A stretch of 64,000 nt of DNA from Lineus longissimus (lineage: Eukaryota; Nemertea; Pilidiophora; Heteronemertea; Lineidae). This document shows positions 1 through 64,000 of this stretch, one piece after another. A program made the position numbers and the translations under genes. The stretch lies in the NCBI RefSeq assembly GCF_910592395.1, contig NC_088309.1, positions 28,522,599 through 28,586,598 of the forward strand, given 5' to 3'. The notes beneath the pieces were generated by a model. That model saw only the letters and a program-made list of their open reading frames with translations, ran no database searches and was not told the DNA's origin. Each line of letters begins with the position of its first letter. Within the stretch, counting starts at the first letter, position 1.

Positions 1-3000
1 GAGTGAAAGAGGTCGCCCTCTGGATGACTTCAGGGTTGTCAATGTCCCCCTCCCGTTTCAGGTGAAGGTCGCCATACATTGGTGGTTGCACGATGTTATA
101 CTTGATATTTGAGGGGAGCGAGTCAACGTGTGAGACCTTCAGCTTGGTTTTGTCAATATAGCTGCTTCCTCCCTCACTCACGACTAAGATCTTGTTATTG
201 ACGACCCGCGGGGGATGGTGCATATTGTCCATGAACACGCTCACCCGTATCTTATCCTTGATCTGAACATTCTCAATCATGATATAGAACTCAAACACAT
301 CATCAGCTTTCCCATACGGGTGATGTTGATAGTAAACCTGATTGTGTTTCAACTCAGCCAAGTTGAACTCAGTCTTTTCATGCGACCGGACAAGAATACG
401 ACCATACTGAGGCAGAGTCGCTAAAACAAACCTAACCTCTGCATCATCGACATCAAGGTTTGTCTCAATGCTGATATTGTAGCTCGTAATCATGACCTCC
501 CCTCCTTTCTGTACCTCCAACCCTGTGTTATTGACGACGATGATGTATGGTTGTGACGCACGAACCTCAAACAGCCCAGATGTATAGTAATCTTCATCCT
601 GTACCCAGATCTGTGAGCGACCATAACTTTCACCCTTATGGATGAAGTAGAGTTTGCCATTCTCTAAGTCTCTTTGATAGAAGTTGGTTATTTTATGAGA
701 ATGGTTGTTGGCATCCACCAGGACACCATTCGGTATCCCTCTCCACGCATACTCCAAGTCACCATCATTGAAACTGATATCGGGATCATCATATTTCAAG
801 TCCTTATCCGTCATCAAGCGCCCTCTATTGGCTACAACATTAAACACCTTTCTAACAATCCTGACAGGAGCATTATCATTTCGGAGGGTGATTTTGATTT
901 TGAACGTGCCAGTCAGTTCGCTGACCTCTTGTTCTGGCTCGGCCGTCACAAGCATGGGCATCGCCTCATAATCAAAAGAGTCAGTGCGACTCTCTGAGTC
1001 GTCATGTTCGTACCAAAGCTTCCCGTCCCTAATGTCCTGATTCGTAAACATTGTCACATTTGAATTCATAATCTGATCAGTCGTTGGGTCAATCATTTGT
1101 AGGACGCCATGCTTTGGAAACATGATGACACCAAACTGATAGTTATTATTGCCGATACTTTCAATATACAGATCCTCATGACTGATTTGACCTCTGTGAC
1201 CTTCATTCAAGTTTTGCAAGCCTTTGTTAATGACCTGCATCTGAGTCCTGGCGGGTTCGTAGATTATTTTAAAGGTGCTGATGTCAGACTGGACAGATGG
1301 TGCAAACACTTTGAACTGGAACTCATCGTCAAATGCATACTCCGAGACCGACGGCAGACTATAGATCAGCTCACCACGATTGATGTCACGCTGTGTGAAA
1401 CGCGAGTTCCTTTGAATCGTCTCCTTTACCGATGATGTTGATGTGTTTCTCATGATACTTAGAAGTCCATATCGCGGTGGTTCTATCAGTGTGTACAAGA
1501 TCTCCTCAGGGCTGTCATTCCCCTTGGTCTGCACTGATAGATATTGTGGAGTGATCACTCCACTAGCGACTGCGTTTAACATCAGTTGTTCATTAATGTT
1601 GACATCAACTCCACTGTGGTAATACTCTATCAGAACCTCGTACTCTGGTGACCGGGCATTCATGCACGTCACAACAAACTTAAACCTGTCCTCGGTTGGT
1701 TTGGCCTGCATGTCAGTCTGTACATATCTGACCTGCTCGTTAGTGACATGGCGCTGAGAGAACGTGTTTGTAACCTCCCATTCAGAATCAGAATAGCGCT
1801 GTTGCTCAATCTGACCATACTTTGGCTCGTTCATCAGCCTGTATCTGATCTCTAAATTCCTCTCGGGCATATTGGTTGAAAAGCTAAGATTTTGCGCAGT
1901 GAAGACAGCAGGGCGACCTGGCATCATAAGAATACCAGTGTTTGTATCTAACGTCAGTTTGATATCCACAGAGTTGATTTTCAAAATCCTCGCCTCGCTT
2001 GTATCAGTTCTGTCAGTGACTCGTAATCTGACCCTCTGGATAGTCGCTCCTTGGTTGGCGTACACGATTATTCGCTGGTTTACCTCCTGCTGTGTGAAGG
2101 AGGTCAGTGGAACAGCTGGACCCGTCACCCGCTCAAAGTACCCACCGTCCATCCCACCTTCATATTCAATCAGGAATTTCAGATTACCTGGATTGTCATC
2201 GCCGTCCATGGCATGGATGGTCTTGGTGGTGATCAAAAACTTGGAATACTGGATAATCGTGATGGTGTCATCCTTGGGTAGCTCAATGATTGGGAGGTCA
2301 TTCTTGGGGATTATTCCAATAGCAAGCGTGAACTTTGGCTTCTCAATACTCTCTGGTAATAACTCTTGATGGCCAATGATCTCTAGCGAGAACTCGACCC
2401 TATCTCGTAACGATTCTGAGCCATCGTGCGAATACTGCACTTTATCTGCTATCAAGTCTTGTAAGGTGAACATGTTGGGGTCTTGGCGGCCAGGCACATC
2501 GATATTGACAAGCCCATTCTCTGGACGGGTTATGATAGTGAAAACTATTGCGGATTCAAGAAGTCCGTATGAATGATAATTGAAAACAAAGTCAATGTTA
2601 TTAGTAGTTATAGGTGCTTGAGCGCCTTCCTCTATGTACAGGGGGTTGAGACGCACTAGTTCACCAGGCATGGCTTCACCAGTTCCTTGGGGTTTGAAAC
2701 ACATGTCCTTATTACACTTACAGTCATACGAATCGTAGCCTTCCTCGACACAGACAGCACCTCGGATACAGGGATTACTCACACACGGGTACTTCCAAAC
2801 ACAGTTTGACTTTACCGCATGTGTGACGATGGCCTCACGTAAGCCATGCGGCCGATTGTTGTACACAATATTGCGTATGCAGCCCTGAATGGATCCTTTA
2901 GAAGCTCGTCGTCCTTGCAGAGAGACGAGATTCTTGCGGACAGCATGTACTCGAGATTTCGATCCAATCCCACCTAAGTAGACACGCCCCCCAATATGAA

Positions 3001-6000
3001 GATCCAGGTATCTCTGGCTACCAAAACTGGTTCGTTTCAACTTGACTGAGCCATCGATATTGATATCCATCGTTAATACTGTAACAGCAATAGTAATCCG
3101 ATGCCATATTCCATCGTTGACATTACGATCTGACGTCAGGTGTTCAGGACCGCTGCCTTTGTCGATAGTTAGTTTCAACTTGCCATCAACGATTTCTAAC
3201 GCTACGAAATCAGGAGTTGGATGTTGGGCAGCTGTGAAGAGAACTAAGCCGTCATCTGTCCGAGATTTGATCTCAAAGATTAACTTCCATTCCTCGCCGA
3301 CTCGCAAGTGTGGGAATGCGACATAGGAGTCATCGTTGACGAAGCTGATTGGGTGATCAGATGTAGCATCAAACTCATCACTACAGTCCCATGCTACATC
3401 GTAAACATTCAACGGGTTATCCTGCTGTCGCGCAGCCGAAAACAAATCAACAGAATTATAGAGGGCGTAGCGCATGCACCCTCGGAAATTTGTGTATTTA
3501 ATGTTTAAGTCGGTGAATGTTCCAAGACCACCAAGGAATATGCCGTAGTGGATATTTAACTCAAAGAATCGTCCTGGCTTACTGACGCGTGTCGTATACA
3601 TGCCATCTGTTGTGAGGATGATGTCCTCATTGATGCGTTGCAGGGAGAGATAATGCCAGTTTAAGTCATCAAAGCGGATACCAGGGGGCGATGTCACCTT
3701 GGCTTCTCCTGATCCAAGTTCTAAGCGCACTTCCAGGCGGCCATTGATCAGCTCGATGATGCAGTAGTCTGTACGTCCTGCTGCCGCCAGAATGAGGCCA
3801 TGTGACCGATGCGTCTTAAACTGGACGCGGATGTCCGTCTGACTCGTGGCGTCCTCATATGGCAGTCGGATGTAACTCTCACCGAAGAATGATGCTGCAA
3901 TGAGAAAGAAAGAAAGCATTGGAGATACAGTCTAAATCAAGACTTGGTAGAAAAGGTTCTACACTGGATGCTGAAATCAGACTTGACATAGTACTGGAAC
4001 TGAGCTTGAGCTGAATAGCTTACAAGAAAACGATTATGTCTTTTTGACAATACTCATGAGTAAAAAGTTTCAACTGTGATAACTTGACTTTCTAGGTTTC
4101 CTGTTTCTGTCTACACAGGCTACAGCTCTTGTACTGGTTATAAGGTGAAAGGTTTGGAATCAAGAATGGTGAATCTAAACTATTCAAGTCAAAAAGAAGA
4201 CACAGAGAACGTCTGCTTCAGGTTCTTATGATTCAGCAACCTCTGAAGGTTATGACAAGGTTTCAATAACTGACAATCATTTTCTGGTCATTACAAATCA
4301 TCCAAAAATAGTGCAATCAGTGATCAGAAATAACACCCCATTGATTCGGTGCCTGGAAACCATTCAAATATAGAATGAGCCAAGATTGGATCTCTAAATC
4401 AATCACCCATTATTGACTATTAATACAGAGGGATCTTATGACTTCTACAGATTCTCATCAACAACAATTAACTTTGAGATTTGAAATGTCAACTTTTGCC
4501 GGGAGCTACCAAATTTTGAAATATAACCCTCCGTTACTCATGCGTGTGTCATTGGATTTTTGAATTAGATTTATAATTGGAACAACAAATTTAGCAATTT
4601 CAGCCTAAATTTAGCTTATACTCTACTGATATGTGAAGAGAACTACATAATGAGCCGGTTAAATATCAGGAGGCGTCAAACTACTATGAGTCATCTCAAA
4701 TAGTAAATCAACAAAGATTCACCAATGAACTTTAAACGATTATTTAACAGAGGATTAGATGAGGCTTTGTAAAGTCAATTGCTTCAGTTACATTAGGCCT
4801 GCATAATAGTTTTCAGAGAAAAAATTATGGAAAAGTTCAATGTGAAGGTTGCATCATATAAATCGTTCTTTGTAAAACGGTTGTTGTTGTGAGAGATTGA
4901 CATTTGGGAACTCGATCGCTGGGAGCAAATGTGTAGGTTGTGATATTTGAAATAATTAGTTAACTTGAGCACTTTAAAACAAGACATCCAGTATCCCACT
5001 GGTTAAGCTAATCATGCTGCACCCCAGGTCCACTGTGATCATCTTATCTATTGACAAAGTATCATTGTGACAGAACGAACGTCATTCTAAACAAAGGCGG
5101 TATTCTTTCTCTCAGGATATTCTCTAAATTAATGTAATCCCCACCAGCAGAGAACACATCACCTCAAATCTCATTCTTCCATCACTAACCCATGAACAAA
5201 ACAACAACTGGCTCAGAGTGGCACTGAGGTGAAGGAACTGCTTAACTTAAGAGAACTGTTAAGAATGTGGGCTCTGAAGAGACCCCTTTCAAGCACAAGA
5301 ATCATTCCAAAATGAATCTTTATGTTGAGAAGGTTCTGCTCAACTTCTCAAAGGTCTCCCTTATCTTATGGAGTAGTTGCCATAATCCCATAGGAAAGCA
5401 GCCAAAGAAAATGATGGAGTCTCAGCAAGTCACCTGTTTCCAGTTCAACATCCATCTTCACACCTCACATCTGTCACCAACAAACACAGGTAGAAACAAC
5501 AGCCAGGCATGGCTGATTAGACCACGTTGACTTTCAAATTCTACATTTGTGCGATGAAAAGCCAGCATATCTATGGCAGTACCAATTTCCACCCCAAACT
5601 GTCATTTTCAACAACGGCCATCAATCAGTCAGTCCTTTGGCCTTCTTTTCATCAGACCTGCTAAATAGCCAAATGCCAGACACACATCACACAAGACACC
5701 ATCTCAATGTCAGTCGAAACATACTGAGTAAGAGAGGTACCAATTTTGAGCTCAGAGAAAGTCATCTCCGGTGAAACAAAGCAATAAGCCTTTGCCCTTC
5801 TTTTCATCATCAGACCAACCAATGACCTCTATTAATCGCCCTATGGCAGAGAGCCATCACACAAGGCACCATCTCCAGGATCAAAATGGACTCACCAAAT
5901 AGGTACTCGACCAAACGTCTCAGCAATACCAATACCATTAGCAGGAGATTGTTCTACGAACGTTTGCCATGAATCGTTCCAAGAACTTTGACGACACCAA

Positions 6001-9000
6001 GCAACATTGATCTTTGACTTCCTGCGAATGACTATTCCCACAAGATAAGTACATCCTAACCATGATACATAATGCATAGGATGCCACTCAGAAGCCGACT
6101 TCTCAAGACGGCATCAATACTCACAACATCATGACATCAAGAAGGTTACACTTGAATGCTATTATTAGCTAGTCGAGAAGTTTTATGTTGATTTTATCAA
6201 CCTTTTTGATAACTTGTAGGGAATTATGAGGAAAAACAACTGTCATCAACTGCAGCCATTGACTTACAACCTTCTTCTTCTTCTGGAAAGCTGGCTGAGT
6301 CGTCTCATCTCTCAAGAAATCCCTATTTCTTGATTACTATTCGGTTTGTTCAGCAGAAATGCAGGGATATGTCTCAGATGACAGCTAGTTAGACCAATAT
6401 CTCAATTCTTATAAGCAGACTCTTGAAATGGTCGCCAGTAAAGAAGTAGATCGCATGCCAGTGATACATTACATCTTCAGGTTGTTAATTTCCGGTTGAA
6501 GCCAGCGAGATGATTACCACTCGCTTAACAAGAAAAAACAAGTGTCTCCAAAAACCTCACCTTGCCAATGTGTGCAAAGATATTGATCACCCCAGGTCGG
6601 TATTCGCTTGATGCGCTCGGGATATCCTTGGTCTTCGTTTTTGCAGCAAGAGATTGCCCCGGTGCTCTGAGGATGCTAATAGGATGATGTCTAAACACAC
6701 AAACAAAGGAACGAAACGTTTGATGTATGAAGGGGAAGATCCAGCATCATCTAGGTAATCATCATCAACCTCTTTTTACCCCTTAATGTAATAGTAGGAC
6801 GCATAGATAAACAAGCTTTATTAGCTGGGATAGGAAACTGGAGGACCTGTTTTCACCAGCTCAAAGGAAGGAAGGAAGGAAAACAAGCAGGATTATAAGG
6901 TGATGTATATCTCATTTGATAGAGGCACCTCGAAGACATTATGAAAACTGGGTGAAACAAGTATGTGTGTAGCATCTTCGGTGCTTCATGCCAATCACGA
7001 CAAGTGGTAACAGGTGGTTTTATCAGGATTGAACCCCAGAACGTAGCAGATCTAACTCTGTTTCACTACACCACCAGTACCACCCAAGACTGTATGAGGG
7101 TATGATCAAACATTTCCAATCCATCTTTGCTCCCCCAACCTCTGACTCCCCGATAGGCTGACTGAGAATGATTCCATCAGAACAGGATAACTGTCTGACT
7201 AACCGCAATGCCGACGAGTCGATTCATACTTTCAGACGACTGAACTGCAACACTGTTAGCAACATTAATGTCATTTGTTGAGTTGGTGGCGGCTTCCACG
7301 AAAACATGACCTGGCTAATTGGATGGCAGACGCGACAATATTGCCTTATCTGCTGCAATTCAATGGCGGCAAATCTGCTGAAAGCTATGGCAGCAGTATC
7401 CTTTGTGTTGTTCCATCAGAGCTGGAGGCTGCAGACGGCCTGAACAACCACAACATTACATATTCTTGCTTCAAATTCCTAGCACCAGGGGAACGTGTTT
7501 CCCCCAATGACATACTAGCAGTACAATACGCATCCACTCTGTGATGATGGTTTCATGGAGCGATGCCAATGTTGTTTTCTTTTCTTAAGTAACTGATACA
7601 GTACTAGTTTCAAACTCCTGACTAGCGCACCAACAATACTGCCAGCTCTGGTCAGGCTGTTTTGTGTATGGCTAGTGAAGGGGAGTGATAGTCTCTGTGT
7701 TGTTTACATACCAGTCATCCACCACTAAGGAAGCCTGGTCTATCTGTGGACTGACACTTAAGATTCTTCCCAGATCATTCATTTGAACTGTATTGTTCAG
7801 GTTACATCACAGGCAGCCACCTTTGATCCTCTTGTTCAACACAGCTCACAATATATCGTCTTTCAACACTATTTGTTTTCAAAGTCAATACGCACCAATG
7901 AAATATCTTCGTGTGAAGAACCAACAGCACGACTCAAGGTGAAGGAGACAAAAATGCCAATAGAATTCATTATAGATGATGGTATGAAGAGTTGTTCAAT
8001 ATTTACATCAGTTACAATCATCTTGCATATTTCCAATCATTGTGGGATCCAAGGCCCTGAGGGTAGAAATAGACAAATAGAGCTAAATAGCAAAGCTTAC
8101 CTAATGTCAATAACCCGGAGGCAATGAACATGGTTCTAGAATAATGAAGGTTTTGTAAGTCTTTCTCTGTAGCTCTTGCTTATTTGCAGAATAGAGATTA
8201 GGCAAAACATTTAGACGGCTAAATCATAACTGATTATTCAAGCAGAGGAAGGAAGAGACCTGTACTTTCTGTGCATCAGTAACCACATCAAGGAACGAAG
8301 ATGAACTGCTTATTCGCTGGCAGCATTCCCCTTTCCTTTTGGAGAGTGTACGAGGGAATCTATGCCTTTATCTACCTGTATCAACAACAACATGTATTTT
8401 CTCAGTTGCTGTTTTCACCAACCAGACAGCAGTGGCCTCTCAAACATGTATCATCATCATTTCTAAATGCCTAATGCTGGGATGGATAGAAATCCAGCCT
8501 GAACCAGTGCAGTAATGGAAATCTGGCCAGTCTGGCCCAGTTCAGCAGGCAAACTGGTTACAGTCTGTGGCAAGCAAGCCAATCAATGATCGAGTGACAT
8601 ATCTGCGAGTCTTCTCAAACCTTCAACTAACAACAAGACAGGACAACTTTTAGACGAGACAGTCGCTCACAAATGTATAACCCTATAAACTGATTTCTTG
8701 TTGCCAAAGAGCCAATCACTTATTATATTGGACTAACACTTAATAACCCTGGGAGTCATTGTTTTCACGAAAGAACGAGATATATGTAGGGAGCGCTTGA
8801 TGCATCCTAGAAGACGTCACAACTAATTTCCTTGCGTAGTTTGCCATCCCAGAGGCAAACTTCTTTAGCTATGATCAGCGACAGCTCAGATCGTCTTCCT
8901 GATTGCGTGCCACCGATGATTAATACAGACCAGATTTCTCTGCTGGCAGGAAAGATGGTAGATTACGATATCATGTTAAGAGAAGCAGTCACCCTGCAGG

Positions 9001-12000
9001 GAGAGTGATTGGAGATTCAACAGAATGGCTTCGCAGAATGGCGCAACATAGAATTTCGTCCTCCACATAGAGTCATGAATCAAATAAGTATTGACTTGAC
9101 GGCAAGAGCTTATCTTTGGATTACGCCAGCCATTAAATAATACTCTCATGACCTTTTCATGATAGAGCAACTGATGAGATCTGCCGGAAAAACTTCACGA
9201 GTCAACGCCCGTTGTATCTCATGGAAGACTTACAACTGTGACGTATGAACAGGTTCTAATACCCTAGCTTGCAGACAATAGCTTTATTCACTATCTGCCT
9301 GGCTTTAGCAGTAATTGCGCAGTATTTCAATTCAACATACTATTTTCGCCAGACCAATCAGGTAATGGCATGATTTACTATCTAATCTCAATCACAGCAG
9401 CAAATGCGAGAACAAATCTAACTTTTAACTGGAAAGATGTCACACAATTTCTACTCCCATGTCTTTTAAGAATAACGTCAGTAACTGACAAGCTTATCCA
9501 ATTAGATGATTGGCTCTGCGGAACCCCGGTAACACGACTACTCATGGGACCGAGGTTGAATGGTCGCGTTACCGAGGTGGTCGCGTTAGTGAAGTTGAAA
9601 ACCGGGGACAAAATCCAGGATTAGGTTTTCCCGCCAAAATTGTTAAACTTACTGATGATTTTCTTCATTTTGAGCAGAAAAAAAAACAAGTGAAAACATT
9701 TTTTTTCCCATCTGTAGCATGATAAATTTGGCGCAATGAAAAACAGCCATTATAATAAGTCAAGGGATTAGACTTAAAAAGAAAACCAATGAACATGTAA
9801 ACAGGACAGATAGTGCCAATATTGGAGAAGACCTCCTACGTGAACTCCATCACAAAACACCCATTTCCTACCATTTTCCTGCTCGAACGCTGCAACAGAG
9901 TGATTAAGATAACACATTAGGTCATTAGAAGATGGGATGCTGACTCTATCGTGGCTGCATCTTGCCTGAGAAGTGAACGCACCACGAATCTGTACTGATC
10001 GCCAAGCAGGAATACTTCACCACCCCCCTGTGTCTCATTATTTTGGACTGAAGGCAGCGTGGGCAGCTCAATGACACCTTATCGCTGTAAATAATGTCCA
10101 GGATTAGTTGTATCATGCGGCCAAATCTACCCTCTTGGGCCAAGTAGAAAAGTGGCCAGGTTTATCCTCTATGTGCTGAGCAGAGTGTGGCTGTCATAGA
10201 AAGTGTATAAAGGGAGAAGGAGAATTCTTTGGTAGGAATGAGTGGCTCACTATACAGAACCTACTGGAATGTCTCCACTTCATGATTCAGCATTTCATAC
10301 ATAGGCATTTCTTGGTGATGCAGGCAAATTTGAAATCATGTTCATCAAAGGTTAGTTATCATCAACAGTGAATAATGCCATCAGGCTAATGCAAAGAAGC
10401 TGCTAACCAGTCATAGTACAGCTGTCTTATGTCGTAACCTTGAATGGCAGCCACAGTGAGACCAAACAGTTAATCCTTATAAGACAAAAAACATCAAACA
10501 GGCGCTTTACATTCATTTCTGATATTACAAGCGATGCCAGGCATTACAATCGTTTGACACTTGGCACCTGCCAACACGATGACATCTCAAGGCAAATCTC
10601 TGTCTCCTCAACCAGAAACCAATAAGTCAGACAGGTACTCAGCACCACATAACAGCTTTCAAACAGCCTCATATCTGGTGAACATCCCCAGGCAGGTACT
10701 TCATTCACAGCTTAAATGCCAAAGAGTTCATGTGATTCAATGTTTGACTTTCACTCAAAAACGCGCTTGTTGTTTAATGCCACAACAATAGTGGGACATG
10801 TTTGAGAGGAACCAGCGAACTCCCTCGATATTCAGAGGATATCTGTTTCTGAAGATGAAAGTTGAGAATGGCTGGCTTTCATGGCAACAACAACCATCCA
10901 ATTTTATTATTGTAGCCAACTAGTGCACTCCTTTGATAATAGAATAAAATAGTTTCCTGAAATATGAAGCTGTATAGAACCATCACAAAGGATTGACTTT
11001 TTTTGTGTTTTGAATATCTATGGCAGAAGAAAAACTGCCTAGTTTCTGTTAGCTAGTCCAAAAGCGCTCTACGAACAAGCTTCTATCGCTGCAACTTGTG
11101 ACTCAGCCATGACAATATAACGATTGTGATTGGAAATGCAGAGATTGGTCAAGTCACAATCACTCGATATAATTGTCTTGGCTAGATTTTGGGCTGCAGC
11201 CATAGAAATCACTCTTCTTATGAGTAAAGATAACATCAACAGTTTTTTCCATTTCCATAACTGTAGACTTGGAAGCTAGCGTTACCATGCAAACGTGACG
11301 ACAATGAAAGAATTTGGCTAGAAGCATCTTGACTACCTCAATGTATACAACCTTTGCCATTTAAAAAAGAGAAATACTTCGCAACGGGTTGAAAGTAGTT
11401 ATGCAGTGCAAAGAACAAAGCCATATGGTTCCGTTCTGGCATGATGGATTAGCTCGTTTAACTTCAGATCACAGGAACACAAGAGAGAAGGTGAAAAGCA
11501 GAACCTCTTTAAAAGTTTTCTTCAGTAAAACCTGACAGCTACTGTTTGGTGGATGATTGAACAGAATATTAGAAGTGCCCAACAACAATATTAATGTTAT
11601 CCAGCCACACTCCTACTAAAATAAGCAGATCAAAGTGTAACACAAATCTGTAATCAACACTAATTCATCTACAGAGATGTCCAAAACAACATTAGCCATC
11701 GTGACACCAAACATGGCAAATACTAGCTAGCAACCCCTGCCATTTTAGACAGACCATTAGTCACCTTGACAACGATGGAACAACTGATTCCTTTCCCATT
11801 TCCCTACCTTGAGGCACTCACGATATCGAACACCGTTTTGAACTATTTCTCATGATGATATCATCAATCAATACCGAGACATTTGAAGCTGATCTTAATT
11901 GATCTGCAACGCTCAATTAATCAGAAGAGTGTGTGAGTACACACCCCCTGTTCAATACATGGGAACTTTGTCCCGATTATCTCAACACTGGAGTTCACTC

Positions 12001-15000
12001 CTGATGCTCAGCTCACATGATAGCCAAACCTCACAGTTAGGGCTGTAAGCACCAAAGATGGTGAGGGAGTTCTCTTCTTAGCTCAAACCATGGCCTAAAC
12101 TAAAGGTTGGCACTATTGAACGCATCCTCAATGCAAGCTTTGGAGAATGGTACATGGTAGCATCTTTAGTTTTCAGAGTATTCAATGCTTCTTAGCATCC
12201 GAGGATTGAATCGCAATGAAAACAGGCAATGCGCATCGGAGCCGGAAAAACGCTTCCTTACAACATGTAGCATGAGTAGATGTACTCAACAGGTATGAGA
12301 AACGCACTGGAATGGCGTTCATCGAAAACAGATCCATAGCCAACGCAAGAACGCAGTTCAAACTTGATGAAACTTGTAACTCATCTGCGATTTCTATAAG
12401 ATGAGCTGCTTAGGTTGCTGACTGAAGATGCCTTACCTGGCATGGCTGAACCACTGTGTAGTGTACTCCTATTGCTGCTACAGATCAATAGTCAACTACA
12501 CTATTCCTTATGCTTGTCATAAATGAGCTACAAACATCTTCTTTACAACGATAAATCCACGTTATTAGTTATAAATGACATCGAAATGCCACAATCAATG
12601 AAATGATAAAGTGCATTCATTAGACATGCATGCAGTGGTATACACGCCCCATGAATCTGACTATTGTAGCCAAAAAGGACAGCGTTCCTGGACTCTGCAG
12701 GGGAAGGTCAGCAATAAACAACTGCCGTCAAACCGACTATTTCAGAGTGACCAACTCTCGCAACAGAAGTGCCATAATGTAAAGATAGAGGCAACTCACT
12801 GAAGCCTGGCCAGTGTTTGAAGTTCCATGTTTCAGCCAAGGAGCTGTAGCAAGGTGCAGCACACAGCCTGCTTTTTCTCTTCACATTGTGTCCTTTTCTG
12901 CCCTGTCTTTTCAGATTTCTAGTCAGCATTGTTTAGTTTTCAGCGCAGGGTAAACACATGTAGATTTTACCCTCATGGATGAAAGGCAGGAAGGAGGCTC
13001 TGCGTTTAGCAACTCTGACCACAGAGAAATGAGGCATGCTCAACACTGAAAGATTTGCAAAAACAATGGCGTAGATATCTGATGGTATAATCAACAGGAA
13101 TCTGCACACCTTGAGAGCATGAATGCTGATTGTGTAGGTAAGACATGTAAGTTATTCACCACTTGTGAAACCAGCCGAGTAAAGAATGGCCCTTCAAGCC
13201 CACAAAGGTTTTACTATCCGGAAGCAAGCAGATTTGCCAAGTTCCTAGGAGGCAAGCAGATTTGCCAAGTTCCCAGGAGGCAAGCAGCTTTGCCAAGTTC
13301 CCAGGAGGCAAGCAGCTTTGCCAAGTTCCCAGGAGGCAAGTTGGTTTGCCATGTTCCCAGGAGGCAAGCAGCTTTGCCATGTTCCCAGGAAGCAAGTTGG
13401 TTTGCCAAGTTCCTAGGAGGCAAGCAGCTTTGCCAAGTTCCCAGGAGGCAAGCAGCTTTGCCAAGTTCCCAGGAGGCAAGTTGGTTTGCCAAGTTCCTAG
13501 GAGGCAAGCAGATTTGCCAAGTTCCCAGGAGGCAAGCAGCTTTGCCAAGTTCCCAGGAGGCAAGCAGCTTTGCCAAGTTCCCAGGAGGCAAGTTGGTTTG
13601 CCATGTTCCCAGGAGGCAAGCAGCTTTGCCAAGTTCCTAGGAGGCAAGCAGCTTTGCCAAGTTCCCAGGAGGCAAGTTGGTTTGCCATGTTCCCAGGAGG
13701 CAAGCAGCTTTGCCATGTTCCCAGGAAGCAAGTTGGTTTGCCAAGTTCCTAGGAGGCAAGCAGCTTTGCCAAGTTCCCAGGAGGCAAGTTGGTTTGCCAA
13801 GTTCCTAGGAGGCAAGCAGCTTTGCCATGTTCCCAGGAAGCAAGTTGGTTTGCCACATTCCAAGCTAAGCTTGTCAAACACACTGAACTAGTTGCCTTCA
13901 GCACTTACTGATAAGTAATGATGCTTTTAGAGAATGTGCTAGAGACAACTTGTGCTTGCCCTGCACACTCATGGGTCATAGGACACGGCAGAGAACATCC
14001 AGTGTAGAGGAATGCATTTTAAGACAACTATAGTGTGTCATGAGCTTGCATTTCAGAGAACGTTGAAAGGAGTGGCTGCCATGATGAAGAACCAAGATGC
14101 TTTCTCAAGTATTACACAATTATTGCACAACCTCATGAATCCTCAGAATAACCAAGATTCCACACAGAGCGCTAACCTGAAAATGAATCATGGAAGTATG
14201 GTTCTGGCCGCACGCCAGATACTGAGCACCAACACCTCAAGAATGTTCCCCATCCATTAGTTTTCCAGTAGTATCATTACACATGTTACATCTGACTTGT
14301 TTTTATAGCCTTTTCCTTGCCACAGACATCCCAAACTCTCTGGTCGTACCACAACCAAGAGGATAAGACACGCGGTCCATGATGACCAAGTCCAAACTGG
14401 GATCCTGCGATCAGAGACGGACAGGTTTGCAGCAGGCCAAATCCAAGATGAACATCACTTTCAAAGATCATCATTACAGAGCCACTGCAATACGCCTGAA
14501 AGCAGACATGTGCCGTCAGAGAAATGGCAGACAAGATTACAGAAATGCTTTTTAAAACCTGGCCAACATTGACAGGTTCTCTCTTCATATGATGGTTTAC
14601 AAGGAATGGCTATTGCTCCCAGAAGACTATTATTGATGTCACAGATACCATGCATCTTCCTCATTTTCCCAACCTCTTTTAGCCAAACAAAAGGTGATAA
14701 CAGCGGGCAGGATTGATGTGATCACTCCCATTGTGATAGAGATAATGGCAATATAAAAATAAAAATATAATCATCTTATACCAATCACTTATTGTTATCC
14801 TGATATCGCACTAAAAGGAACCTTACAAAAGAGGATAGCTTCCTGAAATGTCAGACCTTCCTGAGATTTAGAAAAAGACGACACTGACTTTAGCCGTGAA
14901 AAGAAGTCGCCTGTTCTTGTGGCTTGTTATTTGAACGTTCTCCTGTCGCCGGATATGAATAGGGAGACCCCGGGCAGAATGCTCAGAGCTTGATTATCAC

Positions 15001-18000
15001 CTTCACTCCCAAAAGTCGTTGTGTTATCCTTTTATGGGGAAATAAGATGAGACGACTGATGACGCAGAGGGATTTCTGAGTGGCTAAGATGTGCGCATTT
15101 AGAAGGGTGAAGACATGTTTCAGGTGTAATGAAGGTTTGGTTCAATGAGTTGGAGCTGGGCAATGTTCAGACTCTAAACAAGACTTCTCAGCTCTTACCT
15201 CACATCATATCTAACTAGCTCAGTAATACGTTAAAGTACAGTTTCGATCAATTGTTCATAACAGTGAACAAAATGGGAATCACAGCCAGAATACAGAACT
15301 GGCAATGATCCATTTACGAGGCTACTGGAGCCATTGCCAATGCCACATTGGTAATATCAAGTAGTATCAGTAATCCTATTTTGGTTAGCATGAGCTTGGA
15401 CTTGGTTTGGGCTCCCTCGCAGCATTTATTGGTACACACACACAACATCCAGTAGATCACAGTAAATGGAATCTAAATCTCCAACCATTACTGTGTTAGA
15501 CACAGGCTTTGTCTTTGTTATGGTGTACTATTGAAGCATTCCTTGGTTAATTCTACCCCACCTCCAGCAGAAGAGCCTCCATGGGGTCAGGTAAGCAGCC
15601 GGACCCCCAGCTGTTGCTTCATTACCTCAGTCAGCCACTCATCAGGCCAAGTAGCAACTAAGCCTAGTACTAGTAAGCTATACACTGTAGGACCCTGACA
15701 TGGAATTTTGTCTCACCAACCATGACTTTGAGAGATACCACAAGAAGCTTCTCATAACCCATTCTGAACTAGGTTCTCAAGCACTTCTCACCGACTCATG
15801 TTGAAAGCTTTTCACAATGGCAATAACATGAATAACTTTTAGTATTGAATAAAGGGTATAGCAATGTCTAGAATCAAGATGAGCACCTGAATGGCAAGGC
15901 TTTAAAGCAAACAAGCCTATAACATGACTTTCTCTGAGCCAGCTATTGACAGACGTTGAAGTTCTCTTTCAACAGATGTGGCAACTATCAAAGTAATCTG
16001 CCCAATGTGCAGTACACCAACACTTTTCTAGTAATGCCCACAGACACAAACTATTAGAAGATCTTCCATCACAATCGTAAGCCAAGTGAAATCTACTTGA
16101 TTGTGATGTCACATCATCAAGCTAGCACAGCACAACTGACCACAGTCTACCAAAGAAACCTCGTAGCAACAAGAGTGACGTCATCCATGATTCTTTTTGA
16201 CCACGACCGTCCTCTGCATGCAAGGCAATGCTACACACTGTACAGTCTACATGCAGCGTTACCACGATCAATCACCACATAAAACAGTCTCGTCTCATCC
16301 ACACAATAAACCATCACGCAATATTATAGACATTCCAGCGTCATCCATGTGAGCGACTGAGCCTACGAACATGTCAAATGGGATGACAACAGAATTCAGT
16401 GAGGCTGAACAGGGAAGGCAAGCCCATTAGGCACACAGCTGATACAACCAATTATTCAGTTCTCTGACCGATGAATTGATTACAATGAATTTTAGTTTTT
16501 CACCAGAGAAATCATGGCTTTTATGATGACGCGAGATAAAAGTTGGAGTAAAACTCTCATTCATTTCTTTAAAGAGACTCATTATCTTGAGAATGACTGT
16601 CGGAAGTCAGCCCAATTAGTTCATCAGACAGCTCAGGCAAATCACTTGATGAAGATAGGGCCAATTTCTCGTCAATCCACCGATAAAGTTTTTCGTGGAG
16701 GCCTCGCTATGGTAGCATGTGAACGTCAATAAGACATGTCTCCTCAAGGAGTTTGTTATTGCTTGGCAAACGATGAGAGCACTTGACTCGTACAGACATT
16801 GATCGTTTTCTGTTGACTCAACCTCAGATTGCCAAGAAATGACGATCAACACTGTTACTTGAGTTGAAACCAGTGATCGGTGGACCTGGAATGGTCTATC
16901 ACTGTCCTATTATATCACCAAGATAGTGGTATTTTCAGCAATGTAAAGGCATCAAAGTGCTTTACTACCTCAAGAGTCTTTCCTTTCCCAAAGCAGCTTC
17001 AATGTGAATCACTTAACCTTCAAACTCTACTCGATGGATATCCAAAGAACATTACTTGGCATAGCTTTGAACCCAGGAGATGGTGACAAGTCAAGCAGGC
17101 TAACAACTACACCACCATGACCACCACTCTCTCTGAGACCTTTGATTGAGTGATTGTGAAAGGTTGACTTTGAGAGCACAGATTGAGGAAAGCTTTGGCA
17201 TAAGGGTTGACTCAGAGAGGACAAATAGAGGACAGGCTTTGGCACCAGGGTAGGCATCGAAAGGACAGGCTTAGGCATCTGCGAAGACTTTGAGAGGGCA
17301 CACTCAGGAAAGGCTCCAGGTACCTGGGGAGACTCTTGAGAGGACAGATTAAGGACAGGCACCAGGGGAGACTTTGAATGAGCAATGAGAGACTATAGAC
17401 AGGCTAAGGCATCTTTGTGCTGAAGCCGATGAGAGCATAGGCTGAGGTTTATTCCTTGCCGGGTCCCTTTTACCAAGAGATGCTGAGCCATTAAGATGGA
17501 GAAGCAATCCAGACAGACTTGGAATATCAGTGAGACGCTTGCAGGCCTTCGGTGTGTAGGCATATGAAACATGGATGGAACAAGAGTAACTGAGATATCG
17601 TATCATTTCAGCTTGTTATTTCGTAACAACATCATTCAGTCTAAATCCTCATCCAACCCTAGACAGGCATGTTATGACAAACAATATGTTCTTTATAAAC
17701 AGACTGCCATACTCTACACCTTGCCTTCAGAAGCATTGGCCGAAAATTATACTCCCCCCCCCCTCAAAAGCAGGATCTGAAGGTCTGCAAAAAGTAGCTC
17801 AGCTTCAGGTAGGTGATGACTAAGCAGCTTGGAATACACACTGTGCAAAGCAATAGAGGAAACCCCCTCCCACTCTTACACCCAGCTCTAGGGTCTGCTA
17901 AAATCTGCTTCAGCTTCCAGCTAAGACCAGCTGTCACTACACACAATGGCCACACAAAGCCACTAAACAACAAGACATACATCTCCTATCAAGCAACCAA

Positions 18001-21000
18001 AGAAGTTCTGGGAACACTGGGATCAATCCCATGTGTTTTCTCACTTCAATTACCTTACTCTCCCCCCTCCCCAATATGGTTCCTCTGATGTCTGGTTCCA
18101 GAAAGGATAGAATGAAGGTACCTGCACAAACTGAACCAAACACTCATGTCGTAGGGGGCATTGTGTGGGAAACAACTATGCTAAGACACCCAGAGAAGCA
18201 GCCCACTGGGTGATATCCTCCATTCAGGAGGACCCTGCAAATCAGTACATCCTACTTGATAAACAGACCTTCTGTGACACTGCTCAGCTGAAATGAAACA
18301 GTCAGTTGTTATTTCATCCTGAAGTTCTGGTGTGTTATGCAATGTACATTCATCACAAGACAGACAAGTATGTTGTTCAAAGACATACAAATATGCGGAA
18401 CTTGCACAAAACTTGAGTGCATGTAGGATATTAGTACACTGCAGAATAATGCTCAAGTGGACCTCCATGCTGTAAAAAGCATTGCTACAGAAACAAACAA
18501 TATCTTGCAACATACAACATCAAGTAGACAGTTTAAAACCATTCGTAATCATTCACATGACTGTTATGTCCACTTCTTCTGAAAGAGTGACATCAATGCC
18601 ATGACAAATTCCGTTTCAAAATCTTGCACTTGCAACCGAGGGCGTTGATCCTCCTTTTCTGTGCCCATGCTTAGCAGTTGATCATTTCAAAGTTATAAGA
18701 ACCAGTATGAAACAAAACATGCAGATTTGCATCTATAACTATGGCAACGTAATCAAACTTAAAATGAAGGCGACATAAGTTAGTATAGCCGGATGATAAA
18801 CAGCACAGCACACCTAAATGTCTAATCCACACATGTTCAGAGCCTAAAGGCACAAAATGGAGTCGGCCAAACAGATTCAATCGGCTATCAAGTCAAGTCA
18901 AACTCAGAACACCATCCCAAACCTTGATGCACAGGACCTAACTAAATCAAACATTTTACCGAAGCCAAGGGAATGTGTCGGCCCGACCGGTGGATCGGTC
19001 GGAATTGGAACTTTATCCAAGTATTTCAATTCTATTTTAATAGCAGGTTGCGGTGGAATGACGGTTGTAACTCCTGCAAAGAATAAATTGCAAGCGCGAT
19101 TCAATAAGCGTCTCTTGAAGCGCTATTGCTGAACGCTTGGCGCGCGATCCGCTGTGTCAGTGATGGTAGAGGTTCTCGGGAACGAATGGTATTGGTTTAC
19201 ACAATCAAATCTTCAAATAGAACTTACACAATTTTAAGATTCTGTCTAATGTTATTGAAATAAATCAACTAAGACATTCTAACTGGACTACACCTTACTA
19301 ACTGAACAGAATTAATGAAAGCAGCTTCAAAAGAATACTCACTGTCTGGGAGTAAAGTCAAATGCACAACCAACATATTGCGTATTTCCACGCCATGACA
19401 CCGCAGTGGCATGGAAATGAACAGTACAAAACTTGGCAATGGTCACACGTTGGAGTATGAATTTTGCTTTCAATGTGAAGCTCCGAAGTCTTACAAGTTA
19501 GTCTGGGAAAGAGTCTGGAGTATACCAAGTGGACAACAAGGAGGTGGGATCCTAATGGAGGACCCCACGACCCCACCTCCTCAGTATCATAAATAATTGT
19601 TGGTCTTTAAAACCACCAAGAGAGAATTACCAACGCCTTGGCCTGATAAGAATCCTGGGTCACCTCAACATTCTCGTTATGATGCTATCCTACGTGGGGG
19701 CAAAAGTAAGCGAGCCACTTTGACTTTTGAGTGCAAAGGACCAAGTATTGGAGTATCAGTTAGATGTAGTAATTCTATGTCATGTATGTTGATGATTGTT
19801 CCAAACATTTCACTCCCATTTTCACTTGGAGTCATAAATGTGGGGCGAGGGGCAAAGATTGACAAATGTTTGACCACGTCTATCATAACTTCATATTCTA
19901 TGTATTCTAGGTATTCGTGTATCCGGAGAATGGAAAACAGAAAGGAAGGGGTTCTATAGTATTATTTTTACCTGCTTTTGGATGGGTGTAAACTGTGGTA
20001 CAACTGTTGTGTAGTGTGACATGTCTGCTAGTATATTTGATTGTGTAAACCTCAAGAAAGAGGAGTTGAACAATATGATACGGTGAAAACATAGTGGTGA
20101 GCAGTCAATTCAGATAACTGTGCATAAGCATGACAATAAGTGGGGTGTTTTGATGACGTCTGCTTCATTTGTGGCAAACCAAGCCATAATGTAACCAGCT
20201 GTCAATGTACCCAATGTGCAAATGAAGGCCCTCCTAGGGAGAAGGAAGCTGAAATTGTTCTTCGGGGGGGGGGGGGGGGGGCTCAAAATAATTGGTAATT
20301 TTATTGAATTGGCAAAGCCGAGACAGACAGATACACAGAGGTCAGGGACAAGGGCCCTATCATACAAGACTGAACCAACACAGGTCAAAAGGCCATTGTC
20401 ACAGGGTTAGTAAGCCAACATAATCATTGTTATTATAAGAAAAGAAAGTTTAATTTTTAAAAAGTAACTTTCATGTCCCAATTTTAAACAAATAACTCAT
20501 TACTGGTGAAAGAAACAGATACTGAAATTATATATAGCCACACGATATGTTGCGAATCTACTCAACCCAAGGGAATATTGATCTTTCAGCAGCAAGATAA
20601 CACTGCCTTGAGCAAGGCTGATCAGGGACAAGCTGAGTCATCAACATGTCACAAAGACGAGCAAGATTGCATGACAGATACATGGAATTTCCTCGTTGAT
20701 GGATCAGCTGTCAGGCCAAATTGGGAACAGCCATGCTGAAGTAACTGGGGAATTGAGATGGAGGTATTTTCCCTTTTTCATCCTTCCACGATCATGACTT
20801 TGACAAAACTACATGTACCTTGCATTGGAGGTGTAAATATCAACTAAAAGCTGGGTAACAAAGAATGTTTAACGTTCCTCATCTTCTCCCTGCTCGTAGG
20901 ATACGTAGACGTCAGATGTCAGATTTCAGGAATGGTTGGCACCATGGTCTCTCACAAGTCTTCATGCAGGTTTCCCCAAATATCATCTTGTGAATTGATA

Positions 21001-21915
21001 TCAATTTATTTTTAGGCACGAAACCAACGTGGAGCTGGTGGAATACCAACATGATATAGATAGTCATGTTCAGTTCACGTCTGACTGAGAATCTTGTAAG
21101 TATTGTGGATGTTCCCCTAATTCCACTCTGTCTGTTCACAGGCCCACTGAACCAAGAAATATGGAAGCTACCTGGCAAGAAATATGAGCACAATACAGGT
21201 ACAAACAGAAGCAGCCTAACAGTACAATATGCTGTACCACTATAAAGATCCTCTATTATGTACCAGATAAACTTATCTCACCAAGTTAGTTTTTCTGAAG
21301 AGCTGATGTTTGAGAAAAGCCAGCCAGCGGAGAAAAGCCAGCAAAAGGCAGGGTCAGCATCCAAAACAGGTAGGCCTAGCATCAATTGTAATAAATGGAG
21401 AGGGGGGTACATAACTTTGTTTTTCCAGTGGTTCTTTCTAATGGTAAGATGATCTCCAGAGATGTTTTTTGGGCACACAATCACAAAAATAGGCTCTGAA
21501 ATCTACTTTTTCAGGGCCATGGAATGGATGGAAAGAAGCACCAGGGATGAAGAGAGGGGGGTACCCGGGTGAATAGTTCAAGTGTAACCTGGATCCGGTG
21601 TGACTGGTCTCTCTAGCCATGCATCCTGCTTGGTATGACATGATTAATGACAAAGTACAGGAAATGAATGGACGATGATATGATGAAGGGACCAGGCAAT
21701 GGAAGCCAATCCATCTTCCTGGTGGAAAGCACCAGACCAGGCATCTGCAGCTTTATACATTGTATACGGATAGAGCCAACATGAACATAACATGTACACC
21801 GCTCATTTGGCTGCCGAATGACAGCTGACTTACCCGACAGTGAATTGACCGTATCCAAGGCGACCAAGTCCAGTATCCCCATGGATAGCAACCAAGCTAA
21901 CATCTGTAATTTCAT
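1..21915 (-). CDS. CSPG4: Chondroitin sulfate proteoglycan 4 (NG2/kon-tiki family), 5' part; continues beyond the left edge
   Basis: Exons: 21834-21915 (start at 21915, 27 codons plus one base) and 3894-1, where the window ends inside an open exon. The first exon gives a signal peptide (MKLQMLAWLLSMGI...); its donor (GTAAGT) is phase 1 and joins the acceptor TTGCAG at 3895 in frame, giving SLS-ASFFGES. ASFFGE is also where mature vertebrate CSPG4 begins. Order in about 1325 visible residues: signal peptide; two laminin-G domains (about 28-190 and 200-385), each with a late conserved GC; a short EGF-like stretch (about 390-415, PCVSNPCIRGAVC); then CSPG repeats to the window end, with recurring HDGSES/HDDSES, FTQ(R/Q)(D/E)(I/V)N and YGxL motifs. 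The family are type I membrane proteoglycans that bind collagen and growth factors; the transmembrane and PDZ-binding end lie outside the window. Identity is firm; the remote first exon is inferred from phase and signal-peptide character. Confidence 0.9.
7020..7085 (-). repeat. Possible tRNA-derived SINE fragment
   Basis: Read on the minus strand, the sequence has an A-box-like TGGTGTAGTGAA followed about 30 bases later by a B-box-like GGGGTTCAATCC, the internal RNA polymerase III promoter arrangement of tRNAs and tRNA-headed SINEs. It does not fold into a full cloverleaf by eye. A second minus-strand locus near 17.07 kb begins with the same GGTGGTGTAGT, which suggests a dispersed family. Weak call. 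Confidence 0.3.
13222..13857. repeat. 28-bp minisatellite, about 22 units
   Basis: Tandem units of 28 bp with core CCCAGGAGGCAAGCAG and ending CTTTGCC or GGTTTGCC. Two main variants (GCAGCTTTGCC and GTTGGTTTGCC) alternate irregularly, with CCTAGG/CCCAGG and AAGTT/ATGTT point differences. Because 28 is not a multiple of 3, three units (84 bp) return to the same frame, so several frames on both strands stay open. These frames are a by-product of the repeat and are not called as genes. Confidence 0.95.
17040..17110 (-). repeat. Possible tRNA-derived SINE fragment
   Basis: On the minus strand GGTGGTGTAGTTGTTAGCC (A-box-like) is followed by CTGGGTTCAAAGC (B-box-like). The start resembles the minus-strand locus near 7.05 kb. 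No tail or target-site duplication was identified, so this remains a weak call. Confidence 0.3.
20264..20281 (+). repeat. Homopolymer run of 18 G
   Basis: Eighteen consecutive G within the CSPG4 intron. It could form a G-quadruplex; the exact length in such runs is commonly uncertain in assemblies. Confidence 0.9.
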
Positions 21916-22158
21916 GGTGTTAAATCTGTCAAAGTCGCATGATGAATTCCGCAGTTACATGTGAGATTCTTGAGACACTTCTGTTCACCAGCTCGCACCA
22001 ACTCGCCATTTTGATACTTTCCCCATCCTCTGACACGACCCCTTTTATTGAGATGGTGAAGCAAGAGTGCCGTTACCATGGGAATACAGTGACGCTTGCA
22101 TGTAGTAGCCGCTTATTATCATACAGCCTATCGGTGTGTGGCAGGATACCGATAGAAC

Positions 22159-22230
22159 GGCTCGTTGGTCTAGTGGTACGATTCTAGCTTTGGATGCGAT
22201 AGGTCCCAGGTTCAAATCCCGGGCAAGCCC
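22159..22230 (+). pseudogene. Degenerate tRNA-Pro (anticodon TGG) or tRNA-derived SINE head
   Basis: The 72-base stretch follows eukaryotic tRNA-Pro closely: GGCTCGTTGGTCTAGTGG at the 5' end (A box intact), TTTGGAT as anticodon loop (TGG), GGTTCAAATCC as B box, GCAAGCCC at the 3' end, and a TTTT polymerase III terminator directly after. The fold is damaged: the acceptor stem has a C-A mismatch and a wobble, the anticodon stem has two mismatches, and the T stem has an A-C mismatch. A functional tRNA is therefore unlikely. It lies about 245 bp upstream of the CSPG4 start codon. Confidence 0.6.
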
Positions 22231-22756
22231 TTTTGTTGGCCAAACGTTTGTACTGCAACATGTTGTATCAATTTTACACTGCATGGGATCTTGATCACCA
22301 TCCCTGAATGCAATCAATCTTCTGAAGAAGAATAAATCCTTTCCACGTTTTTATTTCTGCTGTTATCGTCACGAGCTTGCAATTAATATCTCGATCATTT
22401 ATCAGCGAGCGATTTACCAAAACTGTTTAAATTCACATCAAGCAATTATTTGAATTGGGAAGGCGCATCTTGTATGTCTCCGTGTAGAGACCATGTCACA
22501 ACTGCTACTTCAATGTCCAAGATCTGAATGGTAGTTACCAGTCGGCTTCACTCGTCCTCGACACTGTCAAAACCGATCTGATGACAGTAGCTGTTACAAT
22601 TCTGATTGATGGCGAATCCAAGATCTATTTCGTTAGGCCATTGTGCCTGCGGTATAGAAAAGACGGCCAAGTCTGTTCTTCCTCTCTTCACAATTATGGT
22701 GAGATGATAGCTCAGGCTAAGGAAGGCAGTAGGCCCTGGCGCCAGGATCGAGATTC

Positions 22757-22783
22757 GGTCTGGTTGTGACTGTCTCATCGCCG
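22757..22783 (-). repeat. Solitary copy of the 42-bp minisatellite core
   Basis: On the minus strand this reads GGCGATGAGACAGTCACAAC and continues into CAGACC, matching the core of the 42-bp array found 36 kb away at 58.9 kb. No neighbouring copies are present. Confidence 0.6.
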
Positions 22784-23123
22784 CCAGAAAATCTTCAATT
22801 TTTACTGTTCTTTCTCCCCCAACCGACCTCTTTAGTTAGGCCTACATTAGGCCTACAGTAATTAATATTTGTACCAGAGTCTGAAAGCAACAATTCCCTT
22901 TTTCCCCGAGTGAGGTTCACGACCTTTTCAGACCTGGCCTAACTGCAGATTCATTGACGAGTAATGACGGTGTCGCTCGAAAATAGAATTTAGCAGCAGT
23001 TAGTATTGAGAGTTATACCCACAAGGACGTCGACATTGTTGCACCACCTGCTTTCAATCAGTTGTTTAACACTCATCTTCTTTTCGTCACTGTCATAGTA
23101 TAAAACTAATATATATATATAAT

Positions 23124-23275
23124 ACCGTCATCGGATGCCACGAGTTTTACCGTCATCGGATGCGTGTCCGATATGCCACTAGATTTACAGTTCCCTTACC
23201 GTCAACGCCGCCGGAGACGGGTGCCACGAGTTTTACCGTCATCGGATGCGCATCCGAAATGCCACTCCCTTACCG
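23124..23275. repeat. Short, diverged copy of the palindromic 56/41-bp repeat
   Basis: It contains several ACCGTCATCGGATG units, one with the complete palindrome CGGATGCGCATCCG, and ATGCCACGAG / TTACCGTCAA linkers. It has the same orientation as the larger array at 29.2 kb, and both are preceded by GTATAAAACTAA and an AT-rich run. They look like two dispersed copies of one element. Confidence 0.75.
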
Positions 23276-23571
23276 TCAACGCAAATGGGGCAAATATCTC
23301 GGCGCCAAAAACAGATGTCGGCCATGTTTTGGAAAATGATGTCATACCATGTAAAAAACACGCAATTGTTAATTAGAGAGCGATTTTCAAGATTTCTGAA
23401 CATCTTGGACAAGACTAGAAGCTATAAGTTAAGGTTGTGACAATGTCTCAGGCCGTGAAGTAGATAGGTCTTCTTGCCTCTTGGCTTCTTCTCATTGTCC
23501 GCGAAAAAGATAATTCCGAGTGTATAATATGATTGGCGTCTCAGGTCCTGTGAGAAGGAGGGGGAGGGGGC

Positions 23572-23895
23572 AGCCAGTAAAATCACGGGCTGTGGGAATT
23601 GCGAAGGGATGGTGTAGACTATCACCACAACAATGTTGATATGATCACTCGTCGTTTCAGCGGGTATGACTCTGAATCTGATGATGGGGGGGCGGGCGAG
23701 GGGGTTGATCCAGCAGCGGCTGGCAGCGGACATTTGTCTTGACTCTTGCTTGGCGCTGCTTCAGCTTAAAGTGCTGTGGTACAGCCTAGAAGCAGTGTCA
23801 TCATTGACGAAATCGACCAATGTTTGTGAGGAGCTGAGTTTCGTCCAAAAATAGATCTGTTTACACACTATCGACTATGGCAATGGCGTATTGGC
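23572..23895 (+). repeat. Left member of an inverted duplicate pair (about 320 bp)
   Basis: This segment matches the reverse complement of about 30420-30735 with roughly 90% identity by eye, including GGGAATTGCGAAGGGATGG, CAACAATGTTGATATGATC and AGATCTGTTTACACACTA. On the plus strand a frame of about 50 codons ends at a TGA at 23740-23742, the same stop as in the right copy. The few differences in the aligned frame change amino acids, so there is no sign of selection. It may be the end of an unrecognised gene or an unclassified mobile element. Confidence 0.7.
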
Positions 23896-23904
23896 AACAA
23901 GTTG

Positions 23905-24180
23905 GAGCAGCCAGGACTGATTCGGCTTGGCAGTGACTGTCTCATCTCTCTCACCATGTTGACAACTTGGCAGAGCATCCAACACTGATTTGGCCTGGCT
24001 GTGACTGCGTCATCTCTCTCGCCATGTATTGTTGACAACTTGGCAGAGCAGCCAAGACTGATTTGGCCTGGCTGTGACTGTCTCATCTCTCTCACCATAT
24101 TAACAACTAGGCAGTGCGGCGAAGACTGATGCGGCCTGGCTGTGTCTGTCTTATCACTCTCATCATGTTGTCAGCGCGGG
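23905..24180. repeat. 68-bp minisatellite, left block (about 4 units)
   Basis: Units of about 68 bp with core GCCTGGCTGTGACTGTCTCA followed by TCTCTCACCATGTTGACAAC and GGCAGAGCAGCCAAGACTGA. The same family fills 26.95-29.1 kb. This block directly abuts the inverted duplicate segment on its left. Confidence 0.85.
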
Positions 24181-24263
24181 GTAGGCCCCCTGCACCAACA
24201 CCTAACACTTTCTCAACCCCAATACTTGACCTGACCCAATGTATGTCTGCCCTTATCAGCCCA

Positions 24264-25160
24264 GGAACTCCCCAACCCAAGCAAAATCATGAAGGCCATC
24301 GCACTATTGTCCGTCTTCTGTCATGGTACAGGCAACGGCAATTGCGATTGGTGAAATCCCAATATCTTTCTGTCTGTGGGATGTCGAAACAATCAACCTC
24401 TGCCAGCTGCTTATCTATTCAGATTGTGAAGGCCTTGACACAACCTAAAAACTCTGAAACAACTACCCTCTGCCAGCTGGTTATCTGGTCAGGTTGGGAA
24501 GACCTTGACACAACCTAGAAATTACACCAAGGTTACCACTAATAAACTTTCGAGACGCCAGGAACTCCCCAACCCAAGCAAAATCATGAAGGCCATCGCG
24601 GCACTATTGTCCGTCTTCTGTCATGGTACAGGCAACGGCAATTGCGATTGGTGAAATCCCAATATCTTTCTGTCTGTGGGATGTCGAAACAATCAACCTC
24701 TGCCAGCTGCTTATCTATTCAGATTGTGAAGGCCTTGACACAACCTAAAAACTCTGAAACAACTACCCTCTGCCAGCTGGTTATCTGGTCAGGTTGGGAA
24801 GACCTTGACACAACCTAGAAATTACACCAAGGTTACCACTAATAAACTTTCGAGACGCCAGGAACTCCCCAACCCAAGCAAAATCATGAAGGCCATCGCG
24901 GCACTATTGTCCGTCTTCTGTCATGGTACAGGCAACGGCAATTGCGATTGGTGAAATTCCAATATCTTTCTGTCTGTGGGATGTCGAAACAATCAACCTC
25001 TGCCAGCTGCTTATCTATTCAGATTGTGAAGGCCTTGACACAACATAAAAACTCTGAAAGAACTACCCTCTGCCAGCTGGTTATCTGGTCAGGTTGGGAA
25101 GACCTTGACACAACCTAAAAATTACACCAAGGTATACCGCTAATGAACTTTGGAGACGAC
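24264..25160. repeat. Three tandem copies of a ~300-bp repeat
   Basis: Copies begin at 24264, 24561 and 24861 with GGAACTCCCCAACCCAAGC. The first is 297 bp because it lacks GCG after GCCATC; the second is 300 bp; the third decays near its end. Copies one and two are almost identical. Inside each, CCTCTGCCAGCTG(C/G)TTATCT occurs twice about 85 bp apart, so the unit itself contains an older duplication. Open frames here are repeat-derived. Confidence 0.9.
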
Positions 25161-25552
25161 AGGACAGCCTACGTAACAAGCAAACTCTCCCAGCTGGTTA
25201 TCTGGTCAGGTTGGGAAGACATTGACACAACCTTCAAAGGGTCCTTTAGCTGTACAAGACAACATTACACTCGCGTTCTACATGGGTGATAAAAGACAAC
25301 TGATTTGGTTGTACCGTGGTAATCATCTCACAAGGACGGACAATGGGACAACCAACCTCTGCCAGCTGGTTATCTGGTCAGGTTGGGAAGACATTGGCAC
25401 AACCTCCAAATGGTCCTTTAGCTGTACAAGACAACATTACACTCGCGTTCTACATGGGTGATAAAAGACAACTGATTTGGTTGTACCATGGTAATCATCT
25501 CGCAAGGACGGACAATGGGACAACCATCCTCTGTCAGCTGGTTATCTGATCT
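25161..25552. repeat. ~174-bp tandem repeat related to the preceding array
   Basis: CAGCTGGTTATCTGGTCAGG recurs with a period of 174 bp near 25190 and 25364, with a last partial copy near 25538. It shares CAGCTGGTTATCTGG with the 300-bp unit but adds a segment carrying TTAGCTGTACAAGACAACAT and CTACATGGGTGATAAAAGAC. The array grew from part of the neighbouring repeat. Confidence 0.85.
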
Positions 25553-26690
25553 CACGAGACTGGCATTACCCAATATCTTCCTGACAACTCTTTAAGTACA
25601 ACTTGAGTACTACTTGGGACCACAGTCATCTTAGAAGACTGGTGAATCCTCCCAAAGTCCTTTCTCTCATGCAGAACGTGCCACCAAAAAGACATCAATA
25701 TATACATAAAAATCAATCAATCTGTCTACAGTGTCATTTTGGAAAGAAGCCCTCAAATTCGTTGTCAGTCCTCGTTTGATTTTTAGCCGTAGCAGCCAAT
25801 AGCTGGTCTCAAATCATCCACAACAATCAACAGAACATTGGGTTTCTGGGAATGTGCGAGACCTGAAACAAATGCCAACACAACCGAGATGAAAGTGGAT
25901 ACAGAATTGTGACAAAGATACTGATGATAACATCCCACATGCCAATGTCCAGAGTATTTAATTGTGCTGGCTCCTCAATTAGAAATTACTCGAAGAGAAA
26001 TTTGTCCAAGAGACATCTCCAGTAATCATATGGACAGTCTCATCAGTCAGTCGGTCCTAAAGACATTTCTAACAAACATGGGGACAATCTCTTCCGAATG
26101 GTAGTCTGTCCAATTGACCAGGACCAAGTATCTGATTTATAGTAGGGGCCTATATGTAGACTAGGCCTGTGGTCTGCTGGTATGACCCATATTTTGGGTA
26201 TTGTAAAATTGTTATGACAAATATATTAAAAAAACTCTTACATTAGAATATCGATTAGTTTAAGAGGTATCTATCGATAAAATCAAGATCACTTTCAGGT
26301 TGATATTTCTTGAGATGAAAACGAAAGAACATATTAGTGAAGGCACATTAGCAAAACCAAAATATTGATCTTTCAGAATTTAGTTAAGTATCAAACTTTC
26401 GTTTCTCTGCTCAGCGTATTTGAAGTAGTCGTGATCGCGTAATAGACGAACGCCTGCTGACCTAATACTCGTAGCACAGTGATATATGCATATCTTTGCT
26501 AATTTTGACTATTTAGCTATACAGCCATGTATATGCAACATAGTTAATTAATTCTAAGATATGCATGCATGCCATGGTGACCAAATTGAGAATCACCGAT
26601 AGTTGATGTATGGGACATGACCTATCCTCCCATGCAGCCATTGCAGGCTCCTGCATCCCATAAACTGGTACCGGTACTGTTTACATTGAC
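25553..26690. other. Intergenic stretch with no recognised feature
   Basis: AT-rich sequence between tandem arrays. No coding, RNA or repeat feature was recognised. Confidence 0.4.
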
Positions 26691-26695
26691 AGTCA

Positions 26696-26945
26696 ATGAG
26701 ACACATATTGATGGATACCATCGGTATGTGGTCTCGAGAAGCCGGTTCCAATGACCACTCGTACTCTGGAAAGAAGCTGAGATTGCTCTGGGACTCGCTA
26801 GTCCCCACGGGCCCGGCTATAAAACACCGGCACCCCGACATGCTCGGCGTCTTCGATGAGAAGGAAAAGGAGGTCCTAATCATCGAGATAGCTGTCAGCT
26901 CCGACAGACACGTCCTAGAACGTGCGGAGGATAAACGATCGAAGT
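26696..26945 (+). mobile_element. Fragment of a retrotransposon C-terminal endonuclease-like region
   Basis: An open stretch of about 85 codons includes KHRHPDMLGVFDEKEKEVLI followed by IEIAVSSDRHVLERAEDKRS. This resembles the PD-(D/E)xK-like segment after the reverse transcriptase in LINEs with restriction-like endonucleases, where a proline-aspartate, a hydrophobic IEIAV strand with D, and an E..KxxKY tail recur. No reverse transcriptase is adjacent, and the sequence runs straight into the 68-bp minisatellite, so this is a relic. Family placement is from memory. Confidence 0.4.
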
Positions 26946-26947
26946 AC

Positions 26948-28234
26948 TGTGGCTGTGACTATCTCATCTCTCTCATCATGTTGTCAACACGGTGGAGCAG
27001 CCAGGACTAATTCGGCCTAGCTATGACCGTTTCATCTCTCTCATCATGCTGTCAACACAGTGGGGCGGCCAGGACTGATGCGGCCTGGCTGTGACTTCTT
27101 CATCTCTCTCTGTGACTGCGTCATCTCTCTCGCCATGTTGACAACTTGGGCATTGGCAGAGCAACCAGGACTGATTCGCCTGGCTGTGACTGTCTCATCT
27201 CTCTCACCATATAAACAACTAGGCAGTGCGGCGAAGACTGATGTGGCCTGGCTGTGACCGTCTCATCTCACTCATCATGTTGTCAACACGGTGGAGAAGC
27301 CAGGTCTGATTCGGCCTGGCTGTGACTGCCTCATCTCTTTCACCATGTTGACAACTTGGCAGAGCAGCCAATACTAATTTGGCCTGGCTGTGACTCTCTC
27401 ATCTCTCTCATCATGTTGTCAACACGGTGGAGCAGCCAGGACTGATTCGGCCTGTCTGTGCAGTGACTTCCTCATCTCTCTCACCATGTTGACAACTTGG
27501 CAGAGCAGCCAAGACTGATTTGGCCTGGCTGTGACTGTCTCATCTCTCTCACCATAATTATTGTGAACACGGTGGAGCAGCCAGAACTAATTCGGCCTGG
27601 CTGTGACTGCCTCATCTCTCTTATCATGTTGTCAACACGGTGGAGCAGCCAGACTTCCTCATCTCTCTCACCATGTTGACAACTTAGCAGAGCAGCCAAG
27701 ACTGATTTGGCCTGGCGGTGACTGTTTCATCAACAACTTGGCAGAGCAGCCAATACTAATTTGGCCTGGCTGTGACTCTCTCATCTCTCTCATCATGTTG
27801 TCAACACGGTGGAGCAGCCAGGACTGATTCGGCCTGTCTGTGCAGTGACTTCCTCATCTCTCTCACCATGTTGACAACTTGGCAGAGCAGCCAAGACTGA
27901 TTTGGCCTGGCTGTGACTGTCTCATCTCTCTCACCATAATTATTGTGAACACGGTGGAGCAGCCAGAACTAATTCGGCCTGGCTGTGACTGCCTCATCTC
28001 TCTTATCATGTTGTCAACACGGTGGAGCAGCCAGACTTCCTCATCTCTCTCACCATGTTGACAACTTAGCAGAGCAGCCAAGACTGATTTGGCCTGGCGG
28101 TGACTGTTTCATCACTCTCATCATGTTGTCAACACGGTGGAGCAGCCAGGACTGATTCGGCCTGGCTGTGACTTCCTCATCTCTCACATCATGTTGTCAG
28201 CACGGTGAAGCAGCCAGACTTCCTCATCTCTCTC
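26948..28234. repeat. 68-bp minisatellite, main block (first part)
   Basis: About 18 degenerate units of ~68 bp alternating between GTTGTCAACACGGTGGAGCA and GTTGACAACTTGGCAGAGCA types, all with CAGCCA(A/G)GACTGATT(T/C)GGCC and CTGTGACTGTCTCATCTCTC cores. Some units are deleted or fused. A 382-bp block is duplicated inside it. Short open frames on both strands come from the repeat. Confidence 0.92.
27351..28114. repeat. 382-bp segmental tandem duplication inside the 68-bp array
   Basis: 27351-27732 and 27733-28114 appear identical by eye, including shared irregular features such as a truncated unit and the sequence ATAATTATTGTGAACACGG. This is a recent higher-order duplication spanning several 68-bp units. 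Confidence 0.85.
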
Positions 28235-28843
28235 AACTTACCACTTGCGCAATATTGGTCGCGCTCGCAAGCTCCTTACAACTGCAGCAACGAAAGAGCT
28301 AGTGCACTCACTGGTGATGTCTCGTTTGGACTACGGAAATAGTCTGTTAGCTGGGGTTAATGAGCAACTCCTGCACAAATTACAACTAGTGCAGAGCCGT
28401 GCAGCAAGAATAATTACAAGGACTCCACTACGTGAGCACATAACACCCGTTTTGAGAACTCTCCACTGGCTTCCGATACCATATCGTATCGATTTCAAGG
28501 TTTTACTCATGGTGTTCAAAGCCAAAAACAACATGGCTCCATCATATATCTCGGACATCCTGCCATCGTATGTCCCAGGGCGATCCCTGAGATCGGATAA
28601 CCAAGAGTTGTTGGTGACTCCCAGGTATCGCCTTGAGACATTTGGTGGCAGAAGCTTTACAGTTTATGCCAGCAAATTATGGAACTCGCTGGACACTAAC
28701 ACCCGCAACAGCTCCACCGTCAGCGAGTTCAAAAGAAGATTAAAAACCAAACTATTTGAACAGTGTTTTTGTTAAGCGCAGCTGAGCAATTTTTCTAATT
28801 GGATTTTGCGCTATATAAATGCTATTTGTATGTATGTATGTAT
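28235..28843 (+). mobile_element. 5'-truncated non-LTR retrotransposon (CR1/L2/Jockey-type LINE 3' end)
   Basis: The reading frame (stop at 28773-28775) encodes the C-terminal end of a LINE reverse transcriptase: YHLRNIGRARKLL, LVMSRLDYGNSLL, LQLVQSRAARIITR, ITPVLRTLHWLPI, YRIDFKVLLMVFK and LWNSLD. These are the thumb-region signatures of CR1/L2/Jockey-like elements. The frame is intact over about 180 codons but lacks the catalytic core and the endonuclease. After the stop comes the usual short 3' UTR with GCGCTATATAAATGC and a terminal (TATG)n run. It sits inside the 68-bp minisatellite; ATCTCTCTCA is present at both edges and may be a target-site duplication, although the array itself contains this sequence. 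Confidence 0.85.
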
Positions 28844-29095
28844 CTCTCTCACCATGTTGACAACTTGGCAGAGCAGCCAAGACTGATTTGGCCTGGCTGT
28901 GACTGTCTCATCTCTCTCACCATAATTATTGTCAACAAGGTGGAGCAGCCAGAACTTATTCGGCCTGGCTGTGACTGCCTCATCTCTCTCACCATGTAGA
29001 CAACCTGGCAGAGCAGCCAATACTGATTCGGCCTGTCTGTGACTGTCTCATCTCTCTCATCATGTTGTCAGCACGGTGGAGCAGCCAGGACTGTC
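28844..29095. repeat. 68-bp minisatellite, block right of the LINE insertion
   Basis: Continuation of the 68-bp family (about 3.5 units) after the LINE fragment, with the same CTCTCACCATGTTGACAACT and GCAGCCAAGACTGATTTGGC cores. The LINE split a previously continuous array. Confidence 0.88.
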
Positions 29096-29186
29096 AAACA
29101 GTTGTGTGAGCTCACTAGAGCTTGTACTTACATAACAGTATAAAACTAAAATAAATATAATATATATACATGTACATTGTATATAT

Positions 29187-29735
29187 AACCGTCATCGGAT
29201 GCGCATCCGATATGCCACGAGATCCTTTACCGTCAATTTCTTTACCGTCATCGGATGCGCATCTGATATGCCACGAGATCCTTCACCGTCAATTCCTTTA
29301 CCGTCATCGGATGCGCATCCGATATGCCACGAGATCCTTTACCGTCATCGGATGCGCATCTGATATGCCATGAGATCCTTCACCGTCAATTCCTTTACCG
29401 TCATCGGATGCGCATCCGATATGCCACGAGATCCTTCACCGTCAATTCCTTTACCGTCATCGGATGCGCATCCGATATGCCACGAGATCCTTTACCGTCT
29501 TCGGATGCGCATCCGATATGCCACGAGATCCTTCACCGTCAATTCCCTTACCGTCTTCGGATGCGCATCCGATATGCCACGAGATCCTTTACCGTCTTCG
29601 GATGCGCATCCGATATGCCACGAGATCCTTCACCGTCAATTCCTATACCGTCATTGAATGCCACGAGATTTTTTGTTACCTCACCGTCAATTCCTATACC
29701 GTCATGGATGCCACGAGCTTTGTTCGCGTTGTAAA
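29187..29735. repeat. Palindrome-bearing minisatellite (56/41-bp alternating units)
   Basis: Nine copies of CGGATGCGCATC, most extended to the perfect 14-bp palindrome CGGATGCGCATCCG, start at 29196, 29252, 29308, 29349, 29405, 29461, 29502, 29558 and 29599. The spacings are 56, 56, 41, 56, 56, 41, 56 and 41 bp. The long unit has an extra TTCACCGTCAATTCC linker. Two decayed units follow to about 29735. Open frames across it are not considered genes. Confidence 0.93.
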
Positions 29736-30419
29736 GGTTTCGGGGATACGACTAATGCATGCGAGCACCGTCGGCGGAACCCCAGCGCCCGCCCTCTCGA
29801 TCTATCCGTAAGAACGAGCCACTCTCGTGACCGTCACATTTACGGACTCCGGACCTCCAGACTTTAGAGACCGAGCTTTTCTTTACCTTACAATTACTGT
29901 ATACTCGGCGCCTCACTTATATGTGTTGTTTTTTTCACATACATTGTTCTCGTGGTTTACGGAAACGTAGGCCTAAAATGTTATAGTGTCTAAAAACAAT
30001 ATTCAGTTAATCGAATTACACTTTTTTTCATTACTGCTTGCTTGATATTGCCCTAACAACTTTTTCATGAATCAATTTTGAGCATTATGTTTACAACGTA
30101 GTTATTATAGCACGAAATATGAGTCTAAAATGCCAAATACTTGCAACTTTTATGTTAATCACTGAAATCTTAGTGTACTAATTGCTCGCTATAAGCTAGG
30201 TTATTGCGCCCCTAAACCAACGTACTGACAACGCTACCTCCCCGGAACTCAAACTTTAACGTGAGTTAATTGTAATCTTACTCTCTATATACCAAAGTGA
30301 TACCTAGGAATACAGTTGAACTTCACTGAAAACTAATGATGTGTTGATGAGTTCAATGAATCCTTCGATTCCTTTGGTTTTCTTGGCGAACTGACGTCCG
30401 ACAATCAATGACCCGTTGA
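29736..30419. other. Intergenic stretch with no recognised feature
   Basis: Mostly AT-rich unique sequence between the palindromic array and the right inverted duplicate. No coding, RNA or repeat feature was recognised. Confidence 0.4.
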
Positions 30420-30735
30420 CGTGTACCTGCAATACGCCATTGCCGTAGTGTGTAAACAGATCTATTTTTGGACGAAACTCAGCCCCTCACAAACTTTGGT
30501 CGATTTCGCCAATGATGACACTGCTTCTAGACTGTACCACAGCACGTTAGCTGTAGCAGCGCTAAGCAAGAGTCAAGACAAATGTCCGCTGCCAGCCGCT
30601 GCTGCAGTGCTGGATCCCCCATCATCAGATTCAGAGTCATGCCCGCTGAAACGACGAGTGATCATATCAACATTGTTGTGGTGATACTCTACACCATCCC
30701 TTCGCAATTCCCACAGCTCGTGAACACTGTTCACT
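30420..30735 (-). repeat. Right member of the inverted duplicate pair; possible last exon of an unknown gene
   Basis: Reverse-complement partner of 23572-23895. Read on the minus strand, a pyrimidine-rich acceptor (CTCCAATCTTTTAG) at 30734 is followed by 53 codons to a TGA at 30573, encoding VHELWELRRDGVEYHHNN and an acidic/alanine end DSESDDGGSSTAAAAGSGHL. No family is recognised. Farther upstream on the minus strand (31026-30775) is another open stretch with hydrophobic residues, which might be another exon, but no clean donor was found. It is recorded as a repeat with unproven coding potential. Confidence 0.5.
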
Positions 30736-31494
30736 AAAAGATTGGAGAAACAAATCGTCACAATTCCGTTGGCGTCATATGCAATTTGAATTGCAGCAGA
30801 CGTCGCAGTTTAACGTAAGTTTTGTACCGGTGCTACCGAATACGCTGCATGACACAAGGGCCTTAACATCACAGTAGAAAAGAATCATATTGAATTTGGC
30901 TAAATCACAGGGCTCAGCCAGGCCTCTGATGACTTGGTACATCCAGTGACCCAGCAAAAAGTAGCGACGGTACAGCCAGAGTAGCAACAACTCGCAAAAC
31001 AGGATCCTTGTCTGACCAAGGACCATACTCGAGATGACCCATCAATAAGATGGACAAGTGACTAGGTGCCTAAAGTCACACACTATATGACCAATCAATC
31101 AACTAAACAACTGCCCAACATCACAAATAAAACGTGTCAAGATTGAATGCCACTGGCCACAAGATAGACATGACGCTTTACCCTGATCTCACTCATGATA
31201 ACTGCAAGAAAAGACAAGTGACCTGCCGAAGATCACCGATGGCCAAACAATACCTTCTTGATTTGACAACCCTAGAAAACACTTCTACTTTGACACTTGT
31301 ACTTTCCCCCCAAGGCAGTGAATATTATTGTACATGTGGAGTTTATCTATGAATTTCAACAAATCTTAATTCTTAATTCTATTCTTTCTCAATCCCCAAT
31401 AAGAAGACCCAGGGAGCGAAACGATTTCGATTCGGAGCAAACGTCTGGGGCGAAAAGGTAACCGAGCGAAACGACCGGATACCTGTCAGTCAGC

Positions 31495-32570
31495 ATGGCG
31501 CAGGGAAAGTTGAAGACGAAGTGCTCAGTTCCAGCTGGTTCGAAGCAAAAATCTCAGCATAACAAAAGGCCACAAGGCCCAAAGAAGGGTGGTATGTGTT
31601 CTCTTCTTCCATATCTTGCTTATACACCTTTCTATTGGACCATAAACATAAATGCAACTCACCTGCTCAGTCTCGGCTCCGAGAACTGAGAGTGGCGCAT
31701 GAATGAACATTTACATACTAGGCCCCCCTAGGCCTGCTTCGCCTTTGACCATGAAAACCTATTTAAAAGATGGTTTATTTCCCAAGTCTAGGTTTTTCAG
31801 GGGTGTACAGTTAGGGCCTGCTGCAACTAGCTCTGTCTGCGACTCCCGACTGTGTATGAGATTTCTGTTTTCCATTATCTTGTCTCTGTTTAAAAAGTTC
31901 ACTGCGTACAGAAATGAAAACGCTGAACTACAGCAAGTGACGAGACACCAGCGAATGTCAACGATGTTACTTCTGGCCAGTACTGTATATACCTCAAACT
32001 TTGTTCTGATGAGTGTTTTACTTTCTATCTTCAGCTCGAGCCATTGCTCCAAAGAAAGCCAAGCAAGTTCAGGCATCAAAACTGAAGAAGGTGAATAGAA
32101 ACTTTCCATTTTCATCATTGTCATTATTTTGAGCATCTCTGTTTTCATAGCTTGTACTCATCCACGACAGACAACAGAATGACTGTGATGATACGGGTTA
32201 CCATTCATTCACAGGTCTGTTGTGTTGATTTGGAAACACTGCCTTGGCTTGATTTATAAATTTGCAGATTGGAAGATCACTCAGGAGCTGCCACAACTTC
32301 CTAAATGGACACCATCTGCTGTACTGTGTAATCTGTCATCAATTCCGCAGTTGGTGAAACATGAATGTCACAATATCATTGAGCATAAGACCTGTATTGT
32401 TCTGTGTTCCTTGTCCCTAAAGCTGATGGCTTTATCTCCTTCAGGATCTTGAAAAGGCCATCAAGAAATCAATTGAGGAAGAAGTGATTGGCACAGCAGC
32501 TAACATCGAGTCAAAGTCGTTACAGATCTTAAAGTCAAAACACGACAAGAAAAAGGAGAAAAAAAAGTGA
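31495..32570 (+). CDS. C19orf53: UPF0390 / C19orf53-like small basic protein
   Basis: Exons: 31495-31591, 32035-32090, 32445-32570; together 279 bases encode 92 residues. Phases agree (GG-GT split after KKG, then KLKK / DLEK). The protein starts MAQGKLKTK like vertebrate C19orf53 (MAQGQRKF) and contains the family core, a lysine-rich PQGPKKG followed by RAIAPKKAKQVQ and the helix KLKKDLEKAIKKSIEEEV, ending in a poly-lysine tail (KKKEKKK). Human C19orf53 is about 99 residues, so length fits. The family is small, basic and poorly characterised; nucleolar or chromatin association is plausible from composition but is not shown here. It is transcribed away from the repeat-rich block. The short N-terminal exon and single clear ATG support the chosen start. 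Confidence 0.85.
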
Positions 32571-32607
32571 TGAAAGGCTTTGATATGTACGGTATACCAT
32601 ACATGTA

Positions 32608-32785
32608 CAGTGAAACCTCCCTTAGTGGACACCTCTCTATTAAGGACAACCTCTCTATTAAGGACACTAGTTTTATTCCCAAATTGGTTGTTGCCATTCA
32701 ATTTGACCTCTCTAATCAAGACACCTCTTTATTAAGGACAGTACTTTTCAGTCCCAAGGATGCCCTTAATAGAGAGGTTCTACTG
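32608..32785. mobile_element. pogo/Tigger-type MITE with TA target site
   Basis: Terminal inverted repeats CAGTGAAACCTCCCTTA and (reverse complement) CAGTAGAACCTCTCTATTAA flank 178 bp, each end bordered by TA. Internal CCTCTCTATTAAGGACA motifs repeat four times. This is the common pattern of non-autonomous pogo-like mariner elements in invertebrates. It begins 38 bp after the stop codon of the C19orf53-type gene, so it is likely within its 3' UTR. Confidence 0.75.
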
Positions 32786-33467
32786 TAGTTGTATTGTCCT
32801 GCAGGTCATTTTAAAGATAGGGTGTCCACTACCAAGTAAAAAGGAAACTTATGTGCTGCCATCTTCAGTCGAGGATGAAGTGTGGGAGTTCACTTTCAGT
32901 TGCCGATTATTCGTATCCACTTCAGGAATTGCTAACTAATTTTCTCAACCGGCATGGCCAATGTCCACCTTCCTTGTATTTTATGAATCATGTATCTGCT
33001 GTAGAATATATTATTATGTAAAAACAAAATCTTGTATAAAAAAATTGGTTAGTATCAATTGACGTTTCTTGGTTGATTTTTTACACCAATGTTCTGGCTT
33101 AAAGGACACAACACATGTACATGTCGCAGCCGATACCTCCAGATTTCCTTTGCTCTGTCTGTAGTCTTAAGATTTGGTCAGCAAACATGTCATGGATGCC
33201 TGGTAAACATGGCCAATCATAGAAAAGTGTGCCCTTGTGTCCTAAATAGTCGAGTTGATAAGATAACTGTTCCATTGACCAGCGGATGAGTTGTGTGGAC
33301 TAGGACACACTCGAGGGGACCATCTATAAACAGTAGAAGGCCATGACACCACTTGGCAGTATTTTACAATGAGGACGTATACTAATGGAGAAGAGGAATT
33401 CCAATTGCCAGTGGACATGGATTGTCAGAGATTATGAATATTCCCAATCCAACCTTGTTTTCTGAGA
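32786..33467. other. Gap between two plus-strand genes
   Basis: No firm feature. A short open stretch at 33089-33212 with a hydrophobic patch (ISFALSVVL) and a possible donor (CTG|GTAAAC) could be a remote 5' exon of the membrane-protein gene that follows, but the evidence is thin. Confidence 0.3.
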
Positions 33468-34930
33468 ATGATTAATGAATCTTCAAATCTTACAACTCAT
33501 TTGCCTGTGGTGTTGACAACCATGGACATAAACAATGTCTCGTCCTCGATGAATGTGTCCTCAACGGATCTCATCTTGACAACCAAGGGGACAAATAATG
33601 TGTCTTTCACAAATGTGTCCACGTCAGGCTTGTGGAAATACACTACAGAGGTGAACGATGTGTCCTCATCAACAAATGTGTCTTTCACAGATGTGTGGAG
33701 TAACACCACAGGTTAGTCTTAATCTTTTGGATTGTTCCTCGCCATTTTCAGTGATGGGCGAGTGTCACTATGCCTGTCAAAAGAGTAGCCTCTATCATGT
33801 CTGCTGCTGACGACCCCAGTGCTAGGTCGGATGAAACTGGCTGTTGCCATTAAGTCGGTCTTTGCAGCTCCCAATGAAGAATGACATTTGTCTGAGTTGG
33901 GTTATTATACTTGCTATATGAGGTGAGATAGTTGTAAATGAGATGCAACTACCTTCCATCACAGGTGGAGAAGGGACACGAATGAAGACATCAACTTGAT
34001 TTGGTCAACTGCTTTCTCCTACTTTCAGTTCAAGCAGTGGTTTTGGACATCAGGGCATTCTACTTCCTAATAATTGGTGCTAGTCTTTTGGTAGCGTGTG
34101 TCGTTGGTTTCATAGTGTTTATTTCTTATAGAAGGTAAGTCCCTCAAACACACCTACCCAAACAGTGTTGATGTAGGTACCAGAAAACCTGTTCATCTGA
34201 CCAGGTGTTTATGAAGGCATCAATACAGCAGCTTGCAGTGTGCCTGTAATGTCTACAAAGGCAGCTAATGATAATGTGGCGAGGATGAGCTGCATCACTA
34301 CAGCATCTGAGTGGAGACAACAACACAGGCTTTCTCACATGCATTACAATCTACTTGTGGGTTGAGAATAGTTTGCCATGAATATGAGCATGATCAGCAT
34401 ACTGAACCACTTTAAACATCTATGTTTGAGGAAACTGGCTTCCTAGCACCTGGCACCTCAAAACTGATTAAGGTGTTAGGGGACAGAGGACAGTCCTGTA
34501 CGTGTTACAAAACTTGAACAACTGTTGTATCCTAACACAGCTATTTCTCCATCATCCTTTCAGTGGTCTGTGTGACAGAAGAGAAGAGAGAAAGAACATG
34601 AAGAGAAAGCAAAGGCGATTACAGACACAGGTCACAGAAAACCATGAGCTGCATGGAATACCAGTAAGAGATGGGGCTTGTGTGAACTTTACTGAGAACA
34701 CGACTATGAGTGGGCATGATGCCTCAACTGCACCTTATGAGCTCGAGGTCAAGAGTAATGGTACCACAAATCAAGGGAAGGATATAATGAGGCAGGAGTC
34801 TGTCCCATCAAGTGGTGGGTCCGATTACAATGAACAGGTCAATTCAGATAATGAGGACAATGACAGTGTTTTTTACTCGTATGAAAATCAAAATTGCATG
34901 GATGGGGAATCTTTTGATGTCCACTTCTGA
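33468..34930 (+). CDS. Unrecognised single-pass membrane protein with Asn/Ser/Thr-rich ectodomain
   Basis: Exons: 33468-33711, 34029-34134, 34564-34930; 717 bases, 238 codons plus stop, phases 1 and 2 consistent. The first about 80 residues form a Ser/Thr/Asn-rich ectodomain with many N-glycosylation sequons in a loose internal repeat (NNVSSSMNVSSTD, NNVSFTNVSTSG, NDVSSSTNVSFTD). Exon 2 is essentially the transmembrane helix (FYFLIIGASLLVACVVGFIV). Exon 3 is a cytoplasmic tail starting with a strongly basic stop-transfer stretch (RREERKNMKRKQRRLQ) and ending acidic (NSDNEDNDSVFYSYENQN) with a YSYE tyrosine motif. No signal peptide is visible from this start, so an upstream exon is probably missing. 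The TM-plus-acidic-end layout recalls small glycoproteins such as FAM174, but not closely enough to name. Expression is inferred from splice logic only. Confidence 0.6.
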
Positions 34931-34964
34931 ACAATTGAAAACATGATGACTGAAACACTAGCCA

Positions 34965-35600
34965 CCTCATCAGTTTTGGTCATCATTTCGTTATAGCTGT
35001 CATCCTACAGCAAGCAATCAGTGTGTTATGTATCAAACAGCTGCCTCATCAGTTTTGGTCATCATTTTGTTATAGCTGTCATCCTACAGCAAGCAATCAG
35101 TGTGTTATGTATCAAACAGCTGCCTCATCAGTTTTGGTCATCATTTCGTTAAAGCTGTCATCCTACAGCAAGCAATCAGTGTGTTATGTATCAAACAGCT
35201 GCCTCATCAGTTTTGGTCATCATTTCATTATAGCTGTCATCCTACAGCAAACAATCAGTGTGTTATGTATCGAACAGCTGCCTCATCAGTTTTGGTCATC
35301 ATTTCGTTATAGCTGTCATCCTACAGCAAACAATCAGTGTGTTATGTATCAAACAGCTGCCTCATCAGTTTTGGTCATCATTTCGTTATAGCTGTCATCC
35401 TACAGCAAACAATCAGTGTGTTATGTATCAAACAGCTGCCTCATCAGTTTTGGTCATCATTTCGTTAAAGCTGTCATCCTACAGCAAGCAATCAGTGTGA
35501 TATGTATCAAACAGCTGCCTCATCAGTTTTGGTCATCATTTCGTTAAAGCTGTCATCCTACAGCAAGCAATCAGTGTGTTATGTATCAAACAGCTGCTTC
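34965..35600. repeat. 79-bp minisatellite, eight units, directly after the membrane-protein stop codon
   Basis: CTCATCAGTTTTGGTCATCA recurs at 79-bp spacing (about 34967, 35045, 35124, 35203, 35282, 35361, 35440, 35519), with a final partial unit near 35596. Units also share AGCTGTCATCCTACAGCAA and ATCAGTGTGTTATGTATCA and are nearly identical. The array begins within 40 bases of the stop at 34930, so it is probably part of that gene's 3' UTR. Open frames across it are repeat artefacts. Confidence 0.92.
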
Positions 35601-35750
35601 ATTAAATACTTGGAATGAAAAATAACGAAGTTTTACTCATATTTATGTCTTTATTAACCTCTAGAAGAAGGCAAGTCCAAACATCATAAATCATTAGTAA
35701 TGAAAAATAATCGACTAGATAATCAGACTCAGCACAGATAGCCCTAGTAG

Positions 35751-35765
35751 CCCCCCCCCCCCCCC
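35751..35765 (+). repeat. Homopolymer run of 15 C
   Basis: Fifteen C followed by a run of A, between the convergent ends of the membrane-protein gene and LZTR1. The remaining interval to 36360 shows no other recognised feature; a possible minus-strand AATAAA for LZTR1 lies at 35650-35655. Confidence 0.85.
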
Positions 35766-36359
35766 AAAAAAAGAGACCGTCTCGCAGATACGATTTGACT
35801 CTTCAACAATATGACTATGATTTAGGCTTGGATGAATAGAATGACAGTGTTTTACAAACCTGCATTTCTGCAAAGAAAAGCATAAATTACTCCTCAACTG
35901 GAACACGGTGTCTGGTACATCTGAAGCACAGAAGCGAGTAATGCATCACAAGATCAGACGGACTACTCATTACTTAAGTAACATATTAATGAGTTACATC
36001 GAACAAATATATCATGACATTTCCATCCACAGGTTCAATTCCACAACCCAGCATCATATTAGAACGCAGCCTTACTATTGGTCCTGGAAACGCTTTCTTT
36101 TCCACAGTCTTCATTTCAATTCCTTCCATGTATCAATAACGAGTGCACCGTTGAAAACAAAGCAAGCCAACAGTAACAAAATCGTCTAACCATGGTTACC
36201 ATCTCAAAACAATCCCATAACAGAATCAAGATAATAGTATTGGATAATGACTACCGCAACTTAACATGTCGTCAACAAAACTAAAATGTCCTTTAATATC
36301 GAGAGTGGCTCGCCCTAGTGAGGAATCTAATCAAGGTCTTCATCGAGCCAGGTTAGCTG

Positions 36360-42717
<6,358 letters not shown>

Positions 42718-42908
42718 GCTCAGATATTATCTAAATTCGATGTTAAATAAGGTCTAAATGATGGTTTATATGAGATTTTTTACGAAATTTTCTGAAAATT
42801 TTCTAAACAGGGAACCATTTTGTTATTGTCTTCAGCGCCGCCAACTTTCGATTTGGAACTAATTTTCGTAAACAGACACACGTGTTTTTCTCCCGCGCGA
42901 AATTCAAG
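42718..42908. promoter_or_regulatory. Shared bidirectional promoter of LZTR1 and the XRCC1-domain gene
   Basis: Only 191 bp separate the two divergent start codons. The interval has an E-box CACGTG at 42879-42884 and an E2F-type site at 42891-42902 (TTTCGCGCGGGA on the minus strand). A YY1-like AAGATGGC overlaps the plus-strand start codon. No TATA box was seen. Start sites are inferred from geometry, since no transcript data exist here. Confidence 0.6.
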
Positions 42909-45900
42909 ATGGCACCAGTTGCCATCAAATTTGTTGTTACCTTCACTTCTCAGGTGAATATCTCAGCTAATAGATGCATAAAAAGCAAACCGATTTCACA
43001 GAAATGTTGCTAGGATCCTGTACCACATTCCTGATATGGATCAATTGTATAAAATCCAATGATTTTCATCACTGAAGCATGTTTTTGACACTGACAGCTA
43101 ACTCCCTAGCTATCTATCTGATCTTTTGTTATAGTTTTGACAGTTTGACAGCACCACTGCGTACGAAAAGGAGCTGTTGAGCTGGTGTGCGAGTCATCGT
43201 CGAGTGAGGATAAATTGATAATTCATTTCGATAAATGTCAGGCTTACCTGTCATAACTTCCTTCACCTTAGTACCACTAGATTTGATCTTATCTGTTATC
43301 AAAATTTTATTGTAGGACCTCAAGTACTCAGCGGAGACCCTCCTGACAAAAAATGAGGCCAAGTATTCCAAGTGGCTGTGCGCGCCAAAAGAAAGGTCTG
43401 GAGTCCTGGAAGGCGTGTTTCAACTTGAAAGGGCTTGTGTGATTTCTGGCATCGACATTGGTAAGTGAACGGTGTGAGGTGAATACCCAAAATACTCTTG
43501 ATTTGTAAACTTTATGTTTGTACTGACAATAAAATTGCATGTTTCAGGCAATGCTGGGTCGGCCAACATTCAGTTCTTGGTTGGGAAGTCTTCATGGCCG
43601 ATGTCCAAGGATTACGTGTGCCTTGTGCCTGTCACTACACTGATGAAACCAAGGGATATCCGTGATGGGTTGAACAAGCATGGGGTGAGGATGTTCAAGG
43701 AGGGTAAGTAGAATGTGTACCCTACTCAGGATAGGAAACCCTTTCTGAGGATTGATGTGGTGACTGCCCAAAATAGGACGAGGATTTTGCCAATTGTGGC
43801 AGTGTTTTTGCTATGTGTCCCCTCGACCATTCATCAAATCACAAACAACACCTGGGCCATGACAAAGCTGTCCCAAATGAAAGCTTTTTCGTCGAGCATT
43901 GTTAGGTTCTACGTGCAGCGTGTTATTCATGTGATGCTAGCCTTCAGATCTCACCGAGTTATTGCTTCTCTTTTCCAGCTGATTTCAATGAAGATGCTGC
44001 TAAGGAGAAGTGGGACCGCATCAAGGTCAGGTTAACGCAGCATCTTAAGAAAGACAAACCGTTTGGTCTGGCGATGATGCGGATAAAGGCTGAAGATGAA
44101 GAGATGGACACATTGAAAAAGGTGAGTAAAATTGTCTATAGGTCTGTTGTTGACTTGCTGTATATGCTAGGAATGTTACTGTGAAAGACAGAGATTGGGA
44201 CACAGGCTTTCATCAGTTGACAGTTTTGGCCTTGACTACCCATCGTTGACTGATTGATAGGGACAACTTCCTCACCAATGCCGTCATCAACCAGGAGTGA
44301 TGAAATAATTAGATTTTGTTCTCCTTCAGACTCCACAAGCTGTGAAACAATCCACTGAAGAAAGAAGACAGTACAACATCACAGCCAAGAACAACCGATT
44401 TGCCAGCCCCTCGTGGAAGTCTGCCTCGGATTTTCAGAGACACTTTATGAAGGACATGGCAGAGCCAGAGAGGTGATTATGATTATGATTATGAGATTTG
44501 TCTTTGTGAGCTATACAAGTAACAGCAATGTCTTTTGGTGGATTTTCACTTCTTGACCGTCATCTTTAGCCCCCTTTGTTTGTTAACACCTTCAGCGCCG
44601 AACCTACGTGGCCCAAATCCCCCTCCCCTTTGAGCTGGTTATCGGAGTCTCATGGACTTCATGAGAGAACTACGCCATCGCCATCTTCAGGGCAAGGCAG
44701 GAACTGAAAAGACAAGAGGTCTTTCCAGTTCCTGCCTTGCCCTGAAGATGGCGATGGCGTAGTTCTTTCATGAAGTCCATGAGACTCCGATAACCAGCCC
44801 AAAGAGGGGGGATTTGGGCCACACGTAGATCTACGTGGTTCGGCGCTGAAAGTGTTAACATTTGCAAACTCATCTTGGATTCTATTCACGCCACAGTATT
44901 GTATTTCTTACAGAAACATTGATGCGGAGACTGTACTGAAGGGTAAACTCCTTGACCTTGCGGGAACCGCAGAAAATGGCACGAACCATGAAGACTCATT
45001 GTCTCGCACTGCTAAGATTGTCATGGCGGCAAATGGGCTGACGACGCCAAAATATGTGAAAAGTCCGATTGTGAGTCAAAGTGGGAGTAGCAAGAAAAAA
45101 AGACCTCCAAGTGTAAGTTGGGGATGTTTTCAATAACCACCCCTTGAGACTTAACTTCAGTACGTTGTATCGTTACTATCAGATTGTACACCTTTGGCTA
45201 AGCTTCAAGTGGAGATGCTTCTCTTTCAATGACTATCGGGACCCTTATTTCTCTTGCACAGAACCGCAGTGTGTGAAATAAGTGTCAGAGTAACTATTCT
45301 AAAGTATTGTTGGTGTTGCCTTATAGTAATACTTTCAATTCTTTTGTAGTTTGCAGAAGAGGTAACTGCATTCATAAAAAAAATCGACCCATCTAGTCTT
45401 GATGTTGAGAACCTCACTTTGGCAGGTAAGATTCCGTCTTTCTATGTGTTGCATTGAGTCTCTTAACTTCTTACTCGGGCTCTCTTTTGTAGTAATCTGG
45501 GTTCTAGTAACCCAACATTGCGTCACACCTTAAGTTGGACAAGTTGTGCACACAGAACATACTAAGAACTTGTTTTTGTTACTTCATTCCATCGACTCAA
45601 CACAGCATGTGTAACTTGCTTAACACAGTCTATCATCTCGATCAAGGCATAAAGACCTCTGGTGCCATGTGTGTGATACATGTATCATTGCAATGAGGTG
45701 TGTTGGAGTGTTCAACCCTTAACATCACGACGGAAAAACCAACGCCTCATCCTTTTTTACGAAATAATAAATAAATACTAACAAACCTTCCTCCCCGCAT
45801 GCCCATACCCACACCTCGGTTATTATACGTCGACAGACGGCCAAACGAGTAATTGAAGAAGAAGAAGATTTATTAACAATGATCCTTTCGAGTGTAAGTG

Positions 45901-47604
45901 TCAACATTTATTCAAATCAATGTTATTTTTTTCAGATTTACGCCACAAACTTGAGAAGTTGAAATGTCGGAAGCTTTCAAAGGAAGAGAAGAAGTATTTC
46001 TTCGAAAAGATTCAGGAATATTTGGAAAGTGTGTTCAGTGGAGAAGAGAAAGGGGAAACGTGTAAAACACCTGCTAAACAATCAAGAGTTATGAACTGTG
46101 ATACTCCCAAGATAACTCCTGGTCTGTTTACTGTCACTAAAACAACACCAAAGTCAACGCCGACTATTCCTAAAACTCTACAAACTACTCCTTCTGTGAA
46201 AAGGACTCAAAAGAATTCTCCTACTGTGTCAAAGTCTCTTTTTGATAAGCGACATTCGGTTGGTACAACAGTTTATTTTGGTGGTAAATCGTTTCCAATT
46301 TCTCCACCATCGCAGGATGTAAGGAGCCCACAACAGTCACATAGAAACATTGTGAATGACCTATTTCCTACTGCTGGTTCACCGTCGTATCAGGCGGCAT
46401 TGAGGAGGCAGGAACAGTCATATGAGGACAATGGGCATAAACAAGACCCTACTGCTGGTTCACTTGAGTTCCTGTCACACGTAAGGAGACAGGAGTCGTC
46501 AAGTCAAACTGCTTCGAAAACTCCCCAAAGTAATACCAAACCCAGGAGGAAAAGGAAAGCAGCACCTGTTACACCTGATACAAATGATGTCTGGTTGACA
46601 GCTACACCTGGAGAAGTATCGCAAGTGGTGAATATATCCGATGAGGAGGAGGAATGTACAAGGAATTCAGTCCCGAGACGGAGAGCAGTGTCGACTGCTA
46701 AACATCGCAAGATGCCAGAAGTCATTGATTTGACACCCAAAAGTTCCAAAGCGAAGGCAGTAGCAAAGAAGCGTAAGGTGTTACCCAGCACGTTGACGTC
46801 TCCAAGGGTGGCACCAGGTGTCAAGAGAAATACCGTCATGAACAATCCAAGGTAATACTGGTTCTGAGATTGTATACCTGTAACTTGAGGGAAACAAACT
46901 AAGGCGTTGGTGTCTTGTGATGGTCTGAAGCACAAAGTGGATGCTAGTTCTCATGAGCCATCTCGAAGCTGCAAAGTCTTTGTTCAATCAGTAATTTCGA
47001 TTGGACGCACATCCTATGTTGAAAAGTACATTGTTCATTCATCTTTCAGCATGTACGAGAGTCAAGAACAGCCAGAGAACCAGTCACCACCAGCCAGGCA
47101 ACCATCACCAGTTAGAACACAGTCGTTTGATACAGATCCATCTATCATTGAATGTCCTCTTTGTAAAGGTAAGCGAACTTGTTCATACAATTGGGGACAT
47201 CATGCCCTCACCATGATGGCACGGTTGGGGAAGTCTCTTATTAATGACTAAAGTACAGTAATCACTGAGGACGCCATGCACTTTGCACAAGACTACCTCT
47301 GACATTTCATCTTGACTTATAAAGCTGTGAAGTCACCACACCACATAACTACCTTCACAAGTTTTCATTAGCAGATTCTTCTTCCTGTCTTATTTCAGAT
47401 TCCTTCCCATTTAACCAAATAGAGTTACATGCCGCAGTCTGTGAGAGCTCTGGCTACGCATGTCCCAATACAAGTAGCTCATCTTTGACGGATCACGATG
47501 TCTTGACAGTGGATGGTGTTGCCTGCCCGATCTGCCAGCAGCCGTTTCCGGTCCTTGAGATAGAGGCTCATGCTGATCATTGTGCATGGACTGCTTACTC
47601 ATAG
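42909..47604 (+). CDS. XNDC1: XRCC1 N-terminal-domain protein (XNDC1-like) with SUMO-interacting motifs and UBZ-type zinc fingers
   Basis: Ten exons: 42909-42953, 43316-43460, 43548-43703, 43979-44121, 44330-44472, 44914-45112, 45350-45425, 45936-46851, 47050-47168, 47399-47604; 2148 bases, 715 residues, all phases consistent. Residues 1-165 match the XRCC1 N-terminal domain: SSQ-like start (VTFTSQDLKYSAETLL), SGIDIGNAGSANIQFLVG, VRMFKEADFNEDAAKEKWDR and KDKPFGLAMMRI. In XRCC1 this domain binds DNA polymerase beta and nicked DNA. A long Ser/Thr/Lys-rich linker follows with two adjacent SUMO-interacting motifs (VVNISDEEEE and VIDLT) and basic nuclear-localisation clusters. The C-terminus carries two C2HC fingers, ECPLCK...F..IELHAAVC and ACPICQQPFPVLEIEAHADH-C, of UBZ4-like ubiquitin-binding type. 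There are no BRCT domains, unlike XRCC1. A role as a ubiquitin/SUMO-reading repair scaffold is inferred. Confidence 0.85.
44583..44858. mobile_element. piggyBac-type hairpin MITE with TTAA target duplication
   Basis: TTAA at 44583-44586 and 44855-44858 flanks a 268-bp nearly perfect hairpin. The ends are CACCTTCAGCGCCGAAC and its partner GTTCGGCGCTGAAAGTG; arms exceed 110 bp and are almost identical. Duplicated TTAA is the hallmark of piggyBac elements, so this is read as a non-autonomous derivative. It lies in intron 5 of the XRCC1-domain gene and looks young given arm identity. Confidence 0.8.
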
Positions 47605-47746
47605 GCTTGTTATGTACATGGACTTTATGATAGTAGTAATCTTCTAATCCAGCATTGTACATGAGGCGGTTGTCTACATCAATCATACAATAACAATACA
47701 ACAGGAATAGGCATGTACATTAATGGGTTTATGGCGTATTGATATA

Positions 47747-47752
47747 AATAAA
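47747..47752 (+). promoter_or_regulatory. Polyadenylation signal of the XRCC1-domain gene
   Basis: Canonical AATAAA 143 bases after the stop codon at 47602-47604; it repeats as AATAAATAAATAA. It gives a short 3' UTR. The following about 1 kb to the next gene shows no recognised feature. Confidence 0.65.
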
Positions 47753-48688
47753 TAATTGATAACTTGATAAGTGCATTCTGTTTGTTCATGGTCGCGTTGG
47801 GTGAAATCACATGATAGGATGTCATCAAAGAACCTCTTCGAGCTGATCCTTCTCGCTTCAGTCATCTCTCGTGTCTTCATGAAGGAAAGTGGCTAACACA
47901 CTATGAAAGAGGACAAACATAGACATGTGTTTGGATATTTTTATTTGAACATTGAGAAAAAGTTAAATGCCCTTAGGAGATGTGAGAAGATGATAGATAT
48001 CACTGCTGGAAGTGTGACTTAAACCTTTGACAATGCTCCCCTTGTCTTGGTGAAACCTGACAAAGTCTTGTCTCTTGGTTGTTCCACTTGAGTCCTTGTT
48101 GGTGTAAATCGCAGCATCAACGATGTCCATTGAGAATTGCAAAATCAGTCAGGAGCCGTCACTATCTGGACGTTCACATCCGTTGAAGACAAATGCCGAA
48201 CAATTGCTGCCCCTTGGCATTTAAAGTGATGACAGCTCTTGACTGATTTCGCTGTAGTTCTTCACACCTCTGAGCAGGACTCTATCGTTGTCTTTCTCAG
48301 TGAAGACAACATTACCAGTGGTATGATAGATGGTGATAACCCAAGGCACTCTAAAAATCTACGCAGCTATGAACTGTAAACTCAGCCAAGAGTCGTACAG
48401 ACCTTGACATATGAAACGGTTAAAGTTATGTTGCCCTCTGGAAGGCCGTGACAATTCCTGACTGGTTTTACAGTTGGTGAATAGCTACTTGAGGTTGCAA
48501 TAAAAAGTTTGTTAGATGTAAGAAACATGAACCATTCTTAAAGGGACACACAGACCGATGGCAAACCGCAATGGAACACATATCGAAACTGCAGGCTTTG
48601 GTTGGATTTCGATGTTATAACTTGTTATGTCTCAAAAGCCACTGACATATCTGGAACCATCAGCTAGTTTTCTCTGTTGATGAACTCC

Positions 48689-48694
48689 TTTATT
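48689..48694 (-). promoter_or_regulatory. Polyadenylation signal of the cysteine-rich peptide gene
   Basis: AATAAA on the minus strand, about 150 bases beyond the stop codon at 48844-48846, at a normal distance for a short 3' UTR. Confidence 0.55.
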
Positions 48695-48843
48695 GCATGC
48701 TACGATAGGAGTATGAACATTGTAAGCGGTTCTGTTTTCAAATGACCAACATGATAGAAAACACACATCAGTGACAGTGTAACGTCGTTCGCCGTCTGAA
48801 CCTCCCTCGGTCTGTGTGATGAAGACTGTCGGATTTGATCCGT

Positions 48844-51800
48844 CTAACGTCCCCAGGTTTTCTTGATGCACTCGTAACAGCTCCAGTTCCAGATGTTCAC
48901 ACCGCACGTGTAACCTGGACAACAATCGGCGGTCGTCTTGCAGCAGTTTCGGGACGAATAGCATCGCTTCGCCACCTGCCTTGATCTGAAAAGAGGAGCA
49001 AATGACACATTACTGTAAAATCGGTAAAGAGCCGATGTGTGATGCAATATGTGTCTTACACCTTTGAATGTGTATGTCGCAGACTATAGTCTTCTGTTGC
49101 GTTGGAATCCAGGATCACAACCTCCGACTAGTAATGTCTTTGATGTGTCTGCAAAAAGTATAGCCTTGGTGAGACCGAGCAGGCAGCGGGTGCAAAGATG
49201 CTGGTGCAGTCTGGCAGCCGATCTTTCGTGATCACTTGCTATTAAATGCTAACCATTGCCCTCATTATCTGTTGGGAAACACCTTCCTGCATTTTAGGAG
49301 GCGAAGGAGACCAGTATTGGAGTCGCTCAATGACCGTAATGGTCACATTATTAGATCGATGTGAGGTTGACTGCATGAGCTTTTGACATCAATGTTATTT
49401 TCATTGTTATGGTGTTATTGTACAAGTCTCTGAGGCAGTTAAGCGACTGGGGTTGCTTGCAACGATCACACAACTGCACACAACTCAAACTCTGTTTTGG
49501 CTACTCACCGTTTCCTCGTGGATTTGAATATGTCTAGCAGGTTGTTCCTTGACACGGGAAGCTCCTCGACATATTCTGCAGAAGAGGAACATAAATGATA
49601 GTCAGACGCGTTAGTCTGCGTTAACGAGGACGAACCGAGGACGCACTTCACACCAACAAAACACCGCATGGAGACACAATCTCTCACACTGACAAACTGG
49701 GGATAAAACCGCTTCCACCCGCCTTCTATCCCTAGCAAATCTCCCGAATGATTGTCTTATCAGCGCTAACATCTTTCATTAAACTAGTTGAACGGGGACA
49801 AGAGAAAGCGCAATGCCAATGGTGTTAACTCTCTCAGGAGTCGTCACAACCTTCAAACGTTCGACTCTTGCATCGCTGATGATATCGAAAGAGGAATATG
49901 ACACCACTCTTTTCTTTGATGCTAATGAGTCGAGCTTGCGACACTTCTGTGTCTTTTCAGGAGTAACGAAAACTTACAAAAAAAACTGACAACATTTTTT
50001 TTTCAGTGTGTCCGTTATGAATCGTCCGTAAAAGCGTCTTTTACTGAGCACAGGCAATTTTCATGCATTAGTAATAGTAACACAATCCGTGATGTTTTAT
50101 AATTGAGTTTCTAGCTTTGAGTCGTGATGGCGTCTGATTAATATCAGTATCGATTGAGGCTTTGGTGGGCGGATTCCGTTTGTTACATGTTTGGTCCCCT
50201 GGGACGACTGGTGAGTAGCGATAACGGAGCCGTGGGGACCTTGAGGCTGTAGCTGGTTATTGTCAATAAAATTGCAATAGCTGACGGGGCAAACACGGTC
50301 ACCAGTTCTCCATGCAGTGAGTGCCATTCGGCCCCCATTTGTGAACCTCATCTCGATTCACTTATGTCAATGTATAAAAACAGTCAGGAGCCGCATTGAC
50401 CTTGTTGAAGCTCGGTTGGTAATGATGTATCCCATTACAATAAAGAGCGCCACTCTTGGCCGATATTGGAGTAATATAACCGCTCCTTGGAGCTACAAGC
50501 GTTCACGGCTTCCAATATAGTCTGGCAGGGAAACATGCCCTCGGAAAGAGTATCCCGGGGAGAATGGTTATATCAGCCACCTTTTATCTCCGAGGTACTG
50601 AAGGTTTTAATGAGATCTCTATAGACCATACCATAACTCATATATCACCAGACAGGAAAGGACTCTATATCCAAAGAATATTTCAAACTGCTAACCGGGG
50701 CTCTGGTGTCATTGTAATCGGGTCTGCTGATGTTCGCCTATCTACCATCGACTGATCCATGGAAGATGAGTCAAAGGAAATCATTTGATGCAACAAACAA
50801 AATGACAATAACCATCTACTATTGATTTGTTGTCCGCCTCCATCCCCCCGCATGCTCCGTCAGCCGAAAGTGCACCGAGATTGAAAAGCAAGCGGAACGG
50901 ATTTAGTCACTGATGGTAGTATTTATTACCGCGGACTTCACCTCGCGTTGGAAGGGATGGGTTTGGTGCGGGGGTCATTGATGCAATTAATCATTATGAG
51001 AATGGCACATGAAACATAACGATAAATGTCATTCCTACGCAATAAATTAAGAAAGGGCAGCTCGCAATTTGAAGCAAGATATCTGTACTGAAGTCAAATA
51101 TCAAATTGTCTACCTTATCAAAGGGAAGATTCATCAATGATTTTCATAATTGTTTTACTTGTTCGTGCCAAGCTCCCAGGTGGAGACGGCATGTAGTATC
51201 CACACGATCTCTCCGACACCAGAATGCTCCAGAAGTTAAGAGCATCTTAGAACCTCTGCCACATGATCTCGCAACTGATGTGTGCAACGAATTTAATGTT
51301 GTCAGAAACTCATCCTTGGACTTCATACCAAAGGCACCATCTGTAGAGAGTACAATCTTTTAGCGCTTGATTCTGATATCATCATATTTTCTCTTTCTCG
51401 ATGGTACCTCAGCTGTGGTCGCAACATTGGCGAACCAGAAGCCACTTCTTTATCCCTGGTCTTAGTTGTACTCCCCGCTAGCACAAAAAAAATCGGCTAT
51501 CACCAAATAACCTATAGTTTTTGCTGACACGTATCATCTTAAAGAGGAGTTTACCAAACATTTTATCACCAAAAACGCATTATCCCGTAATAAAATTTCT
51601 TTTTTTGAGTAAATGTCTGTATAATTCAATAGAGACGAGCTTCTGATAATGCTCGACATTGCGTATGATTAATGTCATGTTGACAGACGATTATGGGTAT
51701 CGTGCGGGATCATGGCTTGATATTGGGAAACGTGACTTGACAGAAGTAAGGGCAAATCGCACACGTCCGTTGCCTCTTGAACTTGAATCCAGTGGTATTC

Positions 51801-54800
51801 GCCTCGCCGTAGATTACTCGCGCAGTCCAAAACTTACATCGGGATCATGGCTTGATATTGGGAAACGTGACTTGACAGAAGTAAGGGCAAATCGCACACG
51901 TCCGTTGCCTCTTGAACTTGAATCCAGTGGTATTCGCCTCGCCGTAGATTACTCGCGCAGTCCAAAACTTACATCGAGAACCAAGAAAGAATACGCCGCA
52001 TCCCAAATTCAAGGGGCTGGTGACTCCCGGCGCTGGTGATCAGTCGCTTATTCTCGGCTCTCATACGACGAAATGATCTGTCAGTTTTGCAGAGCAGCTT
52101 TCTGAGCGCAGCCTTAATGCAGGAGGCCGGTTTGGAAACTTTTGAAGCAAAGAAGGTGCGTCGTGTTGAAAAGACAGAAACCTTTTACAAGATCTGATGA
52201 CCCGATGATCCAATGACCGTATAAAAGCGTTTCCTAAGAGACTTGGTCTGGGAGTGATGGTGGCGAGTTTGCAATACATAATTTGATCAGGTGATATAAC
52301 ATTGTCCTTTTAATTTGATCCACCCATTTTGAACATTGGGCCTAATCTGATATTAAATGTTTATAATGTTTTCGTCTGGCTCATCGAAAGTGCTCCCGAT
52401 GACCAAATAACATCATATCCCAATGCACGTCCCCCGGGCACGTCCAACTTGGCCCGGTGTGACAGCGGATATAGTCCCCCTGGAGTCATAGTCCGGTAGC
52501 ATTGTATTTGATCAATTAAGCAGCATGATCTATTGTACCGCTAACCCTAACCAAAACATTTAGCAATGCGGGCTATTGTTACACGGACTATCAGCCCTAG
52601 GACTGCTATCCCTTGCACACCGGCGCTAGTGCCCAGCCGTTCATTGACAACAAGTTACCAACTTGGCTTTAATATTGTCGCGAACTCCTTTAGTTAAAGG
52701 ATAACCATGTTCATTTATATTTTGTCTCGTGTCCTACTGTTCATCACCTCAGCAGGAGCTACGACCGAACAATAAAAACTAAAAAACCCGTTTTTCAGAG
52801 ACGCCTGCTAAAACGGCTTTTTTGGAGAGTTTACCGCGGAGTTGAAGTAAAGCCTGAGATACGAGAGCCCAGAAGGCTCATCTGAAATTTGAATTTTGGA
52901 TATCGACTTTCAAATATGCCTTCTGTGTTTTCGTAGATAGTAGGCCCCTATTGTATATTCAATTGTCATTAGAAGAGGAAATGTAATCTTGTTCATTGAA
53001 CACATTACATATATTGATCGTTTTAATTACAAATTGCTCAACTCCCAGAGGTATTTCAAACAAGTGGAGCTTTTCAACTTAAAAATACTGTTTCCAGGAG
53101 ATAAGAGCGAGGTATTCGGGTTTTAATTAAAGCCAGCGAAGAGAATTCATATTACGAAACTGTTTTAATCACGCCTCGTATATCACTGCTCTAGGACAAG
53201 ACGTCCCACACGTGATCGCTGGGCCCATGGTTCCAACAAATGGATCAGGGCAGCCAATATCCTGAGGAAGTCGCTTCCCAGGCTCTGCACCCCTGGTTTC
53301 CTCAGGATGGGGAACCAATACGGCATTGTCACTTCTACAGGCCCAGGGAACCATCTGTCTCTTATCGATAATCGCTGCTCAAATATTGCAAGAGGAGATA
53401 CTTCATCATTCAAAGGATCTATTGTTTGTGTGTCGTCTGCTTTAATTGTTGATTTAATTATTCTGACATGGAGCCCTGCATCCAGGTACTATTTGTCAGA
53501 TGGCGCTTGACTTGATGTCAGGGCATCCCTCCTATTGGGACAACAAGTTGGAATTAGCAAGCACCATCGTCTGGTGACAATAATGACTGCTATCTATACA
53601 CGTACTTGGGGATGGTGGTGACGTTGCTCTTCCTGTGACGTCATTTGGTCAACTTACTTCTTTCCCAACATACAACAATCCGGTCCATCCCAAATTGCCA
53701 ATAAGCTGCTAATCCCCTAATACTTTGCCCGATTTCTATTTAATTGTTTATATCTCAGCCTAATGGTGTTTCTTTTATCTGCTAAAGAGGAACGTTAACG
53801 TCATTAACATCTTTACATTTAGGAATTCGAGAAGGCTAAGACAACAAAACGACTACTTTCTTTTTTCTGCTAATGGTGACATTGCAGAAAAAAGCCTGAC
53901 TGTAAATATCCACGGCGCACATCCAGCTGACAACACACGACAAAAGAGTTCGTTTCCTTAAGAGAATTAGCATTTACTTCATTGTGTAAGCTGCATATCG
54001 AAAGATAGAAGACTACCCATCTATTACTAGCTGTTTGTCGGTGCACGTCGTTTTCAAGATAACAACCATTCCCGGCAATTTATTGTCAACATGTCTTGGC
54101 AATATCACCACTATCGTTTCTGGATTTAGACACTAAAATAAAGTACTTTTTATAAGGAAGCAAGAATAGCACTGCAATCGCAGAGATATGTTGTTGGCGT
54201 CTGCTGAAGTCTGTGCCGAGGCCTGGGCTAGTAAACCTCGAGGGTTTCTTGTCATTTCGATCTGGTGCTTTATTCTCTGGCTACTTTTAAATTCTGTTTC
54301 TTCCAAGTGTGTTTGCCTGAGTGGTGATGGGAATTACTGCAGGGTGTGGGTGTTTAAAAGTTATTTTAACTTCAGAAAGTTCTTTAGACCTAATGCGACG
54401 TTAAAGTTAACATCCGGGTCATTGCTTGCGTGGAATGACATTTTGTTAACGGCAAAGCCTTTGCAGTCGGGTAAGTGATGTCGAGCTTACCTGCAGGTAA
54501 TGATAATTGCTCATACTGGTACACCTCTGGATATTCATCATCATATGGGTTGTTATAGGTTGTTCTCGTCAAGACCGCTGGAAAGAAAGACAAATGGGTG
54601 AAAAACGTTCGTTGGATCAGCTGAGGTCATCTCATCGTTGGATTTCGCCATTCACCACTTTAAGGAAGCAGCGAATTTGAGACATCCAGTCGGCTTTGGC
54701 CAATCAAAATACACATATCATACTTGTTCGGCGCTGGCCATGATAGTTGAGAGCTTCTGATTGGCCAAAAAGCGACCGGAAGTCCCAAGAGATGTGGAAA

Positions 54801-57800
54801 GTTGCGAATATGCAGCCAATCTGGTGGGCTGTTGATGGTTGAGATGGAGTATGAAGTCGACCGCAGCAGTTGTCGTGGATCCCGGTATTCCTTAACCTCC
54901 CTATTGTCATTAATTCCTCACCCGAATTCTAGTAATCAGAGAAAAACAGCCAGGAACCAGCCCTTCTTTCATCTCCCATTTCATGTCTGCGGTTCATAAA
55001 AAAAGTCATGTTTTGTCATAATAAACTCATCCGTCTGCTGATCGCTTCAAAGCAACGATTTTCTGAGATTCCGACGACAGATGCTGGTGAAAGGAAAAAT
55101 GCATCTTTGTGAAATATTATATCATTGGTAGATTTGGAAATGGAAACGAAACAGACCCGGTTCTGTTTAAAAAGAAATGCCGGAGGCCGGTAAAAACACG
55201 GGGGTAAAAAGCCGTAAAGAGCATATATATATGAAGAACATATAGTTTTAGCGAAAAGGCTTGGTGGAAGTGCCTTCTCTTCCTCTGGTTTGCTTTCGTG
55301 TTTTAGAGGGTAGCCTAGACAACCAGGACTATTTCTAGCGTAGGCCCGACAGCGATATTTTGCCTTCGGATGATATTTTGAGGTTTGGCCGGCTGTCGTA
55401 TAACAAACAGTTGTTCATGAAAAGGAAACCTCTCAGCCAAAATGGCGGCCTGAAAAACAGCATATAAAGATAACCTGAACAGGCATTTCACGGCAATTGC
55501 TGGCTTCAGATGATGCATGTTTCTAATCCTTCGTTTTGGCCGAGAATATGTGCGAGTCAACCAGCTAAATTAACAGTAATAGTAGTGTGCTCATGTTTCA
55601 AGCGAAAGAAACTTCCCCCAAAAAGACGTGATATTTAAAGGCGAGATTGGTTGTGTTGTTGTGGGGTTTCGTGGCCGACTACAAGAGCCCAGTCAAGGTT
55701 GGCGATCACTTAGTTCGACACTCAAGCAGGAGATTGTTCACCCTCTTGACTGGTCGAGCAAATTCGTGGAGAAAAAGAAACAGTGACTGTATTTCTTGGT
55801 TGAATTATGCGATGAAAGTTGTTCTACTGGCACCTTTGTTTCAGTTTGGAAGTCACTATCTAATCAAAATAAAGCTACTAAACATCTCGTCATGATCGAG
55901 AGCGAATGATTACGATCGTGAATATTGATAACTATCCATTTTCAATGGGTGAAGCGTTTATCGCATCAAGAACCTGAGCATGCAAATGATTTTTCATTCG
56001 CTCCTGAAACTTGTGTCATTCCCAGTATCCTATACTCAACGCATTTGTCTTCAGAGCTTGTTCCATCCTGGCTCTCCGGTTACAACCATTAATTTGATTA
56101 CTTCGCCAAGTGATGTGATTCAAAACAAACTCATTACTTGAACATTTACACGGAATGGGAGTGATTTAGGAGGATAGTTGCTGATCAGTTAATTGAGTTT
56201 TCTCATGCTGCAAGGCCGCGACGATGTTACGAAATGTGTCCGGACAAAGACTTTGGTGATTACAAGAGTAATCCATTGTTCATTCCTTCAGAGTGATCAT
56301 CATGAACATTACAGTGAAGACGTTGACTTCAACAGATCCAAGGTCGACTTTTTTATTGTTTCAGCGAGCAGTGCAAAGACTTTGGTGATTACAAGAGTAA
56401 TCCATTGTTCATTCCTTTAGAGTGATCATCGTGAACATCACAGTGAAGGCGTTGACTTCAACAGATCCAAGGTCGACTTTTTTATTGTTTCAGCGAGCAG
56501 TGCAAAGACATGGTGATTACAAGAGAAAACCATTGTTCATTCCTTTAGCGTGATCATGAACATTGCAGTTGTCTCATATATTGTCGGCCTTTCTCAAATT
56601 ATGTGGACTATTCACCAAGTAATTGCATTAATTACTTATCCCCATCTAATCTAACGAGATATAGACGCTGTCATCATTGATTAAGGACGCTTTGGAGATT
56701 TCACGCAACAGTTTGAGGAAAAGGCAACATCTGTTAGAAACTGGGCCATTTTTTGTCATCAGTTAACATCGCTCTGTCTACTCAAGATGCTGTACTCTAA
56801 CACATACATCATCAGGGTTTCTCAGGAACTTTAAATGGCTATGGACCGAAGATGATTCACATTGATAGTTGCATTTCGGAGAAGTATGTTTTAGTACCGA
56901 GATATAGTGCAGACGAGTGAGTGACCGGCTGTAGTGCGGCTAGTAAAATGATTATAGCAGCTAACACCTCCACTTGATAACCCCTGGCGATATCCCCACT
57001 CGATTGATTTCTCATAGCTTTGTCTCGACTGGATGTGTTACATGTATGTTTTTATTGGGTTTTCTCTGTCTGCTAATCGTGTCCTCTCCCTATATGGGGT
57101 TTGTGTCGCTGCCGTGAAGAGATGACACATGCACAGCCAGCAGAGACATAACAGATCGGGCAGAGACATGCACATCCAGTATTGACACAAGTCTAATATC
57201 TAAGGTTGGCACTTGTGGCGGGGAATACCTTCGAAAATCAACTGAACAAGTTGCTCCTCACGTGACCCGGGTTTATTGGAGTTCTATGAGTCTGAGAGAT
57301 ACCACCACAGAGACCAGTCGCCGTTGACATGTTGAAGTGGCCTTATTCAGGCATTCTGGTTGTGAATTTGCCCCGCTCATTATACCAATTAAGCCTGTTT
57401 GAATGGAAAGTGTAATAATCTCTACTAATCTAGTTGAATTCACATCAGTGATTCCCGCTTTCGTATAAAAGGAAATTCATTGGCTATTGGCCACGCATCA
57501 TTACGACCGATATACCTTAATTGAAAATGTCATACCAATTCAGTAATGACCATGCAGCAAATATATCGCTTTGACACCAATCCATATTTCATACTGTGAC
57601 TGCCATTTTTTGATGTCCTTTCGCAGTTTCTGACAATGAGTTGGCCCTTTGGCATGTTTAGTGTATCATCGAGTTTCTAGAAACACTCCAGGGTAAGAAT
57701 AAGACTTCTTTGCCAGCGTCTCCACCAATGATAGACTCTTTAGATCCTTTCGCCAGCCCAAGAATCTCAAGCCCAGCCGGAGTGCATGTTAATGTGGAAG

Positions 57801-58383
57801 GTTCCCAGCCCGGCGACGGCGCCAACGACTGTGCACAACCATGGAGCATATCCAACGCAAAAGCGGGGAAGAACCGGTAACTCAGGTCTCTGAACAAATT
57901 GAGATGGATAGTATCGTCATCATTTCAGCAAATAATCATCGCTTGTAAATATTGGCGGAAAGAATTAGTTTCTCACGAGTGCGCCTTGATTATTACGTCA
58001 AGTGGACCTTTTATCCGAGCCTCGCGAGGACCTTGACATGACATCACATTTCATAAAATAACTTGTCATTTTCATCAATATTTTGCTGATAATTTTCATC
58101 AATATTTTGCTGATAATATTGATTGTCTAAGACAAAATTACGACTGCCTTGATATCCCTCTTAGGTTCGGAACCAAACCATGCGGACTATTGAGCTTCTA
58201 ATCCTGATTAATCCCTTAGAGAAATGTTGTAACTGAGACACATTTGAAGGACAACCATTTCTTTAACACCAGCCGATTATAACAAATGTCAACATTATGA
58301 GAAGTGTAGTGAACATAAGGCTTACCTTCTAGGCATAGTAACAAGACGTAAGCCAAAGCCAACGGGACGTAGTTGCAGTTCAT
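48844..58383 (-). CDS. Precursor of an eight-cysteine, probably amidated peptide (agatoxin-like peptide neurohormone type)
   Basis: Four exons, 5' to 3': 58383-58326, 54577-54491, 49575-49509, 48985-48844; 117 residues, phases 1, 1 and 2 all consistent with strong GTAAGY/GTGAGT donors. Exon 1 is a signal peptide (MNCNYVPLALAYVLLLCLE). Exon 2 is an acidic Tyr-rich spacer (TTYNNPYDDEYPEVYQYEQ). Exon 3 ends in a basic cleavage region (KSTRKR), and exon 4 adds SRQVAKR immediately before the cysteine-rich part. That part has spacing C-x5-CC-x5-CC-x4-C-x8-C-x2-C and ends TWGR-stop: after removal of Arg the Gly would give a C-terminal Trp-amide. CCPGYTCGVNIWNWSC and the WG(K/R) end line up with the CC-x4-C-x-C-N-L-W-G-x-N-C pattern and KWG(K) end of arthropod agatoxin-like peptides, prohormones of neuroendocrine cells. 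Homology is inferred by eye; an unrelated knottin hormone is the alternative. Confidence 0.72.
49576..54490 (-). other. Second intron of the peptide gene
   Basis: Nearly 5 kb holding the 135-bp duplication, a small hairpin at 53251-53307 (CCTGAGGA / TCCTCAGG) and no other recognised feature. Short open frames on both strands show no domains. Confidence 0.45.
51706..51975. repeat. Exact 135-bp tandem duplication
   Basis: 51706-51840 and 51841-51975 are identical by eye. Since 135 is 45 codons, a plus-strand frame stays open over both copies (51659-52039, 126 codons) with a 45-residue repeat including GSWLDIGKRDLTEVRANRTR. No family is recognised and no splice logic ties it to a gene. It lies in the large second intron of the peptide gene, on the other strand. 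Recent duplication or assembly error are both possible. Confidence 0.85.
54578..58325 (-). other. First intron of the peptide gene
   Basis: About 3.7 kb. Besides the 129-bp repeat it has a 23-bp direct repeat near 58070-58117 (TCATCAATATTTTGCTGATA twice). An open stretch at 57658-57897 (minus) has a possible acceptor but no acceptable donor and is not called as an exon. Confidence 0.45.
56246..56560. repeat. 129-bp tandem repeat, about 2.4 copies
   Basis: AAAGACTTTGGTGATTACAA begins copies near 56246 and 56375; a third partial copy starts near 56504 with AAAGACATGGTGATTACAAG. Units include GTTGACTTCAACAGATCCAA and TTTATTGTTTCAGCGAGCAG. It sits in the first intron of the peptide gene. Confidence 0.85.
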
Positions 58384-58870
58384 TATATCTTCTGTCTTGC
58401 CGTGATAAAACGTTAAGTCCCTGATATCATCCGTATCGGAATCGCGCACTCTACACTACAAACTGGTACGAACAATAAACGTCAATAAAGGCATCACTTA
58501 GTCCAAGAGAAGAGAATGATACGGCGTCCTTGAAGAGATACTTAACTTTGGAGGCTGTTCTCCTGACTAATGGTTGCTGCAGCGACGGACTGCAGGAGTT
58601 ACTGGCCATGCGTCACCTCGCGTGGGGCGATGACATTTCATACAGACGTGGCGCTGTAGGTCTTTCCATGATGTGTTTTTGATCTGTGAGATTAATTTCA
58701 TTCACAGGAAGCAAGAGAACAGGGCATCGTCTCGAAATTGCATGATGCCATAGGAGATGGGTTTTTTTCTTCATTCCCTGCCAAAATGTCTCTTTTCAAA
58801 CTTATTCTATTATCATAAATGAAGTGCTGAGTGGGCTGAAACAGTCACAGCCAAAGCGAGCACTGTGAAT

Positions 58871-59770
58871 GATGAGACAGTCACAACCAGACCAATTCTC
58901 AAGCCTGGTCGCGATGAGACAGTCACAACCAGATTGATTCTCAAGCCTGGTCGCGATGAGACAGTCACAACCAGACCAATTCTCAAGCCTGGTTGCGATG
59001 AGACAGTCACAACCAGACCAATTCTCAAGCCTGGTTGCGATGAGGCAGTCACAACCAGACCAATTCTCAAGCCTGGTTGGGATGAGACAGTCACAACCAG
59101 ACCAATTCTCAAGCCTGGTCGCGATGAGACAGTCACAACCAGATTGATTCTCAAGCCTGGTTGCGATGAGACAGTCACAACCAGACCAATTCTCAAGCCT
59201 GGTCGCGATGAGACAGACACAACCAGATTGATTCTCAAGCCTGGTTGCGATGAGACAGTCACAACCAGACCAATTCTCAAGCCTGGCGGTGATGAGACAG
59301 TCACAACCAGACCAATTCTCAAACCTGGTCGCGATGAGACAGTCACAACCAGATTGATTCTCAAGCCTGGTGGCGATGAGACAGTCACAACCAGATTGAT
59401 TCTCAAGCCTGGTGGCGATGAGACAGTCACAACCAGGTTGATTCTCAAGCCTGGTGGCGATGAGACAGTCACAACCAGACCAATTCTCAAACCTGGTTGC
59501 GATGAGACAGTCACAACCAGATTGATTCTCAAGCCTGGTCGCGATGAGGCAGTCACAACCAGATTGATTCTCAAGCCTGGTCGCGATGAGACAGTCACAA
59601 CCAGACCAATTCTCAAGCCTGGTCGCGATGAGGCAGTCACAACCAGATTGATTCTCAAGCCTGGCGGCGATGAGACAGTCACAACCAGACCAATTCTAAA
59701 GCCTGGCGGCGATGAGACAGTCACAACCAGACCAATTCTCAAGCCTGGCGGCGACGAGCATGTCACAATG
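58871..59770. repeat. 42-bp minisatellite, about 21 units, open in both strands
   Basis: Units of 42 bp with GATGAGACAGTCACAACCAG followed by ACCAATTCTCAAGCCTGG or ATTGATTCTCAAGCCTGG and a variable YGC/GGC end. Because 42 is divisible by 3, long frames of about 350 codons stay open on both strands (14-residue periods such as DETVTTRPILKPGR). The core equals the reverse complement of part of the 68-bp family at 24-29 kb. Not called as coding: no splice sites, signal peptide or flanking domain were seen. Confidence 0.93.
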
Positions 59771-59890
59771 TCGTCTCTCTCATCGTGTCCGCAACATTGT
59801 GGAAAGGCTGAAAGGCTTAATTCCATTTTGACTGTCTCCTCTCTCAGTGTTGGTGACATGGCGGAGCAGACAGGCTTGATTCTCTTTCGC
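59771..59890. repeat. Diverged 68-bp-type units flanking the 42-bp array
   Basis: GTCGTCTCTCTCATCGTGTC with CAACATTGTGG, and GACTGTCTCCTCTCTCAGTG with ATGGCGGAGCAGACAGGCTT, are two decayed units of the 68-bp family adjoining the 42-bp array. They support a common origin for the two repeat families. Confidence 0.55.
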
Positions 59891-60051
59891 ATATGGTTGG
59901 TGATGGCTTAAGTCTATCTAACTTTAGTACTCCATCTGACTGCCACCCCACCTGGCTAACTTTAGAGTAACCTCAAACAAAATGAAAACAAACAAGGATC
60001 TCAATGAATTCAACAACACATTTATTTTCTAACAGGGCGTGGTCAGATCTT

Positions 60052-60250
60052 GTAACAGGACTGACAGGGCTTGGCCAGTCACGTAACAGGACTGACAGGG
60101 CTTGGCCAGTCACGTAACAGGACTGACAGGGCTTGGCCAGTCACGTAACAGGACTGACAGGGCTTGGCCAGTCACGTAACAGGACTGACAAGGCTTGGCC
60201 AGTCACGTAACAGGACTGACAGGGCTTGGCCAGTCACGTAACAGGACTGA
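60052..60250. repeat. 31-bp minisatellite, about 6 units
   Basis: GTAACAGGACTGACAGGGCT followed by TGGCCAGTCAC recurs with a 31-bp period and near-perfect identity (one unit has AAGGCT). Confidence 0.92.
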
Positions 60251-60389
60251 CCAATGCTGTTGTGTATGTCATTTGTGATTTGAAAGGAGAGATTCAACAT
60301 TGAATAAACTCATAAATAATTTACCTCCAAAACTGTTTGCTATTTTGATACTGTATCACACACTGGGAGGTTTGACTGGAAGGAAACCA

Positions 60390-60474
60390 TCTAAGGTCAA
60401 GGTCACATGAGAACAGGTCAAGGAAACCATTGAAAGTCAAGGTCAAGGAAACCATTAAAGGTCATATGACCTCG
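60390..60474. promoter_or_regulatory. Cluster of nuclear-receptor-type AGGTCA half-sites
   Basis: Two copies of TCAAGGTCA (extended half-site typical of SF-1/ERR-type orphan receptors), further AGGTCA/CAGGTCA half-sites, and a perfect 14-bp inverted element AGGTCATATGACCT near 60460-60473, all within 85 bp. Part of the clustering comes from a short local repeat (CAAGGAAACCATT). Function is speculative. Confidence 0.4.
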
Positions 60475-63400
60475 TGAAATATTACCGATCTTTGCACCTT
60501 GAATGACACCGAGGAATAGGTGCGATATATTATGCAATATTGTGTAGATGAGGAGTCAAGCTGATTCTTTACAGTACATGAATTGTGCCAAAAGCTTGTA
60601 TTGAGTCTCTGGACCAGTAGCAAGTTGATCATGAAGAAGGTGTCATCTTCAATGTCTTGATCAGCACAGCATCCACTTTGACTAGTGACTAGTCTTCCAG
60701 CCATCCTGCCAGTCGAATAACTCTCTCATATATAAAGATTTACTTTGATTAGTAATAGCAACTTCTATTCTTTTATCAGGAACTCCTATCAAAACTCCTA
60801 CTATTAATCTTAAAGCCTTAATTATATGTTATCTATATACAAATGATCATATATTAATTATTTGTTAGTTACCAATATCAAGTCATCAATCATTAAAGCA
60901 TCAACGCTGAATTCTCTAGAATCAATGAAACTTCTCGGCATCAAATGGCGACGGTCTTGCTCACTGATAAACCACGACACTCGCTTTAGTAGCTCAGAGA
61001 GAACATCATGATGTCAGAACTCGATGTTTCATCACTGTCGCACTTTGCACTTGTCTGCGGGTCCAAGACCTGCGAGTCTTACCTCACGAGTGCGTAGCTC
61101 GAGTTTATGAAGGACAACTTACTGAAATGTAAGGTATCTCAAAACTCTCAAACAGAACCCATTTGATTCAGCTTTTGAGAAGCGTTTTAAAGATGACTCA
61201 GTGTTAATGCTTTAAATGAGCCAAACAGTGATTAATATATAATAAGTTATCCTCAATCTACCTCCAAATGTATAAACTTATTTATATTTAAAATGAACAC
61301 ACAACTCTGATATAAGCATGATGAGGTAATGGGTAAAAATAGAATATAACGCGAGCGTGTGATAAGATTTGCCGATTGAAAACACGAGCAGTAGATATGC
61401 AAGACGAGCATTGTAAAATGCATAGAACAAGAAAATGATCGGTTCATAGATATAAAATCATTCAGATTGTGCATGCGGCCACGCAGAAACCGGTGGTAAA
61501 AAGCCACCAGCTAGTCTGTACAGATAAAACGCTCCATTAGAAATATTGGAAATGACTCGCACTTTTCATGTGAAATCTGGCCAGTCTTCCATGAAACCGG
61601 AGCACACACGCCAGTGGCACCATCACACAAAACTCATTCAGTTTTTGCATTAGATCTATTGAATATTTTCAGGATTTTTATCCACATTTCATTCGTCTCG
61701 TGTTCCATTCACTTGCATGTGACCACGTACGAAAGCTCGGGAGATCCATCCACAATGCCTCATAAGTTGCCGTAGAAGGCAATATTATGCAACGAATATT
61801 TCATTCAACTTCAAGTTAACCTTTGAGGTAAATGAGGCCAAGCCAAAACAAGGGCCTTTCGATCAACCTCAGTACGGTGGTAATACAAGTAAGCTTATGT
61901 TCATCAACTAGTACCCTTGAACAAGTACTGATATGGTGTATGGTTGGTACCATTAGATTGAGAAAGTTTTTCAACGAGTACCATTACATGAGTACCATTT
62001 TAGTATAGAGGACATCATCAGACAGTTCCTCATTGGGACCTTACAACAGTCGGAGAAAGCTGTTAAGAGCCACAACTATGCAGACGCAAGCAAAAAGATT
62101 GCAGTCAGATATCATGGGTTCTTTGTTGTGCCAATATTTAGGTTTGTTTTGGCTCTAAACAGCCACCTCAAACAGGTTCTTCACTGATACATTGAATGTA
62201 CATTACACTGTCTCTTTTGATGTACGTGAACCGATCCCTACCTCAATATGACTACAATATTTTTGGAAGGTGATCACAAAATAAACTGAGATTCATATCA
62301 TAAAATCAAACATCTGCAATACCGTGAAAACAACATGTGGCGGCCGTTTGTTTGTGTTGGAAGATGTTGCATAACATAACATGATGGTGTCCAATATTTG
62401 TCCAAGATCAGTTGGTCTGGCCAACTTTATATGACCACATATTGGATACCCACACCACCAGGGGTCGGCAAACATCTTCCAGTTATAGAATAGAATAGAG
62501 GATTTGCAAATAAAGACAATGACTTCAGAGATTCAAACGCATAACAAAATCTAACTACGGAAAGACAAAATAAAAGTTGAGATTCATAAATCACATCATA
62601 ACACCGATGTGAAAGTACCATTGGTTTCAAGTGACTTAAGTAAGAACACCCACAACCTAATCTAACGCACAGATATTCAGTCATCTGTGAGTTTGCACCA
62701 GAAAATAAATGCACCATATCGTTGAAGATATAATAATAAATAAAGTGACAATTTAAACTTAACACCAGTTTTGATTCCAGCTCAGTGGTAGGCATCATTA
62801 GTTCAGACATCGCATGCTTGGAGACAATAACACATGTGTCATCAGGAAATACAAACTATGGGTTCATAAGTGCACCATTAACTTATTGTAAAATCATTGA
62901 ACACTCATGAAAGCTGCACATAATCCAAAAGCCTGCCACATCAAAGGCCAACTTATAGACAGGAACCACTATGACACCATATCAGTTCTGATTCTTGCCA
63001 AAAGTTGCCAATGACACTTTTTTTAGTTGATTACAATGTTGGTGAATTAATAATGTTTTGACGCCGAGTTAACCGTGACTAAACAAGCTCATCCACTCAT
63101 CAAATTATGCAAATGGTTGGTTTTCATTGACCGAATCATGACTAGTAGTATTTGTCAACGGCGGCCGATTCTCAGCAAAATATAAATGTTGACTCTTCAA
63201 AACAAGAGATGTCGCCATGGTTTAGTGATACGAGCAGACGATCAAACAGCAGTAACTAATCAGATGGATCTTATAAACGGTACCCAATGTTTTTGGTTTG
63301 AGACCATGGTTTTGTTATCAAACTAGGTTAACAGTGGGTTTTATCAGATGTATCGCAGCAATCTTCACATACATGGTTTTCATATGTAATAACTCTAAAC

Positions 63401-64000
63401 AAGGAAAACACAATAATCAAGTTCCAACCATTTGCCATGGAATACTTGATGTGATAGAGAGTATACAACAATGCCATCTATAATACTATTGGTGAACTAA
63501 TCAAAAAGTGACTTCAAAGGTTTTCTGTGGTTTTGGCAGACTAAAACCAAGAATACCAACAACTGTTTAACAATATTGTGATTCTGTGATGGCAAATGAA
63601 CATGTAGTATTAGGTCATAAAGAAGCACAAGGTTTCCTCAGCCACATCTGAGGATCGAGACTGCCAGTGTACAGGACATGTTATGGCTTGAATACTTGTA
63701 CCACAAAGGGTTGCGGGAAGGTTTAGATAAAGCTATGATGGGTTATAAACATGGGGCACAATCAACAGTCATAATCATTCCTACAATTAATGTTTCAATG
63801 CCATGTTTAATGCATAAAGGAGACCACCAAGTCGATTCAACAATCAGGATTGTACATTTCCAGAAGGATTTCTCTTTTAGAAATCTCCTTATTTTTTGGT
63901 GCCCCGTGCTATGTATCATATCAACTGAATCCGCCGTCTACATGAATCTGTGCACTATACAAGAACTCCTATAAATACTGGTTGAATCATATGTCAGCTA
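60475..64000. other. 3.5 kb with no recognised gene
   Basis: AT-rich sequence with scattered short open frames, none with domains, splice logic or family resemblance. Nothing I can support is seen here. Confidence 0.4.

Follow-up and report, generated by a model that had tools for sequence, protein, structure and literature searches.

A four-exon gene of Lineus longissimus for a likely CCWamide/agatoxin-like peptide with a different cysteine framework

The window, a stretch of 64,000 bases of the Lineus longissimus genome, carries on its minus strand the gene LOC135483929, whose four coding exons all lie within positions 48844-58383 (Table 1). Its three introns of 3748, 4915 and 523 bases are GT-AG introns with phases 1, 1 and 2. 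Exon 1 ends at a GTAAG donor, exon 2 is delimited by a CAG acceptor and a GTAAG donor, and exon 3 by a CAG acceptor and a GTGAG donor. Joining of the exons gives an open frame of 117 codons followed by TAG. The encoded 117-amino-acid precursor has 100% identity over 100% of its length to the RefSeq product of LOC135483929 from L. longissimus, which was the sole protein returned by the protein search and is named 'uncharacterized protein' in RefSeq. This identity rules out that the exons were joined by chance, and bears out the proposal of the first-pass annotation that four exons join without phase conflict in exactly this range.

Table 1. Coding exons of LOC135483929 and predicted parts of its cysteine-rich end, in window positions
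Feature	Position	Strand	Content or basis
Coding exon 1	58326-58383	-	Met start and the larger part of the signal peptide, through residue 19 and base 1 of codon 20
Coding exon 2	54491-54577	-	remainder of the signal peptide, followed by a pro-region rich in Tyr and acidic residues that includes NPYDDEY
Coding exon 3	49509-49575	-	remaining pro-region, including NNLLDIFKSTRK, and bases 1-2 of an Arg codon
Coding exon 4	48844-48985	-	base 3 of that Arg codon; then SRQVAKR, the mature peptide, GR and the stop codon
Dibasic KR, predicted convertase site	48964-48969	-	directly before the mature peptide; putative processing
Predicted mature peptide, 37 residues, eight Cys, C-terminal Trp	48853-48963	-	sequence
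Gly-Arg, with Gly as the predicted amide donor and Arg as the basic end	48847-48852	-	sequence; putative amidation

The precursor starts with a hydrophobic leader, estimated to span residues 1 to about 23 and taken as a signal peptide by hydropathy, which extends a few residues into exon 2. Hydropathy is maximal (2.89) at residue 8, and the structure model features a helix at residues 5-26, with pLDDT values of 86 and 97 for the blocks in residues 1-20. The spacer formed by residues 20-71 has 9 acidic, 6 basic and 6 tyrosine residues and finishes with NNLLDIFKSTRKR. The final R of this stretch is the Arg codon cut by the third intron, which splits it as CG^A: exon 3 ends with codons for RK plus CG, and exon 4 starts with A, followed by SRQVAKR. 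The cysteine-rich part of exon 4, CYSSRNCCKTTADCCPGYTCGVNIWNWSCYECIKKTW, precedes GR and the stop codon. Its framework is C-x5-CC-x5-CC-x4-C-x8-C-x2-C, with the ending TWGR, and the hairpin segment C-GVNIWNWS-C holds aromatic residues between the sixth and seventh cysteines. The signal peptide, acidic Tyr-rich spacer, multibasic region and cysteine-rich end with WGR that had been claimed for this locus are thus found in the sequence. When the six frames of the 64-kb window were scanned for one loose knottin motif, only this peptide matched. Cleavage at KR and C-terminal amidation are predicted from sequence signals, and the 37-residue amide, assuming four bridges, has a computed monoisotopic [M+H]+ of 4280.71. 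The product would function as an amidated neurohormone.

Arthropod agatoxin-like peptides (ALPs) were gathered by a search with a crab ALP (sequence from PMC8449533) that gave 128 proteins, of which 120 are listed. The framework is 6,6,0,4,1,6,1 in all 120 listed ALPs and 5,0,5,0,4,8,2 in the Lineus peptide, which is accordingly not an ALP proper by framework. The listed proteins that bear organism names are presumably all from arthropods; some bear none. Loop 1 has 6 residues in ALPs and 5 in Lineus. The distance from Cys-2 to the CC pair is 6 residues in both, the first of them being a cysteine in Lineus, and the loop after CC has 4 residues in both. The segment from Cys-5 to Cys-7 is also conserved in length (8 residues), ALP Cys-6 being replaced by Val in Lineus, while the last gap has 1 residue in ALPs and 2 in Lineus, so that the CxC ends are changed. 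Based on the aligned loop lengths, the two frameworks differ by the loss of one cysteine and the gain of another. The extra CC and the changed C-x-C pairs reported in the first-pass annotation are therefore real differences from the single framework of the 120 listed ALPs.

Other features are common to the two groups. The hairpin motif N-[IL]-W is found in ALPs and in the Lineus peptide, a WG ending, whether or not a basic tail follows, is present in 117 of the 120 listed ALPs and likewise in Lineus, and a basic pair precedes the peptide in both. One or two residues separate this pair from the first cysteine in 107 of the 120 listed ALPs, and none in Lineus. Several arthropod ALP precursors (P0015, P0033, P0057 and P0068) have, after KR and ahead of the mature peptide, an extra stretch similar to SSLIYLFRR that is missing from others, a pattern that alternative splicing would produce. 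Where some ALPs carry this stretch the Lineus precursor has its own spacer, SRQVAKR.

Spiralian CCWamides were described as orthologues of arthropod ALPs, with two additional paralogues in nemerteans (Thiel et al. 2021, PMC8557429). The same work confirmed a CCWamide, which may be any of the paralogues, by mass spectrometry in L. longissimus larvae. CCWamides and ALPs form a protostome-wide hormone family. According to the published description (PMC8557429), its members have a short precursor composed of a signal peptide, spacer, cleavage site and C-terminal peptide, the latter with eight cysteines, often an aromatic residue between the sixth and the seventh, and an amidated aromatic C-terminus. 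The Lineus precursor has this short layout, with the signal peptide assigned by hydropathy, as well as the eight cysteines and the aromatic residues between the sixth and seventh; the amidated aromatic terminus is predicted from the signal W-G-R. Family genes encode the signal in the first exon and the mature peptide in the last, with basic residues flanking the last intron, which interrupts the penultimate exon's last basic codon after its second base (PMC8557429). LOC135483929 has the same exon layout and its last intron, of phase 2, occupies that same position (CG^A). The number of exons, which is not a defining trait, is usually three, and five in one Notospermus paralogue (PMC8557429). 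In a comparison made by published description only, the Lineus gene thus differs from spiralian CCWamide genes in having four coding exons instead of three or five, and is like them in the short precursor, the eight cysteines, the aromatic residue before the amide signal, the last-exon peptide and the split basic codon. It also comes from the same animal group, a CCWamide being known from L. longissimus too.

The Lineus pro-region resembles that of ALPs, as judged from sequence profiles, and the tests with the mature peptide and the whole precursor are weaker. This likeness was first seen in an alignment and tested afterwards, using a profile built from ALP upstream regions, 119 of the 120 once one that fell short of 35 residues had been left out. 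The pro-region ahead of the basic pair scored 11.4 bits, a value attained by none of 5000 shuffles (best shuffle 11.3) and by none of 350 tiles of the window frames (best tile 5.5). Scored by best domain it reached 9.0 bits, attained by 2 of 5000 shuffles. The likeness is to the whole profile, because the motifs NNL (in its exact form in 4 of the 120 listed ALP upstream regions, and in a looser form in 18) and PY plus an acidic residue (43 of 120) are found in a minority of ALPs. The pro-region of ALPs and CCWamides was termed non-conserved in PMC8557429.

The mature peptide scored 4.9 bits bare, 2.8 with flank and 3.4 within the precursor against the profile of the 120 listed ALPs, a set that includes isoforms and close relatives so that profiles built from it are less diverse than the counts imply. 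The score of 4.9 bits was attained by 26 of 2000 shuffles with fixed cysteines and by 3 of 2000 full shuffles. For the whole precursor, 39 of the 120 ALPs were picked for species spread. It scored 15.3 bits, attained by 26 of 3000 shuffles in which cysteines were fixed and the parts shuffled apart (best 27.3), and the reversed precursor scored -4.1 bits. Comparison of the precursor to the same 39 ALPs by hhalign gave a probability of 90.7 and an E of 1.3e-6 (for a single comparison) over residues 57-107, a span that takes in the peptide as well as the NNL stretch. With the crab ALP as the only target, BLASTP found 7 identical residues in 17 (E 0.002). Profile comparison, by which the first-pass annotation would have its idea judged, thus gave a match of the precursor by hhalign but a low score for the mature peptide on its own. 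Taken with the family intron phase and the WG-basic end, the hhalign match supports the proposed resemblance to arthropod ALPs. The worm genome (391,118,348 bases in 30 contigs) was also searched. The ALP consensus yielded no match there in a search so insensitive that it missed the gene's own exon too, and the last exon retrieved itself and one match (E 0.25) without the framework; that search scores the best candidates only, so that paralogues may be missed.

Shared intron phase and pro-region likeness make common descent with ALPs likely and render less likely the 'independently evolved' branch that had been envisaged in case the animal was not an arthropod. Nor is there support for a new or separate branch in a non-arthropod animal, CCWamides being already published as ALP orthologues, with one in L. 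longissimus. LOC135483929 is likely a member of the CCWamide/ALP superfamily and may already be a published nemertean CCWamide under such a name (PMC8557429). The kind of peptide is already known from the CCWamides; what is added here is a framework unlike that of all 120 listed ALPs and an ALP-like pro-region.

Among solved chains, the ALP profile retrieves Tbo-IT2 (PDB 7ay8; E 3.8e-4) and no other within a limit of E 0.01. Its NMR structure was reported to have a knot formed by bridges C1-C15, C8-C20 and C14-C31, and a hairpin bridge C22-C29 (PMC7824768). Mapped by spacing to ALP numbering, these would correspond to C1-C4, C2-C5 and C3-C8 for the knot and to C6-C7 for the hairpin. Tbo-IT2 has the ICK fold that is predicted for the Lineus peptide, and differs in that it is a spider venom peptide with ten cysteines and a hairpin bridge that the Lineus peptide must lack. 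Structure models of the peptide region were poor, and no confident match to them was found among solved folds (16 Foldseek rows). The knot bridges C1-C4, C2-C5 and C3-C8 could persist in the Lineus peptide. If the knot is kept, the absence of C6 would leave the new cysteine beside Cys-2 and Cys-7 to pair, providing a fourth bridge in place of the hairpin C6-C7.

The peptide could alternatively be a knottin of the spider-toxin type that serves the worm as a toxin in its venom or mucus. Such a reading can draw on weak Pfam matches of the last exon to Toxin_21 (E 0.23) and Toxin_12 (E 0.46) and of the precursor to Conotoxin (E 1.6), on a weak match to heteropodatoxin (E 0.15, followed by Dickkopf-2 at 0.56) and on the spider knottins (E 1.6 or worse) that make up many of the 16 Foldseek rows. 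The mucus of Lineus sanguineus was moreover described to contain an agelenin-like ICK protein with a Toxin_35 domain, U-nemertotoxin-3 (PMC10674772). This protein and the alpha-nemertides are, as predicted for the present peptide, small secreted ICK peptides of the genus Lineus; by their published description they are set apart as known or proposed mucus toxins. None of the toxin matches is significant. The precursor attains the cut-off of no Pfam family, spider-type toxin families remaining below theirs (best 11.9 bits versus 21), and Toxin_35 is absent at E up to 10. The intron phase and the pro-region follow the hormone family, and the genome search with the last exon, insensitive as it was, also counts against a toxin, which we consider unlikely. 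A cystine-knot hormone of separate origin, whose ALP likeness would reflect convergence on a common fold, appears very unlikely: knottins converge often and the mature-peptide score is low, but the split basic codon, the pro-region, the N-x-W hairpin and the WG end are also shared, and none of them belongs to the knot.

RefSeq may predict a model without read support, which counts for an artefact of the gene model; this is most improbable, the exons of the first-pass annotation and RefSeq yielding the same 117 amino acids. There is somewhat more room, within a still small chance, for a nemertean side group such as CP3-r, the CCWamide-prohormone-3-related Wamides (described in PMC8557429), rather than a plain CCWamide. 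The predicted TW-amide end and the departure from the ALP framework speak for such a group, against which stands the fit of the Lineus gene to the intron and eight-cysteine traits of CCWamides and ALPs.

The product of LOC135483929 is thus, with good probability, a secreted and amidated cystine-knot neurohormone of the CCWamide/agatoxin-like family, likely a variant with one relocated cysteine. The signal peptide would direct the precursor into the secretory path, where prohormone convertases would cut after KR, and perhaps also after the earlier RKR, and a carboxypeptidase and the amidating enzyme would convert TWGR to TW-amide. This gives a likely name to an 'uncharacterized' protein, and the pro-region likeness offers a second handle, besides the cysteines, for finding divergent members. 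A more tentative proposal, which we hold as possible rather than probable, is that a nemertean ALP branch, in a paralogue still to be named, rewired its framework by one moved cysteine, trading the hairpin bridge for one from loop 2 to the hairpin and keeping precursor, intron and amide. If true, a framework fixed in 120 of 120 listed ALPs was re-routed without loss of gene identity. A family member that has moved a cysteine but can still be identified from its intron and pro-region is a natural experiment on the bridges needed by the receptor. The receptor was unknown for the whole CCWamide/ALP family as of 2021 (PMC8557429), and none of the titles retrieved in literature searches on CCWamides and agatoxin-like peptides announces one.

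Family members were localized to apical neurons in oyster larvae (PMC10396302), and ALP masses were matched in a cockroach neurohemal organ (PMC12604039). In one decapod the family is expressed in the intestine, among other sites (PMC4888303), and the family is not solely neuronal because CCWamide of the adult oyster is found mainly in the digestive gland (PMC8398477). Recruitment of members into spider venom was also suggested (PMC8557429).

The window also carries tandem repeats. A 135-base unit is present in two tandem copies, 100% matching, inside the second intron of LOC135483929 (51705-51976). Just upstream of the gene (58871-59768) a 42-base unit is repeated 21.4 times; 42 is divisible by 3 and the array therefore stays open over long frames in either strand (359 and 348 amino acids), which are probably not genes. 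An array of 22.7 copies of a 28-base unit (13220-13855) likewise lies under open frames that overlap on the two strands. At 27351-28114 a 382-base unit is present twice in tandem, with 100% match, as part of a more extended repeat-rich region made of 68-base units. The 176-amino-acid frame at 28245-28775 on the plus strand, which gave no Pfam match at E 0.01, resembles, we presume, the last part of a reverse transcriptase from a non-LTR retrotransposon. At 22159-22230, plus strand, a tRNA family match barely exceeds its cut-off (33 versus 29 bits) and may be a repeat. Two plus-strand frames of 311 and 114 amino acids (45920-46855 and 46907-47251), both lacking a Pfam match at E 0.01, are perhaps pieces of an ordinary gene. 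A minus-strand frame at 39527-39892 codes for Kelch repeats, matching the Attractin/LZTR1 beta-propeller family (70.1 versus a 50-bit cut-off) and, more strongly, the KLHDC2/KLHL20 Kelch family (79.4 versus 50 bits).
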